Origin: Sporomusa sphaeroides DSM 2875
GTDB lineage: Bacteria > Bacillota > Negativicutes > Sporomusales > Sporomusaceae
Direction of reading: 5' to 3'
DNA: 64,000 nucleotides
Assembly (NCBI RefSeq): GCF_001941975.2
Contig: NZ_CP146991.1
Coordinates: 3,717,001-3,781,000, forward strand
Shown here: positions 1-64,000 of the stretch, in pieces
How the letters are laid out: each line of letters begins with the position of its first letter
Numbering within the stretch: the stretch's first letter is position 1
Program-made: the position numbers and the translations under genes
Notes under the pieces: generated by a model
What the model saw: only the letters and a program-made list of their open reading frames with translations
Told to the model about the DNA's origin: nothing
The model's database searches: none

Positions 1-937
1 AGATAAGGGAGACAATCACCAGAATCAGGTTAGAATATATAAGTTTATTCAGTCCTGCATAAACTTCCTCAGTCGGATAAACCAATACCAGGGTAAAGCC
101 TGTACTGCCAATGGGAGCATATGCAACATAATTATCTTTCACCTGCATAACTCCGGTTTTGCCTGATTGCAGCGCGACCTGTCCCAGTGCCTTCCAATCC
201 GCGTCAGCCGCTTCGGTAAGGTTTACTGATAAGTCTTTCGTCTCCCCGGTTTTAGAACCGGTATGATTGCCAATCACCGCACCGGCTCTGGTAAGGGCGA
301 AGGCATAACCGCTCTGTCCCACGCGAATGTCTGCTATCTGCTGCTTAAAAGTATCTAAGGTGAAGTCGGTCTCAGCCACGCCGATGCGTTTACCGTTTTT
401 TTCTATCGGGTGAACGCAAGTTACCCAGATGGTATCAGCGCCGGTTGAGTCTGCATATGGTTCTGTATAATCGACTGATTTTTGCGTACTAACACCCAAT
501 TTATACCATGGATTCGCGTGATAATTCCCGGAACTATATGCCCACGTCAAAGCAGGTGTACCGTTTTTATCCTTCACTATGTACGGCCAATGATTTTTTA
601 CATCCGGTTGATAGGCATATGGCTCAAATGCAATGCCGGCACCGACAAATGTTTTGCTTTTTTGTACAGTTTTCATAATATAATTAAGGATTATATCCTC
701 ACGATACTCTGTCATAGTTTCGAACATATTACCAATGGTTATTGCCTCATCGGCGATCTCTTTTAATGGGATATACAAGTTAGTAGCCTCTTGTGACGCC
801 TGAAACAATAACTGTTCTTCCAGTTGGGTTACTACATACTCCCTGGTCTGTGTTGACGAAACATAGGTCTGGATACTAAATACCAATAGGGTAATACCGG
901 CAATGATAAGTACAAAAAAAGTTCGAATACTCTTCAC
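1..937 (-). CDS. Methyl-accepting chemotaxis protein, N-terminal sensor part (partial)
   Basis: This reading frame enters from beyond the left window edge on the minus strand. It begins with GTG at 937, seven bases after a clear AAGGAG site. The first residues (VKSIRTFFVLIIAGITLLVF) form a membrane anchor. About 260 residues of extracytoplasmic sensor follow, with the dCache-like signatures NPWYKLG, a YTEPYADSTGADTIWVTC stretch and VGQSGYAFALTRAGAVIGN. A second membrane helix begins at the window edge (YSNLILVIVSLI). The signalling half lies outside the window, so a sensor kinase or diguanylate cyclase with the same sensor cannot be excluded. A chemoreceptor is the commonest arrangement. The ligand cannot be told, although dCache receptors often bind amino acids, carboxylates or purines. 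Confidence 0.75.
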   Translation of the reverse strand, partial: MKSIRTFFVLIIAGITLLVFSIQTYVSSTQTREYVVTQLEEQLLFQASQEATNLYIPLKEIADEAITIGNMFETMTEYREDIILNYIMKTVQKSKTFVGAGIAFEPYAYQPDVKNHWPYIVKDKNGTPALTWAYSSGNYHANPWYKLGVSTQKSVDYTEPYADSTGADTIWVTCVHPIEKNGKRIGVAETDFTLDTFKQQIADIRVGQSGYAFALTRAGAVIGNHTGSKTGETKDLSVNLTEAADADWKALGQVALQSGKTGVMQVKDNYVAYAPIGSTGFTLVLVYPTEEVYAGLNKLIYSNLILVIVSLI

Positions 938-971
938 AGGCTTTTCTCCTTGTATTATAGAGTAGTAGTTA

Positions 972-1188
972 TTAGAGCCCCTCTCCAAGGGCTATATGCT
1001 ACACTGTAAAGGATGCTGTGGATTGGTTTTATCTCCTACCACCAGATGGTTCAAGAGAGGCTCCAACCGCAGCCCTTTGCAGGTTTGTTAATCAGTTAGA
1101 TACCGCCAGACGGTTGATGTAGAACAAGGTTACAAGAGCAAAGTGTTCTGTGGGTACAGCATCAAATAATACCGTTGGAGGTCTTGCT
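972..1188 (+). ncRNA. Possible bridge-RNA region of the IS110 element
   Basis: About 215 non-coding bases lie between the likely left end of the element and the transposase start. Members of the IS110 subgroup encode a structured bridge RNA in this position, which pairs with donor and target DNA. Several short complementary stretches are visible (for example the CTCTCCAAGGGC and GCAGCCCTTTGC neighbourhoods), but I did not fold it and cannot define the loops. The assignment rests on family knowledge and position. Confidence 0.3.
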
Positions 1189-2364
1189 ATGATTTGTGTC
1201 GGGATTGATGTCGCTAAGGATAAACACGACTGCTTCATCATCAGTTCGGAGGGTAAAGTCCTTGCAAATGTGTTCACCATCCAAAACAGCATGGAAGGAT
1301 TTGGCTACCTGTTGGAAAAAATCCGTGCCTGTTCTTTGCCCCTGGACAAAATAAAGGTAGGGCTTGAGGCTACCGGACACTACAGCTACAACATTCTCGG
1401 GTTTCTCCTTGACAATGGTCTGGACACCTATGTCATTAACCCCTTGCACACCAATCTTTACCGGAAAAGCCTCACCCTGCGAAAGACGAAGACTGACCGT
1501 GTCGATGCGCGAACAATTGCGGCTATGCTCATGTCTGATGTGGGCCTCAAGCCCTACACAGACACAGCTTACCACAATGAGGAGCTAAAGTCACTCACCA
1601 GATACCGGTTCGACAAGGTGAAGGTACGCGCTAAGCTGAAGTCCTCAATTGCCAGGCTGGTATGCATCCTGTTCCCGGAGCTGGAAAAGCTGGTATCGTC
1701 ACTCCATATGGCCTCTGTTTACGCCTTGCTCGATGAGTTCCCGGGGGCTAAGCAGATTGCAGCGGCACATCTGACGCGGCTCACCCATTTGCTTGCCGAA
1801 TCCTCCAAAGGCCGTTACGGACGGGACAAAGCCATAGAGATACGTGAAGCCGCCAGGCAATCGATTGGCTCTGTGACGACCGCGAAATCACTGGAACTGC
1901 GGCATACCATCCGGCTCATCCGTGAACTCGATGCCGAGATTGCGGAAATTGAACAGGTCATCCAACGCATCATGGACAAGATGCTTTCGCCTATTACCAC
2001 GATTCCCGGCATTGGCTACAGGATGGGGGCTATGATTCTGTCTGAGGTGGGTGACTTTTCACGCTTTGATTCCCCTGACAAGATTTTGGCCTATGCCGGC
2101 CTGTCGCCCTCTACCTACCAATCCGGGCAGCTTAAAAATTGCTATGCCCATATGGAGAAGCGCGGCTCCAGATACCTACGCTATGCCATCTTCAATGCCA
2201 CAAAATTTGTTTGCCTTTGGGACCCTGTCTTTGCCGCTTACCTCGCCAGGAAACGCGCCGAGGGAAAGCATTACAATGTGGCCATCTCTCATGCTGCCAA
2301 GAAGCTGGTCCGGCTCATTTATGCTCTGGAGAAATCCGGCGAGCCTTATCGTCTGGCAGCCTGA
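1189..2364 (+). CDS. IS110-family transposase (DEDD recombinase)
   Basis: The protein has about 391 residues. The N-terminal RuvC-like DEDD domain opens with MICVGIDVAKDKHDCFI and contains the TDRVDARTIAAML motif. The C-terminal transposase-20 domain carries ITTIPGIGYRMGAMILSEVGDF and AYAGLSPSTYQSGQ, with the serine expected for IS110 strand transfer. The ATG at 1189 is preferred over the upstream GTG at 1150 because GGAGG (1177-1181) lies seven bases before it, and because homologues begin at the GIDVAKDKHD strand. The frame is intact and full length, so the element may still be active. Confidence 0.93.
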   Translation: MICVGIDVAKDKHDCFIISSEGKVLANVFTIQNSMEGFGYLLEKIRACSLPLDKIKVGLEATGHYSYNILGFLLDNGLDTYVINPLHTNLYRKSLTLRKTKTDRVDARTIAAMLMSDVGLKPYTDTAYHNEELKSLTRYRFDKVKVRAKLKSSIARLVCILFPELEKLVSSLHMASVYALLDEFPGAKQIAAAHLTRLTHLLAESSKGRYGRDKAIEIREAARQSIGSVTTAKSLELRHTIRLIRELDAEIAEIEQVIQRIMDKMLSPITTIPGIGYRMGAMILSEVGDFSRFDSPDKILAYAGLSPSTYQSGQLKNCYAHMEKRGSRYLRYAIFNATKFVCLWDPVFAAYLARKRAEGKHYNVAISHAAKKLVRLIYALEKSGEPYRLAA

Positions 2365-2522
2365 TTCTCTCTCGATAGCCCGCATGGCGTCCTGTGGACG
2401 TCTGTTTTGCTATACCCTTTTTTGAACCATCTGTTTTTTGTCCTCCATCCTCAAATTCGGGCTTGACTTTTAATAGTTAGTCTCTCTTTGTGTAGAATCT
2501 CTATATGTTCAACGATATACTG

Positions 2523-3338
2523 CTAAAGATCCCGACACGGAATATACAGATGTAATAACGCTTCCAGCACACCGCCGCCAACAGCTCTGGCCTTATCAGA
2601 TATGGTAAAGCAGTGTTCGCGCCTACAGCGGGGATCGACGTCGCCCAGTTTCATGCCTGTTTCGACAATAAGCCGGTTTTGCAAGAGACCACGCAGTACG
2701 CCGTCAATAGCTGCTTTGACAGGAATATCACCGACATGACCGACAATATCCCCGGCGGCAACTGTGTCTCCTATTTGACGACAGCCAATAAACAGGCCGT
2801 CAGCCGGTGACTTTATCAGGCGTTCCAGCGTAAACCCGCCTATTTCACCGGGAATACCGGTATTCTCTATGGCTGTTCCTTGATAAATAACCCGGCCCAG
2901 TTCATGGCCGCGCATGGTTTCCACCACAGCATGAACATCTTCCCCGGCGGTAAAGCCGGGACCTACGCCAATCACTACCGGCGCATCAGTAAGTTGAGTG
3001 CCATTATTGCGTTTGGCAATAATGGCGTCAACTACTGCCACCGGCTTAAGCGCAGCGATAACCTTCTCGACCGACTGCGGCTCTTCTGCCAATAACACGG
3101 GAATCAGCCCGCACTCTATGAGCGTTCGCGCCTCATCAAGCTTAGCCAGCCTGGCGGTCACTCCCTCTACGGTTACCGGCGCGCATTGTATCACGGCCTG
3201 GGCAAAGGCTGCCGTCCGCCGAACCACGGTTGGCAGAGCTATTTCCAAGATGACTACCTGAAAATTACTCTGATACAAGCGGTGAGCAATGCCTGTAGCA
3301 ATATCACCGCCACCTTTTACTATGACTAAATTGTTCAT
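2523..3338 (-). CDS. yqeB: YqeB/EF2563-type selenium-dependent molybdenum hydroxylase system protein
   Basis: A protein of about 271 residues beginning MNNLVIVKGGGDIATG, the glycine-rich signature of the EF2563/YqeB family. Family members occur with molybdenum hydroxylases that carry a labile, non-selenocysteine selenium, and are thought to act in maturing that cofactor. The exact reaction is not established. The ATG at 3338 is chosen over an upstream start at 3374 because the glycine-rich motif then sits at the N-terminus and a GGGG-type site precedes it. The context fits: nicotinate dehydrogenase of Eubacterium barkeri is selenium dependent, and two molybdenum hydroxylases lie in this window. 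The 3' end abuts the IS110 element, so the last few residues may not be original. Confidence 0.8.
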   Translation of the reverse strand: MNNLVIVKGGGDIATGIAHRLYQSNFQVVILEIALPTVVRRTAAFAQAVIQCAPVTVEGVTARLAKLDEARTLIECGLIPVLLAEEPQSVEKVIAALKPVAVVDAIIAKRNNGTQLTDAPVVIGVGPGFTAGEDVHAVVETMRGHELGRVIYQGTAIENTGIPGEIGGFTLERLIKSPADGLFIGCRQIGDTVAAGDIVGHVGDIPVKAAIDGVLRGLLQNRLIVETGMKLGDVDPRCRREHCFTISDKARAVGGGVLEALLHLYIPCRDL

Positions 3339-3457
3339 ATTTTCATACCCCGCAAAGCTAAAGTTACACAACACAGCTATGTTTTAAAGATATCATGAGT
3401 TTTGAACTCGAAAATGACAGCTGCAGCTCATTTAACAGGAAACCCGGATTAGAAAAA

Positions 3458-3491
3458 TCGGCGGCAACGACTTTCCTTTCGTTGCCGCCGA
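3458..3491 (-). terminator. Rho-independent terminator after the symporter gene
   Basis: A perfect 13-bp inverted repeat (TCGGCGGCAACGA and its complement) with an 8-base loop, followed on the minus strand by TTTTTC. It lies 46 bases past the symporter stop and separates that operon from the yqeB-like gene. Confidence 0.9.
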
Positions 3492-3536
3492 ATGTCCATA
3501 TGAAAATTCCAGGAGCTTATCTGGTTTTTCTACAAC

Positions 3537-5060
3537 CTAATTTTCATAATAGACAGTCTCGGCCTTGTCCATAGCGCCATAAAATTCATCAAGCACTTCT
3601 TTGTCGGTCTCTTTGGTCATATAGCTCACCACAACCATCAGGATGGCCGAGGCAACCATGCCAAAAACGCCATACCAAACATTGCCCAGATCGTAGTGAT
3701 AGGTCAGGAGTACGCCAATAATACCGACAATTGTAGAGACTAAGGCTGCCGGTGTTGTGGCTCTGCGCCAGTAGAGTGCTGCCACCAAGACCGGGAAAAT
3801 CGGCATAACCAAAGCTATCGCAAACATAATCAAGGTCCACATCAGACTCGGGGGATTAAGCGCGATAACCAGTGCGCCGATACCCAAGGCAAAAACGGCA
3901 CCACGGGCCAACAGCATGTTCACCTTGGGACTGACATTAAGCTTGAGCAATCTGTTGAGAATATCCTCGGAAATGGTGGAACCGGCTACTAACAGGTGCG
4001 AGGTAGCAGAAGTCAGTCCTGTAGCCAGTACACCCCAGACAAAAATGCCCATCAGTACGCCGGCATAACCCATGGATTGCGTGGAAATAATTCTTTCAAT
4101 CAGGAGCGGAATGACCAACTCGGTTTCTTTGCCGCTTAAATCCGGCAGGAAGGCAATAGCCACAAAGCCGATGAACATGCATCCTGTCCAAACGATTAAC
4201 TGCAGTGCGGGCTGCATAAGCATGAGCTTGCGCTGTCCGTCCATATCCTTGCCAAAATAACCGGCCCGGATAAATACGTCAGGCAGCATGATTGTCCAGC
4301 CAATCGCGCAGGCAATGGGGTAGCCAAACCGTGCAGAGTAAGGTGCCCACTCCTTGGGTCCGGGGTACGAGAACCAGTTGTTTTGCTTCTCCCACACACT
4401 GGATATAGCCGCAAACAAATCCCCGTTAAAGCCATAGTTAAGTACACTGATACCGATAGTCCATAAGCCGATCATAAATATCCATGCCTGGACAGTAGAG
4501 ACCCACGCCACTGATTTTACACCGCCAAAAGGAATGAATATCAAAATAGCGATACCGACAAAGATGATGGCTGATGAGGCATCAATCAGCCCGCCGCTTG
4601 CCACATTCGCAGCGGTACCGCAAGCCAGGTAGGTAGCCGCCGCATAAGGCATGGAAACAGTAAAGAAAGTGACTGCCAAAATCAAACGCAAGAGAGGACT
4701 GCGGAAACGGTCCACGAAAAGATCCGCCTGGGTTGTGTAATTACGCTGCGTATTTAAGAGCCATACCTTGTTCATGACAAAGTAAGTGAAAACCGGGAAC
4801 AACGGCATATAGCTCAGCTCGGACATATAGTAAGCAAAGCCGCCCCGATAGTAGCCGCCAGGGCCGGCGAAGAACACCCAGGTGCTCATCAGGGCCCCGA
4901 TATAGGTCATGCAAAGAACAAACCAATGAATGCTGTTGGCAGCAGTATAAAACTGCCGGGCTGATTGTTTCTTCTCACGCCACCAAACATACACCCCGCA
5001 GGCGATAAGGGCGCCCAAGTAAACAATAAACAGTGCCCAGGTAGCGGTAACTGATAACAT
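3537..5060 (-). CDS. Sodium:solute symporter family transporter (SSS)
   Basis: A 507-residue protein with about 13 predicted membrane helices. It has the SSS-family landmarks: an N-terminal WWREKKQSARQFYTA segment, GGVKSVAWVSTVQAWIF in the core, and GVLATGLTSATSHLLVAGSTISEDI near helix 8. It should import an organic solute with sodium. The substrate cannot be read from sequence; the neighbours suggest a carboxylate or N-heterocycle such as nicotinate or a pathway intermediate. The gene directly follows the small membrane protein: the TAA of the small gene is immediately followed by this ATG. This resembles the DUF3311/YhdT plus symporter pairing seen in other SSS operons. Confidence 0.9.
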   Translation of the reverse strand: MLSVTATWALFIVYLGALIACGVYVWWREKKQSARQFYTAANSIHWFVLCMTYIGALMSTWVFFAGPGGYYRGGFAYYMSELSYMPLFPVFTYFVMNKVWLLNTQRNYTTQADLFVDRFRSPLLRLILAVTFFTVSMPYAAATYLACGTAANVASGGLIDASSAIIFVGIAILIFIPFGGVKSVAWVSTVQAWIFMIGLWTIGISVLNYGFNGDLFAAISSVWEKQNNWFSYPGPKEWAPYSARFGYPIACAIGWTIMLPDVFIRAGYFGKDMDGQRKLMLMQPALQLIVWTGCMFIGFVAIAFLPDLSGKETELVIPLLIERIISTQSMGYAGVLMGIFVWGVLATGLTSATSHLLVAGSTISEDILNRLLKLNVSPKVNMLLARGAVFALGIGALVIALNPPSLMWTLIMFAIALVMPIFPVLVAALYWRRATTPAALVSTIVGIIGVLLTYHYDLGNVWYGVFGMVASAILMVVVSYMTKETDKEVLDEFYGAMDKAETVYYEN

Positions 5061-5321
5061 TTATTTTTCCTCCTTGGCTGCAGCCTCTTGCGCAGCGCCT
5101 GTCATTTCCATGTTGGGATTCTTTTTCAATCTTCTCTGTTTTGTCAACAGGATCATTCCCCCGTAAGAAACTATCCAGAGCGGCAAGATTGTAAGAACGC
5201 CATGCCATAAGGCTCCGTTTGCATCGCCGTATGCCGGAACTCCTGGAATGTTATACAGGGCGTAGAAAAGAATGATTAATCCCAGCCACCATTTTTCTGT
5301 TGTTTTATATTTTTTCCCCAA
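5061..5321 (-). CDS. Small membrane protein paired with the SSS transporter (DUF3311-like)
   Basis: An 86-residue protein with two membrane helices (WWLGLIILFYALYNIPG and the GVLTILPLWIVSYGGMILL segment) and a basic then acidic C-terminal tail. The TTG at 5321 is preferred over an ATG at 5387 because a strong AAGGAGAGG site precedes it and the upstream residues look non-coding. It is translationally coupled to the symporter. Such small proteins are commonly fused to or next to SSS transporters and are thought to be accessory subunits; the role here is inferred from position. Confidence 0.75.
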   Translation of the reverse strand: MGKKYKTTEKWWLGLIILFYALYNIPGVPAYGDANGALWHGVLTILPLWIVSYGGMILLTKQRRLKKNPNMEMTGAAQEAAAKEEK

Positions 5322-5458
5322 AATGATCCTCTCCTTTTTTCTGATGCAGTAACACAGTCTAAGGTTCGTTTCATCCCCCCTTACCAATGCCGGCAGCCGT
5401 TCTGGTCATCCTCTGACAGCCAGCGCAACTCACCCTTATCTTAATCTGTTGTCTGCCA

Positions 5459-5490
5459 CTGCCGTTATTGACGACTATCCAAAACGGCAG
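5459..5490. other. Inverted repeat in the 5322-5600 intergenic region
   Basis: CTGCCGTT and AACGGCAG are separated by 16 bases. It could form a weak hairpin between the 79-residue gene and the symporter pair. There is no T-run to mark it as a terminator, and nothing else is recognisable in this 279-base gap. Confidence 0.3.
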
Positions 5491-5600
5491 CAGCGGCGAA
5501 ACCAGGTTATCTGCCTTTCACACCCTTAAACCCCCGTTTTTGACAACAGAATAATCCCATATCAAGCATTACTTCACCCATCAAACAACGGCAAAGCCTA

Positions 5601-5840
5601 TTAATGATCAGTGCTGCCAATGCCGTCGATTAATCTGCCTTTCTGTTTGGCAGCCAGGTATTTGTTCACTGCCTCTTCCACTTCCGCCCTTTTAGAGCCC
5701 GCAATATACTTGAGCTTATCTTTGCCACTTGTGGTCTTGAATGTTATGGCGGCTTGCCAATAAATGTACGTATGCTCTTTACCGTCTTTGTCTTTCCTGG
5801 TAACTGTCAGTTGGCTAATGCTGCCTTCTTTATTTTCCAT
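5601..5840 (-). CDS. Small hypothetical protein (79 residues)
   Basis: I do not recognise this protein. It is soluble, highly charged (many Lys, Asp, Glu), begins MENKEGSISQLTVTRKDKDG and ends GRLIDGIGSTDH. Beta-strand-like segments (HTYIYWQAAITFKTTSG, KLKYIAGSK) precede a helix (AEVEEAVNKYLAAKQKG). A GGGGGGA ribosome site stands before the ATG, which supports a real gene. It lies 100 bases downstream of the molybdenum hydroxylase, in the same direction, so it may be the last gene of the nicotinate operon. It might be an accessory of the hydroxylase or transporter, but nothing in the sequence proves it. Confidence 0.6.
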   Translation of the reverse strand: MENKEGSISQLTVTRKDKDGKEHTYIYWQAAITFKTTSGKDKLKYIAGSKRAEVEEAVNKYLAAKQKGRLIDGIGSTDH

Positions 5841-5941
5841 AAATTATCCCCCCTGCTTTTACGTTTCCATTAGTTGTTAAAAGCGTAAATCAATCACCGG
5901 ATTCGGGATTGCAAAAAGTATTCCCCCGGGAGGGTGAAATA

Positions 5942-8776
5942 TTAACCTTTCTTCCTTTCCAAAGCAGCCTTAATGTCTTTCATATAGTTTGCCACCGGCA
6001 AATCGTGAACACGAACGCCGATTGCATCATAAATAGCATTACAAATTGCCGGTGCCGGAGTCAGACCACCGATTTCAGCAACGCCCTTTGAGCCAAACGG
6101 TCCGGTCGGATCTTCCGCGTCAACAAATATTACCTTCATGTTCCTGGGCATATTGTCAAAACGGGGAACCTTACATTTACCCAGGCTATCGGCTACATTA
6201 ACACCGTTGACAACCTTAAAATCACTGACCAAACCGTAGTACATACCCATAATGATTGCACCCTCGATCTGGGTGGAGGCCGCCTCAGGATTGACAATCT
6301 GCCCGCCGTCGCAGGCCTCGGTTACATTCAAAACCTCAACCGCGCCAGTGGCAGGGTCGATTCTAACCACAGCGACCGTGGTATTGTACGCCACAGTATG
6401 ATGCGGCATATAATCCTTGGGATCTACTTGGCCGTCCTCGTTGGCGTTGGGCAGCACCGGGTTGCTTTTAGGCAGAGTGAAATCCACTTCGACTACCAGC
6501 GTTTCATCAGACATTTCCGCCAGCTTTGCCAAAGTCAGTTTTTCCTCCCCGGTTTCTGTTACCAGTATTTTACTGTCTTTAATGGTTAGGCTATCGGCAG
6601 GCAAGCCAAGCAGCTTAGCGCTTTTTTCCAGCAATATGGCACGGAATTGCTCCCCTGCGACAATAGTGGGATGTCCCCATAAAAACAACCCGCGCGAAGC
6701 CATTACGCCGCCGCCAAAAGGCACGTTATGAGTATCGCCGGCCAGAATGTCATAGTCGCCCCAGGCAACGCCCGTAACCTCAGAAGCCATCTGGGCCAAA
6801 GAAGTGTGTGAGCCTTGTCCCATTTCCGTGCAGGCAATCCGGTAAGAAACCCGTCCGCCAGGCATCAGTTCAAAAGCCGCTCCGGCGTTTTCTACAGGTC
6901 CCAGGCCTCCGGCCACACTGCGCCAGCCGCTGGCAACCCCGATGCCGATAAGCTCACCGGGCTTCTTTAGGGGTAACAGCATTTCATCAATCACTGTTCT
7001 CACAGTTTTCAAAGTGTTTTTGTAATCAACACCAATTTTATCTGTTAAAATCTGACCGGTGGTCATGGGCAACCCCCGTTCCAAACCATTGATCTCCCGT
7101 ATGGTCACCGGATCAATACCCAGCTTGCCGGCTACCATATCAATGATAGATTCTGCAGCAAAATGGCTTTGCAGCGCGCCGAAGCCCCGGAAAGCTCCTG
7201 ATACCAGATTATTCGTATAGACCCCGGTGCCCTTCAAATCCAGGTTAGGAATGTAATAAGGCCCGGTGCAATAAGAGATCCCCTGCTCCAGAACTCTGGG
7301 CGTCCAGGAAACATAAGCACCGGCGTCTGCCATGATATTCACCTGCATCGCCAATATTTTGCCGTCCTTGTTGGCGCCGACTTTATAAGTCATAAAGTAC
7401 GGATGCCGTTTCGGGTGAGTACGCAGCGAGTCCTTGCGTTTAAGCACCATTCTGGCCGGACGCCCGGTTTTCATTGTCGCGATAGCCACCAGAGCATGCA
7501 CCGTAAGCTCGGTTTTACCGCCAAAAGCACCGCCTGCCGGTAAATGGACAACCCGAAGCTGATCTGCCTTCAAATGGAGCACATCCATAAGCTGGACCAG
7601 ATCCGCAAACGGACTTTGATTCGGCGCATAAACAGTCAGCACATTGTTTTCATCGTAAGCGGCCAAAGCACCGTCCACTTCTATCCAGGCATGTTCCTCA
7701 GGCGGAGTGCTGAACTTTTCTTCAAGTACCACATCGCATTCAGCAAAGGCTTTTTCCACATCACCCCGGTGTAAGGCAACCTCTTTACAGATATTTCCTT
7801 TTTCGCCGGCCACATAGGCATTCCAATAAGGCGGCAGTTCCGGGTCCGGAATCAGCGGCGCATCCGGTTTGAGAGCATCCTCAATGCTGAACACTCCCGG
7901 CAGCACTTCATATTCAACCTTTACGGCTTCCGCGCCCTTTTCGGCGGCTTCTTCATTGTCGGCAAATACCACCGCCACCATATCCCCGATATACTTGACC
8001 CGTTTCTCGCACAGCACCTGCTGATCAGGAGCCAGTACGCCATACCGTTTGTTGCCCGGAACATCCTTGGCGGTAATGACCAATTGCACACCGGGAACCT
8101 GATACGCCGGCGCGGTGTCTATGGAAATCACATCAGCATGAGGATGAGGGCTGTAGACGGCTTTACCATACAGCGTATTCTCGAAATAATAATCAGCATA
8201 AAACTTGGTCTCACCGCGGACTTTTTCTTCCAGATCCACTCTGGGAATAGACTTGCCAATGAAGCTGCCCGGTTTTGACAGATCCAGGGGAACATAGTCC
8301 GGATACTCTTCGCCCCGCAATACAGCAGCGGCTTTATTAACTGCCAGAATGACCCGGGGGTATGTGCCGCAACGGCACAAGTTGAGCCGCAGGCCCTTTT
8401 TAATTTCCTCCTCGGTGGGGTTGGGATTTTTCTTTAAAAGTCCGTGAACAGCCATAATAAGCCCCGGCGTGCAAAAACCACATTGCACCGCGCTGTATTC
8501 AACAAAAGCCGCCTGCACCGGGTCTAGCCTGCCGTCCTTGGACAGCCCTTCAACGGTTGTAACCTGTTTACCCTGCATATCCTCCGCATAGAACATGCAA
8601 GAGCGTTTGGTCTCGCCGTCAATCAGCACGGTACAAGCACCGCAGGCCTTTTCCTCGCAGCCCCGTTTAGTTCCGGTCAGACCAAGGTCTTCCCTGAGAA
8701 AATCCAGCAAGCATTTTTTGCTTTGCCCAGCAGGCGTATATTGAACTTCCTGCCCATTTACGAAAAATTGTATCAT
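5942..8776 (-). CDS. Fused molybdenum hydroxylase, probable nicotinate dehydrogenase
   Basis: A 944-residue xanthine-dehydrogenase-family protein combining the iron-sulfur and molybdopterin parts in one chain. The plant-type [2Fe-2S] ligands are C40, C45, C48 and C60; the second cluster uses C99, C102, C134 and C136. The molybdopterin region carries GGAFGGKTELTVHALVA and ends with GSKGVAEIGG, where the glutamate is the expected catalytic base. The start at 8776 has GAGGAGG upstream and gives MIQFFVNGQ; the longer ORF start lacks support. In Eubacterium barkeri nicotinate dehydrogenase has four subunits (NdhF, NdhS, NdhL, NdhM). Here no FAD subunit is visible, and the Mo domain is not split. 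Position behind hnr argues for nicotinate to 6-hydroxynicotinate; E. coli XdhD has the same fused layout, so a purine substrate is possible. Confidence 0.8.
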   Translation of the reverse strand: MIQFFVNGQEVQYTPAGQSKKCLLDFLREDLGLTGTKRGCEEKACGACTVLIDGETKRSCMFYAEDMQGKQVTTVEGLSKDGRLDPVQAAFVEYSAVQCGFCTPGLIMAVHGLLKKNPNPTEEEIKKGLRLNLCRCGTYPRVILAVNKAAAVLRGEEYPDYVPLDLSKPGSFIGKSIPRVDLEEKVRGETKFYADYYFENTLYGKAVYSPHPHADVISIDTAPAYQVPGVQLVITAKDVPGNKRYGVLAPDQQVLCEKRVKYIGDMVAVVFADNEEAAEKGAEAVKVEYEVLPGVFSIEDALKPDAPLIPDPELPPYWNAYVAGEKGNICKEVALHRGDVEKAFAECDVVLEEKFSTPPEEHAWIEVDGALAAYDENNVLTVYAPNQSPFADLVQLMDVLHLKADQLRVVHLPAGGAFGGKTELTVHALVAIATMKTGRPARMVLKRKDSLRTHPKRHPYFMTYKVGANKDGKILAMQVNIMADAGAYVSWTPRVLEQGISYCTGPYYIPNLDLKGTGVYTNNLVSGAFRGFGALQSHFAAESIIDMVAGKLGIDPVTIREINGLERGLPMTTGQILTDKIGVDYKNTLKTVRTVIDEMLLPLKKPGELIGIGVASGWRSVAGGLGPVENAGAAFELMPGGRVSYRIACTEMGQGSHTSLAQMASEVTGVAWGDYDILAGDTHNVPFGGGVMASRGLFLWGHPTIVAGEQFRAILLEKSAKLLGLPADSLTIKDSKILVTETGEEKLTLAKLAEMSDETLVVEVDFTLPKSNPVLPNANEDGQVDPKDYMPHHTVAYNTTVAVVRIDPATGAVEVLNVTEACDGGQIVNPEAASTQIEGAIIMGMYYGLVSDFKVVNGVNVADSLGKCKVPRFDNMPRNMKVIFVDAEDPTGPFGSKGVAEIGGLTPAPAICNAIYDAIGVRVHDLPVANYMKDIKAALERKKG

Positions 8777-8826
8777 TAAAATACCTCCTCGTATTTTGTG
8801 CTCTGTCCTGGGTGGAAAAACGGGAG

Positions 8827-9717
8827 TTAACCTTGAGCAGCTTGCGTGCAAATCAAATCCGGAAAAATGTTTTTCATCTCATAATCCAGCATAGTTTCCT
8901 GAACTCTACAGCAGGCAGCTATTAGATTGCCTTTCTTTTTTTGCCTCACGGCTTCGCGCTTGACCTGGTTCAAAGCCTGTTTGACTTCCCTGCCGTCTAA
9001 TTTGTTCACACCGATAACAACATCCAGGTCCTTAATATCACTGCCCGGGTCGACCTGACCGGCCTTAGCAACAATAACATGCCCTGACTTGACATAAGAG
9101 CAATTTGCCAGATGTGTGGCCAGTGCATCTGCCAGGATACAGGTGGCAGAAAAGACACTTACCCCCTGGGCGATGCCGCGGGTCAGGCTTCTTCCGCCCA
9201 GACCGCTTGTGGCAACACCGCCAATGCCGTCCTCAGCACGAATGGTCAGAGAACGGTCTATCACGCCCAGTTGCAGGCTGCTCATGATTCCCAGCTTGAC
9301 TTCAGTCCCTGGCGCAAGCCGCAGAGCGACATCGCCGCCGTTGTTGACCATGGCCCGGCTTGCGCCCTGGGAAACCAGCCAGTCTGCCACCGTATCAGAG
9401 ACAGCCCCGGCAACTGTGGCCATCGGCGTCAGGGTAGGCTCACCGACAGCTAACACTCCCTCCAGCATTTTGCCAGGCAGTCCGGTCAGCAAACCGCGTT
9501 GAATCTGTTTCGGGTATAACCGCAGATAAGCCAGTGATGCCGTAATTTCCTCAAGTGCAGCGTTGATTACATCATAAGCCTCACAGCACAAGTCTGTGAG
9601 CGGACTGCCGTCCTTGTCAGCCATGACAACCATGGACGTCGGGCCGTAGTGAAAATATACTTTACCGGGCGCTAATATGCGCCATGGGTGCAAACCATTA
9701 CTATCATGCGGCATCAT
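8827..9717 (-). CDS. UPF0280 family protein (ApbE-like fold), possible Hnr flavinylation factor
   Basis: A 296-residue protein of the UPF0280 family. The core contains GVLAVGEPTLTPMATVAGAVSD, MVNNGGDVALRL and GGVATSGLGGRSLTRG, matching the ApbE superfamily, whose characterised members transfer FMN covalently to proteins. It starts at ATG 9717 (or 9714) after GGAGGGG. It lies 34 bases behind hnr and 50 bases before the hydroxylase, clearly co-transcribed. 6-Hydroxynicotinate reductase of E. barkeri was reported to hold a covalently bound flavin, so the simplest idea is that this protein attaches it. That role is inference; UPF0280 proteins have no assigned reaction that I can cite. Confidence 0.8.
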   Translation of the reverse strand: MMPHDSNGLHPWRILAPGKVYFHYGPTSMVVMADKDGSPLTDLCCEAYDVINAALEEITASLAYLRLYPKQIQRGLLTGLPGKMLEGVLAVGEPTLTPMATVAGAVSDTVADWLVSQGASRAMVNNGGDVALRLAPGTEVKLGIMSSLQLGVIDRSLTIRAEDGIGGVATSGLGGRSLTRGIAQGVSVFSATCILADALATHLANCSYVKSGHVIVAKAGQVDPGSDIKDLDVVIGVNKLDGREVKQALNQVKREAVRQKKKGNLIAACCRVQETMLDYEMKNIFPDLICTQAAQG

Positions 9718-9751
9718 AGCATCCCCTCCATTGCGTCCCTGATGAAGCAGT

Positions 9752-11332
9752 TTACGAAGAGATGGTTTTGGGACGCTCTACTTTAACAATCTTGCATTTG
9801 TTGTTTTTCATAATTTCCTCAATAGGCCGGATGGCTTCCATATACCCGCCGATTTCCTTATATGTTTCTTTGGTCATGGTGACCTCCATCGGACAGACAC
9901 TTGCCGGGGTAGGAACCCAGGCAAACGCGCCTTCAGGCATATGTTCAACCCATGCTTCTGCGGTAATGCCGCCGCCCGGGAAGATGTGAACAGGCTGACC
10001 GTTAATCGTGTACCGAATCTTGCCGGCTCTCAGCGCTTCATTGACATTACAGGAGCGTTCACGTGAAATGACGTCACGGATACCGCCGCCGAACCCGGCG
10101 ACAACCGACACATGACAGTTGCAAGGCTCACAATTATCGCGAATATACTGGATAACCTTCGCAACCTTGGGCGGTAGGGGCTTCTCGACAGGTTCCAGGT
10201 TCTCATTCAACTCAAAATATACAGCGCGCACAGCCGTCGGCTCGGTAATCACCAGGCGCAGACCGGGCCAGGCAACATTCTTGTCAATGGATTTGATGGC
10301 ATCCCTGGCTTCCATTACGTTAGAACCGCCCCAACCGCTGCCGGGAATGCCGAAATAACGCCCTGGAGAACTGTAGGTGCCTACCGGAGTAATACCGCTG
10401 TCCTTATAGCCGTAGCGCAAACCGGCGGTGGTATGGGCAGTCATCTTGGATGTAATATCATAGTCGATGGTGATAACCTCATCTACAATCTGCTCGCCCC
10501 AGCGCTCCAGCGTAAAGGTTGTGGCACCGACAGTCCCGCAGCCAATGCGCATGCGCTCTGCCTGCACGCCGTCAATAATCGGCGGCTTGCCATGCTGCAG
10601 TACCAGCTCCTTGACTGATTCGGTACGCAAGGTAACTGCTTTTTTATTGAGCAGGTCGCAGGTTGTACGCATTACCATGTGACCGCCCGGACTGGTATTA
10701 AGATGTGAACCGCCAATATAAATCATCTGTGAGCCATATTCAGCGGTGTTAATGTAACCGACAATAATGCCTTCACGTCGTACCGGTGTACCGTTATCGC
10801 CCAGAAATTCATCGGTGTCCACCTTTACGCGGGCACCATTGAAGGACAGTACCGTCTCAGTAACGCAGGATACCACTTCCACGCCATCAATGACAGCCGA
10901 AGAAATTACCTTAGCAGGCACGTCAGCGGAATAAAGGTTGGAGCCTGCGCCAAAGCCCAGCATCAGCGGAAAGGTAGGCAGCTTGGTGGACGGATCAATC
11001 GAAATGGTGGCCGGATCCACAATGTTATAGGGCTCGGTGCGCTCCAGCCTGCCATTGACATTTTGATACCGCTGGCAGGCACCCAGCCGCATTGGCGGAA
11101 TGCTGCAATGTATCGGACAGGTTTCACAGACAACGGCCTCAGGAGATGCCTGGGTTACTTCAATTGCAGCAGGCTTGCAGAGCTTGAAGCAAACGCCGCA
11201 GCCAACACACAGCTCGCCGATCGTTGCTTTTTTGTCATTGATGGCTATGGCATCTGTCGGGCAATTCTTGGCACATATTCTACAGCCGACACATTTTTCG
11301 GTTATTACCTGATATGTTTTGCTCTCGTACAT
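9752..11332 (-). CDS. hnr: 6-Hydroxynicotinate reductase
   Basis: A 526-residue iron-sulfur protein. It begins with two ferredoxin-type 4Fe-4S motifs (CVGCRICAKNCP at about residues 15-26 and CVGCGVCFKLCKP at about 42-54). A further cysteine group (CETCPIHCSIPPMRLGAC) follows, then a long domain with FGAGSNLYSAD, GGSHLNTSPGGH and the C-terminal GFGGGIRDVISRE. This is the layout of Hnr, which reduces 6-hydroxynicotinate to 1,4,5,6-tetrahydro-6-oxonicotinate, and in E. barkeri has iron-sulfur clusters and covalent flavin. The start at 11332 follows AAGGGGAGC. It sits between the transporter and the UPF0280 gene in the mgm operon. The neighbourhood of all later pathway enzymes makes the assignment strong. 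Confidence 0.9.
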   Translation of the reverse strand: MYESKTYQVITEKCVGCRICAKNCPTDAIAINDKKATIGELCVGCGVCFKLCKPAAIEVTQASPEAVVCETCPIHCSIPPMRLGACQRYQNVNGRLERTEPYNIVDPATISIDPSTKLPTFPLMLGFGAGSNLYSADVPAKVISSAVIDGVEVVSCVTETVLSFNGARVKVDTDEFLGDNGTPVRREGIIVGYINTAEYGSQMIYIGGSHLNTSPGGHMVMRTTCDLLNKKAVTLRTESVKELVLQHGKPPIIDGVQAERMRIGCGTVGATTFTLERWGEQIVDEVITIDYDITSKMTAHTTAGLRYGYKDSGITPVGTYSSPGRYFGIPGSGWGGSNVMEARDAIKSIDKNVAWPGLRLVITEPTAVRAVYFELNENLEPVEKPLPPKVAKVIQYIRDNCEPCNCHVSVVAGFGGGIRDVISRERSCNVNEALRAGKIRYTINGQPVHIFPGGGITAEAWVEHMPEGAFAWVPTPASVCPMEVTMTKETYKEIGGYMEAIRPIEEIMKNNKCKIVKVERPKTISS

Positions 11333-11355
11333 AAATTTGCTCCCCTTTAATCTTT

Positions 11356-12714
11356 TTATAACGCCTTGCCTTTGGTTTCAATACCCATAACTCCTACGGT
11401 AACAGCAGCCAGGATAAACGCCCCGGCAACTAATGACACTGCACCGGTAATACCGATAATACCCATGGCATAGCCAATGGCTATCGGCGAAACCATGCCT
11501 CCTACCCGTGAACAGGCAGAACCCATGGCTGCTCCTGTTGCGCGAAAAGCAGTCGGGTAAAGCTCTGGTGTGTAAGTATAACTTACCGCGATAATACCGG
11601 AGATAAAGAATGAGGTTACTACGCCAAGCCCAATAATATGGAATGATTCAAGAGTAGGTAAGCCTAATGCCCAGCCAAATGCCAGCGTAGCTAAGAAGCC
11701 GCATAGCAAGTTTCCGATCAGCACCGGCTTTCTGCCATACTTATCCATTAGGAAGGCAACTAACACCTGGTTTGGCAGATACGCCAACTGCAGGAAAATA
11801 CTGTACAGGAAGGATTGCTCCATCGTACGGCCGCTCTTCATTAAGAGCGAAGGCAGCCAGGAGAAAAGCCCGTAATAGCCAAACATGTTCAGGAACCAGA
11901 GGATCATCAGCATGATGGTTACACGCCTGTAATTCACAGAATACAATGCCCCGAAGGACGGCTTTTGTTCAACAATCACATCTTTTTTAATCATATCTTC
12001 CGTCAGAGGCGGAATCACATCAGTTTTGGCGACTTGCCGTTCAATATCATCAACAATGGCCAGTGCTTCTTCTTTTCTGCCCTTCATGGCCAGCCATCTG
12101 GCCGATTCAGGAATGTAACGCTGAACAATGAAGAGGTATAGCGCCGGTGTAGCCCCGGCAACAAAAGCCCACCGCCAGCCATCTTCCAGACCGGCAATGA
12201 CAAAATAGGCAAGCAGCGCAGCCAGTATCCAGCCGACTGTCCAAAAGGTAGTCAGTAGTCCCTGGGTTTTCCCACGGTCCCTGGCAGGAGTAATCTCGCC
12301 CATCAAGGTATAGATTATCGGCGGCAATCCCCCCAGCCCCAGGCCGACAATGAAACGGAAAAATACCAATGAATATATATCCCAGGCAATAGCACAACCC
12401 AGTGATGCAATGGAAAATACTAACATAGTCCATTTTAAAACCGCTTTACGGCCCATGCGGTCACCGGCAATGCCTCCCAAAAAAGCGCCTGCGATCATCC
12501 CGATCAGACCTGAGCTTAAGACAATCCCCATCTCGCCGGGACTTAAGTTCCACGCCTGGGCAAGTGCTGTCGCCACAAAGGTAATCAATGCAATATCAAA
12601 AGCATCAAAAGCCCAGGTAGCACCGCAAATTCCTATCATCTTGTAGTGGTATCTTGATAAGGGCAGTCTATCCAGCCTTGCCGTAACAAGAGCCGTGATA
12701 TCATGCTTTTCCAC
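11356..12714 (-). CDS. MFS transporter, NiaP-like, probable nicotinate uptake
   Basis: A 452-residue major facilitator with 12 predicted helices. Typical motifs are GGIAGDRMGRKAVLKWTM after helix 2, RFIVGLGLGGLPPI in helix 4, PESARWLAMKGRKEEAL after helix 6 and DKYGRKPVLIGN after helix 8. The family is the sugar/aromatic-acid porter type that includes the niacin transporter NiaP. Translation probably starts with GTG at 12714, just after GAGGGG. The gene is the third of the mgm operon, so nicotinate or 6-hydroxynicotinate import is the likely job. The substrate is inferred from context, not from a specific binding residue. Confidence 0.85.
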   Translation of the reverse strand: MEKHDITALVTARLDRLPLSRYHYKMIGICGATWAFDAFDIALITFVATALAQAWNLSPGEMGIVLSSGLIGMIAGAFLGGIAGDRMGRKAVLKWTMLVFSIASLGCAIAWDIYSLVFFRFIVGLGLGGLPPIIYTLMGEITPARDRGKTQGLLTTFWTVGWILAALLAYFVIAGLEDGWRWAFVAGATPALYLFIVQRYIPESARWLAMKGRKEEALAIVDDIERQVAKTDVIPPLTEDMIKKDVIVEQKPSFGALYSVNYRRVTIMLMILWFLNMFGYYGLFSWLPSLLMKSGRTMEQSFLYSIFLQLAYLPNQVLVAFLMDKYGRKPVLIGNLLCGFLATLAFGWALGLPTLESFHIIGLGVVTSFFISGIIAVSYTYTPELYPTAFRATGAAMGSACSRVGGMVSPIAIGYAMGIIGITGAVSLVAGAFILAAVTVGVMGIETKGKAL

Positions 12715-12786
12715 AAAATCCCCTCATTTCAATATAGCTGCCCTCTGGGCACATAGTATCGAATTATGGAGGACAACTTTTATCGC

Positions 12787-14238
12787 TTAGTCCGACATGC
12801 TGAAATGCCGCTTGGCCAACAATAGTGCTTGTGTGGGCCTGTATTCGGCAAGCAAGCCGATGGCATACAACAGATACGATTTGTCAATAATTATCCTGCT
12901 GTCTTGTGCAGGCAATAAGGATATGCCTGGATTCTGCAAAGCCTCTCTGACAACGGCCATTGCTTCATCGGTTGATAAGCCGGTAAAAACACCGCCGACA
13001 ACAATCACCGTTTTTACTCTGCGCAAATCTCTGCCAACCGGAGTACCTGGCACAATACCCATAACCGGGTCAAAGCTCTGCGCGATATAACCGGCATGGC
13101 GTTTGAAAGCAACCTCCACAGCCGCTCTTGCCATGGCATGGTCAAACAGCTTATCCTGATCAGACACAGCCAGGTATTCAGGATTTGCCTCCAACTGGAT
13201 CGCATAGCAGTGCAGGGATTTTTCCAAGGCTTCTCCTGCAAGGCCGACACCGGCGAGAATGGCCTTTTCCCCGGCAGCCTCAATGATGCCCCGTGCACTT
13301 ACCCGTAACCCTAAGTTACCTTCCACAGTGCGATACGACAATTGCTTTTCATTGGTTACCACCAAGCCTTTTTCTTCTATTGACAATTCTTCCATATACG
13401 GCAGAACCGAATGAATATCGGTTGTTGCTCCGCCAAGATCAACAACAGCCAGATTACCCAGTCCCTTCTCCTCACGCGTGCCTTTAGCCAACAACTCTGT
13501 GGCTAAAAGTACCGCTCCCGGCGTAGGAATAACCTTATTAACTGTTAAACGGTCAAGTAACTTGCCTAGCCCTTTGGCCTCGGTAATCTGATGAATAAAC
13601 TGTTCATGAATGGCTTCGCGTGCAGGCTTGACATTTAAGCTGTGAATGGTCGGCATAACATTGGGAACACGGATGGTTTGAATGCCTGCTTGTTGAAGGA
13701 GGGCTTCGGCTTGCGGCTGTATGCTGACATTTCCGGCAAGAACAACCACTGCTTTCACCTTGCTGTCTACGATCAACTGCGCATCTTCTATAAGCGATGC
13801 CTGATTGCCCCCGTCTGTACCACCGGCTAACAGAATAATATCCGGCTGAATCTCACATAACATTTCCAGCTTGTTTTCCGGTTTATCTTCAAAAGACATG
13901 ACCTCCAGCACTCTGGCTCCGGCATTCATGGCTACTTCTTTGGCCGCTTTAGCCGTCACACGCGGCATATAGCCCATAGCTACCATCCGCAAACCACCGG
14001 CAGCACTGCTTGACGCCTGGATGTTGCAGGCCGCGATGCTGTTAACCTTGCACGCTGCAGCCAGTCCCTGCAAGGCCGAACCCAAGCCCTGATTAATATC
14101 CGTTACAGTGGTAGGTGCCTGCGCTCTGGCCAGCCATATTAATTCACCATCTATACTGTCAATTGCGGTCGCTTTAGTAAAAGTGCTGCCGACATCCAAC
14201 AAGATTGTATCAATCAACTTTTCGCTCACTATACTCAT
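12787..14238 (-). CDS. glmL: GlmL/MutL-type reactivating ATPase for the B12 mutase
   Basis: A 483-residue protein of the GlmL/MutL family with an actin-like ATPase fold. The N-terminal phosphate loop is DTILLDVGSTFTKATAID and a second is LAVVDLGGATTDIHSV near residue 270. The C-terminal part has VVGGVFTGLSTDEAM. In glutamate mutase operons, GlmL is thought to reactivate the enzyme by exchanging damaged cobalamin. Here it follows mgm after an 11-base gap, so 2-methyleneglutarate mutase is the natural client. This enlarges the E. barkeri pathway with a repair partner. The start at ATG 14238 follows a GGCGGGGG-type site. Confidence 0.88.
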   Translation of the reverse strand: MSIVSEKLIDTILLDVGSTFTKATAIDSIDGELIWLARAQAPTTVTDINQGLGSALQGLAAACKVNSIAACNIQASSSAAGGLRMVAMGYMPRVTAKAAKEVAMNAGARVLEVMSFEDKPENKLEMLCEIQPDIILLAGGTDGGNQASLIEDAQLIVDSKVKAVVVLAGNVSIQPQAEALLQQAGIQTIRVPNVMPTIHSLNVKPAREAIHEQFIHQITEAKGLGKLLDRLTVNKVIPTPGAVLLATELLAKGTREEKGLGNLAVVDLGGATTDIHSVLPYMEELSIEEKGLVVTNEKQLSYRTVEGNLGLRVSARGIIEAAGEKAILAGVGLAGEALEKSLHCYAIQLEANPEYLAVSDQDKLFDHAMARAAVEVAFKRHAGYIAQSFDPVMGIVPGTPVGRDLRRVKTVIVVGGVFTGLSTDEAMAVVREALQNPGISLLPAQDSRIIIDKSYLLYAIGLLAEYRPTQALLLAKRHFSMSD

Positions 14239-14249
14239 GCCCCCGCCAC

Positions 14250-16106
14250 TTACTCGCTCTTGCCAGTTGCCTGCTCTGCGTGTTCATACACCCATTGAAC
14301 CACATCTGCCGGTTCTGTCCCTGGGCCAAAATGGGCATCCACTCCCAGAAAGCCGGTACCTTCCTGCTCAATTTTTTGGTTTACCGCCGCATGCTCTTCC
14401 TCTTTTTCGGCAATGCGTCCGCCGGAAATTAAAGCAGTCTCCGCTCTTATTCCAAGCTCTTCCATTCTGGCACTCACCCGTGGGTACAGCGCTGTTCCCA
14501 AGCCAAGCAGGTTTGTCACACCGACAACCTGAGCTTTGGCTTCTGCGGCAACCTCTGCCACTGTTTCCGGCAGGTTCATGCCTCTGAGGTAAATAACTTC
14601 ATACCCATCCTTTTCAAATGCTTCACGAATGGTATTTATGCCCACCACATGGGCATCAGCCCCCACTGTTGCCAGTACAACCTTGGTCTTCTTGCTGATT
14701 TCTACCGGCTTTTGGACCTGTACCGGCTCGCTTGTAAAAGTAAGGTACTGTTCGTCAATGCTGGTTGGGCCATAGCCCGGAACATACCGGCGGATACCGT
14801 CTTTATCCCGGTGTGTACGCACGCCGCGTTTAAGGTCCCAGCCGCCGGCCCGCGGTGAATCCATGATGCCGTTCTTACCTGCCGAAACAATCAGATCAAT
14901 CAGCTCTGCATCACCATAACTGCGCCAGAAATTCGGGGTAATATCCTGAGGTGCCAGCATTCCATCCCGCCCTAATACGGCAGACAGCACCGCCATGGCC
15001 TCGGCAATAATTTCTTCTTTGCGTGCATCAATAGCAGCATTCTGTATATCTATATCTGCCGTATTGTCAAATACATTATAGGAAGCCCACATGGCCTTGG
15101 CCATGGAAGCACCTGTCGGTATGCCAACAGACTCGGCTGCCTTGGGACGGTAGAAATTGGCTTTGCCTAACCGCGCACTAATAGCCATACGGGCAAAATG
15201 TGCCTGCTCTACGATAAGATCGGCCGGCGGATTTTGGAAGGTTTCCGGTACTACAATCAAGGAATCGCTCCACATCGTCTCTTTAAAGGCCCGCATGGCT
15301 GCCAGATCGGCCAGCAGGTTAATACCGGCGACATTCATCTGCAGACCGCTCAGCTCTTTAGGCAAACCGGCCAAAACAGCCAAACCTTCTGCCAGCAGGC
15401 ACATAGCCAGCGCCATGCCGTCTGTTCCGCCGATATTATTTAAATGCTTATGAGAATCGGTCTGGACAAATATTTTATTTTCTGCACAAATTTGCAGTGC
15501 CCGGTAGCCGTTAAGCACCTTGGTTTTATAATCATGAATGCCGCGTCCGCCGAAATGGACGTGAATGACAGGGCCGATATCGGTACCGTCAAAGCCGGCA
15601 ATCAGTGCATTAATAATGGATAAGTGCGGTGTATCGCCAGTAGCATTAATCCGCATAGGATGTTTGCTGCCTCCGCCCAATTGGACCAATTCCCGTTCCC
15701 CGGCAGGCGTAATGCCACCTTTGCCGCGTGACTGCTCAATCAGCTCAGCCCCGTTAAGCGGATCGATGTGACGCGTAGCCTCAGAATGGACAAATTGGAA
15801 GATAGTCTCGTTAAATTGTTCGGCCATTTTGTACATGTCAAGCGATTCTTTATAGGTTTCCTCTGCCGAATTACGGCCAAGAATGGGATTCATTACCGGA
15901 ATACCTGTCTGCTCCGCTTTTTGCGCCAGTTCCCAAATACGATAACCGCTGCGTTCTACTCCGGCTACCACACGCGGATATGGGTCAGGAAGGCCGGTTA
16001 CATCTCCATCTTTAGTCACCTGAGGCATGGGCACCTTAAAAACTTTTTCGTAAGCCCGCACACGCTCCTGGTCAGCAATAATAATTTCTTTTGTCTTTTT
16101 CTGCAT
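14250..16106 (-). CDS. mgm: 2-Methyleneglutarate mutase (adenosylcobalamin-dependent)
   Basis: The 618-residue protein is almost the length of the E. barkeri enzyme. The N-terminal two thirds form the TIM-barrel with [16 protein letters not shown] and [20 protein letters not shown]. The C-terminal cobalamin domain carries DAHVVG at residues 484-489, the DxHxxG motif whose His486 binds cobalt. It then has [11 protein letters not shown] and a second DAH near the end. The reaction is the reversible carbon-skeleton rearrangement of 2-methyleneglutarate to (R)-3-methylitaconate. It is the first gene of a leftward operon driven by a sigma-54 promoter at 16269-16284. ATG 16106 follows AGGGAGG. Confidence 0.95.
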
Positions 16107-16224
16107 ATCACTCTATTCCTCCCTTAGCCCCCGGCCGCTAAAAACAAAAACATTATCACCCGGGCATTGTCTCCTAGGACAATCTTTTTAATATTGATGT
16201 TCTTTCATTCGCTCTCTCTTTTAA

Positions 16225-16238
16225 GTCCGCGTCCGGAC
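16225..16238 (-). other. 5'-leader hairpin shared by both nicotinate operons (copy 1)
   Basis: On the transcript strand GTCCGGACGCGGAC can fold as GTCCG-GACG-CGGAC. The same 25 bases around it recur at 27786-27799 in the leader of the second nicotinate operon, but not in the third promoter copy. It lies about 20 bases after the predicted start of transcription and roughly 120 bases before mgm. It may affect mRNA stability or bind a protein; no known riboswitch was recognised. Confidence 0.45.
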
Positions 16239-16268
16239 ATATAGCGTACACGCCTGCTAATTATTAAT

Positions 16269-16284
16269 GCAATTAGCGTGCCAA
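16269..16284 (-). promoter_or_regulatory. Sigma-54 promoter of the mgm operon
   Basis: Read on the minus strand: TGGCACGCTAATTGCA, an essentially perfect -24/-12 element (TGGCACN5TTGCA, with GG and GC ten bases apart). The predicted start of transcription is near 16258, giving a leader of about 150 bases. The bacterial enhancer-binding protein encoded at 16527-18119 is the obvious activator. Confidence 0.93.
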
Positions 16285-16343
16285 TTCAGTTTTTTCACAA
16301 ACTTATTACATATTTAGCACTTTTTCATCTGCTAATAACAAAT

Positions 16344-16387
16344 CCAGGCATCATAACTTTGCAAAAATGAAAAGATATAATGCCTGG
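16344..16387. promoter_or_regulatory. 44-bp upstream activator palindrome, copy 1 (imperfect)
   Basis: 20-bp arms around an AAAA centre, beginning CCAGGCAT and ending ATGCCTGG, with four mismatched pairs. The core is TTTGCA-AAAA-TGAAAA. Its centre is 81.5 bp upstream of the -24 element. Copies 2 and 3 (27905-27948, 30787-30830) keep the same geometry. Confidence 0.8.
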
Positions 16388-16435
16388 ACCTTCTTTAAAC
16401 ATGCATCAAAGTTGGTTTTTTTAAAATTAAAAAAA

Positions 16436-16455
16436 TTTTTGCAAAAGTGCAAAAA
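16436..16455. promoter_or_regulatory. Distal activator site, copy 1
   Basis: TTTTTGCA-AAAG-TGCAAAAA is a perfect 8-4-8 palindrome sharing the TTGCA/TGCAA core of the large palindrome. The centres of the two sites are 80 bp apart, as in copy 2. Confidence 0.65.
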
Positions 16456-16478
16456 TAATGTCTTTTTACACTTAAAAT

Positions 16479-16521
16479 CGCTTCCAAAGCCTCTGGATTC
16501 TGCCCAGGGGCTTTAGAAGCG
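16479..16521 (-). terminator. Terminator of the sigma-54 activator gene
   Basis: CGCTTC-AAAGCC-CTGG and its complement form a long stem with two single mismatches, directly after the stop codon of the activator gene. On the minus strand it is followed by a short TTTTAAG run. Confidence 0.75.
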
Positions 16522-16526
16522 CCTTA

Positions 16527-18119
16527 TTAGACATCAATTCCATATTTCTGCATTTTGCGCCATAGTGTACTCACGCTAACCCCCAAACGCTTTGCCGCCA
16601 AACTGGATTTGTATTTTGCATTTTCTAATGCAATTTTTATGATTTCTTTTTCATACTCCATAACATAATCATCCAATGTGCGACCATTTTCATAAAGGCT
16701 GGCCTTGCTGACTTCCTTGATTTTCTGGTTATGCAATATGATATGCTGCGGCAGATGATGCAGTAGAATCTCCATTTCCGTATACTCTGCAACATTCACC
16801 GCAAATTCTATAGTATTTTCCAGTTCGCGGACGTTACCTGGCCAATTGTACTTTTGCAGGGCATCCATCGCCTCGTTACTAATCTGCTTGATTACTCTGC
16901 CAAGATTCGTGTTGTATTTATTTAAAAAATACTCTGCAAGCCGAGGTACATCTCCCTCTCGCTCGCGCAGAGGCGGGATGGTAATTCGGATTACATCCAG
17001 CCGATAGTATAGATCTTCACGGAACTTCTTCTCCTTGACTAATTCCCGCAAATTTTTATTTGTCGCGCTTATGACACGCGTATTCACACGAATAGGCTTG
17101 CTGCCACCGATGCGGGTAACTTCCTTTTCCTGCAGCACACGCAGCAGCTTACTCTGCAAGTTAAAATCCAGTTCATTAATTTCATCAAGAAAGATTGTAC
17201 CACCATCGGCCTGCTCGAACGAACCTAGCATTCCACCCTTTTTTGCCCCGGTAAATGCACCTTCCTCATAACCGAACAGATGGCTTTCAATCAGAGAATC
17301 TGGCAGCGCACCACAGTTTATGGCCACAAACGGCCCGCCTGAATGGCTGGCATTGTGAATGGCCTGCGCGAACATTTCCTTGCCGGTTCCAGTTTCACCG
17401 ACAAGCAAAACTGTCGAATTGCTGCGGGCAATTCGCACAGTCTCCGACAAGGTGCGTTTAATGGCCTGACTTTCACCGATGATATCACAGATATTATACT
17501 TAGTATTCTGCAGGCGTTTGACCTCCTGCATCAGCTTTATACTTTTCTTAGAGGTAGTGGCATTGTTCAGGATTAGGCAGCAGTCACTGGTAATCGGGAT
17601 ATATGCGACATAAACACCCTCAGCATGGGTGGACATGGTGACAATAGGTTCCTTGGATGTGATGGACCGCCTGGCCTGCTCAAAGTCGCCTGCTACTTCA
17701 ACCTGTTGCCCATTGGAGTCAAAGCTGATAATCCGCTGACCCATTTTGTCACACATGGTCGCATAACCGCCCGCAATCCTTGCTATACCCGGCAGTGCTT
17801 TCTTCATGGCTTCTTTTAAATTTTCCTCGTTGCGAATGCGCTGCGTATCTGTACTGACCAGGACATAGTTATTAATAGGAACTGCCCAGGCCATACAGTT
17901 CTGGTCATAGCGCGCCGGTCCAATCAGCGGCCGCTTCTCCTTAATACAGCGGGTGGCCATCTCATACACCTGGTTCTTAAACTGGGAAAGTTCTTCTCCC
18001 TTGTAATCATAATTGGTAATCATGACTCCGTTGGAGTCTGTTAAGGTCGCATATCCCCCAGTGATTTTTGCAATCATCGGCAACGCTTCGAGTAAGATTT
18101 TGGTTTGCTCGTCGTACAT
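16527..18119 (-). CDS. Sigma-54-dependent transcriptional activator of the nicotinate operons
   Basis: A 530-residue enhancer-binding protein. The N-terminal 195 residues consist of two similar units of about 85 residues, recognisable by IAKITGGYATLTDSNGVMI and IARIAGGYATMCDKMGQRI. The AAA+ domain follows with GETGTGKE (Walker A), the sigma-54 contact loop GAFTGA and FLDEIN (Walker B). A Fis-type helix-turn-helix ends the protein (AAKRLGVSVSTLWRKMQKYG). There is no phosphorylation receiver, so the duplicated domain probably senses a ligand such as nicotinate or a pathway intermediate. The gene lies between the two nicotinate operons, each with a sigma-54 promoter, so it is their likely regulator. 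ATG 18119 follows AGGGAGG. Confidence 0.92.
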   Translation of the reverse strand: MYDEQTKILLEALPMIAKITGGYATLTDSNGVMITNYDYKGEELSQFKNQVYEMATRCIKEKRPLIGPARYDQNCMAWAVPINNYVLVSTDTQRIRNEENLKEAMKKALPGIARIAGGYATMCDKMGQRIISFDSNGQQVEVAGDFEQARRSITSKEPIVTMSTHAEGVYVAYIPITSDCCLILNNATTSKKSIKLMQEVKRLQNTKYNICDIIGESQAIKRTLSETVRIARSNSTVLLVGETGTGKEMFAQAIHNASHSGGPFVAINCGALPDSLIESHLFGYEEGAFTGAKKGGMLGSFEQADGGTIFLDEINELDFNLQSKLLRVLQEKEVTRIGGSKPIRVNTRVISATNKNLRELVKEKKFREDLYYRLDVIRITIPPLREREGDVPRLAEYFLNKYNTNLGRVIKQISNEAMDALQKYNWPGNVRELENTIEFAVNVAEYTEMEILLHHLPQHIILHNQKIKEVSKASLYENGRTLDDYVMEYEKEIIKIALENAKYKSSLAAKRLGVSVSTLWRKMQKYGIDV

Positions 18120-18143
18120 TAACAGTCCTCCCTTAAGTTATCC

Positions 18144-18195
18144 AATCTATGTAAACCCCGGTCCGGCAATGCCCGAACAGTAATTTACATAGATT
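18144..18195. repeat. Inverted repeat upstream of the activator gene
   Basis: AATCTATGTAAA and TTTACATAGATT, 12-bp perfect arms separated by 28 bases, stand 25 bases upstream of the activator start. It may be an operator or a leader hairpin of the regulatory gene. Its sequence is unrelated to the activator palindromes. Confidence 0.55.
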
Positions 18196-18315
18196 ACAGG
18201 ATATTACCAAAACTTCACTAGAATCAAGTAATCCCATAGGGCTATTTTAACATAATAAATCTACGTATGTATAGATATACAAGGTTGTTCCACTATTAGG
18301 AATAAACAATAACAT

Positions 18316-18346
18316 AAAGCTTGTAGTAATTATTACTACAAGCTTT
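18316..18346 (-). terminator. Terminator of the hmd operon
   Basis: A perfect 15-bp inverted repeat (AAAGCTTGTAGTAAT and complement) around one T lies 16 bases past the hmd stop. The pairing extends outward through AATAACAT with one bulge. The stem is AT-rich and the trailing sequence is T-rich (ATGTTATTGTTTATT on the minus strand). Confidence 0.8.
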
Positions 18347-18361
18347 AATGTTATTACTATG

Positions 18362-19765
18362 TTAGGCTAAGACAATGCCCAACCGCCTGGCCGCTTCTGC
18401 TGCCTGCTCCAACGAAGGCGAAGCATCGCGCAAATGAACCCTGCCGCCACCGCGATTTAAGGTGTCAACCCAACAGGTCATTTGATCTGTCTCAATGGTT
18501 ATCTTTTGGATGTAAGCTTCCGTACCCTCAACGATGTTTACTTCAATCCCTGCTTCGCGAACCTTTTGAACGGCCACATTGTACATCTCGTAATCTGCGG
18601 TCGAACTGCCAAAGGCAGCACCCATCAATACCCCGGGAATGTTGATGGCCCGGCGTGCAAACAGTTCCGGATACAATTCCACCGTTATTTTTCGGATCGT
18701 CCCCTGAGCCAGTTCATGCGCAATACGCGCTGCATTAGTCGGCGAACCGACAGCCTGGCTGCTGCCGCCGACAACAGCCTCACCCAAGGTATTGGTAATT
18801 GGCAAAGTTTGCTTGGCAAAATTTTGCGATATGGCATCGGCATTTTTCAGTGTTTGCTCAATTTTGGCCTGCTCGGCATCCTTGACATGCTGTTCCACCA
18901 AATCTTCTACCTGGGGCTTGCGTTTAAAAAACGGCTCCATAAAGTCCACCACAGTCGGCACCAAATGCTTGCCTGACTGGACGTGAACCTGGCTGGCCAT
19001 GGCAAACATCACATCAATCGGCACATTAACATCAATGTCTACCCGCAAGAGCAGCTTGGCGGAGTACATACCGATCATAACAGCACCGGCAATGTGTGTT
19101 GTACACAGAGCCGGGACCAGCACGCGCGGTGTGCACGGAACACCGATGGTGGGAGATAGTGCCAATACCATGGCTTTTTCCATCTGCTCAGGTGTTCCTT
19201 TCATCAATGCGACCGTACCGGCTGCTATACAGGGTGCACCAGCACCAAAACCCTCCATATTGCAGCCTGTCGTCACTTTGCCGGCACGGAACAGTCCGCC
19301 GATTTTTAAAAACAGGGCAGCAATCTCTGCGACTTCTCGCTCACTGTAACCGGCACGCATCATGGCCATGATATAGCCTGTATAAGGACAGGAATCCCCG
19401 GTTCCGGCGCAAGGTCTGAGGCCAATACAGTGATTGCCCACCTGTGCAGCCTGTGTATACAGCAAAACATCATCAAGGAACTTATCGTCAAAGCACTTGG
19501 GACCCTCGATTTTTCCCAGCTGTGACGCAACCGTACCAAGCAGGATACTTTCGCCGTCCTTTAGCCCGATTTCAATGGCCTGCAAATTATGGCGGTACTG
19601 CTCCATAACATCCGCAAGAATCTCTTCTTGCGATTTCCCTGTCTGCAGCTCTGCTTCGGCCAATACAACATCGACAACAGAAACGGCAAACTCCTTTGCC
19701 AGGCCAATCATTTGTCCCATGGTAACAGGTTGCAAAACTTCCAGCCTTTTCTTCAACGTCGGCAA
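18362..19765 (-). CDS. hmd: 2-(Hydroxymethyl)glutarate dehydratase (serine dehydratase-like Fe-S enzyme)
   Basis: A 467-residue protein resembling the iron-sulfur L-serine dehydratases. Cysteines expected for a [4Fe-4S] cluster are in CIGLRPCAGTGDSCPYTG, TTGCNMEGFGAG and GVPCTPRVLVPALC. In the E. barkeri pathway a serine-dehydratase-like enzyme is predicted to dehydrate 2-(hydroxymethyl)glutarate to 2-methyleneglutarate, and this gene is its counterpart. It is the last gene of the nine-gene operon that starts at 27761 and is followed by a terminator. The start is probably TTG at 19765, after AAAGGGG. The high similarity of context makes an ordinary serine dehydratase unlikely. Confidence 0.88.
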   Translation of the reverse strand: MPTLKKRLEVLQPVTMGQMIGLAKEFAVSVVDVVLAEAELQTGKSQEEILADVMEQYRHNLQAIEIGLKDGESILLGTVASQLGKIEGPKCFDDKFLDDVLLYTQAAQVGNHCIGLRPCAGTGDSCPYTGYIMAMMRAGYSEREVAEIAALFLKIGGLFRAGKVTTGCNMEGFGAGAPCIAAGTVALMKGTPEQMEKAMVLALSPTIGVPCTPRVLVPALCTTHIAGAVMIGMYSAKLLLRVDIDVNVPIDVMFAMASQVHVQSGKHLVPTVVDFMEPFFKRKPQVEDLVEQHVKDAEQAKIEQTLKNADAISQNFAKQTLPITNTLGEAVVGGSSQAVGSPTNAARIAHELAQGTIRKITVELYPELFARRAINIPGVLMGAAFGSSTADYEMYNVAVQKVREAGIEVNIVEGTEAYIQKITIETDQMTCWVDTLNRGGGRVHLRDASPSLEQAAEAARRLGIVLA

Positions 19766-19798
19766 CTTACTAACCCCTTTCCCGCGGGTATTTATTTT

Positions 19799-20665
19799 TT
19801 ATTCGCAAACAAACTGATCCTCAATCTTCCCAAAATCCTGCAGGCCGACCAGCTGGTTAAACTCTGAAAATACGATCATATTGTCCATGCTTGTAGCTGT
19901 AGTTCCATCAGCTTTCAGCTGCTGCATAAGCTGGAACATGGCTTTAGCTGTGACATAGGTAGAAGCCGTCGGATAAATCACCAGACGGTAACCCACTTCC
20001 TGCAATTCCTTATTGGGAATCAGCGGTGTGCGGCCACCCTCGACCATGTTAGCCAGTGACGGTATTTTTATTGTGCTGTTGACCAGACGCATTTCTTCTA
20101 CAGACTCTACAGACTCCACGAAGATGATGTCGGCACCTGCTGCCTCATATGCCTTTGCACGGCGCAGCGCCTCATCAATGCCGTGTACGGTGCGGGCATC
20201 AGTGCGGGCGATGATGCACATATCCACATCCTTGCGCGCGGCAATAGCAGCCTTTATTTTACCTACCATTTGCTCCAGTGAGACAACTTTCCGTCCGGAC
20301 ATATGCCCGCAGCGCTTGGGCGCGACCTGATCCTCAAGCTGAATAGCCGCCACACCGGCAGCCTCATACTCTTCTACCGTGCGCATCAGGCCAACGGCAT
20401 TGCCAAAGCCGGTGTCGGCATCTGCAATCACCGGAATATTTACGGCGCTTACCATCTTGCGGGCGCGGTCAAGCATTTCTGTCATCGAAAGCAGGCCGAT
20501 ATCAGGCTTGCCCAGCGCACTTGCCGCCTGCCCATATCCGGTCATATACACTGCTGAAAACCCGCACTTTTCCACAACACGCGCAGTCAATGCGTCATGC
20601 GCACCAGGCGCGACAAGGATGGCTTTATCACGCAGAAGCTCTCTGAGTACTTTTCTTTGTTTCAT
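19799..20665 (-). CDS. dml: 2,3-Dimethylmalate lyase
   Basis: A 288-residue member of the isocitrate lyase/PEP mutase family. Visible motifs are YMTGYGQAAS near the start, DADTGFGN (metal-binding acidic cluster), EDQVAPKRCGHM (the family cysteine loop) and IARTDARTVHG. It cleaves (2R,3S)-2,3-dimethylmalate into propionate and pyruvate, the final step of nicotinate fermentation. The length and neighbours match the E. barkeri enzyme; 2-methylisocitrate lyase is the closest alternative but no methylcitrate genes are nearby. ATG 20665 follows GGAGACAG. Confidence 0.9.
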   Translation of the reverse strand: MKQRKVLRELLRDKAILVAPGAHDALTARVVEKCGFSAVYMTGYGQAASALGKPDIGLLSMTEMLDRARKMVSAVNIPVIADADTGFGNAVGLMRTVEEYEAAGVAAIQLEDQVAPKRCGHMSGRKVVSLEQMVGKIKAAIAARKDVDMCIIARTDARTVHGIDEALRRAKAYEAAGADIIFVESVESVEEMRLVNSTIKIPSLANMVEGGRTPLIPNKELQEVGYRLVIYPTASTYVTAKAMFQLMQQLKADGTTATSMDNMIVFSEFNQLVGLQDFGKIEDQFVCE

Positions 20666-20721
20666 TGTCTGTCTCCATTCCGCCTTTATGGCTTTTGATT
20701 ACTATGAATTCGAACCCAGCA

Positions 20722-21876
20722 TCATTCTGAGTCTATGTAATAACAGGTTCCTTCCATAATGCGCCTGGCGGTACGGTTAACCTCAGCGCGCGTCAGCGTC
20801 CAATCGCCATTTCTTTGTTCGGCTGCGACATTCAGGGCAATGACACCGGCCGGATGCCCGATGCGCACCGCAATGTCTTTACCGCGGTCTTTCGCCATCA
20901 TTGCCTGGTGCACAACGGTACCCTCAATACGGGCAGCCGCTCCTGTGCAGGTTGTGGCAGTACCGGCATAGGTCTTGTGCGTCACCTGCATAAATAAGAG
21001 GCGCGAAACAAAATCCACATCACTTTCGGCGATAGCCTTGCCTGTTGTGAAATCATTGTAGCCTTGAGCAGGTGCCACATAAGCCACCATCGGAAAAGCG
21101 GGAATTTCTTTGACAGCATCCTCCCACTTGCCGCACAGGCCCATCATAACAGCAGCCTTGCCGCGAATTTCCTCCAGTGCTGCCAGCAGCTTGCCATTCT
21201 CGTCAATTTGTTTGGGCGTTTCGATACCAGTCATACCGAGGTCAGCAGCACGTACAAACACCACCGGGTTAGCGGCATCCACCAGTGATGCCTGGATTTT
21301 GCCGAAACCTGCGACTTCGATTTCATCAAGCACATTGCCGGTTGGCAAGAGCTTGCCGGTTGCCGAACCTGCTGTGTCGGAAAAGTCGACGACTACTTCT
21401 GCGCCTGATCCGGGAACACCCGCAATAACATAATCGCCCTTGACCTTGGCCTTGCCGCCCTCGACCTGTACCTTCTCATACAGCATTTTTCCGGTATTGG
21501 TATTTAGAATCCGTACAGTGGTTACCGGCTCCTCAATCTGTACTAAGCCTTCATCAACGGCATAGGGTCCTACGGCGGACGAGATGTTGCCGCAGTTGCC
21601 GGAATAATCAATGAGGGGCGCAACGTAGGACACCTGGCCGAAGGTATACTCTACATCGGCATTAGGCTTGTCTGACTTTGCGATAATGGCAAGCTTGCTT
21701 GTTAATGGGTCCGCGCCGCCAAGTCCGTCAATCTGGCGGACATCAGGACTGCCGAATACCTTTAGAATAATCTGATCCCTCTTGGCCTTATCCTGCGGCA
21801 GATCCTCCTCACGAAGAAACATGGCCTTACTGGTGCCGCCACGCATAATGACGGTGCGAATTGATTTTTGATCCAT
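20722..21876 (-). CDS. mii: 3-Methylitaconate delta-isomerase (PrpF-like)
   Basis: A 384-residue PrpF-family protein. Landmarks are TVIMRGGTSKAMFLREEDLP at the N-terminus, YSGNCGNISSAVGPYA around the first catalytic cysteine, and HKTYAGTATTCTGAAARI near the second half. The fold resembles diaminopimelate epimerase, with two cysteines acting in proton shuttling. In this pathway it moves the double bond of 3-methylitaconate to give 2,3-dimethylmaleate. It starts four bases after the dmdB stop, with GGGAGGGG upstream, so it is translated from the same mRNA. Confidence 0.9.
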   Translation of the reverse strand: MDQKSIRTVIMRGGTSKAMFLREEDLPQDKAKRDQIILKVFGSPDVRQIDGLGGADPLTSKLAIIAKSDKPNADVEYTFGQVSYVAPLIDYSGNCGNISSAVGPYAVDEGLVQIEEPVTTVRILNTNTGKMLYEKVQVEGGKAKVKGDYVIAGVPGSGAEVVVDFSDTAGSATGKLLPTGNVLDEIEVAGFGKIQASLVDAANPVVFVRAADLGMTGIETPKQIDENGKLLAALEEIRGKAAVMMGLCGKWEDAVKEIPAFPMVAYVAPAQGYNDFTTGKAIAESDVDFVSRLLFMQVTHKTYAGTATTCTGAAARIEGTVVHQAMMAKDRGKDIAVRIGHPAGVIALNVAAEQRNGDWTLTRAEVNRTARRIMEGTCYYIDSE

Positions 21877-21880
21877 TTAC

Positions 21881-22426
21881 CTATTCCCCTCCCGTTAGTT
21901 GGCCAGACTGCAACTGCTCACCACGTTCTGACAGCTTTTCGCGCACACGATTAATCAGCCCTCCGGCATGTAGTGTTTGCAAGCTTGATGCCGCCAACGG
22001 TTTAAGCACATAGCCGGTTTTCCGGGTCAAATTCGTAAGTGTTGCAGCCTGAATGTTAATTTCGAAAACATCATTGTCTTTTGCCTCAGCCGTAATCTGG
22101 TCAATGCAATCACAAGTGATAACCGGCAGCCCAATATTTATGGCATTCCGGCGGAAAATGCGCGCAAAGGATTTGGCAACAACCGCGCGTATACCGCAGG
22201 CTTTTAACGCCACAGGTGCCTGTTCGCGCGATGAGCCGCAGCCAAAATTGTCACCAGCGACAAGAATATCACCGTGAGCGGCAATTTTGGCAAAATTGGG
22301 GATTGCACTGCCGCCCAAGGCCGCCTCGCCGAGGCGCTCCGGCGGCAGCGACATGGCGTAACCAGGCAATATCTGATCTGTATCCACATTGTCTCCAAGA
22401 AAAAAAGCTCTGCCTGTTCCGTCCAT
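21881..22426 (-). CDS. dmdB: 2,3-Dimethylmalate dehydratase (dimethylmaleate hydratase), small subunit
   Basis: A 181-residue aconitase/LeuD swivel-domain protein. The motif [21 protein letters not shown] and the following [15 protein letters not shown] are typical. It pairs with DmdA to hydrate dimethylmaleate to (2R,3S)-2,3-dimethylmalate. It starts two bases beyond the dmdA stop, with an AAAGGAGGTG ribosome site overlapping the end of dmdA. The tight spacing suggests balanced subunit production. Homoaconitase or isopropylmalate isomerase small subunits look similar; the operon decides. Confidence 0.92.
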
Positions 22427-22428
22427 AG

Positions 22429-23631
22429 TTACACCTCCTTTGTTATGGTACCAGGCAGCACAAGGTATCCGGCCACAGCGCTCTCAGCAACCACGCGCGG
22501 CGATGCCAGGTACACTTGCGCGGCCTTGTCACCCATACGTCCCGGGAAGTTGCGGTTGGTAGAAGATACAGCCACATCGTCCTTGGTCAACAGCCCCTGA
22601 TGTGAACCGAAGCAAGGGCCGCAGCCCGGATTCATGACAATAGCCCCCACATCACGGAACACCTTCACCAGACCGTTTTCCTCCATCTGCTCAAGGATTC
22701 TGCGGGATGCAGGAACAACCACCAAGTTAACATGGGAGGCAATCTTGCGGCCTTGCAGAACAGACGCCGCAATCTCCATATCCGAATAACGGCCATTGGT
22801 ACAACTTGCCAGCACAGCCTGGGTAATCCGTGTGCCAACCAGTTGACTAAGCGGCTTGACATTGCCTGGCGAAGAGGGGCAGGCCGCAACCGGAACAATC
22901 TCTGCGGCATCAATATCGTACTCTGCCGCACCAGGCCCCGGATCGCCATTGCCCTGGTCGATGTAGCCAATCATGGCACCGCACTCAATCATCATGTTAG
23001 CGATTGTCATCTTTTCCTCCGACGGCAGCGAAACAATGGCATCTCCGGTGACAATCACCGCACAGTCAGTAAAGCCGTTAGTTGTAAACTTTCCTATTAT
23101 ATGTAAGACGATATCTTTACCATAGACAAAGGGGTTAAGCTTGCCGTTAATGCGGATGATATGCGTCTCCGGCACCTCCAGATCAAGCTCGCCAAGTGCC
23201 ATAACAGCAGCCGCCTCAGTGGAACCGAGCGGAATTGCCACCGCGCCATGTGCACCGGCAGTACAGGTGTGGGAATCTGCGCCGACAATGATATCGCCTG
23301 CGCTATACAGCCCCTCTTCATACGCCACCTGGTGCAGGACACCGTCCGACCTCTTGTAGAACTGAACACCAAAGTCCTCATGAAACGCCTGCATCGTCCG
23401 GTGCTGCTGGCGGGACTCAACGGTAGAGGACGGTATATTATGATCAATGAATAATACCACCTTCTCGGGATCATATACCCGGGAAACACCAATTTTCCGA
23501 AACTGTTCAATGGCAATGGGCGCGGTCACATCATGGGCCATGACCAAATCCACCTTGACGGTGATTTCCTGCCCTGGCTTGACATGATCAAGACCGGCCT
23601 TTTTGGCAAGGATTTTTTCTATGACATTCAT
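22429..23631 (-). CDS. dmdA: 2,3-Dimethylmalate dehydratase (dimethylmaleate hydratase), large subunit
   Basis: A 400-residue aconitase-family protein with the [4Fe-4S] ligands in [24 protein letters not shown] and [13 protein letters not shown]. It forms the catalytic part of dimethylmaleate hydratase. The ATG at 23631 overlaps the TAA of hgd by one base (TAATG), indicating translational coupling; the longer frame start at 23664 would overlap hgd and lacks support. Length is normal for LeuC-type subunits. Confidence 0.92.
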
Positions 23632-24527
23632 TACTGGGCCTCCTCGCGAACCTTGATGTCGCACAAGGCTTCACCCAGCTTAATCACAGCTGAGATATCT
23701 TCGGCACCCAACCCGCTGGCACGTGCTATCTCATAGGCCTGCTGCGCGATATTGCCCAAAACCAACGGTACTTTTAATCCCTTGGCAGTATCGACTGCCA
23801 ACTGGAGATCCTTATATTGCAAATCAATCATAAAGCCTGGTTCAAAGTTGCCTGCAGCAATAAACTTCTTATACTTTGCCGTCAATGCATAAGAGTTGCC
23901 TGAACTGTTGCTGATAATCTGATAAAGTACCTCCGGCTTAATGCCTGCCTTGACCCCCAGACATAGTGCCTCGGAAACTGCCACCATATTCACTCCAAGC
24001 AACAGGTTGTTAACAAGCTTGACGGTGTCGCCTGCACCGATTGCGCCCACATGATCGATCTTGCTGCCAATTGACTGTAAAACAGGGAGAGCACGTTCGA
24101 AATCTGCTTGTTCGCCGCCAACCATGATGCTCAGAGTACCCATTTGTGCCCCTGCAGTACCACCGCTGACCGGCGCATCAATGATGTTTACGCCCTTTGC
24201 TTTAGCTATGCCTGCAATTTTTTGAATAGACTGCGGTGTAATACTGCTCAAATCTACAATCAAAAGACCCTGTTCGGCACCCTCCAGAATACCGCCGGGC
24301 CCCAGGACTGTTGACTCTACAATAGCCGAGTTCGGCAACGACAATAATACAATTTCCTTGCCTCGCGCAGTCTCTGCCGCATTGGCTGCTTTCTTGGCGC
24401 CAAGTGCCACTGCCGCATCTACCGCCGCCTGTCCAATATCAAATACTGTAACACTGTGACCAGCCTTAATAACATTTGCAAGCATTTTAGAGCCCATTGC
24501 ACCTAATCCGATAAATCCGAGTTCCAT
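23631..24527 (-). CDS. hgd: 2-(Hydroxymethyl)glutarate dehydrogenase
   Basis: A 298-residue protein of the 3-hydroxyisobutyrate/phosphogluconate dehydrogenase family. It begins MELGFIGLGAMGSKM, the NAD-binding glycine motif. The substrate motif DAPVSGGTAGAQMGTLSIMVGG and the catalytic lysine in GAGDTVKLVNNLLL follow. It reduces (S)-2-formylglutarate, the product of enamidase, to 2-(hydroxymethyl)glutarate with NADH. ATG 24527 follows TAGGGGGAG; the longer frame begins in an intergenic hairpin and was rejected. Confidence 0.92.
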   Translation of the reverse strand: MELGFIGLGAMGSKMLANVIKAGHSVTVFDIGQAAVDAAVALGAKKAANAAETARGKEIVLLSLPNSAIVESTVLGPGGILEGAEQGLLIVDLSSITPQSIQKIAGIAKAKGVNIIDAPVSGGTAGAQMGTLSIMVGGEQADFERALPVLQSIGSKIDHVGAIGAGDTVKLVNNLLLGVNMVAVSEALCLGVKAGIKPEVLYQIISNSSGNSYALTAKYKKFIAAGNFEPGFMIDLQYKDLQLAVDTAKGLKVPLVLGNIAQQAYEIARASGLGAEDISAVIKLGEALCDIKVREEAQ

Positions 24528-24589
24528 AATTCTACTCCCCCTAATTAAGGCACATTTTCTATTGCTTATCTTGTTGTACCCCCACCCCG

Positions 24590-24627
24590 TGCAATGCCGG
24601 AACCTCCAGGGAAATTCCGGCATTGCA
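24590..24627. other. Intra-operon hairpin between the enamidase-like gene and hgd
   Basis: TGCAATGCCGGAA and its exact complement (13-bp arms) with a 12-base loop. There is no T-run on the minus strand, so a terminator is unlikely. It could be a processing or stabilising element that sets different mRNA levels for the upstream and downstream parts of the operon. Confidence 0.7.
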
Positions 24628-24653
24628 GCATGCAGGGGAATACAGCAGTTTAC

Positions 24654-25814
24654 TTATTTGGTGATGAACTCAGGCTTTCTGGAAGCGCCGGGCACGTTCT
24701 TGCAATGCGGCATCCGCAGTTCGCCGTCAAGAATGACAAAGCTTGTGCTGCACATATTACCGGACTGCAGCGTCTTAAACGGGCAAGTATCATAGCCGAA
24801 GCCATCCAGGAAAATTATGTCAAGTTTGTAGCCTTTTGCGATTTTGCCGTGGTCCAAACCATAGCAGTCCGCCACATTGCCGCTCGCCATGGCAATGAAG
24901 GTGGCAGGATGAACATCCTGATAAGTATTGCTTAAGGCGGCTATGCTCAGCCACAGGCCTAACGGCGAGTAACCGGACATGGAGGGCACATTGGTGCCAA
25001 ACATTAACTTATCAACCTTATTGAGTGATTTAGCCAGCTTGTAGACATTGCGCAGAATACGCACATTGCCATGGGCCAGCATATCGTAATAGAAATCGCC
25101 TTCCTTGAGTACCTTTTCGATATCGGCATCACTCATGGGTGTAGGGCCGCCGTTTAACGAGCAAATGACATTAGGGTTTATTTTCAGTAAATCATCGGCA
25201 TTGTAGCTCGCGCAGCAAGCTTTTACCGGGCCGCCGGAGTGGGCTGTAACCACCATACCGTGCTTGCGCGCCATTTTGGTCAGTTCGGCCGCTTTAGCAA
25301 CATCCTGCACAGGGCTCTTGCCGACCTCGCCTACAACCTTGATGCCTTCGGCCGCCATCTCCGCAAAGTCGCTGTCCTTAAGACCGTCAACCAGCATCAA
25401 CGCACCGCCATATACCTTGGAGCCTAACGGACGGTAAGTGTCCCAAATCTGTTTTCCGGCAACAGCGACTGCCTTTACGCCAGCTACGGTATAGGGCATA
25501 CCAGGCATACTGCTGCCGACAGAAATCATACTGCCGGTGCCGCCGGCCATAAAATTAGTAGCAAAGTCTGTAGCCTTAAACTCGACCAGATAGTCGTTCA
25601 TCGGCGGATGTGCATGGGCGTCAATCAAGGCCGGGCCAACATCCAGCCCCTTGGCATCAACAACAGTCGTGGCTGCAGCTTCAAGGTCTGCTTTCGCAGC
25701 ACCTACATACTGGATTACGCCGTTTTCTGCGTAAATAACCTCTGCATCCAGAATCGGGTTATTCACATCGCCGCTTGCAATGGTTCCTAAATTTTTAATA
25801 TATATTTTTTTCAT
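24654..25814 (-). CDS. Enamidase paralogue with an incomplete metal site
   Basis: A 386-residue amidohydrolase related to the enamidase next to it. It keeps H67 and H69 (DAHAHP), the bridging E163 (VGEVGK) and H192 (TAHSGG). At two expected metal ligands it differs: S219 stands where the other copy has His217, and N275 stands where the other copy has Asp273. The phrase LNGGPTPMSDADIEKVL resembles the E. barkeri enamidase loop as I recall it. It may bind one metal, use another chemistry, or be a non-catalytic partner. It was also considered as the true enamidase, but the missing aspartate, usually essential in the family, argues against that. ATG 25814 follows GGGAGC. Confidence 0.8.
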   Translation of the reverse strand: MKKIYIKNLGTIASGDVNNPILDAEVIYAENGVIQYVGAAKADLEAAATTVVDAKGLDVGPALIDAHAHPPMNDYLVEFKATDFATNFMAGGTGSMISVGSSMPGMPYTVAGVKAVAVAGKQIWDTYRPLGSKVYGGALMLVDGLKDSDFAEMAAEGIKVVGEVGKSPVQDVAKAAELTKMARKHGMVVTAHSGGPVKACCASYNADDLLKINPNVICSLNGGPTPMSDADIEKVLKEGDFYYDMLAHGNVRILRNVYKLAKSLNKVDKLMFGTNVPSMSGYSPLGLWLSIAALSNTYQDVHPATFIAMASGNVADCYGLDHGKIAKGYKLDIIFLDGFGYDTCPFKTLQSGNMCSTSFVILDGELRMPHCKNVPGASRKPEFITK

Positions 25815-25863
25815 ACTGTTTCAGCTCCCATTTTATTTCTGAGATACGGTACACAATCCGTTC

Positions 25864-27015
25864 TTAGCAAACTTGGTTTTTGGCTGGAGCGGTGTTGACG
25901 CCAGCACCTTGTGCTACGATCTCACCATCAATCATGACCATGCTGATACCCGGAAGGGTGCCGTCCGAAATGGCAGCCGTTGCATCCTTAAGCGCAGAAC
26001 CGGCAGGCGCATCACAAATTACAAGGTCTGCCCAGTTTCCGGCCTTGACAATACCGGTATTCTGTAAATTAAACGCCTGTGCGGTATTGCCTGAGGCCAT
26101 GGCAATGGCTTCACCGACACTTACATCACAGAAGACCGAGGCAAACAGAACCAACTCCCAAATACCGTGCGGGAAGACGCCGAATCCGGACGGGCAGTCG
26201 TTGCCAAACACTACGCGGTACAGTGCGTTTTTCTTCTTGGCATAATGGATGACCTCAGCATTTGCATCAAGGCTGCCCAGTTGCGGACGGGTAATCTCAA
26301 TATGGGATTTTGTCTCATCAAAATAGCGGTGGATCTCATCTGCCGGAACTCTCCCCAGCGAAACATGGCATATGACATCAGGTTGCAGCCCAATGATAGT
26401 TTCGGGGTCGATGGTGTTGGAGCCATGCAGATAGGATGCACCACGGTGTATGGTGACCTTCAAACCGGCATCTTTGGCCCACTTCATCATCGGTCCTGCT
26501 GTTTCGACTGTAATTGCACTGCCCAGGCCAATCTCACCGGTGCATTTGCAGCCCATGTCGACAAATTTCTTAAAATCCGCTTCCGCAGCGTCTTTATGCA
26601 TTATATAAGCGCCGCCATATAGTTTCATCTTGGCGGGACGAACATTGTCAAAGGTTTGTTTGGCAACAGTAGCCAGTGCACGCATACCCTCGGCATTTTT
26701 CGGTTTTCCGGGAATATGAGTCTCACCGACACTGATTAGGCCTGTTACGCCGGAGCGTACATACGGATCAATCCAACTCATGGCATTCTGCCTGGGAGTC
26801 CACTCACCAATAACCGGATGGGTATGACTGTCAAGCAGGCCAGGCATAACGGTGGTGCCTTTTACATCAACCACCTTGGCGTCGCTGGATGCAAGATTAT
26901 TGCCGACCTCTATGATCTTGCCATCCTCGATCAAAATGGAGTCTGCTTTAATAACAGGCTCATTAATATCTCCGGAATACAGGCAGCCTATATTTTTCAG
27001 TAAAATTTTGGCCAT
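25864..27015 (-). CDS. ena: Enamidase
   Basis: A 383-residue amidohydrolase, close to the E. barkeri enamidase in length. All ligands of a two-metal site are present: H64 and H66 (DSHTHP), E161 (TGEIGLG), H190 (TIHRG), H217 (ICHVSLG) and D273 (FGNDCPSG). The C-terminus GISMVMIDGEIVAQG...NTAPAK also resembles that enzyme. Enamidase hydrolyses 1,4,5,6-tetrahydro-6-oxonicotinate in two steps to ammonia and 2-formylglutarate. It lies upstream of the degenerate paralogue, second gene of the operon. ATG 27015 follows GAGGGA. Confidence 0.88.
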   Translation of the reverse strand: MAKILLKNIGCLYSGDINEPVIKADSILIEDGKIIEVGNNLASSDAKVVDVKGTTVMPGLLDSHTHPVIGEWTPRQNAMSWIDPYVRSGVTGLISVGETHIPGKPKNAEGMRALATVAKQTFDNVRPAKMKLYGGAYIMHKDAAEADFKKFVDMGCKCTGEIGLGSAITVETAGPMMKWAKDAGLKVTIHRGASYLHGSNTIDPETIIGLQPDVICHVSLGRVPADEIHRYFDETKSHIEITRPQLGSLDANAEVIHYAKKKNALYRVVFGNDCPSGFGVFPHGIWELVLFASVFCDVSVGEAIAMASGNTAQAFNLQNTGIVKAGNWADLVICDAPAGSALKDATAAISDGTLPGISMVMIDGEIVAQGAGVNTAPAKNQVC

Positions 27016-27170
27016 AAAGCGATCCCTCTTTTTCTGAATTATTCACGCACAGGTTATCCGTGTGCTTTTGTTATCTCTTTAGCTATGTGATGACTATTGG
27101 AAGGAGAGCCTGCAACTGCAGTCATTCCCGTATGCCTAGACTCTCCTGCCAGGTTTGACTATTGCGCTTA

Positions 27171-27761
27171 TTACTTTTTAGCAGCTTCAGCTTTTCTCTT
27201 CTCATATTCTTCCATGGTCAGTCCGCCCAAACGAGGATGAGGACGGCCGCCATCAGTCATGGCAATCAAAACAACCATCTCATCGGCTTTTGGAGCACCT
27301 GGAATACCAAAGTTCGGAATGGTGTCATAATGACTGCGGATGGCAGCCTCATCACGGAACATTAGCGGAATATCAATGGTAGCACCAGGGCCTGCAACCT
27401 TTTTGTTGCAGGAAATCAGGGCACTGCAAGGTAAGTCAATAATCTTGCGCATGGTATAGCCTAGCTTGGGATGAAGAACGGCACCGCCATGCTCCAACTC
27501 ACCATTGGTGCCAATAATGGCTCCCTTAGCATAGTTCTCCACTGCACCAGGTAATGTCTCAAGGCCAATTTTCGCCAGCTTGCCACCCAGCTCTTCGCCA
27601 ATAGCGATAAGCTCAGAGAGATCCTCCACATATTTACCTGCGCAAGGATTGTCAATAACAGCAGCAACGACGACCCGGGTTATCGGCTTTTCCACTCCTT
27701 TAAAGCCATCGTAATAGATGGTTTCCTTTTGTGTGACGATCTTTTTGATGTTAGCTCCCAT
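27171..27761 (-). CDS. PF06684-like ("amino acid synthesis"/DUF1185) protein
   Basis: A 196-residue protein of the family annotated as amino acid synthesis (PF06684). It contains RVVVAAVIDNPCAGKYVEDLSELI, KGAIIGTNGELEHGGAVLHPKLG and AVLHP-like and GGRPHPRLGG segments. It is the first gene after the second sigma-54 promoter, ahead of the enamidase. No step of the known pathway lacks an enzyme, so its task is open; a ring-opening or amide-hydrolysing helper of the enamidases is possible but unproven. ATG 27761 is preferred over GTG 27770 because the AAGGAGA site is too close to the latter. Confidence 0.75.
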   Translation of the reverse strand: MGANIKKIVTQKETIYYDGFKGVEKPITRVVVAAVIDNPCAGKYVEDLSELIAIGEELGGKLAKIGLETLPGAVENYAKGAIIGTNGELEHGGAVLHPKLGYTMRKIIDLPCSALISCNKKVAGPGATIDIPLMFRDEAAIRSHYDTIPNFGIPGAPKADEMVVLIAMTDGGRPHPRLGGLTMEEYEKRKAEAAKK

Positions 27762-27785
27762 TTTAGCCACTCTCCTTTTTTTTAA

Positions 27786-27799
27786 GTCCGCGTCCGGAC
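27786..27799 (-). other. 5'-leader hairpin shared by both nicotinate operons (copy 2)
   Basis: The same GTCCG-GACG-CGGAC hairpin as at 16225-16238, within 25 identical bases. Here it lies between the predicted transcript start (about 27817) and the ribosome site of the first gene. Confidence 0.45.
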
Positions 27800-27827
27800 A
27801 TATACGTGTACACTTACTACTTATTAA

Positions 27828-27843
27828 TGCAATTAGTGTGCCA
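27828..27843 (-). promoter_or_regulatory. Sigma-54 promoter of the enamidase-hmd operon
   Basis: Minus strand TGGCACACTAATTGCA, one base different from the mgm promoter. GG and GC are ten bases apart. The predicted transcript start is near 27817, leaving a leader of about 56 bases. The non-coding stretch 27762-28242 otherwise holds the two activator sites; from 28015 to 28242 I see no further feature. Confidence 0.93.
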
Positions 27844-27904
27844 ATTCATTCTTTTTACAAAATTACTATATATAATAAGGTTTTTTCATTGGATAACAAC
27901 AAAT

Positions 27905-27948
27905 CCAGGTGTCATAGTTTTGCAAAAATGCAAAACTATGACACCTGG
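27905..27948. promoter_or_regulatory. 44-bp upstream activator palindrome, copy 2 (perfect)
   Basis: Perfect 20-bp arms around AAAA. The left arm begins CCAGGTGTCATAG and the right arm ends CTATGACACCTGG. Its centre is 83.5 bp upstream of the -24 element. Compared with copy 3, GTG is replaced by CAT in one arm and the other arm changes to match. Confidence 0.88.
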
Positions 27949-27999
27949 ACAATCTTTAAACCTGCATTAAAGTAGTCTTTTTTAAAATCAAAAAAATTA

Positions 28000-28014
28000 T
28001 TGCAAAAATGAAAA
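28000..28014. promoter_or_regulatory. Distal activator site, copy 2
   Basis: TTGCA-AAAA-TGAAAA, a weaker form of the palindrome core, centred exactly 80 bp beyond the large palindrome as in copy 1. Confidence 0.55.
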
Positions 28015-28242
28015 GATAACGTCTTTTTTACCCTAAATTACAAGGTTAACTCACATTCAGTAAGTTAACGGAAAAAGAGTTTAGGAATTTTCATCAAATA
28101 TATTCGCATCAGCATCTTGATAAGCCCGGCACAAGTCAATATGGAACTAGTCGTCAGCATAATGACACTTATATCATGCTGGGCCTACATAAAACAGCGT
28201 TTACAGCAGACAGCGTAAAAACAGATGTGAAATACGGTGTTG

Positions 28243-29532
28243 CTATAATTGCGGCTGTTCAATTTTAGCGCCGGCTACATACCTTGCAACAATATTGTGA
28301 TAATCACCAATATAAATAAACCTGCTTAACCTGTCTTCGACAGAATATTGATTGCAGGCCGAGACTTCCAGGCTGCTGTCGTCAATAACCAGGGCGTCAA
28401 ACTCGTAGCCTGCTTCGAAGCTGCCTACTTTGCCGAAGAAGCTTCCTCCGCCTTTTGTCGCCAGGTAAAATACTTCCGGTATAGTAAAAAACTTCTCGCT
28501 TTTATCGGTTGCCAGCCATTTCAGCTTGGAAACCTGTATAGCCATAGTCATGACCCTGGCTATGGATACCTCATGGCCGCCGGCTACGTCTGATCCTAAA
28601 CCTACGGCGATACCGTTATCAAGGTGCTTCCTGATGGGAGCTATCCCGCTTGCCAGGTTATTATTCGAATAAGGGCAATGAGCAACATGTACTTTGCTTT
28701 TCGCCATCAAAGCAATCTCTGCATCATCATTATAGATGCAGTGAGCCATTACGGTCGGCTGTTGGCCAAATAGTCCGAATTGGTGATATACACTGGCATA
28801 GTTTTGACATTCAGGGTGAAGCTTTTTAACCCAGGCAATTTCACCGGCATTTTCCGATAAATGGGATTGGACCGGCAAATTATACTTTTGGGCCAGTTTG
28901 GCAATACCGGTCATTAATTCCGGCGAACAGGTAGGCACAAACCTTGGCGTTATAATTGGCTTGACCAATTCGTACCTGTCAACAGTAGCTTTGATATAGT
29001 CTTCGGTATCGGTCAGCGATTGTTCGGTAGTCTCAATGAGAATATCAGGCGAGTTTCTATCCATATTTACTTTGCCGACATATCCGCCGAGACCGGCCAG
29101 TGCTAATAGCTCCAGCAGTTTGGCTGTTGCTGCTTTATGAATGGTGCCAAAACATGCCACCCGGGTTGTGCCCCACTTCCAAAGTTCTGTGACCACCTGC
29201 TTATAAACCGCTTGCGCATAGGCTATATTTGTATATTTCGCCTCCTCCGGAAACGTATATCTTTCCAGCCAGGGCAAAAGTTCGAGATCAAGCCCAAGGC
29301 CTTTGTTGGCAAACTGCGGCGCATGGAAATGCAAATCGACAAAGCCGGGAATGATTAATGTATTTTGGTAGTCGGTTACAGCCATATTGGTGTATTCTGC
29401 CGGCAGCTCACGATAAATTCCTTTAACCGTTTTGCCTTCGATAAGTATAAAACTACTTTCAAAAACTTCCAGTTGACCAAAACTGGGAGTAAAAACGATA
29501 TTACCTTTTATGATTTTTATGCCTTCTGCCAT
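28243..29532 (-). CDS. guaD: Guanine deaminase
   Basis: A 429-residue amidohydrolase. It carries PGFVDLHFHAPQ (HxH metal ligands), PRFVPTCSPELM, VQSHLSENAGEI, MAHCIYNDD and LGSDVAGGHEVS, all typical of guanine deaminase, which converts guanine to xanthine and ammonia. The product would feed the purine operon on the right. It has a separate transcript: a terminator at 29789-29815 separates it from the methyltransferase. No sigma-54 promoter is visible in front of it; the 29533-29788 stretch is AT-rich and held no clear signal. ATG 29532 follows AAAGGA. Confidence 0.9.
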   Translation of the reverse strand: MAEGIKIIKGNIVFTPSFGQLEVFESSFILIEGKTVKGIYRELPAEYTNMAVTDYQNTLIIPGFVDLHFHAPQFANKGLGLDLELLPWLERYTFPEEAKYTNIAYAQAVYKQVVTELWKWGTTRVACFGTIHKAATAKLLELLALAGLGGYVGKVNMDRNSPDILIETTEQSLTDTEDYIKATVDRYELVKPIITPRFVPTCSPELMTGIAKLAQKYNLPVQSHLSENAGEIAWVKKLHPECQNYASVYHQFGLFGQQPTVMAHCIYNDDAEIALMAKSKVHVAHCPYSNNNLASGIAPIRKHLDNGIAVGLGSDVAGGHEVSIARVMTMAIQVSKLKWLATDKSEKFFTIPEVFYLATKGGGSFFGKVGSFEAGYEFDALVIDDSSLEVSACNQYSVEDRLSRFIYIGDYHNIVARYVAGAKIEQPQL

Positions 29533-29788
29533 TAATGTTTACCAATCCTTTCTAATACAATTATAATGCAAATATACAATTGCCGCTATTTCATATATAG
29601 ATAAACAGCAAAAATCACTGATAAAACTAACCTGGTAGATACTCTTAACCCATATCATCAATATTATACAAAACCAATAAAATGTTATTCAGTCAATTAC
29701 GCATTAAGCGTTGCTATCCGGTAATGCGGTATACACATTCTTTGCAGGATTTGCATTGCCCGCCAAAAAACGGCAATGGTAAACAAAA

Positions 29789-29815
29789 AAAAGCTCGAAT
29801 ACTCTTCGAGCTTTT
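29789..29815 (-). terminator. Terminator of the methyltransferase gene
   Basis: AAAGCTCGAA-GAGTA-TTCGAGCTTT on the minus strand, followed by a run of T. It lies about 100 bases past the methyltransferase stop. Confidence 0.88.
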
Positions 29816-29911
29816 CTCCCTTCTGTGCGCAAAATTTCTACATTTAGCGTTAAAAAAGCTGCAGATATGTAGTATTATCCTTCTGCATTGGACTTTTCAG
29901 GCGATAAACCA

Positions 29912-30580
29912 CTATTTTATGGCATAAAATCCTGCCTGCATACAGGAAACCCACAACACTTCGGCAGTCGAAAAACCGGCTTTTTGTAAAATATCAATAT
30001 GTTCCTGGATAGTAATGGGAAAAATCTCAATTCCATACCGGCTGATATGCTTTTCTACTGCAGTCGCATCTTTTCCACTCAACAATTGGGCATTTTTCCA
30101 GCGTTCAAGGCCTATTTGCGTTCCCAGCCTGCTTGTTGGCCTAATGGTTTCAAAGGTAATATAAACACCGCCTTGTTTCAGCAGCTTGTAACAATTTTTC
30201 GTTGCCTGTTTACGCAGTTCCTCAGGCAAATAATGATGGGACATAATCGCGGTCACAACATCAAAGTCGTCTGTACAGACTAATTCTTCACTGCCTGCCT
30301 GCATATAGGTTACCTGAAAATCGGCCAGCTTTTTTTTAGCCATACTCAGCATTTCTTCTGACGGGTCTGCTGCTACAATTTTCATCTCCCCGAAACATTC
30401 AAGGGCTTGCAGGATAAAGGTTCCTGTTCCGCAGCCGGTATCAAACCAGGCCTCAGGTTTTGGCATAGCGGCTTTAACTAGATCAAGGCTTTCTGTATGA
30501 AATAAATGATACCGTGGCAGTGTTTTGTGGACATTTGCATCATACTCACTTGCTGCCTGAGAGGTTTTATTGTCACGCAT
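29912..30580 (-). CDS. SAM-dependent methyltransferase (class I)
   Basis: A 222-residue soluble protein with the class I SAM fold. Motif I is WFDTGCGTGTFILQAL (residues about 45-60), the acidic motif is IVAADPSEEMLSMAKKKL, and DVVTAIMSHHYLP follows. The substrate is unknown; sequence similarity to general UbiE/YrrT-type enzymes gives no answer. The gene stands alone between a terminator and the third copy of the nicotinate-type sigma-54 promoter module (30711-30892), with a leader of about 120 bases. This suggests expression with the nicotinate operons. ATG 30580 follows AAAGGAGTGGG. Confidence 0.85.
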   Translation of the reverse strand: MRDNKTSQAASEYDANVHKTLPRYHLFHTESLDLVKAAMPKPEAWFDTGCGTGTFILQALECFGEMKIVAADPSEEMLSMAKKKLADFQVTYMQAGSEELVCTDDFDVVTAIMSHHYLPEELRKQATKNCYKLLKQGGVYITFETIRPTSRLGTQIGLERWKNAQLLSGKDATAVEKHISRYGIEIFPITIQEHIDILQKAGFSTAEVLWVSCMQAGFYAIK

Positions 30581-30710
30581 AGATTACCCACTCCTTTTTT
30601 TATTTCTTACATGCGATAACATACAATATTTTTAGGAAGATTGGCGACACTTCCTTTCCTTGCGGTGCCGTCGACTGAACTTAATTATGTGTGCACTTGC
30701 TAATTAATAA

Positions 30711-30726
30711 TGCAAGTAGTGTGCCA
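30711..30726 (-). promoter_or_regulatory. Sigma-54 promoter, third copy, facing the methyltransferase
   Basis: Minus strand TGGCACACTACTTGCA, a full -24/-12 match. The predicted transcript start is near 30700. The downstream leader (30581-30699) does not contain the GTCCG hairpin of the other two. Confidence 0.9.
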
Positions 30727-30786
30727 ATTCATTTTTTTGTAAAATTACTATATATAATAAGGGTTTTTCATTTGATAATAATAAAT

Positions 30787-30830
30787 TCAGGCATCATAGC
30801 TTTGCAAAAATGCAAAGCTATGATGCCTGA
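30787..30830. promoter_or_regulatory. 44-bp upstream activator palindrome, copy 3 (perfect)
   Basis: Perfect 20-bp arms around AAAA, left arm TCAGGCATCATAGCTTTGCA. Its centre is 82.5 bp upstream of the -24 element. The arms differ from copy 2 at several positions, and each change is mirrored in the opposite arm. Confidence 0.88.
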
Positions 30831-30879
30831 CAATCTTGAAACATGCATTAAAGTAGTATTTTTAAAAGTTGAAAAAGTA

Positions 30880-30892
30880 TTGCAAAAATGAA
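30880..30892. promoter_or_regulatory. Distal activator site, copy 3
   Basis: TTGCA-AAAA-TGAA, a partial palindrome core centred 78 bp beyond the large palindrome. It ends about 15 bases before the ssnA operon terminator. Confidence 0.45.
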
Positions 30893-30906
30893 TATAAAGA
30901 CCGAAA

Positions 30907-30934
30907 CAGTGAGCCGGAAAATCCTGGCTCACTG
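30907..30934 (-). terminator. Terminator of the purine operon
   Basis: CAGTGAGCC and GGCTCACTG with a 10-base loop, extendable outward by CCGA/TCGG, 55 bases past the ssnA stop. The T-run is short (TTTC), so it may work with help. Confidence 0.75.
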
Positions 30935-30988
30935 CTCGGAAAGGTTTTAAGCTTGAAGCAATTTATAGGAATTCATCAACCTGATAAG

Positions 30989-32320
30989 CTATTGGGGCAG
31001 TTTATCCATATTGTCCCACAGACGCTGGGCGGCCTTACGGGCGTTGGCATAAATCGGACTGACATCAAAAGCAAACTGTCTGTTTTCCAATACCACCTTG
31101 CCGTTGATAATAACGGTGGTTACATCACGGGAGTCCATGCCAAAGGCAATGTGTCCGCCAATGTTGCCAGGCACAAGCGGGGTGGGCGACTGGTAGTCAA
31201 GCACCGTCAAATCGGCTTTGTAACCGGGAGCAACACGGCCAAAGTCGGCAGCGAAATAACGCTTCAACAGCTCGTTGCCGTTAAACAGGAACTTCAGGTA
31301 ACTGTCAGGCCACAGGGGACCGGCAGCATCTTTATGCTTGAAGAAAGCAAATTTCATTTCTTCCCACATATCGCTGCCCATGCCGTCAGTTCCCAGTACC
31401 AGGTTTTTGTACATAGGCAGTTTGGTACTGTAGCCAACATTATTGTTCATGTTGGAGCGGGCGTTGTGAGCCAGAAAAGCGTCTTTGGCGTTAATGATTT
31501 CAATATCCGCATCTGACAGGTATACGCCATGCACCAGCAGCGCCTTGTCGTTAATCAGCCCGGCATCATTGAGCCGGACAATGACATCCTTGCCATACAT
31601 ATGGTGGCTGTGGGAGACGTCATAACGGTCCTCAGCGACATGGACGTGAACACCGCGTCCGGTTTCCCGCACGGCATCGGCCATTAATTTGAGGGCGCTG
31701 TCAGGCATGGTAACAGGGGCATGACCGCCAATCATGGCTTCTACCAGGTGGTTGCCGCTGGTTGCCTGCTTGTCACTTTCGCACAGCTTGGCAAAATCGA
31801 CATTTTCCTGAACGCCGGCTTCCACTTCTTTCAGGCCGTCGTTGCGGTCGGTGGTTTCATAGCAGGTAATACCGCGCAGACCGGTTTCTTCAAAGGCTTT
31901 TTTAAGTGTTTTCAATGAGCCTTTGAGAAAGGCCGGCGAGGCATGATGGTCAATAACGGCAGTGGTGCCGCAGCGGATGGCTTCCAGCGAGCAAACCATC
32001 CCGCTGTAATAGAGGATTTCCTCATCAATGGCCAGGTCCAGCCGCCACCAGAGGTTTTTGAGCACCGAAACAAAGTCGGGGCTGGGAGCGATATTGGCGG
32101 TAATTCCCCGGGACAGCCCGGAGTAAAAATGATTGTGGCTGCAAACAATGCCTGGCATAACCAGCTTGCCTTGCATATCAAGCACCCGGGCGGCCTGATA
32201 TTTGGCAGCGGCTCCCACGCCGACGGCAGCAATCTTGCTGCCGTCGATGACGATATCTACACCGGCTTGAATAGAAGCCGGATGAAATTCAACAACTGTG
32301 GCGTTTTTTAATACTAGCAC
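30989..32320 (-). CDS. ssnA: SsnA-type amidohydrolase
   Basis: A 443-residue amidohydrolase matching E. coli SsnA in length. It has MPGIVCSHNHFYSGLSRGI (HxH site), MIGGHAPVTMPDSALKL, VHVHVAEDRYD, LLVHGVYLSDADI and LGTDGMGSDMWEE. SsnA proteins occur in the yge/ygf purine-degradation clusters and are thought to open or deaminate a purine-derived ring; the precise substrate is not settled in my knowledge. It is the last gene of the operon, 12 bases after ygfK. Confidence 0.9.
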   Translation of the reverse strand: MLVLKNATVVEFHPASIQAGVDIVIDGSKIAAVGVGAAAKYQAARVLDMQGKLVMPGIVCSHNHFYSGLSRGITANIAPSPDFVSVLKNLWWRLDLAIDEEILYYSGMVCSLEAIRCGTTAVIDHHASPAFLKGSLKTLKKAFEETGLRGITCYETTDRNDGLKEVEAGVQENVDFAKLCESDKQATSGNHLVEAMIGGHAPVTMPDSALKLMADAVRETGRGVHVHVAEDRYDVSHSHHMYGKDVIVRLNDAGLINDKALLVHGVYLSDADIEIINAKDAFLAHNARSNMNNNVGYSTKLPMYKNLVLGTDGMGSDMWEEMKFAFFKHKDAAGPLWPDSYLKFLFNGNELLKRYFAADFGRVAPGYKADLTVLDYQSPTPLVPGNIGGHIAFGMDSRDVTTVIINGKVVLENRQFAFDVSPIYANARKAAQRLWDNMDKLPQ

Positions 32321-32332
32321 AATTGTCCCCCC

Positions 32333-35300
32333 TTATTCGTCTACGCGGCCGAACAGCGCCGGCCGGTTAGTATACAGGTAATTAAATACCTGGGCCATAT
32401 GGTCAAAGGTGTCGTTGCCTGTTGCTTTGAGCTGGTTGTTTTCCAGTTTGTGCTCGGTAACCTGGCCGTTGGCGCGAACGGTTACCGTATTGCCGTCTGC
32501 CAGGAAGCCGTTGTTTTCGCTGTGGTCAAAGTCATCCCGGCGGCTGAATACTGTGATTTTGTCCGTGTACGGACGGCCGTCCCACGGGCAGAAGCCGCCG
32601 CAGTTGCCGCATTCGTTACAGAAGGCATCCAGATGGACAATTTGGCTGTAGTTAGTAAAACCATTATCGATGCGAACCGCCAGGTTAGCACGGTTGGGGC
32701 AAACCTCGACACACTTGTTGCAGATATAGTTACACTCGACGCAGCGATTGAATTCCCTGTCGCCTGTCGCCGGATCCACCTTGCCCGGGCCTTCGGCCGG
32801 CAGGTCTGAAGGATAGGTCAGTCCGAATTTCTTGGCGGCAATAGCTTTGGCTTGTTCACAGCTGGCTTTGCCTTGTTTGCCGGCATTGGGTGCCGGTTCA
32901 ATATTTTCCTGCTTGCAGATGGCATCAGCTACCTTACGGCCGTCAGCTATGCATCTTACGATGGAGGAAGCACCCTGGCGGGCGTCACCGGCCAGATATA
33001 CCTTCTCCATGTTTGTCTGGTGCTGGTCTTTGCTGGTAATGCCCAGTTTGGCAAGCAAAGCGGTATTGATGTCTTCGCCAATAGAAATGATGATGGTATC
33101 GGCTGTAAAGACTTTGAATTCGCCGGTGGGTTCAGGCTGGCGGCGGCCGCTGGCATCAGCTTTACCCAGCTTCATGACCTGGCAGACCAGGTTGCCCTGG
33201 GCATCGATTTTTTCCGGATTAACCAGGAAGTTAAAATCGACGTTGTCAGCTACAGCCAGGTTGTATTCGGCATGGTCGGCAGGCATTTCATTAATGGATC
33301 GGCGATAGACGATGGAGCTGGTTTTCACCCCTGCGATCCGCAAGGCGGTGCGGCTGGCATCCATGGCCGTATTGCCGGCGCCAATTGTCACAACGGTTTT
33401 GCCTAAATCAAGAGCGGCTGCATCTTTGTTAAACTGGGCCAGGAAATTCAGCGCCGTAATGATCTGCGGCTTTTTGTCGCCTTCGGCTTTAAGCTGGAAG
33501 GGTTTGTCGGCGCCTGCGCCTACAGCAACAATAACATAGTCGTAGCCTTGTTTTTTGAGCTGGGCCGGCGTAAGCTCAGGGCTGGAGTTAAAGACAAATT
33601 CCACCCCATGCTCTTTGATAAAGTCGATATCCTGCTCAATGGTGTCACGGCTGATGCGGTAATGAGGAATCACATGCTTCACCGTGCCGCCGGCACTTTC
33701 ACGGGTTTCATACACGGTTACGCTAAAGCCCTGGCGGGCCAGGAAAAACGCGGAGGCCAGTCCTGCCGGGCCTGCGCCCATAACAGCCACCTTTACCCCA
33801 TTTTTCGTTTTGGGCATTGCATAGTTTTTGCGGTATTCTTCCCAGCCTTGCTCTGCAGCCAGTCGCTTAACCTCGCGGATGCGCACACAGCCTTCATAGT
33901 CCAGACGGGTACAGTTGTACTGGCAGGCATGGTCGCAGATTGCGCCGGTGATGCCGGGCAGCGCATTCTTGTCATAAATGAGCGTCAGTGCTTCGGTATA
34001 GCGTTTTTCTCCTACCAGCCGGATGTATTCCGGTACATCCTGGTTGATGGGACAAGCCGTTTTACAGGGCGCGGCATAGCAGTCAAACAGCGGCAGCTCT
34101 TTATTAATAAAGACTTTGGTATAGCCGCGGTACTGTTTTTGCGAGTAGTCGGCAGTCAAAGCTTTGACTGCCAAATCTTTCAGCTTTGCTACGTCAATGT
34201 TGTCCAATTCCCAGCCTTTTTCCGTCTCCAGACTGGCGGTAATGGCTGCCATCCGGGCATAGCCGCCGGGTTTGAGCACCTCTGTCGCCAGAGTTACCGG
34301 TTTAATACCGGTGGCAAATACATCGCGCACATTGTGTTCGGTAATGCCGCCGGAGAAGGAGATAGGCATCTGTCCGTCAAACTCGGCCGATATTTTGGCG
34401 GCCAGATTAATGGCCAGCGGGAAGAGGGCACGGCCTGACATGTACATTTCGCCGCCCGGCAGTTTGCCCTTGAAGTTGACCGAACCCAAGGTATTGGTCA
34501 GCTTAACACCGAAGAAACGGTTATTGTCGGCAGCGATTTTTTTCAGTCTTTTGAGCATCGGGACAGCGTCGGTGTATTGCAGGTCATGATCAAAGGCTTC
34601 TTCCGACAGTTCAACATAATCAAAGCCGATGCTGTCCAATATGTTCCGGACACCTTTATAGGTTAAAAGGGTGGGGTTGAGTTTTACGTACATATCAATT
34701 TTCTTGTCAGTCAGCATATATACGCAAATCCGCTCAATTTCCGCAGGCGGGCAGCCATGCATTGTCGATAAGGTAATGGACTGACAGACATTGGGGGAAA
34801 TGCGCTCAGGCAAGCCCTGCAGTGCCGGCAGGCGGAACTCAAAGCCGGTGCCTTTTAAGAAACTGCCGTCGGCAATCAGTTCGCCGATCTCGGCTAAACA
34901 TTGCTTGAAGTACGGATGCCGGGAAGCGTCCCGCATATCGGTAAGATAGGCGTCCATACGCGGTGATTGAATGCCTTCCAGGTTATAGCCTGCACTCATG
35001 TTAAAAATAAAGGAGCGTTTGCCGCTTTTGGCAAGTCCAAAAGCCTCCTCCACCAGATGCAGCAATACCCAGGCCTTAATATATTCTTCGTAGGCTTTTT
35101 CCACAGGATACTCACTGGACCACTCGGTGTTAAACCCCTCATCATCGGCATCAATGCACGGTTTGGCAACCGGCGGTTCATGCTCCTGCACGGTTTTTAG
35201 CTCAATGAACCTAGCACCGGCAAGGTAGGAAGTAACAATATTTTGGGCCAGCTGGGTGTGCGGGCCGGCTGCAGGTCCTACTGCGGTTTCAATGGTTTCA

Positions 35301-35443
35301 CCAAAGAGCGAGAAGGTTTTATTATTATCTTTTTGGAAAAACTGGCTGGCTGGCAGTCCGAAAACCGCGCGCTCGGCCGCATATTCTTCAAAAATCCGGG
35401 CAACAAGCTCCTTCAAGGGGACAGGTCTCATTAAATCTCCCAT
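32333..35443 (-). CDS. ygfK: YgfK-type iron-sulfur flavoprotein ("putative selenate reductase")
   Basis: A 1036-residue multidomain redox protein very like E. coli YgfK. The N-terminal half is a dihydroorotate-dehydrogenase-like barrel (GPAAGPHTQLAQNIV, STMHGCPPAEIERIC). Next come a cysteine-rich segment (CYAAPCKTACPINQDVPEYIR), a GltD-like FAD/NAD(P)H domain (VAVMGAGPAGLASAFFLARQG, TIGAGNTAMDASR) and a C-terminal ferredoxin (CVECNYICNKCVEVCPNRANL, CNECGNCGGFCPWDGRPY). The selenate-reductase name is historical; in urate-degrading gut bacteria this gene belongs to the purine cluster and probably reduces a purine ring. It may also accept electrons from the hydroxylase of this operon, which lacks its own FAD subunit. 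Confidence 0.92.
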   Translation of the reverse strand: MGDLMRPVPLKELVARIFEEYAAERAVFGLPASQFFQKDNNKTFSLFGETIETAVGPAAGPHTQLAQNIVTSYLAGARFIELKTVQEHEPPVAKPCIDADDEGFNTEWSSEYPVEKAYEEYIKAWVLLHLVEEAFGLAKSGKRSFIFNMSAGYNLEGIQSPRMDAYLTDMRDASRHPYFKQCLAEIGELIADGSFLKGTGFEFRLPALQGLPERISPNVCQSITLSTMHGCPPAEIERICVYMLTDKKIDMYVKLNPTLLTYKGVRNILDSIGFDYVELSEEAFDHDLQYTDAVPMLKRLKKIAADNNRFFGVKLTNTLGSVNFKGKLPGGEMYMSGRALFPLAINLAAKISAEFDGQMPISFSGGITEHNVRDVFATGIKPVTLATEVLKPGGYARMAAITASLETEKGWELDNIDVAKLKDLAVKALTADYSQKQYRGYTKVFINKELPLFDCYAAPCKTACPINQDVPEYIRLVGEKRYTEALTLIYDKNALPGITGAICDHACQYNCTRLDYEGCVRIREVKRLAAEQGWEEYRKNYAMPKTKNGVKVAVMGAGPAGLASAFFLARQGFSVTVYETRESAGGTVKHVIPHYRISRDTIEQDIDFIKEHGVEFVFNSSPELTPAQLKKQGYDYVIVAVGAGADKPFQLKAEGDKKPQIITALNFLAQFNKDAAALDLGKTVVTIGAGNTAMDASRTALRIAGVKTSSIVYRRSINEMPADHAEYNLAVADNVDFNFLVNPEKIDAQGNLVCQVMKLGKADASGRRQPEPTGEFKVFTADTIIISIGEDINTALLAKLGITSKDQHQTNMEKVYLAGDARQGASSIVRCIADGRKVADAICKQENIEPAPNAGKQGKASCEQAKAIAAKKFGLTYPSDLPAEGPGKVDPATGDREFNRCVECNYICNKCVEVCPNRANLAVRIDNGFTNYSQIVHLDAFCNECGNCGGFCPWDGRPYTDKITVFSRRDDFDHSENNGFLADGNTVTVRANGQVTEHKLENNQLKATGNDTFDHMAQVFNYLYTNRPALFGRVDE

Positions 35444-35476
35444 GTATGATTCCTCCTAATAATAATATGGCGGGGT

Positions 35477-35506
35477 AAGATTGCCGCGCTGTTACGCGGC
35501 AACCTT
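35477..35506. other. Intra-operon hairpin between ridA and ygfK
   Basis: AAGATTGCCGCG and CGCGGCAACCTT pair with one mismatch around a 6-base loop. No T-run follows, so it is more likely an mRNA stability or attenuation element than a terminator. Confidence 0.5.
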
Positions 35507-35530
35507 GCTGTCAACAGTAGGGCTCTATCC

Positions 35531-35908
35531 TTATTTGCACAAGGCGATGGCTTCTACTTCCACCAGCACATCTTTCGGCAAACGCGCCACTTCCACGCAG
35601 GCACGGGCCGGGAAATCTTTGGTGAAATATTGGGCGTATACACCGTTAATAGCGGCAAAATCATTCATATTCTTGATAAACACAGTGGTTTTAACCACAT
35701 CGTCGGTAGTAAGACCTTCGCTGGCTAAGATGGCAGCCACATTTTCCAGGGATTGTTTCGCCTGGGCTTCCACATCGGCGGGAATGCTGCCATCCGCCGG
35801 ATTAACCGGGAGCTGGCCGGAGACAAAAATCAAACCGTTGGCTTTAATAGCTTGGGAATAGGGGCCGATGGCGGCCGGTGCTTTCTCAGTGTTAACAACT
35901 TTTTTCAT
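35531..35908 (-). CDS. ridA: RidA family enamine/imine deaminase
   Basis: A 125-residue protein with the full RidA signature: IGPYSQAIKANGLIFVSGQLPVNP at the N-terminus and PARACVEVARLPKDVLVEVEAIAL at the C-terminus, with the catalytic arginine (R in PARACVEV). RidA proteins hydrolyse reactive 2-aminoacrylate-type intermediates. Diaminopropionate ammonia-lyase of the same operon releases just such an intermediate, so this copy probably protects against it or speeds its turnover to pyruvate. ATG 35908 follows AAGGAGG. Confidence 0.92.
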   Translation of the reverse strand: MKKVVNTEKAPAAIGPYSQAIKANGLIFVSGQLPVNPADGSIPADVEAQAKQSLENVAAILASEGLTTDDVVKTTVFIKNMNDFAAINGVYAQYFTKDFPARACVEVARLPKDVLVEVEAIALCK

Positions 35909-35960
35909 AGTAAAATTACCTCCTTAAGATTTAGGTTATATAGTAGTTGTGTTGCGCAAT

Positions 35961-38516
35961 TTATTTTTTGCGGCTGTAGGGAGTGTCTGCCAGCGGCAGA
36001 TCGGGGCGGAGTTTGCCGTCCTTGCGGTAATAGGCGGCAGCAACCGCCGGGGCTGTCGGAATTGTGGTGATTTCCCCTACGCCTTTGGAACCATAGGCTA
36101 ATTCGGCTTCATTTTTGCCGATGATTATGTTCTCAATTTCCGGCACATTGCCGGCGCGGAACAGGCCAAGTGTGCCATATTTGATCATCGGCACGCCGTC
36201 TTTGAGCGGGAAGTCTTCGGTCAGGGCATAACCCAGTCCCATAACAACACCGCCTTCAATCTGGCCTTCAACACCTGTCGGGTTAATGGGTTTGCCGACA
36301 TCATGGGCGGCCACCACTTTCACCAGCTTGCCCTCGTCATCCAAAATAACCACCTGACTGGCATAGCCGTAGGCTACGTGACTGACCGGATTGGGCTTAT
36401 CTGAGCCCATGGGATCGGTAATGCCGGAAAATTCTCCATAAAACTCCCTGCCTTCCAGTTCTGCCAGGGTTGCCGCTGCCAGAGCTTCCTTAAAGAGCAG
36501 GGACGCTTGCCGTACGGCTTCACCGGTAAATACCGTCTGGCGGGAGGCAGTGGTGGTGCCGGCATTGGGAGTCAAATACGTGTCCGGCATAATATAGGTA
36601 AACAGCTCGTCGTCCAGGCCGGTTGTCTCGCAGGCAATCTGGGTCATGACGGTAATCAGCCCCTGTCCGATACAGCTGGCGCCTGTCAGGATGACAGCTT
36701 TACCATTTTCGATTCTGATTTTAGCCCGGCCAATGTCCGGCAGGCCAACACCAATGCCGGCATTTTTCATGGCACAGGCCAGCCCGGCATACGGACTGGA
36801 TTCAAAGACTTCTTTAACAGCCAGCAGAGTCTCTTTCAGCGCCGTGCTGTCGTCGGCAATCTGACCATTGGGAAGTACCTTGCCTGGTTCAATGGCATTA
36901 CGCCAGCGAATTTCCCACTGAGAAATCCCGACTTTTTCGGCCAGCATATTGATATTGCATTCCATGGCGAAGCAGGACTGGGTTACGCCAAAGCCGCGAA
37001 AAGCGCCGGCAGGCGGGTTGTTGGTATATACGCCCAAGCCGACAATGTCGACATTTTCGATTATGTATGGCCCGGCGGCATGGGTGCAGGCCCGCTGCAG
37101 CACAGGTCCGCCTAAGGAGGCGTAAGCGCCGGTATCGGCAATAATCTCGGCTTTCATGGCGGTAAGTATGCCATTTTCATCACAAGCTGTCGTGAAAGTC
37201 ATTTCTGCGGCATGACGCTTGGGATGCACATTAATGCTTTCCTGTCTGCTTAAGGTATTTTTCACCGGTTTCTTGGTATGCCAGGCCAGCAGCGCCGCAT
37301 GGTGCTGTACGGACAAATCCTCTTTGCCGCCGAAGCCGCCGCCGATCATCTTAGCCATGACCCGCACCTGACTGTCCCCGACACCCAGCAGGGAAACAAT
37401 ACCATGGTGATCGTCGTAAACATTCTGTCCGCCGGCATATACTGTCAGGGTACCGTCGGCGTTAGGCACAGCAACAGAGCTTTCCGGCTCCAGAAAGGCA
37501 TGCTCGGTTGCCGGCGTGGTATACCGCTGGGTTACCACATATTGGGCTTTGGCAATAGCTTCATCGACATTGCCGCGTGTAAGCACGGTTTTGGCCAGCA
37601 GGTTGCCCTTGGCATGAATCCTGGGTGCATCCTCAGCCAGAGCTTCCCGCGGCGAAGTCAGCGGTTTCAGTTCTTCATAGTCCAGTTTGATCAGCTTAAC
37701 AGCTTCCTGGGCTATTGTTTTGCTGGTGGCGGCCACAGCGGCCAGCGCGTCGCCAATATAGCGGGTTTCTTCGCCTTCGGCAATAAAGGCCGGCCAGTCG
37801 GGAATGATGTGGCCCTGTTCGCGGCGGCCGGGAATATCCTTTGCGGTAATGACGGCTTCCACACCCGGCAAGGCTAGTGCCGCCGAAATATCGATTTTTT
37901 TAATTAATGCCCGGGCCCGGGGGGCGCGTAAGATGGCGGCGTGCAGCATACCGTCAAGATACATGTCGTCAATATACTCGGCAGTACCCAGCACTTTTTC
38001 CTTGGCATCCACCCGCAGCATTCTATCGCCCACCCGGTAGGCGGTGCTGGCCGGCGGCTCAAAGCCTTCACGCAGGGCTTTGGCAGCCATCAACACCGCC
38101 TGTTCGATTTTTACATACCCGGTACAGCGGCACAGGTTGCTATGCAGCGCCTTTTTAACTTCGGCGCGGCTCGGGTCAGGCACTTTGTCCAGCAGCCCCT
38201 TGGCGCTGATGACCATTCCCGGAATGCAGAAACCGCATTGGACCGCACCGGCGGTCGCGAACGCCCAGCTGTAGATATTTTTTTCCTTCTCCGACAAGCC
38301 CTCGACTGTCAGCAGGGTTTTGCCGTTGGTTTTAGCTGTGGTCAAAATACAGGCCCGCATGGCTTTACCGTCAAGCAGTACCATGCACGCGCCGCAGGCG
38401 CCTTCGCCACAGCCGTTTTTTACCGAAGTAAGCCGGGCGTAATCTCTGAGGTATTCCATTAGGTTTATATCCTGGTCAACGGTTGTTTCCTGGCCGTTAA
38501 GCCTAAAAGTATACAT
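35961..38516 (-). CDS. Fused molybdenum hydroxylase, probable purine (xanthine) dehydrogenase
   Basis: An 851-residue xanthine-dehydrogenase-family protein with the iron-sulfur domain (C36, C41, C44, C56; C94, C97, C129, C131) fused to the molybdopterin domain. The latter has GGGFGGKEDLSVQHHAAL, GAFRGFGVTQ and the catalytic glutamate in GSKGVGEITT near the C-terminus. Close relatives are called selenium-dependent xanthine dehydrogenase. It likely hydroxylates hypoxanthine or xanthine, or runs in reverse on urate. No FAD subunit is encoded nearby. It is shorter than the nicotinate-locus hydroxylase by about 90 residues and clearly a separate paralogue. The gene is four bases from hydA. Confidence 0.88.
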   Translation of the reverse strand: MYTFRLNGQETTVDQDINLMEYLRDYARLTSVKNGCGEGACGACMVLLDGKAMRACILTTAKTNGKTLLTVEGLSEKEKNIYSWAFATAGAVQCGFCIPGMVISAKGLLDKVPDPSRAEVKKALHSNLCRCTGYVKIEQAVLMAAKALREGFEPPASTAYRVGDRMLRVDAKEKVLGTAEYIDDMYLDGMLHAAILRAPRARALIKKIDISAALALPGVEAVITAKDIPGRREQGHIIPDWPAFIAEGEETRYIGDALAAVAATSKTIAQEAVKLIKLDYEELKPLTSPREALAEDAPRIHAKGNLLAKTVLTRGNVDEAIAKAQYVVTQRYTTPATEHAFLEPESSVAVPNADGTLTVYAGGQNVYDDHHGIVSLLGVGDSQVRVMAKMIGGGFGGKEDLSVQHHAALLAWHTKKPVKNTLSRQESINVHPKRHAAEMTFTTACDENGILTAMKAEIIADTGAYASLGGPVLQRACTHAAGPYIIENVDIVGLGVYTNNPPAGAFRGFGVTQSCFAMECNINMLAEKVGISQWEIRWRNAIEPGKVLPNGQIADDSTALKETLLAVKEVFESSPYAGLACAMKNAGIGVGLPDIGRAKIRIENGKAVILTGASCIGQGLITVMTQIACETTGLDDELFTYIMPDTYLTPNAGTTTASRQTVFTGEAVRQASLLFKEALAAATLAELEGREFYGEFSGITDPMGSDKPNPVSHVAYGYASQVVILDDEGKLVKVVAAHDVGKPINPTGVEGQIEGGVVMGLGYALTEDFPLKDGVPMIKYGTLGLFRAGNVPEIENIIIGKNEAELAYGSKGVGEITTIPTAPAVAAAYYRKDGKLRPDLPLADTPYSRKK

Positions 38517-38519
38517 AAA

Positions 38520-39905
38520 TTAATCCTCCCTTCTGATCGGGAAAGGTTTGCGGCTAAGATATTCTCCCAGCGCCTCTTGGCGGATGGTGCCGCCTTTTGC
38601 CACTTCGCGGCCTCGCAGAAATACATATTCGGCTCTGCCACGCTGCCGCCACCCTTCATAAGGGGTATAATCCACCCGCTGCGTCTGGGCAGCGGCGGTA
38701 ATCACTGAGGACGCATCAGGATTCCAAACCACGATGTCGGCATCACTGCCGGGGGCAATGGTTCCTTTCCTGGGAAACAGGCCAAACAGTTTGGCAGCAT
38801 TGGTCGAGGTAAGTGCGACCATTTGCTGCAGGGTGATTTTACCAGTCAATACGCCATAGGTGTAGATAAGCGCCAGCCGGTGTTCCACACCCGGGCCACC
38901 GTTGGGAATTTTGCTGAAATCCTGTCGTCCCAGCTCTTTTTGTCTCTGGTAGTTAAACGAGCAGTGGTCGGTGGCCAGACAATCAAAGAATCCGGCAGAT
39001 AATCCGTTCCATAGTGCAGCCTGGTCGGTAAGTGTACGCAGCGGCGGCGACATAACATATTTGGCAGCCTCAAAACCGTCGGCGGCATAACAGGACTCAT
39101 CTAACAGCAGATACTGCGGACAAGTCTCGGTATACACGGCGATGCCCCGGGATTTGGCTCTGATAACAGCTTCTAATGCTCCCTTACAAGTAAGGTGAAC
39201 AATAAATACCGGTGCGCCGGCCATTTCAGCCAGGGCAATAACCCGGTTAGTGGCTTCCGCTTCGGCGATTGCCGGTCTTGTCAGGGCATGATAGCGGGGA
39301 GAAGTATTACCGGCTTCGATGGCTTCTTGCACCAGCATGTCGATAGCATCACCGTTTTCGCAGTGAAACCCCACCAGCGCCCCGATTTCGCGGCTGCGCC
39401 GTAAAGCCTGGAAGACAGTTTTGTCATCAACCTTTAAGCTCTTATAGGCCAGATACATTTTAAATGAGGTCACACCGGCAGCAACCATTTGCGACATTTC
39501 GTCGGCAACAGCAGGATTGTAGTCGGTAATGCCCATGTGAAATCCATAGTCGGCATAACAATTCCCGTCAGCTTTTGCATGCCACTCGGCAAGTGCGGCG
39601 TGCAGTGTTCCGCCCCGCGCTTGGGCAGCATAATCGATTATTGTCGTTGTACCGCCGGCGATGGCTGCTTGCGTACCGCTGGCAAAGTCGTCGGCGGTCC
39701 TGGTGCTGCCGACATCCAAATCGAAATGAGTATGCGGGTCAATACCACCTGGCAGCAGATAACAGCCAGCTGCGTCGATCACGGTATCACCGGACCGGAC
39801 AAGGCCTTGACCGACGGTACTGACCGTGCTGCCTTCAATCCGGACATCGGCCAGGTACTCACTATCGGCGGTAATGACTGTTCCGCCTCTGAGCACAATT
39901 CCCAT
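38520..39905 (-). CDS. hydA: Dihydropyrimidinase/hydantoinase family cyclic amidohydrolase
   Basis: A 461-residue enzyme of the dihydropyrimidinase family. Visible are GGIDPHTHFDLDVG (HxH), AGVTSFKMYLAYK with the lysine that is carboxylated to bridge two metals, GFHCENGDAI, FIVHLTCKGAL and CLATDHCSFNYQRQKELG. It opens cyclic ureides by hydrolysis; in this operon the likely substrate is a reduced purine-derived ring rather than dihydrouracil. It corresponds to HyuA/HydA of the E. coli cluster. The gene is 25 bases downstream of the NCS2 permease. Confidence 0.93.
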   Translation of the reverse strand: MGIVLRGGTVITADSEYLADVRIEGSTVSTVGQGLVRSGDTVIDAAGCYLLPGGIDPHTHFDLDVGSTRTADDFASGTQAAIAGGTTTIIDYAAQARGGTLHAALAEWHAKADGNCYADYGFHMGITDYNPAVADEMSQMVAAGVTSFKMYLAYKSLKVDDKTVFQALRRSREIGALVGFHCENGDAIDMLVQEAIEAGNTSPRYHALTRPAIAEAEATNRVIALAEMAGAPVFIVHLTCKGALEAVIRAKSRGIAVYTETCPQYLLLDESCYAADGFEAAKYVMSPPLRTLTDQAALWNGLSAGFFDCLATDHCSFNYQRQKELGRQDFSKIPNGGPGVEHRLALIYTYGVLTGKITLQQMVALTSTNAAKLFGLFPRKGTIAPGSDADIVVWNPDASSVITAAAQTQRVDYTPYEGWRQRGRAEYVFLRGREVAKGGTIRQEALGEYLSRKPFPIRRED

Positions 39906-39930
39906 ATCTACTTACTCCCCTTTCCCGTAA

Positions 39931-41283
39931 TTAGCTATGGTCATTGCTGAATTCCGTTTCCGAGTCAACAGGCTCAGCATCAGCAGTTTTGGTACCAAGT
40001 TCATTAAAGAAGAGGTTGAGCGCGATGGCGGCAATGCTGCCGGCCGTAATGCCGCTGTGCAGAATTAACTGGGCAAATTGCGGCAGTTTATGATAGAAAG
40101 TCGGAGCAGCCAGCGGGATAAGACCGACTCCCAAACTAATGGCTACAATCATGGCATTGTGATTGCCTTCAAACTTAACTTTCGCCAGGGTACGGATACC
40201 GCTGGTGGCTACCATACCAAACATGGCAATACCCGCACCGCCAAGCACCGGATTAGGGATGGCGGCAACTATGGCGGCCGCTTTAGGGAACAGGCCAAGT
40301 GCGGCTAAGATGATGCCGGCAGCGGCTACGACATAGCGGCTTCTGATACCTGTCAGGGCCAAAAGGCCTACGTTTTGAGCAAAAGCCGAATGCGGGAAAG
40401 TGTTCATGATGCCGCCAAGCAAGGTGGAAAACGAGTCGGCGCGCAAACCGCGGGTCAAATCATCGCGCGTGACCGGTTTGTCGACAATCTCGCCCACGGC
40501 AATAATGTCGCCGGTGGTCTCGGTCATGATGACCAGGAACGCCAGGGTCATGGCAACAATGGCGGTTATATCAAAGATCGGCATACCAAAGGCAAGCGGG
40601 GTAACAAGCTGGAACCAGGAGGCTGTTGAAACCTGCGCAAAGTTGGTCATGCCGAGCGGAATGGCGATAATTGTGCCGATTACCAGCCCCAGAAGCACGG
40701 CAATATTGCTCCAGAAGCCTTTGAGCATACGGTACAGGACAATAACAATGGCCAGCACGGTAAAGGCCAGGCCAATATTGGGCAAATCGCCAAAGGTAGG
40801 TGCGGCGGCATTGCCGCCACCGGCCCAGCGCACGGCAACCGGCAGCAGTGAAACACCAATCAGGGTAATGATGGTGCCTGTTACCACCCGGGGGAAAAAG
40901 CGGATGAGCCGGCTAAAAAAGGGACTTATCAGATAACCGATCAAACCGGCGGCAATCGTGCCGCCAAAAATTCCCGGCAAACCGTGGGTTTGCCCCACCA
41001 GAATCATCGGTGCGACAGCGGCAAAGGATACGCCCTGCATAATCGGGCTTTTAATCCCCATATTGAGAAAGCCCAGCGCCTGGATCAGAGTAGCAATCCC
41101 ACCCACCAGCAAGTCGCATTGAATGAGATAAATTACTTGTTCACGCGGCAGGTTTAATGCATTGGCGATAATAAGCGGTACTGCGACAGCACCGGCGTAC
41201 ATGGCCATAACATGCTGCAATCCATAAGTAAACAACTGGCCTTTTGGTAGCATTTCATCAACTGGAGCTACTTTATTTTCCAT
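39931..41283 (-). CDS. NCS2 nucleobase permease (xanthine/uracil/urate type)
   Basis: A 450-residue permease with 12-14 predicted membrane helices. It carries the NCS2 features QHVMAMYAGAVAVPLI in helix 1, an MTETTGDIIAVGEIVDKP segment with the conserved acidic residue, AFAQNVGLLALTGIRSRYV, and ALNLFFNELG at the end. It should import a purine with protons or sodium. Xanthine or urate is the best guess from the operon. ATG 41283 stands after an AAATGAGG site. Confidence 0.92.
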   Translation of the reverse strand: MENKVAPVDEMLPKGQLFTYGLQHVMAMYAGAVAVPLIIANALNLPREQVIYLIQCDLLVGGIATLIQALGFLNMGIKSPIMQGVSFAAVAPMILVGQTHGLPGIFGGTIAAGLIGYLISPFFSRLIRFFPRVVTGTIITLIGVSLLPVAVRWAGGGNAAAPTFGDLPNIGLAFTVLAIVIVLYRMLKGFWSNIAVLLGLVIGTIIAIPLGMTNFAQVSTASWFQLVTPLAFGMPIFDITAIVAMTLAFLVIMTETTGDIIAVGEIVDKPVTRDDLTRGLRADSFSTLLGGIMNTFPHSAFAQNVGLLALTGIRSRYVVAAAGIILAALGLFPKAAAIVAAIPNPVLGGAGIAMFGMVATSGIRTLAKVKFEGNHNAMIVAISLGVGLIPLAAPTFYHKLPQFAQLILHSGITAGSIAAIALNLFFNELGTKTADAEPVDSETEFSNDHS

Positions 41284-41327
41284 ATTTACACCTCATTTTA
41301 AATATTCGCAATTTTAATGCGCCGCAT

Positions 41328-42911
41328 TTACTTGCGAAGTACTTTCCCTGCCAGCACTTTATGGTATTGCCCGTTCTCAATCACTTGCTTGCCGTTGATG
41401 AGAACATGCTCAATGCCTACCGGATACTGGACAGGATCTATATATGTGCCCTGATCGTTTACTGTTTCCGGATTAAATACGACAATATCGGCGTAATAGT
41501 CCGCCATCAGGCGGCCCCGGCCGGTAAAGCCAAAAACCTCTGCGGGCTTTGCGGTCATTTTGTGGATAGCCGCTTCTAACGGCAACGCCTGTTCCTCGCG
41601 TACATATTTGCCTAAAACCCGCGGGAAAGAGCCAAACACGCGGGGATGGGGCTTGCCGGCCAGCAGGCCGTCTGTGCAGACATTTTGTTCAGGACGGGTC
41701 AGGAAACGGATGACATGTTCTTCCTTACCATAAAAATCTACCATGCCCACAGCATTTTCTTCCTGATATAAGAGGTCAAAAGTAGCCTGATATGGATCTT
41801 TACCACGGATTTTGCCAATCTCAACCAGATTTTTTCCTACAAGGTCCTGATTGGCAGCGGTTTTGACACTGGTAACAAAAATCTGATCAAGGCCGGCAAA
41901 ATCAACAAAATTATCCCAGCCGGGTATTCCGTGTTCCATATCATAAATCATTTTTTGTCTGAGCTCAGCGTCCTGCAAGCGTTCCAATAATTTGTCAGTG
42001 CCGCCGTCATGCACCCAGGGCGGTAAAATAACGCCCAGCATGGTGCTGCCTGCCACATACGGATACTGGTCGAACGATACCCGGATGCCTTCGGCCTGTG
42101 CCTGCTCCAGAAGTTCAATGACCTGGTCAATATACTGCCAGTTCTTTTTGCCGCACACTTTAAAATGAGAGAAATGAATTTTTACGCCTGACTGGCGGCC
42201 CACCTCAATAACCTCTTCCATCGAAGTAAGGATGGTGTCGGCTTCGCTGCGCTGATGAACCACAAACACACCGTCATACTCGGCCACCACTTTGCACATT
42301 TCAATAATTTCCTGAGTCTCGGAATAGGCGCAAGGCATATAGATAAGACCGGTTGATAAGCCATAGGCTCCTGCTTCCATTTCCCGTCTGGTGATAGCGC
42401 ACATTGTTTTGACTTCTTCGGCGTTGGGCTGACAGTTGCCAAGACCGATGGCCTCCATGCGGATATTGCCATGGGGCACCAAATAGCTTTGGTTTAGACC
42501 AACCCCCTGGCGCTCCATGAGTGCCAGATAGCCTGCTGTGGTTTCATAGGTCCAGTCGATGTCGTCACTGTCACCGTCAAGTCCGGCCAGGTTCTTGCGC
42601 CAGGGACTGATATACTGCTTAGGCAGCGGCGCCATAGATATGCCATCCTGGCCAAGCACCTCGGTGGTGACACCCTGGCGGATTTTAGGTTCAACATAAG
42701 GGTCCACCAGCACTTTTAAGTCTGAGTGGCTGTGGGTATCAATAAAACCGGGGGCAACTACCAAACCGGCAGCATCAATCACTTTGTCGCCCGGCTGCTC
42801 CGGGATTTGACCGATGGCGGTAATTTTTTCACCCTCAATGGCTACGCTGGCGGCAAAGGCTTTTGCGCCTGTGCCGTCAACGACCATACCGTTTTTTATA
42901 AGTATTCGCAT
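41328..42911 (-). CDS. N-acyl-D-amino acid deacylase-like amidohydrolase
   Basis: A 527-residue protein of the D-aminoacylase family. It has APGFIDTHSHSDLKVLVDP (HxH), EVLGQDGISMAPL, YGLSTGLIYMPCAYSETQEI, VVHQRSEADTILTS, SFDQYPYVAGSTML and PRVFGSFPRVLGKYV. Such enzymes remove acyl or carbamoyl groups from D-amino acids. In this operon it could cleave a ureido acid made from opened purine rings, taking over the place held by the carbamoyltransferase ygeW in E. coli. That is inference. It ends eight bases... upstream of the permease side and starts eight bases after ygeY. Confidence 0.85.
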   Translation of the reverse strand: MRILIKNGMVVDGTGAKAFAASVAIEGEKITAIGQIPEQPGDKVIDAAGLVVAPGFIDTHSHSDLKVLVDPYVEPKIRQGVTTEVLGQDGISMAPLPKQYISPWRKNLAGLDGDSDDIDWTYETTAGYLALMERQGVGLNQSYLVPHGNIRMEAIGLGNCQPNAEEVKTMCAITRREMEAGAYGLSTGLIYMPCAYSETQEIIEMCKVVAEYDGVFVVHQRSEADTILTSMEEVIEVGRQSGVKIHFSHFKVCGKKNWQYIDQVIELLEQAQAEGIRVSFDQYPYVAGSTMLGVILPPWVHDGGTDKLLERLQDAELRQKMIYDMEHGIPGWDNFVDFAGLDQIFVTSVKTAANQDLVGKNLVEIGKIRGKDPYQATFDLLYQEENAVGMVDFYGKEEHVIRFLTRPEQNVCTDGLLAGKPHPRVFGSFPRVLGKYVREEQALPLEAAIHKMTAKPAEVFGFTGRGRLMADYYADIVVFNPETVNDQGTYIDPVQYPVGIEHVLINGKQVIENGQYHKVLAGKVLRK

Positions 42912-42919
42912 GTTTTCAC

Positions 42920-44110
42920 CTACTCTGGCTTTAATACTGATTTCATGATGCCATAAAAGCCTTCGGCCCCTTTAACCAGCTGTTCAATTTCAATATACTC
43001 GTCAATAGTGTGGGCCAGATTCTCTCTGGACGGACCGAAACCAATGGTTTTTATCCCTCTTTCGCCAGCATAGTGGCTGCCGTTAGTGCAGAAGGAATAC
43101 TGAGTGATTTCAGGGTTAATGCCGGCCTCTTTCAATCCTTTGTAGGCAGCTTGAACAAATTCGTCTTGCTCGTCATACAACCAGCCGGGGAAGAAACGTT
43201 CGCCTTCAATAATTTCTCCGGTATGGCATTTTTCTACACCCACGGCATAGGAAACTTTGGCTTTAAACTCAGGGTCTTCCTGCTCCATCTTGGCAATGAG
43301 CTCTTGAATGGGGGCAATGACAGATTCTCTGGTCTCGCCAACCAGCAGGCGACGGTCATAGGTGGCGCGGCAGTGGTCAGGTACAACCGAAGCGCCAGGG
43401 TATGGGCTGGATTTGATATCAGTCAGTTCGAGGATGCCTTTGCCCAGAACCGGCATGGAAGTAGTCTCAAGCCCGCGGATACGTTCAATGAGTCCGGCCA
43501 TTTTATATACGGCGTTGATGCCTTTGTCGGGATTGGCTGAATGGGCGGGTTTACCGAAGGTTTCCACCACAATTTCGGCCCGGCCGCGCTGCCCCCGTTT
43601 GAGGTTAAGCTCAGAGGCTTCGCCAATAACCACATAATCAGGATTTACATTTTTGCTGATCAAGCGGGCGGAAACACCTTCAAATATTTCTTCGTGAACG
43701 ACGCCTGCCACATAGATATCACCGGCAAAATTGCGCTTGGTGTCCTGGGCAAAGAAGGCAGCGGCGGCAATCATGGCACTGACAGACCCCTTCATATCGG
43801 ACGCGCCCCGGCCATAGATCCGGCCATCGGCAATCTCACCGGCAAAGGGAGCATGCTGCCATTTGGAGTCATCAGGAACAGGTACGGTGTCGATATGACC
43901 GTCAAACAAGATTTTTTTACCAGGCTTGCTGCCTTTAATATGACCGATTACATTGCCGTAATCATCGACAGTCCAATCATCGAAACCCAGCTCTTTAAAT
44001 GCATGCTCAATACTGTTAACTACTTTATCTTCTTCACCTGAATAACTTTGCTGACGGATCAATTCCTGGCATAATGCCACCAGGACATTTTCTCTTTCTT
44101 TGGTCATCAT
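42920..44110 (-). CDS. ygeY: YgeY-type M20 family metallohydrolase (selenium-metabolism linked)
   Basis: A 396-residue M20 peptidase-like protein. Metal-binding motifs are LFDGHIDTVPVPDDSKW, RGASDMKGSVSAMIAAA, GVVHEEIFEGV and VIGEASEL, with a C-terminal histidine in LAHTIDEYIEIEQLVKG. YgeY proteins sit beside diaminopropionate ammonia-lyase in purine clusters and likely hydrolyse a carbamoyl or acyl derivative of diaminopropionate. The start is the first of two ATG codons (44110) after GGAGTG; the longer frame overlaps non-coding sequence before it. Confidence 0.92.
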   Translation of the reverse strand: MMTKERENVLVALCQELIRQQSYSGEEDKVVNSIEHAFKELGFDDWTVDDYGNVIGHIKGSKPGKKILFDGHIDTVPVPDDSKWQHAPFAGEIADGRIYGRGASDMKGSVSAMIAAAAFFAQDTKRNFAGDIYVAGVVHEEIFEGVSARLISKNVNPDYVVIGEASELNLKRGQRGRAEIVVETFGKPAHSANPDKGINAVYKMAGLIERIRGLETTSMPVLGKGILELTDIKSSPYPGASVVPDHCRATYDRRLLVGETRESVIAPIQELIAKMEQEDPEFKAKVSYAVGVEKCHTGEIIEGERFFPGWLYDEQDEFVQAAYKGLKEAGINPEITQYSFCTNGSHYAGERGIKTIGFGPSRENLAHTIDEYIEIEQLVKGAEGFYGIMKSVLKPE

Positions 44111-44144
44111 GATTATCACTCCATTCTTAATATATAACGGCTCC

Positions 44145-45353
44145 CTAAAAGCTTGGATACTCGCCATCCCAAACAATGCTGCGATATTTGTCCGGGTCGG
44201 TGTCCCCCTCGGTGCTAATCAAGAGAACTTGCGATTTTTCGTTAAGACCAAGTTTGGCCTTGGCTTCCGCCAGGCAGGGGCAAAGCAGCAGCTGGGCCAA
44301 CAGGCCTGCCGGTACTGCACCTGATTCGCCGGAGATTATTTTATCGTCGCCGGCAAGCGGATTGCCTAGCAAACGCATGCCTTTAGCGGCTACCCAGTCA
44401 GGACAGGAGAAGAACATATGGCTGTAATCTCTGAGTATTTCCCAACTGATGGTATTAGGTTCCCCACAAGCCAGACCGGCCATAATTGTCGGCATATCGC
44501 CGGTTACCGCATGCGGTTTGCCGTCATTAGCCAGCACGGATTTATACAAACAATCGGCCAGGTCGGGTTCGACAATAACAGTGGTTGGATAATCTGCGCC
44601 ATATTTCTCAGCAAAATATCCCTGTACGGCACCTGCCAGTGAACCTACGCCGGCTTGAGAAAATACATGGGTAGGTTGCGCAACCCCATATTCGGCCAGC
44701 TGTTCATCTGCTTCCGCGGCCATAGTGCCATACCCCTGCATAATCCAGGCAGGAATTTCTTCATAGCCGTCCCAGGCGGTGTCTTGTACTACCACCCAGC
44801 CGTATTTCTCGGCATTTTCAGCAGCCAAACGCACGGCATCATCATAGTTGCCTTCAATAATAGACGCCTCCGCACCTTCGGCCCGGATGTTTTCCAGACG
44901 GGTAAGCGAGGAGCCTTTGGGCATAAACACCACTGATTTTTGCTTGAGCCGGTTGGCAGTCCAGGCCACACCCCGGCCATGATTGCCGTCGGTGGCGGTA
45001 ACAAAAGTAATTTCTCCCAACTGAGCCCGCACGGCATCAGAAGTCAGGGTGGCATAATCCAGGTCGGCGATATCCTTACCCAAACGCTGTGCCAGATACT
45101 TAGCCATCGCGAAGGAGCCTCCCAGTACTTTAAACGCATTTAGGCCGAACCGGTAAGATTCGTCTTTAACATAAACACCGGCTACCCCCAGGTATTTAGC
45201 CAAATTGCTCAGATTGCGGAGCGGAGTACGGCTGTATTCGGGAAAGCTCTGATGAAATTTTTTGACCTTCTCAATTTCCTGCTGACTTAGAAAATGGGTG
45301 GAAGCCTTGCCTCCCAGCCTGGTATTAGCTGCCCATTTAATTTTAGTTTCCAT
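44145..45353 (-). CDS. dpaL: Diaminopropionate ammonia-lyase
   Basis: A 402-residue PLP enzyme, the usual length for DpaL (YgeX). The PLP lysine is in RFGLNAFKVLGGSFAMAKYL, the phosphate-binding loop is ATDGNHGRGVAW, and SGESGAVPAGLLAQLL closes the active site. It converts 2,3-diaminopropionate to pyruvate and two ammonia. It is the first gene of the purine operon, about 35 bases after the predicted sigma-54 transcript start. Its product would enter central metabolism directly. The neighbouring RidA handles the aminoacrylate intermediate. Confidence 0.95.
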   Translation of the reverse strand: METKIKWAANTRLGGKASTHFLSQQEIEKVKKFHQSFPEYSRTPLRNLSNLAKYLGVAGVYVKDESYRFGLNAFKVLGGSFAMAKYLAQRLGKDIADLDYATLTSDAVRAQLGEITFVTATDGNHGRGVAWTANRLKQKSVVFMPKGSSLTRLENIRAEGAEASIIEGNYDDAVRLAAENAEKYGWVVVQDTAWDGYEEIPAWIMQGYGTMAAEADEQLAEYGVAQPTHVFSQAGVGSLAGAVQGYFAEKYGADYPTTVIVEPDLADCLYKSVLANDGKPHAVTGDMPTIMAGLACGEPNTISWEILRDYSHMFFSCPDWVAAKGMRLLGNPLAGDDKIISGESGAVPAGLLAQLLLCPCLAEAKAKLGLNEKSQVLLISTEGDTDPDKYRSIVWDGEYPSF

Positions 45354-45398
45354 GTCTGTAAATTACACCTCTTTCACATGCTTCTGGCTAACATTAAT

Positions 45399-45414
45399 TG
45401 CAAATTTTATGCCA
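45399..45414 (-). promoter_or_regulatory. Sigma-54 promoter of the purine operon
   Basis: Minus strand TGGCATAAAATTTGCA, a good -24/-12 element. The predicted transcript start is about 45388, 35 bases before dpaL. The rest of 45354-45689 holds the activator sites listed next. Confidence 0.9.
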
Positions 45415-45593
45415 ATTCTTCCTGTTGTTAGCATGATTAGATTGGATTTTTTTTATCCATCATAAATTAACACAATAAATTCCCGCCGTTTAAGCCTGTT
45501 GGCACCCTGCAGGCCCTTGGAAAATATCCCATACTTTTACCGCAATGACACAGTAAATTAGCCTTTGCCATCTTCTTTTCCTGGCACAACAGC

Positions 45594-45646
45594 GAACAAA
45601 CCATTATCAAAATGATAAAAAATATCATTTTGATAATGGTTTGTTC
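45594..45646. promoter_or_regulatory. Perfect 24-bp-arm palindrome with two activator boxes
   Basis: Arms start GAACAAACCATTATC and are exactly mirrored around AAAAA. Each arm contains a TATCA-N3-TGATA box (45605-45617 and 45623-45635), which is itself palindromic. It lies about 180-230 bp upstream of the sigma-54 promoter, the usual distance for an enhancer-binding protein. As a hairpin it also lies 44 bases past the activator stop, so a role as that gene's terminator is possible. Confidence 0.85.
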
Positions 45647-45663
45647 TGTCGTTTTCCGTCATT

Positions 45664-45680
45664 TTTATCATATTGATAAA
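45664..45680. promoter_or_regulatory. Third activator box of the purine operon
   Basis: TTTATCA-TAT-TGATAAA, the same TATCA-N3-TGATA box as in the adjacent palindrome, nine bases from the activator stop codon. Confidence 0.75.
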
Positions 45681-45689
45681 AAATTCAGA

Positions 45690-47438
45690 TTATGTTATAT
45701 CTTCTAGTTTACGGTACAAAGTGGCAATACCGATACCTAACTGTTTGGCTGCCAATTGTTTGCCCTGGGTGGTTGGGCCATACACCTTAACGGCCCGCAA
45801 AATATGTTCACGCTCTATTTCCCGCAATGGGCGGATAGAAGGGCTGGTATCCACGGCCACCGGTTCGGCCAGCTCCATCACATTCTTAGGCAAGGTATCT
45901 TTTGTCAGCAGGCCTGATTCATCAGCCATGTTAATCATAAACTCTATGGTATTTTCCATTTCCCGCACATTGCCCGGCCAGGAGTACTGCATTAATATAG
46001 CCAGGGCCTCCGGGGTAATCTTCTTAATCGCTTTGTTAAACAACCCGCTATACTTTTCAATCATGCTGTTCACTATGGCAGGAATGTCCTCAAGCCGGTT
46101 CCTCAGCGGCGGCGCTTCGATCGGAATAACATTCAGGCGGTAATACAAGTCCTCGCGGAATTTATTTTCTCTGATCAAAGCCTTAAGATTTCGATTGGTG
46201 GCGGCAATTACCCGCACATCCAGTTCAATCACCTGGTTGGAACCAATCCTTACCAGCTTGCGCTCCTGCAGCACTCTGAGAAGCTTAATCTGCAAATACA
46301 GCGGCATATCGCCGACTTCATCAAGAAAAATAATCCCTTTGTTGGCCAGCTCAAATTTCCCGATTTTACCACGCGGGTCGGCGCCGGTAAAGGCGCCCTT
46401 CACATAGCCAAACAGCTCACTTTCCAAGAGTGTGTCCGGAATTGCGCCACAGTTTATAGCAATAAACGGCTTGTCATGCCGGCTGCTTTCCGCATGAATT
46501 GCCCGGGCAATCAACTCCTTGCCTGTGCCGCTCTCGCCGGTAATAAGCACAGTAGAGTTAGAGTCGGCAATTTTAAGAATTTTGTCTTTGACTTGGCAAA
46601 TAGCCTCCGACGAACCGACAATATTCTGCAGACTTACATGGGGACCTACATTCGTAAGGCCATAAATGCCTGACTTAAATTTTTTCATTTCGTTGAAGAT
46701 AAAAATTCTTTCAAAGGGAGCCAATGCCGGTTCCAGCAGCAGCATTTCACCCATGAGTTTAAAGGTTCTGTCGCCAACAGTAACCTTATATTCCTCAACC
46801 CCTAACAAAGAGTCGCCGGTGGCTTCAATACCGATGGCCTGCTGCATCGTATCCGGCCTGAGCAGCAGCTGTTTAACGGCAGTGCTGTTGCTGTGGGCTA
46901 TCCGGCCGTGAGAATCCAACACCAGCACCCCTTTGTCCACCCCGTCAACAACCTGGCTCAAGAGCTGCATCATGGCCTGGTAACGTTCGTTTTCCCGCTG
47001 CACATACACCTTGGCACTAATGAATTCAGCAATTTGGAGCAAAAACTGGCGGTAAGTCTCAAAGTCTCCCAGCAGATTTTGTTTTTGTTCCGGGGTGGAG
47101 CAAATCAGGCCGATAACCCCGATAATTTCGCTGCCCAGTTTGATCGGGGTGCACATTTCCATTTCTTCACTGCAACAGCCATGTTTGGGGCATAACACGC
47201 AGAGCGGATGCTCTCCCGGCGTTTGAATAACCTGCGGCTCACCGGTCGCCAGCACCTGCTTGTACACCAAACCTTCTGCCGACATATCTTCGTTGATACG
47301 GTCCTGATAGATCCCGGTACCGGCAATCCGTACCAAACAGTTGTCAACAATCTCTACATCGACCTTAATAACCTGGGAAATGATCTGGGCATATTGCCGT
47401 ACAGTATCCTGGATTTCCTGCAATTCCGACTGTTTCAT
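45690..47438 (-). CDS. Sigma-54-dependent activator of the purine operon (YgeV/UacR-like)
   Basis: A 582-residue enhancer-binding protein. The N-terminal domain (about residues 1-140) is a GAF-like sensor with a cysteine group at C80, C83, C88, C89 and C96. A PAS-like domain (LVLDSHGRIAHSNSTAVKQLL) follows. The AAA+ domain has GESGTGKE, GAFTGA and FLDEVGDMP, and the C-terminal helix-turn-helix is AAKQLGIGIATLYRKLEDI. The layout and place match YgeV (UacR) of E. coli purine clusters. The start at 47438 follows AGGGAGG; the longer frame start at 47465 was rejected. It shares an operon with the DUF1904 gene. Confidence 0.9.
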   Translation of the reverse strand: MKQSELQEIQDTVRQYAQIISQVIKVDVEIVDNCLVRIAGTGIYQDRINEDMSAEGLVYKQVLATGEPQVIQTPGEHPLCVLCPKHGCCSEEMEMCTPIKLGSEIIGVIGLICSTPEQKQNLLGDFETYRQFLLQIAEFISAKVYVQRENERYQAMMQLLSQVVDGVDKGVLVLDSHGRIAHSNSTAVKQLLLRPDTMQQAIGIEATGDSLLGVEEYKVTVGDRTFKLMGEMLLLEPALAPFERIFIFNEMKKFKSGIYGLTNVGPHVSLQNIVGSSEAICQVKDKILKIADSNSTVLITGESGTGKELIARAIHAESSRHDKPFIAINCGAIPDTLLESELFGYVKGAFTGADPRGKIGKFELANKGIIFLDEVGDMPLYLQIKLLRVLQERKLVRIGSNQVIELDVRVIAATNRNLKALIRENKFREDLYYRLNVIPIEAPPLRNRLEDIPAIVNSMIEKYSGLFNKAIKKITPEALAILMQYSWPGNVREMENTIEFMINMADESGLLTKDTLPKNVMELAEPVAVDTSPSIRPLREIEREHILRAVKVYGPTTQGKQLAAKQLGIGIATLYRKLEDIT

Positions 47439-47471
47439 CCGGCCAGCCTCCCTGTCCTGCGCCAAGACGCC

Positions 47472-47798
47472 TTAGTAATGTCTGTCGTTCTCGTAATACC
47501 TGCTTTCCTCTAAAACTACAAAAAAAGTCTCCACCTGCGGGCTGCCGGCGCGCTGTGCCTGCCGGCAAATAGCCTGCGCCACCTGATCCTGCACTGCCTG
47601 CCCCCGGTCAAACCAGTTCACCTGCACAAACGGAGTAATCGGCTGTTCCTGGCCGTCCTGGATAAAAACACTCTGTACGGCCTCGATAGTAAAATATTCA
47701 CGCGGACAGCCGATAATCTGCGTCAACTCGTCAACCAGCGGCTTGCTTAGCTGTTTAATTGTTTCGATATTCATGCCTTTGATAATCAGTTGCGGCAT
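47472..47798 (-). CDS. DUF1904 family small protein
   Basis: A 108-residue protein of the DUF1904 family, related in fold to tautomerases (MPQLIIKGMNIETIKQLSKP, with proline after the initiator). It has EYFTIEAVQSVFI and FVQVNWFDRGQ. A catalytic role as tautomerase is conceivable because Pro2 is present, but unproven. It is upstream of the sigma-54 activator with a 33-base gap, so it is probably in the same transcript. ATG 47798 follows AAGGAGGAAA. Confidence 0.8.
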   Translation of the reverse strand: MPQLIIKGMNIETIKQLSKPLVDELTQIIGCPREYFTIEAVQSVFIQDGQEQPITPFVQVNWFDRGQAVQDQVAQAICRQAQRAGSPQVETFFVVLEESRYYENDRHY

Positions 47799-47986
47799 AG
47801 TGGTTTCCTCCTTGATCGTTTTACTATTAGCTTAGTACCCGGACTTTATTTTTGTCAAGATCACAGGTTTTGGCGGGATAAAAACTTAACTGGATAATCA
47901 GCCATAAAATACTTAGATTGTTCTCAAACAGTTTCGCAGACAATAATAAAAATCCTATCAAATCCTTGCAATGAAAGGAGCATGTT

Positions 47987-49258
47987 ATGAAGCACACCAG
48001 CCGCAGAAAAAGTGCCAAGCGTAAATACAAACGCTTACTTGCCGCGCTTACCGGCGCCGCTATTGTAAGCTCGGCTTTGCTGCCAGGCCTCCCCATAACC
48101 ACGGCCTATGCTGCCGAAAACCCCCAGGTTGCCGCACCTGCCCCCACGGTTGAGGAAAGCAAAGCTCCCGCCCCTGTTAAGGAACAACCCAATAAGGAGC
48201 AGTCCAATAAGGAACAGCCGAATAAGGAACGCCCCAACAAAGAACAGCCTGATAAGCAGCAGCCAAATAAGGAACAGCCCAATAAGCAAGGCGATAAAGA
48301 CCGTGACCGCCCCACCGAGCAGCACAAGGGTTCCGGCTCACCGGTGGCAGTGGTTAAAGCAGCCGCCGCAACCTATGGGTTTGATGCCCGGCGTGACAAC
48401 TTTACCCTGCAGTCAAGCACTTCAACCGAAGCAGTCGTTCTCGTGCACACCACCAGCGGCAAAACCTTCAAGGTCCTGTTAAACAAAACCAGGGACCAAT
48501 GGAGCATTACCAGCGTTAAAACCATAGTCAGCGGCGGTATCCATTCCAGTGATCCGGTGGAGGTGGTAAGAGACAATGCCGGCGTCTTTGGCTTTGACAA
48601 AGTCAAAGACCGTTTCAGCTTATTATCGGTAGCCGGCAACAAGGCGGTTGTCCAGGTAAAAACCAGCGGCCAAACCTTCAAAGTTGATTTGGAACGCAGC
48701 GGTGCCAGGTGGGTGATTACTACCATTCGCGGCATCGGCAACAGCCAGTATCCTGCCACCTATCGTCCGGCCAGCCTGTTCGGTTACCGGACCTCAGTCA
48801 CGGCCGTGCCGGTGGTGCCGGTCGGCGAGCGGATCTTGTACCTTAACAGCAATTATACCGATTGGAGCTGGCGGGAAAGCGGCTACCCGGCCAATATGAA
48901 GCTGGGAGTTCTGCTGGCAAAGCCTGATCCGGCCAATCCGCTCGGCATCCCTGATGCAATTATCGAAAAAGCCGCCGACATTGATTTTGGCCGGCAGCTG
49001 GTGCTGTACGCCCATATCGGCTCGGTAGCCGACCAAGGCTATGGCATTGCCATCGAAAGGGTTGTGCAGACAGGCAACGACCTGACTGTCAGTGTCAGAA
49101 CCAAGAGCCCGTCAGATAACCGGATGTGGTTCCCCTCTGTCACCAACGAAATGATTCCCCTTGACCGGTTATCCCTGAACTTCAACAAGCCCATCCAAAT
49201 CAAATTCATCGACCAAAACGGAACTGTGCTGAACAACTATACCTTGCATACAAGGTAA
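47987..49258 (+). CDS. Exported protein with KEQPN repeats and a PrcB-like C-terminal domain
   Basis: A 423-residue protein. A basic N-terminus (RRKSAKRKYKRLL) and hydrophobic core with AYA at about residue 43 make a signal peptide. A linker of pentapeptide repeats (NKEQP type, residues about 64-98) follows. Two similar units of about 65 residues (YGFDARRDNFTLQSS... and FGFDKVKDRFSLLSV..., each ending in W-x-I-T) come next. The C-terminal third (DFGRQLVLYAHIGSV, GYGIAIERVVQTGNDLTVSV) resembles the PrcB C-terminal domain. It is likely secreted or surface bound and may bind a protease or envelope component. No operon partner. ATG 47987 follows AAAGGAG. Confidence 0.8.
   Translation: MKHTSRRKSAKRKYKRLLAALTGAAIVSSALLPGLPITTAYAAENPQVAAPAPTVEESKAPAPVKEQPNKEQSNKEQPNKERPNKEQPDKQQPNKEQPNKQGDKDRDRPTEQHKGSGSPVAVVKAAAATYGFDARRDNFTLQSSTSTEAVVLVHTTSGKTFKVLLNKTRDQWSITSVKTIVSGGIHSSDPVEVVRDNAGVFGFDKVKDRFSLLSVAGNKAVVQVKTSGQTFKVDLERSGARWVITTIRGIGNSQYPATYRPASLFGYRTSVTAVPVVPVGERILYLNSNYTDWSWRESGYPANMKLGVLLAKPDPANPLGIPDAIIEKAADIDFGRQLVLYAHIGSVADQGYGIAIERVVQTGNDLTVSVRTKSPSDNRMWFPSVTNEMIPLDRLSLNFNKPIQIKFIDQNGTVLNNYTLHTR
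48191..48280 (+). repeat. Six 15-bp repeats encoding NKEQP-type units
   Basis: Period 15 bases, consensus AATAAGGAACAGCCC, six units plus degenerate flanks. The encoded Asn-Lys-Glu-Gln-Pro repeat forms a charged flexible linker. The repeat number may vary between strains by slippage. Confidence 0.85.
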
Positions 49259-49276
49259 CAGCCCTGGTTTTCCCGG

Positions 49277-50197
49277 CTAACCCAACAATACCTTGCGGTC
49301 ATGGCCATATTGAAACTCGAGTTTCCTAATGGCCGCCGTCATATCATCGGCATTCACAATTTGCTGCCACATGCGCTGCAGCAAATAGAGAGTCTTGTCC
49401 AGCCCGTAAATATAAAAAGGCTTTTTAAAGACAAAGCTCACCAGAAAATTCTCAAGCAACCCGGCTCCGGGCGCCGTCACAGACGGCGTCCGGGCAACAG
49501 CCAGCCTGTCCAAATAATCATAATTGCTGCGGAATAAGGTTGTCAGCGCTCTCCCGATGGTCTCATCCCGGGCTAAGCCATTTACCGCATTAACGGTATC
49601 GGCAAGAAAGTCTAACCGCTCACTGAGCGGCAACCCCCGGTATTGCAGGATATCAATAAAATGGGTTTCCAGTTCAAAGTAATAATGCAGCGGCTTCCTG
49701 GCCGGCTGCTGAACAGGGTACACCGCAACCGCATAGCTGTCATCGGCTACTGCGGTTGGCTGTTTCTCCGCTTTGACAATGCTCAGCGCCGCCTCCCGGT
49801 CAGCCAGTTTCAGAACCGCCGGGCAGCTGAAGCTGAGCGTCAGTTCAATCCCCCGCGCCGTGCTCATGGGGTAGCGGGGAAAGGTCTGGCAAACAGCGTC
49901 AAGCTGGCTGTGACCGGCCTCACGATGCAGCCGGCACCGGTTGCCGGTATCCAAAAACCAGCAACCGCCGCCGGCCTGTTTGGCGATATAGGCATATTCA
50001 CCATACCCTGCCGACTCCTGCAGCCTGATAAACGCCTGATCAAATTCGGCCTGGCGCCCGGTACCAGCAAACAGCGCTTCATTTCGCCGGTAGCTGGTTT
50101 CACTCAGGGTAACCTGCCACTGATTGCGGCAGCAGGCGCCACACATTTGACAGGAAAATTGCTCTACTATATCGGTGTAAATAAACACTCTTCTCAC
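49277..50197 (-). CDS. YkgJ/FliB-type cysteine cluster protein
   Basis: A 306-residue protein with the cysteine set C16, C19, C22, C23 (CQMCGACCRN) followed by GGCWFLDTGNRCRLHREAG and AVCQTFPRYP. This arrangement belongs to the zinc/iron-chelating YkgJ family, which also includes the flagellin lysine N-methylase FliB. FliB is usually longer (about 400 residues), so methylase activity is uncertain. The rest of the chain is helical and without known motifs. It is followed, upstream on the DNA, by a DUF1232 gene in the same direction. Confidence 0.75.
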   Translation of the reverse strand: MRRVFIYTDIVEQFSCQMCGACCRNQWQVTLSETSYRRNEALFAGTGRQAEFDQAFIRLQESAGYGEYAYIAKQAGGGCWFLDTGNRCRLHREAGHSQLDAVCQTFPRYPMSTARGIELTLSFSCPAVLKLADREAALSIVKAEKQPTAVADDSYAVAVYPVQQPARKPLHYYFELETHFIDILQYRGLPLSERLDFLADTVNAVNGLARDETIGRALTTLFRSNYDYLDRLAVARTPSVTAPGAGLLENFLVSFVFKKPFYIYGLDKTLYLLQRMWQQIVNADDMTAAIRKLEFQYGHDRKVLLG

Positions 50198-50218
50198 TAT
50201 CCCTGTATACAGTTTACA

Positions 50219-50608
50219 CTATTCAAAGAAAACCTTACGGAAAAGGGCTATCACCAAAACAATCCAGCCTATGGCAGCTATGGCTAGGATGCCAATAATA
50301 TAGGGCATCCGTCTGCCCCATTTTTCACTTTGCCGCCTGCTTTCCGCCAATACCGGCGCAGGCAGCAGCCTGGTCAAATACAGCAGCGCACCGGTAGCCA
50401 GGGCAGCATCATCGACAATGCCCAGCAAAGGCAAATAATCGGGCAGCAGATCGATCGGGCTAAGCAAATAGATAACCAGCGCCGCCAATATGCCTTTAAG
50501 ATAATTAGGAGTCAGGGGATGCCGCCAGGCATAATATAAGATCATGCCATTATCCCGCAAAAGCTTCAGCCAGACTCCAAACTGAAACAGGCGTGCTCCC
50601 TTATTCAC
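50219..50608 (-). CDS. DUF1232 (YkvA) family membrane protein
   Basis: A 129-residue protein. The segment AALVIYLLSPIDLLPDYLPLLGIVDDAAL is the DUF1232 signature. A C-terminal membrane helix (IIGILAIAAIGWIVLVIALF) follows. The function of the family is unknown. It ends 21 bases before the cysteine-cluster gene and likely shares its transcript. The start at 50608 was not confirmed by a strong ribosome site. Confidence 0.8.
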   Translation of the reverse strand: MNKGARLFQFGVWLKLLRDNGMILYYAWRHPLTPNYLKGILAALVIYLLSPIDLLPDYLPLLGIVDDAALATGALLYLTRLLPAPVLAESRRQSEKWGRRMPYIIGILAIAAIGWIVLVIALFRKVFFE

Positions 50609-50667
50609 ACTATCACCAACCTAACAGCAAAATTCCCGCAATCCACCGGCCTTGCTTAACACCAGTT

Positions 50668-52092
50668 CTACTGCCCTGACACCGTCTTGCCGGCCCGCTT
50701 ACAGGAAATCAGCATCCCGGCGACAGCCAGGCCGGCACCGACAAACAGCGCCGCCTGATACCCGTCCATAAAAGCGGCCGCCTGCTGCGCCGGTGTTGGC
50801 TGGCTAAGCCCGCTCAGGCTGACCATACGCTGGTGCTCCAAAATAGCTACCGCCAAAGCGGTGCCACAGACCATGCCAAAATTGCGCGCCAGGGCATTGA
50901 TGCCGCCGGCCACCCCCAACTGCCGGGGCTCGACAGCACTCATCACACTATTATTATTAGGAGACTGAAACAAACCGTTACCCAAACCCATAAGTGCCTG
51001 GGAAGCTAAAATCAACCACAAACCCGAACCAGCCTGCAGATTTGCCGTAATCACCAACCCCGCTGCCAGCACTCCCAGACCTGAGGTGGTTAACGCCACC
51101 GGGCCGACCTTGTCCGACAACATGCCGCTGAGCGGGGCAACCACCGCCATAACCAAAGGAAAGGCCGACATAATAAGGCCAATCTTGCCCGGCGAAAAAG
51201 CCATTATATCATGCAGAAAATACGGTACCAGCAAACTGCTGCTGAACATGGCCATGAAGGAGAGCAGTCCTGCCAAATTGCCTGTGGAAAAATCCCGGTT
51301 CTTAAATATCGATAATTCCAGCATTGGCTGCGCTACACGCTTTTCATACCGGATAAACAGCACAAACAGGACCAGGGAAAACAGGATACAGCCAAGTGTC
51401 ATCAGCGAAAGCCAACCCCACTCGGTGCCATTATTCAGGGCCAGCAGCAAGCTGGCCATGCCTGCCGCAAACAGGGCGGCACCTAAATAATCGATCGTCT
51501 CCTGCCGCCGCTCCCGGTCAACAGGCAAAATCAGCCGTGCTCCGGCATAACCGAGCACACCTACGGGAATATTGACAAAGAATATAGCATGCCAGTCAAA
51601 AGCTTCCACCAGCAGGCCGCCTAAGCCCGGTCCGCACAGGCTGCCCAACGCCACGATAGTGCCAATCATTCCCAGCACCTTTCCCCGTTCGTTGGGCGGA
51701 AAAAAACTGGTGACAATGGCCATGGCATTAGCCATTAACACAGAGGCACCAATGGCCTGCAGCACGCGAAAGGCGGTCAGCATCCCAATGGAACTGGCTG
51801 TCCCGCATAATAATGAGGCTGCCGTAAAGCCGGCAAAACCATAGCCAAACAGTTTACTGCGCCCCAGTACATCACCCAGCCGTCCCATCAGCGGCAAGAG
51901 GCTGGTAATCACCAGCAAATACGCAGTTACCACCCACTGGGCTGTGGCAATATTGCTATGTAACGCGGTGGTAATGGGCGGCAAAGCCACATTAACAATC
52001 GATGCAGTCAGGGTGGACATGAACGTTCCGGTGCCAACAACACCAAAAATCAGCCATTTATAATAGCTATAACCTTGCAGCCTTTCTTGCAC
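50668..52092 (-). CDS. MFS transporter of the DHA2 (EmrB/QacA) drug family
   Basis: A 474-residue protein with about 14 predicted membrane helices. Typical motifs are NVALPPITTALHSNIATAQWVVTAYLL in helix 1-2, LMGRLGDVLGRSKLF after helix 2, and GPGLGGLLVEAFDWHAIFFVNIPVG in helix 5 (motif C). It is probably a proton-driven exporter of drugs or other organic compounds. GTG 52092 is preferred because GAGAGGAG stands eight bases before it; the longer frame start lies beyond. The gene is divergent from helD with a shared operator-like palindrome between them. Confidence 0.88.
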   Translation of the reverse strand: MQERLQGYSYYKWLIFGVVGTGTFMSTLTASIVNVALPPITTALHSNIATAQWVVTAYLLVITSLLPLMGRLGDVLGRSKLFGYGFAGFTAASLLCGTASSIGMLTAFRVLQAIGASVLMANAMAIVTSFFPPNERGKVLGMIGTIVALGSLCGPGLGGLLVEAFDWHAIFFVNIPVGVLGYAGARLILPVDRERRQETIDYLGAALFAAGMASLLLALNNGTEWGWLSLMTLGCILFSLVLFVLFIRYEKRVAQPMLELSIFKNRDFSTGNLAGLLSFMAMFSSSLLVPYFLHDIMAFSPGKIGLIMSAFPLVMAVVAPLSGMLSDKVGPVALTTSGLGVLAAGLVITANLQAGSGLWLILASQALMGLGNGLFQSPNNNSVMSAVEPRQLGVAGGINALARNFGMVCGTALAVAILEHQRMVSLSGLSQPTPAQQAAAFMDGYQAALFVGAGLAVAGMLISCKRAGKTVSGQ

Positions 52093-52156
52093 GCGGCTAC
52101 TCCTCTCATTATCGGTATACAGACCTGTCAAATTACCCAGACAAGACAAAACCACT

Positions 52157-52194
52157 TGCTAAATAGTATACCATCGTCCTATACTATTTTAGCA
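52157..52194. promoter_or_regulatory. Operator-like palindrome between the MFS and helD genes
   Basis: TGCTAAATAGTATA and TATACTATTTTAGCA are inverted around a 9-base centre, differing only by one A in the run. It lies in the 155-base divergent promoter region, and may bind a repressor controlling the pump, helD or both. No regulator gene is adjacent. Confidence 0.6.
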
Positions 52195-52247
52195 GACCTG
52201 AAACACAATGTTAAGGTACTGAAGAAGCGAACGCGAGGTAAACAGCC

Positions 52248-54419
52248 ATGAGCAATCATCCTGATTTTCTCCATGAACAACAGCATTTATCCGAAACCAT
52301 CAAAAACATGCAGCAGATTATTAAAGATCTGGAAAACGATATGGACAACCGGGTGCACCAAATTAACAAGTCACTGTCCACCAAAGATGAAGTCAGCGCC
52401 TATGTCCACTCCCTCATGAAGAGCGACCATGCACGTAAAGCTGCCGATATCGCCCAGGCACTGGACTGTCCCTATTTTGGCCGGGTGGATTTCCGGGAAG
52501 ACGGGGCCGGGACTTTTGATCAGTATTACATCGGCCGGACAAAAGTGGCTAAACTGGATATTGAAAGTGTCCGGGATATCCTGGTGTTCGACTGGCGCGA
52601 TCCGGTATCCACTATTTTCTACGAAGCCCAGGACGGACGCGCCAGCTATGAAGTGCTGGGCCGCTACACCTACACCGGTGATGTCAGCCTCAAACGCCAG
52701 TATAAGATTGAAGACCGGCAGCTTATCTCCATGTCGGAGGACAACATTCTAAGCAAAATCATGTCCCGGCAGCAAGAATCGCTGATTGCCGACCCGTTTC
52801 TGCTTGAACGGCTATTGCAGGGTGCCGGCGACCGCCTGAAAGATATTGTTACCTCCATCCGGTCAGAACAAAACCAGATTATCCGCGAACCGCTAAATCA
52901 AGTCACCATCATTCAGGGGGTAGCTGGCTCAGGCAAAACCACCATCGGCCTGCACCGTTTGTCCTACCTGTTGTACAATGAAAAGCTCAACCCGGCAAAA
53001 CTGGTCATTGTGGCTCCCAATAAAATCTTTTTAGACTATATTTCCGACCTGCTGCCTGAAATTGATGCCCAGGATGTCAACCAGACAACGTTTCCCGACA
53101 TGGCGGCCGCCATTATGCAGCTTGCTCCGGTTATCAGCCACACAGCGCCTAACAGCAAAGAGCTTGCCGCCGCAGCCAGGTGGAAAGGCACACCGGAATT
53201 TATCAAGGTAATGAACATATTTTTGGAAAAACGGTTAGAAAAATTTTGCCTAAAACTGAAAGCGCTGAGCCTGTTTGACAATCAGCTCACCATTACCAGG
53301 GAACAGCAGCTGGAAAAAGTTCTGGAAGGCGCTTCTGTTCCCTATAACGAGCGGCTGCAATCCCTGCAAAAATATATTCGCTTCCGGCTAAAAAACTTTG
53401 TGGAAGTCTATGAAGCACGCTATAAACGGGGCGAAGCACACGCCGACGAAAAAACGGCAGCCCGTTATGCTGCCGAAAGTGAAGCATTTGATAAAAAGCA
53501 TTTTACCAAATGGCCGTTTCTGGAATTATTACCGGCTTATGCCGAACTTATGCAGGACAAAGCCGCCTGGCGCAAGGTAAAACCGCCTGGCGTTAACGTC
53601 GATATACTGACAGCCCACACCCTGGCAAACCTTGAGTCCGGCCAGGTCGACCGCGACGATCTGGCACCGCTATGTTATCTCAAATACCTGCTGGACGGCT
53701 TCAACCATGTGGAACGGTTTGACCATATTGCCATTGACGAAGGCCAGGACATCAACCTGTTGGAGTACCTCATCCTCTTACGCCTTTCCCGCAATACCTC
53801 CTTTACCATCATGGGCGACATGTCCCAGGCCATCCATACCGACCGGGGACTTACCAGTTGGCAGTCACTTTTAAAAGAGGTATTTGCCGAAGCCAAATGC
53901 CGCTACTATGAAGTCAATTTCAGCTATCGTTCAGCCAAAGAAATTGTCGATTTGTTCAACAAGGTCATGCCTGCCGACCGCTCTAAGGCCATTCCGGTCT
54001 ATGAGATCGGCCGGCAGCCGGTTATTGAAGAGGCCCCCACCGCCCTGACCGCCCTGCAGCGAACCATCCAGACCATTGAAGAATTTCAAAGCCTGGGCTG
54101 TAAATCTATCGGCATCCTGACCAAAGCAGAAGCCGACAGCCACAAACTCTACGAGGGGCTGCAAGCCGCCGCTGCCCAGCTTGCCAATCTCCATCTGATT
54201 ACCAGCAGCGAGTTGAGCTACCATGGCGGCATCACCGTCGCCCCCATACTGCTGGCTAAGGGACTGGAGTTTGACGGTGTTATTATCTGGAATGCTTCTG
54301 ACAGGAAATTCACCGCCGATTACCAGGATGCCAAGCTGCTCTATGTCGCCATGTCCCGGGCCATGTATTACCTGCATATCTTCCATCAGGGCAGGCTTAC
54401 TCCCTTGCTGAAAGGCTAA
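52248..54419 (+). CDS. helD: HelD-like UvrD/Rep-family helicase (RNA polymerase recycling factor)
   Basis: A 723-residue protein with an N-terminal coiled coil (SETIKNMQQIIKDLENDMDN). The Walker A motif is QGVAGSGKTTIGLHRL (about residue 222), Walker B is IAIDEGQDINLLEY, and later motifs MGDMSQAI, NFSYRSAKEI and AKGLEFDGVIIWN are of superfamily 1. HelD removes stalled RNA polymerase and in some bacteria confers rifamycin tolerance. The length matches the family. Divergent pairing with a drug pump suggests a joint stress response. ATG 52248 follows CGAGG. Confidence 0.88.
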   Translation: MSNHPDFLHEQQHLSETIKNMQQIIKDLENDMDNRVHQINKSLSTKDEVSAYVHSLMKSDHARKAADIAQALDCPYFGRVDFREDGAGTFDQYYIGRTKVAKLDIESVRDILVFDWRDPVSTIFYEAQDGRASYEVLGRYTYTGDVSLKRQYKIEDRQLISMSEDNILSKIMSRQQESLIADPFLLERLLQGAGDRLKDIVTSIRSEQNQIIREPLNQVTIIQGVAGSGKTTIGLHRLSYLLYNEKLNPAKLVIVAPNKIFLDYISDLLPEIDAQDVNQTTFPDMAAAIMQLAPVISHTAPNSKELAAAARWKGTPEFIKVMNIFLEKRLEKFCLKLKALSLFDNQLTITREQQLEKVLEGASVPYNERLQSLQKYIRFRLKNFVEVYEARYKRGEAHADEKTAARYAAESEAFDKKHFTKWPFLELLPAYAELMQDKAAWRKVKPPGVNVDILTAHTLANLESGQVDRDDLAPLCYLKYLLDGFNHVERFDHIAIDEGQDINLLEYLILLRLSRNTSFTIMGDMSQAIHTDRGLTSWQSLLKEVFAEAKCRYYEVNFSYRSAKEIVDLFNKVMPADRSKAIPVYEIGRQPVIEEAPTALTALQRTIQTIEEFQSLGCKSIGILTKAEADSHKLYEGLQAAAAQLANLHLITSSELSYHGGITVAPILLAKGLEFDGVIIWNASDRKFTADYQDAKLLYVAMSRAMYYLHIFHQGRLTPLLKG

Positions 54420-54453
54420 ATTATACCCATGACAAGATCGCGTAAGAAAATTA

Positions 54454-54517
54454 AAAAAACTTAACATTTTGCTTGCTCTCGGCCATTTTTTATGCTATTC
54501 TATAAAAAACTTAACAT
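54454..54517 (+). promoter_or_regulatory. Direct repeats flanking the alaR-alaT promoter
   Basis: AAAAAACTTAACAT occurs at 54454-54467 and at 54504-54517, exactly 50 bp apart, on either side of the promoter. They may be binding sites of the Lrp-type protein encoded downstream, which often binds phased sites. Coincidence is possible given the AT content. Confidence 0.4.
54473..54501 (+). promoter_or_regulatory. Sigma-70-type promoter of the T-box operon
   Basis: TTGCTC (54473-54478), 17-bp spacer and TATTCT (54496-54501). A transcript start near 54508 would place it just ahead of the T-box leader. Confidence 0.6.
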
Positions 54518-54519
54518 AG

Positions 54520-54747
54520 GAACACGTGATGATAGGGAAAGTAGCAAAACTGTCTTACCCACCAGAGAGCCGGCTAGGGTGAAAACCGGCGGAAGACAAT
54601 TTTGGGAAAGCCACCCTTGAGCTGTGGGCTGAAACTTAGTAAGCTTTACCGTACCTGGCGTTAACAGGATCAAGTGAGCCGTATGGCTAATTTAGGTGGT
54701 ACCGCGGGAACAATAATCTCGTCCTTTTCAAGGACGGGATTTTTTTA
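54520..54747 (+). promoter_or_regulatory. T-box leader, alanine-type specifier (GCC)
   Basis: The conserved T-box sequence AGGTGGTACCGCGG is at 54694-54707. The antiterminator is followed by a terminator hairpin CTCGTCCTT/AAGGACGGG with TTTTTTT (54718-54747). In stem I, GGG pairs with CCC at the base and AAAACTGTCTT with AAGACAATTTT above, enclosing a loop whose 3' side reads GGGAAAGCCA. The triplet before the conserved purine is GCC, an alanine codon. Uncharged tRNA-Ala should therefore switch on the two genes downstream. The specifier was read by hand from the pairing, so it carries some doubt. Confidence 0.9.
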
Positions 54748-54778
54748 TTTCACAAATCATAAATTAGGAGGATTTACT

Positions 54779-55258
54779 GTGAGAGAATTATTGGAGCTTT
54801 TAGAAAAAGACTGTGCCCAGCCGGTGGAACAATTAGCAGCCATCCTCAACCGTTCAAAAGAAGAGGTAGCTTCACAAATTAAACAGCTGGAAGAAGAAAA
54901 AATCATTGTCAAGTACCATCCCATCATCAATTGGGAAAAAGCCGGTGTCGACAAAGTAACCGCCATGATTGAGGTTAAAATCACTCCCCAGCGGGAAGTG
55001 GGCTTTAACGCCATTGCCGAGCGCATCTACCGGTTTCCCGAGGTTACCAGCCTGTATCTCATGTCCGGCGGCTATGACCTCAGTGTAATGGTAGAAGGAA
55101 AATCACTGAAAGAAGTCGCCAAGTTTGTAGCCACCAAATTATCCACCATTGACGGTGTTCTCAGCACCGCCACCCACTTTATGCTCAAACCTTACAAATA
55201 TGCCGGTGTTATTATTGATGACCGTGAAGAAGACCATCGATTGGTGGTGTCACCATGA
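54779..55258 (+). CDS. alaR: Lrp/AsnC family regulator, AlaR-like
   Basis: A 159-residue protein with an N-terminal helix-turn-helix (EQLAAILNRSKEEVASQIKQLEEEKIIVKY) and a C-terminal ligand-binding domain (ERIYRFPEVTSLYLMSGGYDLSVMVEGKS). GTG 54779 follows TAGGAGG and directly succeeds the T-box terminator. The stop overlaps the start of the aminotransferase by four bases (ATGA). Bacillus subtilis has the same pair, alaR (yugG) and alaT (yugH), for alanine synthesis. The alanine specifier supports this naming. Confidence 0.85.
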   Translation: MRELLELLEKDCAQPVEQLAAILNRSKEEVASQIKQLEEEKIIVKYHPIINWEKAGVDKVTAMIEVKITPQREVGFNAIAERIYRFPEVTSLYLMSGGYDLSVMVEGKSLKEVAKFVATKLSTIDGVLSTATHFMLKPYKYAGVIIDDREEDHRLVVSP

Positions 55259-56421
55259 GCTGGGCTGAACGAATCTCGCCTACCGTTAAAGCCATCCCGC
55301 CCTCAGGCATCAGACGGTTCTTTGACATTGCCGCCGAAATGAAAGGCGTCGTTTCCCTGGGTGTCGGCGAGCCTGACTTTGTCACTCCCTGGCATATCAG
55401 AGAAAGCTGCGTCCACGGCCTGCACAAGGGATATACCGCTTACACCTCCAACTATGGCCTGTTGGAGCTTAGAGAAGAAATTACCCGCACTATATATGAT
55501 ACCTATAAGGTTAGCTATGACCCCCGCAAAGAAGCGCTGGTTACTGTCGGCGTCAGCGAAGCGCTTGATTTAGCCATTCGGGCCATCCTCAGCCCGGGGG
55601 ATGAAGTCCTCATTCCTGAACCCTGCTATGTTTCCTACAAGGCTTGTGTCCTGCTGGCCGGCGGCACCCCTGTGCCTGTACCGACAAGCATGGAGCATGA
55701 ATTCCGCGTTACCGTAGAGCAGCTGGAAAAGCTGGTTTCCCCCCGCACCAAAGCCCTCCTGATCGGTTATCCCAACAACCCGACAGGAGCCATTATGCCC
55801 AAACAGGAACTGAGTGCCATTGCCCAATTTGCCAAAAAGCATGACCTAATTGTCATCTCAGACGAAATCTATGCCGACCTGACCTATGAGGGCACCCATA
55901 CCTGTTTTGCCGGTTTGCCTGATATGCGTGACCGCACAATTCTGTTAAACGGCTTTTCCAAAGCCTATGCCATGACCGGCTGGCGCATCGGTTATGCGCT
56001 GTCCAATCCTGATTTTATTGCCGCCATGAACAAAATCCACCAGTATACCATGCTCTGCGCCCCCATCACCGCCCAGCTTGCCGCCGTCGAAGCTCTCCGG
56101 AACGGCAAAATCAATATGGAAAAAATGGTGGCCGAGTATAACTGCCGCCGTCAACTGATGGTCGACGGTCTGCGCAGCCTGGGGTTAAGCTGCTTTGAGC
56201 CCAAAGGCGCCTTCTATATCTTTCCTTCCATCAAAGAAACCGGCTTAGGCTCACTGCAATTTGCCGAAGAGCTCCTAAAAGCGGAAAAAGTCGCCGTAGT
56301 CCCCGGTGATGCCTTTGGTGAAAGCGGTGAAGGCTTTGTCCGCTGCTCCTATGCTTCCTCCATCAGCAACCTGACCACAGCCTTGGAACGAATCGGCCGG
56401 TTTGTGAAGCAGCGGCTGTAA
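55255..56421 (+). CDS. alaT: Aminotransferase class I, AlaT-like alanine transaminase
   Basis: A 388-residue fold-type I PLP enzyme. The N-terminus is VSLGVGEPDFVTPWHI, with YPNNPTGAIM, ISDEIYADLTYEG and the PLP lysine in LNGFSKAYAMTGWRIGYAL. It would convert pyruvate to alanine with an amino donor such as glutamate. The alanine T-box and the AlaR-like partner gene decide the assignment; aspartate or aromatic transaminases have similar motifs. Translational coupling to alaR by ATGA. Confidence 0.85.
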   Translation: MSWAERISPTVKAIPPSGIRRFFDIAAEMKGVVSLGVGEPDFVTPWHIRESCVHGLHKGYTAYTSNYGLLELREEITRTIYDTYKVSYDPRKEALVTVGVSEALDLAIRAILSPGDEVLIPEPCYVSYKACVLLAGGTPVPVPTSMEHEFRVTVEQLEKLVSPRTKALLIGYPNNPTGAIMPKQELSAIAQFAKKHDLIVISDEIYADLTYEGTHTCFAGLPDMRDRTILLNGFSKAYAMTGWRIGYALSNPDFIAAMNKIHQYTMLCAPITAQLAAVEALRNGKINMEKMVAEYNCRRQLMVDGLRSLGLSCFEPKGAFYIFPSIKETGLGSLQFAEELLKAEKVAVVPGDAFGESGEGFVRCSYASSISNLTTALERIGRFVKQRL

Positions 56422-56635
56422 TACTGAGACGAAGAGTACTGATTTTTAACGGAATATTGCCCGGCTTTTCTCCTGCGGAACGCTTTTCCCGGCAATGGCC
56501 GGAGGGTCACGGGAGTTACCAGGGTATGGTAAAATTATAAAGAAAACACGGCTTTGCGCCGAGCCTTTGGCGACAGCACAAGTCGATGCTGCCCTTATCC
56601 TGCTTTTAAGAAAGTTATACTTTCTGTTAGGACTA

Positions 56636-56677
56636 AAAAGGCGAGATTGCAGACATTAGTCTGCAATCTCGCCTTTT
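56636..56677. terminator. Bidirectional terminator between alaT and the P1-family gene
   Basis: A perfect 18-bp inverted repeat (AAAAGGCGAGATTGCAGA) around CATTAG, with A/T tracts on both sides. It ends transcription of alaT and of the P1-family gene coming from the right. The stretch 56422-56635 holds nothing else I recognise. Confidence 0.93.
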
Positions 56678-56683
56678 ATTTGG

Positions 56684-57646
56684 TTACTCACGGCTGATAT
56701 CCTGATAACACCTAAACCCGGCCAGTGCCGTCGCCTGAGTCACCGCGCGCAGCACAGCCTGTTCCACCGCTCTTGCCGCCAGTACGCCGATGGCATTCAT
56801 ATCGGCAGCCACCTGCCCGGTGCCGATGGCAAATATCGTATCACCGTCAAACAGGGTGTGGGCCGGACGAATGGTTCTGGCATAGCCATTGTGCGCCATT
56901 GACGCCACCTTGGTCGCTTGCGCCTTGGTCAGGACGGCATTGGTGACAACCGCACCAATGGTGGTATTGCCGGCAAAACGGCTGCCTGTTTGCTCCGCGT
57001 TGGCCAACATGCCGTCCTCGCAGCGCAAAAAGGCAAACGGTTCTTGTTGAAACGCTCCGGCCACGATACTGCCGTCAGCCGGATTAACCACATCGCCCAG
57101 ACAGTTAACGGCGACAATCGCCCCCACCATCAGCTCACCGGCAGTCAGACAGGCGGCACCGATCCCGCCCTTCATCGCATGCTCCAGGCCAAACACCTTG
57201 CCAACAGTGGCTCCCGCCCCGGCTCCCACCGAGCCTTCACTCAAAGCCTGAGTGCCGGCAGCCAGACAGGCCGCATACCCCATCGCCTTGTCCGGGCGGA
57301 CCAGATAGCTGCCGCAGGTTAGATCAAACAACACCGCACCGGCGACAATCGGCACTTTGGTTACACCGACATCAAAACCAATACCTTGTTCTTCCAGATA
57401 CTGCATAACTCCGGCCGCCGCATCCAGGCCGAAGGCACTGCCGCCTGCCAGCAATACCGCATGCACCTTATCCACATAATTTACCGGGTTTAAGAGGTCG
57501 GTCTCACGGGTACCGGGTGCGCCGCCACGCACATCCACCCCGCCGGTTGCGCCCTCAGGGCAAAGGATGACCGTGCAGCCGGTAGGGGCTGCCAGGTCAT
57601 GGGCATGCCCGATTTTGATGCCAGGAATATCGGTTAGCTTTACCAT
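56684..57646 (-). CDS. P1 (S58) family self-cleaving hydrolase, DmpA/NylC-like
   Basis: A 320-residue protein of the P1 family. It begins LTDIPGIKIGHAHD and has GGAPGTRETDLLNP, LLAGGSAFGLDAAAGVMQYLEE and VNCLGDVVNPADGS. N227-T228 in AGNTTIGAVVTNAVL matches the Asn-Thr self-cleavage site that frees the catalytic Thr in NylC-type enzymes. Known members cut N-terminal amino acids or small cyclic and linear amides. It follows an NCS2 permease after four bases, so the substrate may be a product of an imported nucleobase, or the gene may serve peptides. Function is inferred. Confidence 0.88.
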   Translation of the reverse strand: MVKLTDIPGIKIGHAHDLAAPTGCTVILCPEGATGGVDVRGGAPGTRETDLLNPVNYVDKVHAVLLAGGSAFGLDAAAGVMQYLEEQGIGFDVGVTKVPIVAGAVLFDLTCGSYLVRPDKAMGYAACLAAGTQALSEGSVGAGAGATVGKVFGLEHAMKGGIGAACLTAGELMVGAIVAVNCLGDVVNPADGSIVAGAFQQEPFAFLRCEDGMLANAEQTGSRFAGNTTIGAVVTNAVLTKAQATKVASMAHNGYARTIRPAHTLFDGDTIFAIGTGQVAADMNAIGVLAARAVEQAVLRAVTQATALAGFRCYQDISRE

Positions 57647-57650
57647 GCTG

Positions 57651-58958
57651 TTACCGCCTTTGCTTTGCTTTACTACCCGTCTGGGCGTATATCACATGTT
57701 CCAGTAAAAGAGCCGCCGTAATGCCGACAACAAAGCCGTTGGTGACCAGCGGCCTGACAACTGCGGGAATAGCGGTGGTCACCTGGGCGGGCAAAAAAGC
57801 CGCCAGGGTGCCAAGCATCAGCGACAAGCCTACAATCATACCGGTCTCAAACCCTGACGTCTCCAAATCTTTGCCCAATACCAGCATCCCTGCCGCAACC
57901 TGCGAACACATAATGAAACATAAGAGACTGCCGATTACAACCGGCGGCACATAAGAGAAAACACTGATAATGGCCGGTATAAAAGCGACAATAATGAGCG
58001 CGCCCGCAGCCACCGCCAGAGGGAAACGGGAAGCGCAGCCGGTAGCAAGCATAATGCCGCTGCTGAGCGAATAGTTAACCGGACCAATAACTCCCAGTAA
58101 GCCGGCAAGCGCATTTCCCAGCCCGGTCACAAACAAGCCGTCATTACTGCGTTTGGCAGCATCAGTAACCCCCAGTAAGCCGGCAATACTTTGAATTGAG
58201 CCCAGGTCATTGGCTGTCAGTGCCAAAAAACAAAAGAGAAAAGAGATAAAAACCACAGAGTCAAATTGAAAACCGGCAACAGCCAACTGCCAGCCACCGG
58301 CCGCTGCCGGCGTCGGCGCTGTCTGCGGCCAGGCACCGGCAACCAGGGTGTAATACGCCAGGCTGCCAACCAGCAGCGCCCAGGCTACCAAAGTCGATTT
58401 TAAGATATCAGGCAATAGTCGCTGACCTAACAACAGCAGCAGAATCATAATCATGGCAAAGGCCAGCTGGGTAAATGGGTTATCCGACCCTGCCGTAATT
58501 AGATTAAGAATTGTCGGCAGCAGGGTAAAAGCAATCAGCAGCAACACAATCCCGACAATCCGCACCGTAAACAACCGGCTTAGGCGATGCAGCAGCTTAA
58601 ACCAGCTCAAGCCGGCCAATACCAAGCCACATAACGCCATAGAGAAATAAGCCGCTCCACCGGTGGTGGCCTGGGTTGCCACAATGCCGCTCAACAGCAC
58701 GGCAGCCGGACCCACAATCAGCGGCAGCCGGTGTCCTCGCAGCACTTGCACCAGCATAATCAGGCCTGTGAGAAAAAATAGTTTTTGCAGATACCGTAGC
58801 TGCCCGGCAGCGGAATCACCGTCAGCAATGCCGCCTGCAATGGCCCCAAGGATAATAATGCAGGGAACCGTGACCAAAAACCACTGCAAGCCATACACAG
58901 CCGTTTCGGCAGGTGGCAGATGGTCATCCAGCAGATACTTAAATTTTACAGTTTCCAA
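57651..58958 (-). CDS. NCS2-like nucleobase permease
   Basis: A 435-residue membrane protein with about 12-14 helices. Features include PLIVGPAAVLLSGIVATQ, LTANDLGSIQSIAGLLGV, the GLGNALAGLLGVIGPVNYSLSSGIMLATGC segment and SLLCFIMCSQVAAGMLVLG. It belongs to the nucleobase:cation symporter-2 superfamily but is clearly a separate lineage from the permease at 39931-41283. Substrate unknown, probably a purine, pyrimidine or similar ring. It leads a two-gene unit with the P1-family hydrolase. Confidence 0.85.
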   Translation of the reverse strand: METVKFKYLLDDHLPPAETAVYGLQWFLVTVPCIIILGAIAGGIADGDSAAGQLRYLQKLFFLTGLIMLVQVLRGHRLPLIVGPAAVLLSGIVATQATTGGAAYFSMALCGLVLAGLSWFKLLHRLSRLFTVRIVGIVLLLIAFTLLPTILNLITAGSDNPFTQLAFAMIMILLLLLGQRLLPDILKSTLVAWALLVGSLAYYTLVAGAWPQTAPTPAAAGGWQLAVAGFQFDSVVFISFLFCFLALTANDLGSIQSIAGLLGVTDAAKRSNDGLFVTGLGNALAGLLGVIGPVNYSLSSGIMLATGCASRFPLAVAAGALIIVAFIPAIISVFSYVPPVVIGSLLCFIMCSQVAAGMLVLGKDLETSGFETGMIVGLSLMLGTLAAFLPAQVTTAIPAVVRPLVTNGFVVGITAALLLEHVIYAQTGSKAKQRR

Positions 58959-59091
58959 GGTTATCCTCCCCGTCTATGTTTCCCGGTTTGTTTGTTATTA
59001 TCTTCTCCATTTGTTAACATTTCCCTGCTCTGCCTGCTTTCACCGTTTGCATAGCGGCCGCCTGTGCCGGGCTTTGTATTGAAAGAAAAGA

Positions 59092-59121
59092 ATCCGGAAC
59101 CTTAAGCGCAAGGTTCCGGAT
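59092..59121 (-). terminator. Terminator of the hydrogenase-like chemoreceptor gene
   Basis: ATCCGGAACCTT and complement (12-bp perfect arms) with a 6-base loop, followed on the minus strand by TTCTTTTCTTTC. It lies 18 bases past the stop. Confidence 0.88.
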
Positions 59122-59138
59122 GCCGGCTCTCAATCCAT

Positions 59139-61037
59139 TTATCTCAGCATTGCCGTTGTTGCGGCAATCTCCTGGCATTTGGCAGTTACCTGCTGCACAG
59201 TTGCTGAGATATTGGTAATTTCATTATTGACGGTTTCCATCTTCTGTTCCAAATCATCGGAAATACTGATGATTTTAGCCACCTGCTGCCTGATATCGCC
59301 TTCACTGCTTTTAGTCGAGGTAACCACCGTTTTGGTTCTGTCCGCCAGTACGCCAACCTCGTTAGCCACAACGGCAAAGCCTTTGCCCTGCTCACCAGCC
59401 CGCGCCGCTTCAATTCTGGCATTCAGCGACAAAAGATTAGTCTGACCGGCGATACCCACAATTTCGTCTGATGCTTGAGTGAATTCAGTCAGTTTGGTTT
59501 CCACTTCATAGACACTGTCTCTCAGCTCGGTGGCTGTTTTGAAGATATAATGCACTTCCCCGCTGATGTTCTCAATACTCTTGGCATTTTCACTGCTGCC
59601 CAGCGAAACTTCATTGATGGCGTCAAGGATATCCTTTACCCGCTCACGGAGTTCCTGACCGGAACGTTCACGCTCTTCCGCCAGGGTCTTGGTCTTAACC
59701 AGCATGTCCTGAACTTCCTCGGTGCTCTTCGCCAGCAGTTTTTTCTCGATTTCCACTTCTTTGCGGTTAAAGTCAATACAGTTTTCCACATGATTGATGC
59801 CTTGCTCCACAGCGGCGGCAAAATCACGGCAATTGCCAAAGCCGCAGGCATAGCAGTTGACACTGCGTGAGGCCTCGTCCGGTTTATGCAGTTTGGCAAA
59901 AACAGGCTCCAGCGCCTGCGCATTTGCCGCAGCCGTGGCAACCGACTTATTCTCATACCGGCGGACAAAATCCGTTAGCCGCAGCTCTTTGTCAAACTGC
60001 TCAAATAAAGCGTAGGCTTTCTTAAACAGCTTATGTTTGCTCTGCTCTTTTATCTTGGCTTGTTTAAGCTCATTCATTTTATAGTCGATATCATCAATAG
60101 CAATAGCCTTATTGGTGCCTGTGCCAATATTACAGCCGCACAGGCAGTTAAGCACATCGACAAGCAGCGGGACAGGCTTACCCTGCCGGTTGCGCCGGGC
60201 ATATTCATCCAAATAATGATACACATGCCCCGGCCCTTCAATTTGCCGTATCCAGGCATCCTTGACATGGAATTCAACATTTTCCCTGAGACCGCCCGGC
60301 CGGCTGAAGGTCAAGCCCAAACCACAGCCTGCGTCTTCAAAGTCGGCTTCCTGATAATTAGCCAGGTTAATTCCGTTTTTCTCCAGATACTGCTCCAGTT
60401 TGGCATAAGTTACATTATAATGCACTAAGCCGTTGGTGTTTTTTTCATGAATCTCATCAATTTTACCGATACAGGGTGATAAAAATGCCAGCTTGTCTTG
60501 GACATTCTTATATTGTTTCAAGTAAACAGCCGTACACATCATGGGACTGTGAATGGGCGCCAGACTGTTTATAAGTTCAGGCCGGAATTTCTGGACATAG
60601 TTGACAATTGCCGGACAGGGCTGGGCAATCACCGAACGCAGCTGTTGTTCTCTGATGGCTTTCAGATAGGCCCAGGTGGTAATGTCGGCGCCAAAGGATA
60701 CATCATAAATCACCTTGACCCCCAAGGATTTAAGATACCCAAACAAGCGTTTATAATTGCCAAAATTAAAACGCACAGCCGGTGCGGCAATGACCGAGAT
60801 GCTTGTCCCTTGCTTGAGCTCGGCAAAAAAGCGCTCCGTATCGTCGGTAAAATCCCTGGCCTTATGATCACACACATCCAGGCATTCCCCACAGTGAATA
60901 CAGCGTTCCTGATCCACCCTGACCTTGTTTTCCCCATTAAGTTCATAAGCGATATTGGCTTTTGTCGGACATTTGGCTATACACTTGTTGCAGCCGGCAC
61001 ACAGTTCTTCCCTGGTTAATAAAATGTCTTTACTCAA
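59139..61037 (-). CDS. Soluble hydrogenase-like iron-sulfur sensor fused to a chemoreceptor signalling domain
   Basis: A 632-residue protein with no membrane helix. Two 4Fe-4S ferredoxin motifs (C13/16/19/23 and C46/49/52/56) are followed by an [FeFe]-hydrogenase C-terminal-like domain ([36 protein letters not shown]). A four-cysteine Fe-S motif ([12 protein letters not shown]...ENC) and a coiled coil follow. It ends with the chemoreceptor tip [37 protein letters not shown]. The cluster-ligand cysteines appear kept, but proline stands where active enzymes have the proton-transfer cysteine (TSCCP to QPCP). It likely senses hydrogen or redox state. TTG 61037 follows CAGGTGA; the longer start is weaker. 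Confidence 0.88.
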
Positions 61038-61251
61038 AACAATCACCTGCGAGTACGTTATTTTTATCACTATTGCACTGTTATTATATTACAGCAAGAT
61101 TCGTAAGTCAAAGTATACATTTCTGCAAATTGCGACAATTCTTATTTTTTAGTTACCTCAAGATTGACTGATATACAATTTCTATATTTCGCCAATTTTC
61201 TCAAGGATTCTGACGAATGACCGCGAATAGAAGCATATTGAGGTGTTATGA

Positions 61252-63819
61252 ATGACAGATATAGTAATTGCACTCCTGCAATTATTAGAGAATATCGGCG
61301 CTATGGCGGCCATCCTTTTGCTGTTTTTACATTGGTTTCCTCTGGCAATTTACCGTACAACCACCAGAATCAATTTTCCCGGGCTGCTCCTTTTTTCGCT
61401 GCTGGCCCTTATTGCCGCCATCCCTCTATTGGCGAAAGAAAGCTTTGGCGCAAACCTCAGCATGGTTGCTGTCTTGCTGACAGCTGTGCATGTCGGGCTA
61501 ATTGAAGCCGCGCTGGTCGGCCTAACCACCACTGCCATTTTCCTGGCCATTGGCAGTGTCGACTGGGTTCCCTGGGCAATGGGCTCGCCCTTTTGCGGAC
61601 TCATTACAGCCTGTATGCTCAAACGCTTCGGCAACCGGCTTACCTGCCGGAAGCTGGGACAGGCAGCCCTGTTTGCCTGCCTGTGTTCACTGGCCTATGT
61701 ATATCTTTCTTTTCCGGCAATAAACGGCGGCACAGTCCTGAATTCCTGGGGCTATATTTTTCTGTTCATAATTATCGGCCATATCGCCGGCACAATACTA
61801 TTGCACCGGCTGATTATCTATCTGCAAAGCCATCAAAGCTTTACTGAATTGCTGGCCGAAGCCGAAGTCAAATACCGCAGTTTAGTGGAAAGCTCACTGA
61901 CAGGTATTTATGTTATTCAAGGCAGCAAACTGGTATATGTCAGCCAGGGCTTTACTGCTATCACCGGGTACTCCCGCGCGCAGCTGCTGGCCATCACCAA
62001 CGTATATGACTATATCCACCCGGATGACAGGGCGTCAGTGCATAAAATTATCCACCAAAAACTAACCAATCAGACGGCGCCTGTCACCTATGAGCTCAGA
62101 TTATTGTCACAGGCAGGCGGCCTCCGCTATGTAAAGGTCCAGAGCAGTTACTTTGAAATCGGCGGCAAGCCGGCCATCATTGGCACAATGACCGACATCA
62201 ACGAATGCAAGCAGGCTCAGCAGGCATTGTGTGAAAGCCAGGAGTTATTCCGCTACCTGGCCAACCATATCCCCTTCATGGTGTGGATGGAGGACCGGGA
62301 AAGCCGCTGCGTGTTTGTCAATAAACAGTGGCAGGAATATACCGGCCTGACCTGGGAAGAAGGCAGCGATATCTCCTGGGACTGCCGCCTTCATCCCCAG
62401 GAGAAGCACCCCGACAAACCGCTTAACCGGGAAAAATTTGACTATGAATGCCGGATGCTGCGCCATGACGGCGAATACCGCTGGGTTCAGCTTATCGGTA
62501 TCCCCCGGCAGACCCCGGATGGCTCCTTTGCCGGGTATATTGGCTGCTGCCTGGATATTCACGACAGCAAGGAAGCCGATAAGGCATTGCAGCGCTCCTA
62601 CCGGCGGCTGGAAAAAAACATCGAAGAGCAAACCCGCCAGTTGGCTAATGCAAATGCTACACTGGCTCAGGAAATATTTACGAGAAGAGCTGTGGAAAAG
62701 CGTTACCGTCAATTGTTTGACAGTGTGCAGGATTCCATTTTTGTTTGGAAAATCACTCCCCAGGGCCTGCCCGGACGAATTATCGAAGTAAATGATATTG
62801 CCTGCCGCCGGCTGGGCTATAGCCGCGATGAACTCTTATCCTTGTCGATGCTGGATACCATGTCAGGCCAGGGAAAGGCTGCTGCCACCTCACACATGGA
62901 GAAATTACTGACCTCACGGCAGGCTATTTTTGAATTTGATCATTTAACCAAGGACCAAAGACCCATCCCCTCGGAGGTGAATGCGCACATATTTGCCCTT
63001 AACGAGGAGCTTGTCGGGCTCTGCATTTCCCGCGACATCTCTGACCGGAAAGAGGCTGAGGCTGAACTCTCGGCTGCCAGAAACAGAATCAGCCGGACCG
63101 AAAAACTGGCCTTTTTAGGCAATATGGCGGCAGGCATTGCCCATGAAATTAATCAGCCGCTCAATTCCATCAAAGTAACTGCCGACAGTATCTTAATGTG
63201 GTACAAGGAAGGGCAGACCTACCAGGTGGAAGAGTTCCTGGAAGATGTGCAGACCATCTCCGAACAGTCGGCCAGAATCGCCAATATCATCAATTATATC
63301 CGCGACCTCATCCGCACCAGCCAGCAAAGCACCAATCAAAGTTTCAGCCTCACCGGCGCCATCACCAATGCAGTCAAAATGACCTTTTCCCAAGCAGGCG
63401 CGGCCGATATATCCCTGACGCTGAAGCTTGCCGAAGATCCGCTGGAAATGTACGGCTCACTGGCACATATGGAGCATGTTTTTCTCAATCTGATAAGTAA
63501 TGCCATCGACGCCCTGACCGGTTTAGAGCAACCGGTAAAAGAGATTGAAATCGAAACACTGCTGCACGATAAAATCATTGTGCAGATTTCCGATAATGGC
63601 ACAGGCATTACTGAAGAACTGCGCAAAAGAATATTCACCCCGTTTTTTTCAACCAAAAACAATGGAATGGGGCTGGGACTGGCTATTGTCAAATCGGTGG
63701 TTACCTCTCACGGCGGCCAGATAACCATTATGAATAATGAGCGCGGCGGGGCCACCTTCCGGCTGGCCTTTCCCCTGATTGAAGCATCGGATAACCTAAA
63801 AGAGGAGGATGCCTGTTGA
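61252..63819 (+). CDS. Membrane-bound PAS sensor histidine kinase
   Basis: An 855-residue kinase. The first about 190 residues hold several membrane helices resembling the 5TM-LYT type of sensor. Three PAS domains follow (ESSLTGIYVIQGSKLVYVSQG; LANHIPFMVWMEDRESRCVFV; LFDSVQDSIFVWKI), with a coiled coil before the third. The phosphoacceptor is H631 in AAGIAHEINQPLNSIK. The ATP domain has LISNAIDAL, ISDNGTGITEEL and STKNNGMGLGLAIVKS. The HEINQPL form belongs to the NtrB/DctB-like kinases that often act with sigma-54 response regulators. The stop overlaps the response-regulator start. The signal is unknown. Confidence 0.92.
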   Translation: MTDIVIALLQLLENIGAMAAILLLFLHWFPLAIYRTTTRINFPGLLLFSLLALIAAIPLLAKESFGANLSMVAVLLTAVHVGLIEAALVGLTTTAIFLAIGSVDWVPWAMGSPFCGLITACMLKRFGNRLTCRKLGQAALFACLCSLAYVYLSFPAINGGTVLNSWGYIFLFIIIGHIAGTILLHRLIIYLQSHQSFTELLAEAEVKYRSLVESSLTGIYVIQGSKLVYVSQGFTAITGYSRAQLLAITNVYDYIHPDDRASVHKIIHQKLTNQTAPVTYELRLLSQAGGLRYVKVQSSYFEIGGKPAIIGTMTDINECKQAQQALCESQELFRYLANHIPFMVWMEDRESRCVFVNKQWQEYTGLTWEEGSDISWDCRLHPQEKHPDKPLNREKFDYECRMLRHDGEYRWVQLIGIPRQTPDGSFAGYIGCCLDIHDSKEADKALQRSYRRLEKNIEEQTRQLANANATLAQEIFTRRAVEKRYRQLFDSVQDSIFVWKITPQGLPGRIIEVNDIACRRLGYSRDELLSLSMLDTMSGQGKAAATSHMEKLLTSRQAIFEFDHLTKDQRPIPSEVNAHIFALNEELVGLCISRDISDRKEAEAELSAARNRISRTEKLAFLGNMAAGIAHEINQPLNSIKVTADSILMWYKEGQTYQVEEFLEDVQTISEQSARIANIINYIRDLIRTSQQSTNQSFSLTGAITNAVKMTFSQAGAADISLTLKLAEDPLEMYGSLAHMEHVFLNLISNAIDALTGLEQPVKEIEIETLLHDKIIVQISDNGTGITEELRKRIFTPFFSTKNNGMGLGLAIVKSVVTSHGGQITIMNNERGGATFRLAFPLIEASDNLKEEDAC

Positions 63820-64000
63820 ATATCCTGTTAGTAGACGACGATACCGGCAGCCGTACGTCGGTCGGCAAATTCCTGCGCCGGCATGGACATGAAATAACCG
63901 AGTGCAGCAATGGGGAGGAAGCGCTGGCTGCCTTTTTAGCCGGAAGCTTCCCTATGATTTTAACAGATATCAGAATGCCTGCCATGTCCGGCATCGATTT
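63816..64000 (+). CDS. Response regulator, receiver domain start (partial)
   Basis: The frame starts with TTG at 63816, overlapping the kinase stop as TTGA, after AGAGGAGG. It reads LNILLVDDDTGSRTSVGKFL and continues to MILTDIRMPAMSGID, with the acidic pair and the phosphoacceptor aspartate (LTDIRMP). The window ends here, so the output domain is unknown; an AAA+ sigma-54 activator is likely for this kinase class but not shown. It forms the cognate pair of the kinase. Confidence 0.9.
   Translation, partial: MNILLVDDDTGSRTSVGKFLRRHGHEITECSNGEEALAAFLAGSFPMILTDIRMPAMSGID

Follow-up and report, generated by a model that had tools for sequence, protein, structure and literature searches.

HemAT is a soluble chemoreceptor that uses a haem globin for O2. 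The protein described here, from Sporomusa sphaeroides DSM 2875, resembles HemAT in that a cytoplasmic sensor with a predicted cofactor is mounted on a chemoreceptor hairpin, and differs in its putative H-cluster-type iron centre. A pairing of this sort was entered in HydDB in 2016 as [FeFe] group C2, "Chemotactic (putative)", its role being described as undetermined and possibly H2 sensing (Sondergaard et al. 2016, PMC5037454). Like members of group C2, the Sporomusa protein combines kinship to [FeFe]-hydrogenases with a link to methyl-accepting chemotaxis proteins (MCPs); unlike the HydDB entry, a sequence-cluster class for which the accessible part of the source gives no active-site residues, the present description adds a proline signature and output swaps. 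Judged by domain pairing (the HydDB class is one of sequence clusters), the kind appears to be already in print as C2, and the protein would be a new, Sporomusa-type member. An acetogen survey covering C. ljungdahlii and C. ragsdalei reported C2 matches, without naming the species in the part available (PMC9431212); fusions from these two organisms (L129, L130) fall in the same clade as the Sporomusa protein.

TamHydS (group D, Thermoanaerobacter mathranii) shares with the Sporomusa protein two N-terminal clusters, the lack of C299 (CpI numbering), leucine and serine at the positions of M497 and M353, respectively, and a C-terminal Cx2Cx4Cx16C motif (PMC8163306), but has no signalling domain. 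In TmHydS (group C, Thermotoga maritima, PAS-linked), Fer4, H-domain, FeS motif, and signalling domain follow one another as they do here; TmHydS differs in its PAS output and in having serine and glycine at the two methionine positions (PMC8163306). That groups C and D lack C299 has been published, and this lack is presumed to be linked to a stabilized reduced state, and loss of C299 together with both methionines is known for sensory enzymes of these groups (PMC8163306). In Morra's review, the sensory role is called putative (PMC8924675).

H2 is a main currency of anaerobic communities. The archaeon Methanococcus maripaludis is reported to move towards H2 (Brileya et al. 2013, cited in PMC4266047), and the same behaviour is suspected in a sulfate reducer (PMC12004927); the accessible portions of these two sources name no receptor for it. 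A search of the open-access literature returned no paper containing both "chemoreceptor" and "FeFe hydrogenase". No H2 chemoreceptor protein is described in the available parts of PMC9431212, PMC13104023, PMC5037454, PMC12456013, PMC12578642, PMC8163306, PMC8924675, PMC4342158, PMC4266047, PMC12004927, and PMC10787695. The same portions contain neither a fusion of an [FeFe] domain to GGDEF or to a sigma-54 activator, which a subscription paper may hold, nor a family-wide proline signature.

The gene lies in a window of 64,000 nucleotides, part of the 5.0 Mb genome of a presumed acetogen. Its longest open reading frame form starts at GTG 61070 and encodes 643 residues; residue numbers refer to this frame, and those of the preferred TTG form are lower by 11. 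The features, in window coordinates, are as follows.

61083 to 61111, minus strand: sigma-70-like promoter TTGACT-17-TATAAT, an 11/12 consensus match only, the best in the stretch
61043 to 61048, minus strand: Shine-Dalgarno-like AGGTGA, 5 bases 5′ of the TTG, read by eye
59139 to 61037, minus strand: H-domain/chemoreceptor fusion gene, TTG start, 632 aa
60870 to 61001, minus strand: two 4Fe-4S ferredoxin motifs (C24, C27, C30, C34 and C57, C60, C63, C67)
60123 to 60800, minus strand: [FeFe]-hydrogenase H-domain (PF02906)
60612 to 60629, minus strand: L1 motif IAQPCP, with the C300-type ligand C152 and proline at the C299 position
60453 to 60479, minus strand: L2 motif, with the C355-type ligand C200, the K358-type K203, and serine for M353
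60132 to 60152, minus strand: L3 motif LNCLCGC, with the C499- and C503-type ligands C309 and C313 and leucine for M497
59778 to 59855, minus strand: C-terminal Fe-S motif Cx2Cx4Cx16C (C406, C409, C414, C431; PF04060)
59145 to 59777, minus strand: output hairpin of helix 432-557, a turn near 558, and helix 559-642 (AlphaFold2, pLDDT 72-92 here; MCPsignal)
59358 to 59444, minus strand: chemoreceptor tip
59190 to 59195, minus strand: possible methylation pair Q626 Q627 close to the end of the C arm
59092 to 59121, minus strand: terminator-like hairpin, a 13-pair stem with 6 G-C, followed by TCTTTTCTTT

The TTG at 61037, the gene end given in the original prediction, appears to fit better as the start than GTG 61070, because of the spacing of AGGTGA, because orthologues start at most one residue from this site (ATG in L014, L017, and L018; GTG in L016), and because a start at GTG 61070 would leave almost no leader behind the promoter at 61111-61083. 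Promoter-like sites number 7 in the stretch versus 3.4 in shuffles, and terminator-like sites 4 versus 2.7, the stem at 59092-59121 being the longest by far. Since the near-consensus promoter and the terminator-like hairpin flank it, the gene looks monocistronic. Cotranscription with the permease and S58 peptidase genes downstream was considered and is unlikely, given the strong terminator-like hairpin after the stop codon.

A multi-PAS histidine kinase is encoded divergently at 61252-63819 on the plus strand, followed by a response-regulator-like frame (by eye, L055). In G004 (L054), a kinase look-alike, again identified by eye, is likewise transcribed divergently from the orthologue; none was seen upstream of the orthologues in L050-L053, so a functional tie between the fusion gene and the kinase appears weak. 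Chance or misassembly was rejected as the origin of the fusion, as orthologues of the same layout are present in five of eight congeners (G001, G004, G005, G006, and G008) and in G033. Among the other congeners, G002 (58% complete) has only a contig-edge piece covering residues 596-642 (83%), G003 has a truncated relative, and G007 has no close match (best E 2.5e-22).

In a single open reading frame, PF02906 is joined to PF00015, linking the H-domain to a methyl-accepting chemotaxis protein domain. The Pfam order is Fer4_10 at 21-67 (1.2e-9), Fe_hyd_lg_C at 91-316 (2.9e-29), FeS at 405-432 (5.1e-6), and MCPsignal at 518-638 (3.4e-24). The original prediction, made from the sequence, had proposed two ferredoxin motifs, an [FeFe]-hydrogenase-type H-cluster domain, a further Fe-S motif, and a chemoreceptor signalling hairpin, with no membrane segment, and each of these elements was recovered. 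The eight ferredoxin cysteines are invariant in 67/67 chemoreceptor fusions of the alignment (from 70 candidates, L063, L144, and L149 were left out), as are the cluster cysteines as a whole, 16 in number, down to 32% identity. The Cx2Cx4Cx16C motif has been reported for M2e/M2f enzymes (PMC8163306). No membrane segment was found in the protein, the best 19-residue Kyte-Doolittle mean (1.36) lying inside L3.

The AlphaFold2 model, built with 67 of the family's own sequences as input, has a mean pLDDT of 87.7 and a pTM of 0.70. Its residues 10-375 superpose on holo CbA5H (8zqd) with Z 39.4 over 347 aligned residues at 2.7 Å, and residues 12-378 on CpI (4xdc) with Z 36.1. The model matches HydA2 of the CO2 reductase (7qv7) with Z 35.9; the fold also matches DdH, and the best Foldseek E is 1.3e-18. 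As modelled, the H-domain has the hydrogenase fold, and the output region is a hairpin of two helices joined by a turn. C431, the final ligand in the C-terminal cluster, stands one residue before the output helix. Because of this adjacency, and because the other outputs of relatives follow the same motif, the Fe-S cluster domain is, on the model and the alignments, the joint of sensor and output.

The ligand set of the H-cluster is intact. The absence of H-cluster ligands would have refuted the original prediction; looked for in both sequence and fold, the ligands are present, and the prediction was not refuted: C300, C355, C499, C503, K358, and E361 are kept in 120/120 family rows, 4 of which are without the N-terminal ferredoxin part. 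In known enzymes, C503 bridges to the [2Fe] site and K358 hydrogen-bonds it. The second sphere is altered. The proton-transfer cysteine of prototypical group A enzymes, C299, is replaced by proline in 120/120 rows, position 298 is glutamine in 116/120, position 353 is serine in 115/120 and glycine in 5, and position 497 is leucine in 120/120. The original prediction had noted the proline in place of cysteine as an alteration of this protein; the substitution stands (AQPCP in L1), but it belongs to the whole family and not to one protein. The proline counts are biased for the 80 named loci, which were picked by peptide patterns including IAQPCP. Another 40 loci, from a profile search run without the IAQPCP filter, all have proline at 299, although every row of that profile has QPCP and some of the 40 are re-finds. 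Truncated relatives also have the proline (4/4).

Related H-domain proteins differ at this position. The PAS-like relatives (19 rows, L009 and L023-L040, labelled by eye; same class and order) form a separate clade and, unlike published group C, retain C299 in 18/19 rows. The group-D-like rows L010, L041, and L042, so labelled by architecture, have alanine at 299 (3/3) and threonine at 353 and also form a separate clade; the family and group-D-like clades separate with SH-aLRT values of 99 and 100 in a rapidly built tree, flagged for long branches and without TamHydS among its rows. In the group-A proteins of the Sporomusa genome itself (L001-L004), L1 reads TSCSP, which puts a serine in the alignment column of the C300 ligand. 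Two of these group-A genes, L002 and L003 (G000:C1:1578392 and 847398), have identical 599-aa frames in the same genome, a recent duplication.

TamHydS, with leucine and serine at the two methionine positions and without C299, binds a synthetic subsite and works slowly (PMC8163306). Because the family has the same methionine replacements, an H-cluster in the fusion proteins is plausible and slow chemistry of their H-domain is expected by analogy. The preferred reading, to which a probability of roughly two in three is assigned, is that the Sporomusa protein is a cytoplasmic chemoreceptor of the HydDB group C2 type, whose sensing part would be a catalytically slowed [FeFe]-hydrogenase domain responding to H2 or to low-potential redox conditions. 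The original prediction, a hydrogen or redox sensor addressing another kinase or the machinery of chemotaxis, is thereby supported by the fold, the ligands, the swappable outputs, and the chemoreceptor tip, as well as by the 51 MCP domains, 2 CheA, and 1 CheR of the genome and by relatives beside CheA-type kinases. That hydrogen is the signal is what we infer.

To our knowledge, no member of the sub-family has been purified. In the mechanism proposed, HydEFG would load the H-cluster into the H-domain, where H2 would bind and be split. With the proton exit of C299 replaced by proline, the reduced state would persist without turnover. Electrons or a shape change would then pass to the C-terminal Fe-S domain, and from there, by way of the output helix that begins right after C431, the hairpin would be tilted or twisted such that the activity of a CheA-type kinase is altered. 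The outcome would be attraction to, or repulsion by, H2 or the accompanying low-potential redox state. In TamHydS, H2 at 1 atm does not reduce the C-terminal cluster (PMC13104023), which by analogy argues against electron transfer to this cluster as the signal; the signal may for this reason be conformational.

The main rival to hydrogen as the signal is a pure redox sensor. In such a protein the H-domain would hold its [4Fe-4S] cluster only, without a [2Fe] subsite, and the three accessory clusters would report ferredoxin potential or oxidant damage. This is considered unlikely, though it has several observations on its side: the proline at 299, serine at 353, and leucine at 497 strip away the usual second sphere, and some carriers have no detectable HydF or HydG. 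Against it stand the retention of C503 and K358 in 120/120 rows and the activity of TamHydS once it has taken up the synthetic subsite (PMC8163306).

The distribution of maturation genes bears on the same question. The Sporomusa genome has HydF and HydG. Across 398 genomes of the phylum, of which 38 carry the module at E ≤1e-70 (including G353, with a truncated relative only, and G233, with a 203-aa fragment), HydF at E ≤1e-60 is found in 29/38 carriers versus 197/360 others (Fisher p 0.015, uncorrected for kinship), a modest excess that supports a mature H-cluster weakly. HydF was not found at this threshold in 9/38 carriers, and HydG is over the cut-off in 0/9 of those. Eight of the nine still have catalytic-score H-domains, so the missing HydF genes are likely gaps. 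The 80 named loci give 50 carrier genomes, 43 of which have HydF over the cut-off (two of the other seven have fragments). A catalytic-score H-domain is present as well in 49 of the 50, which speaks against the redox sensor; in its favour, G375, the ninth of the carriers that lack HydF, has the module alone with no other H-domain. Among carriers, HydF without a catalytic hydrogenase seems to occur only in G057, a MAG with a best H-domain E of 1.7e-42 and HydF at 1.2e-144. Group C and D genes often share operons with group A hydrogenases (PMC8163306). Another H-domain match (E ≤1e-15, searched from the true gene ends with ten own-genome proteins, which did not include L006 and L011) lies in the flanks of only 2/80 loci, some of which have short flanks owing to their contigs, and this scarcity again suits the redox sensor.

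Returning to the hydrogenase-derived receptor, its input module is found well beyond Sporomusa. A pattern search of the genome collection gave at least 589 stretches, at least 515 of which encode a relative, and 80 loci were kept. Among the matches listed, relatives of the module occur in Bacillota, Spirochaetota, Alphaproteobacteria, Melainabacteria/Cyanobacteriota, and Calditrichales. The Pfam outputs of 119 distinct tails, where one tail can match several domains, are MCPsignal (85), HATPase_c (16), GGDEF (9, with EAL in 4), Sigma54_activat with a Fis-type HTH (8), CheX (3), and SpoIIE (1). A quick tree of 153 rows, flagged for its long branches, places all 124 module rows in a single clade (SH-aLRT 99) to which none of the PAS-like, group-D-like, A, and B reference rows belongs; these reference rows were labelled by eye from architecture and motifs. 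Left out of the tree were 22 loci with modules identical to a kept one, modules shorter than 300 aa, and L003.

The output labels on the tree are MCP with 13 changes, HK with 7, DGC with 2, and sigma-54 with 1. The outputs were swapped about a dozen times; the 15 label changes are an upper count, as L150 and L153 (labelled "oth") look like missed MCP and as rows that are truncated or interrupted were scored as one more output. Because outputs have been exchanged repeatedly on a conserved input, the sequences indicate that the input module acts as a sensor. A hydrogenase of low turnover, its receptor tail vestigial or just a scaffold, would account for the complete ligand set of the cofactor but is very improbable, in that the proton-exit cysteine is missing in all 120 rows, five unrelated kinds of output follow the same Fe-S motif, and the chemoreceptor tip is conserved.

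In the MCP signalling domain, which by sequence is present with its conserved tip, L549, N550, A551, E554, G562, and A569 are invariant in 67/67 fusions, and Q543, N545, and R557 are kept in 65/67, 62/67, and 60/67, respectively. Glutamate or glutamine occupies position 626 in 65/67 and position 627 in 50/67. This pair sits among small residues, and we take it to resemble the methylation-site consensus. A conserved tip and a retained methylation-like pair suggest an ordinary array with CheR adaptation. The alternative is a hairpin outside the flagellar array, which would drive another CheA-type pathway (gene expression, pili, or c-di-GMP) or act alone. This is possible, though on balance doubtful. 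The two CheA of the genome fit it, as do the short C-terminal arm (84 residues), the score of the fusion's MCP domain, the lowest of the 51 in the genome (E ≤1e-10), and the kinases, cyclases, and sigma-54 activators among the other outputs of the family.

Further observations on this alternative come from gene neighbourhoods. In L071, L078, and L079, the next gene downstream encodes an Hpt-dimerisation-HATPase-CheW-receiver protein, a CheA hybrid (L071:7198-10281, L078:7274-10219, and L079:2850-6041). In L084, the receptor gene is followed by the start of such a CheA gene, which the contig end cuts short (L084:5564-5896). All four CheA neighbours are in a five-row clade of long-hairpin receptors (L071, L078, L079, L084, and L122), not of the short-hairpin type found in the window. 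These adjacent CheA-type genes favour a non-flagellar role, but CheA-like matches adjoin only 4/80 loci. The long-hairpin receptors and their downstream CheA hybrids probably form a dedicated chemosensory pathway, and the neighbours would tie forms of the receptor to CheA pathways that are not necessarily flagellar. The L124 fusion lies beside a CheW-receiver (CheV-like) gene.

A broader proposal extends the preferred reading to the whole family: its members, widespread and of a single origin, would be H2 receptors that share a Q-P-C-P signature (C299P, S298Q, M353S, and M497L) and feed many bacterial signalling outputs (chemoreceptor, histidine kinase, c-di-GMP cyclase/phosphodiesterase, sigma-54 activator, and phosphatase). 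The proline would block proton exit and so make a receptor, and the chemoreceptor form would supply the receptor that hydrogen taxis of anaerobic bacteria still lacks. This proposal is tentative and is held at a little under even odds. If it holds, the family could show one residue turning a catalyst into a receptor. The invariant active-site change, the compact soluble receptor, and the relatives beside CheA make the question of an H2 receptor directly testable.

Other forms of the module were also observed. Eight fusions (L159, L160, L162, L164, L165, L167, L172, and L174) join the H-domain module to a PAS-like domain, a sigma-54 AAA+ domain, and a Fis-type HTH, and are predicted to be one-component transcription activators with an H-cluster-type input. 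Truncated relatives of 366-415 aa, without the FeS motif or an output, occur in L047:2975-4150 (G000:C1:4036974-4038149), L048, L049, and L175. The L047 gene is beside a TonB-dependent receptor (Pfam) and small proteins without Pfam matches, as are, by eye, those of L048 and L049; this adjacency suggests a separate, perhaps metal-related, role. A Desulfosporosinus contig (L119) encodes two nearby modules, at 8290-11247 (minus strand) and 4971-6863 (plus strand), one with a chemoreceptor output and one with a histidine kinase output. In L043, upstream of 2365 (G033:C41, a MAG), a GGDEF-EAL form has an in-frame TGA in the ferredoxin region, possibly due to recoding, decay, or sequencing error. 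In two Spirochaetales MAGs (L093 and L098), a ketol-acid-reductoisomerase-like gene, identified by eye, lies 35-102 bp upstream of the module.
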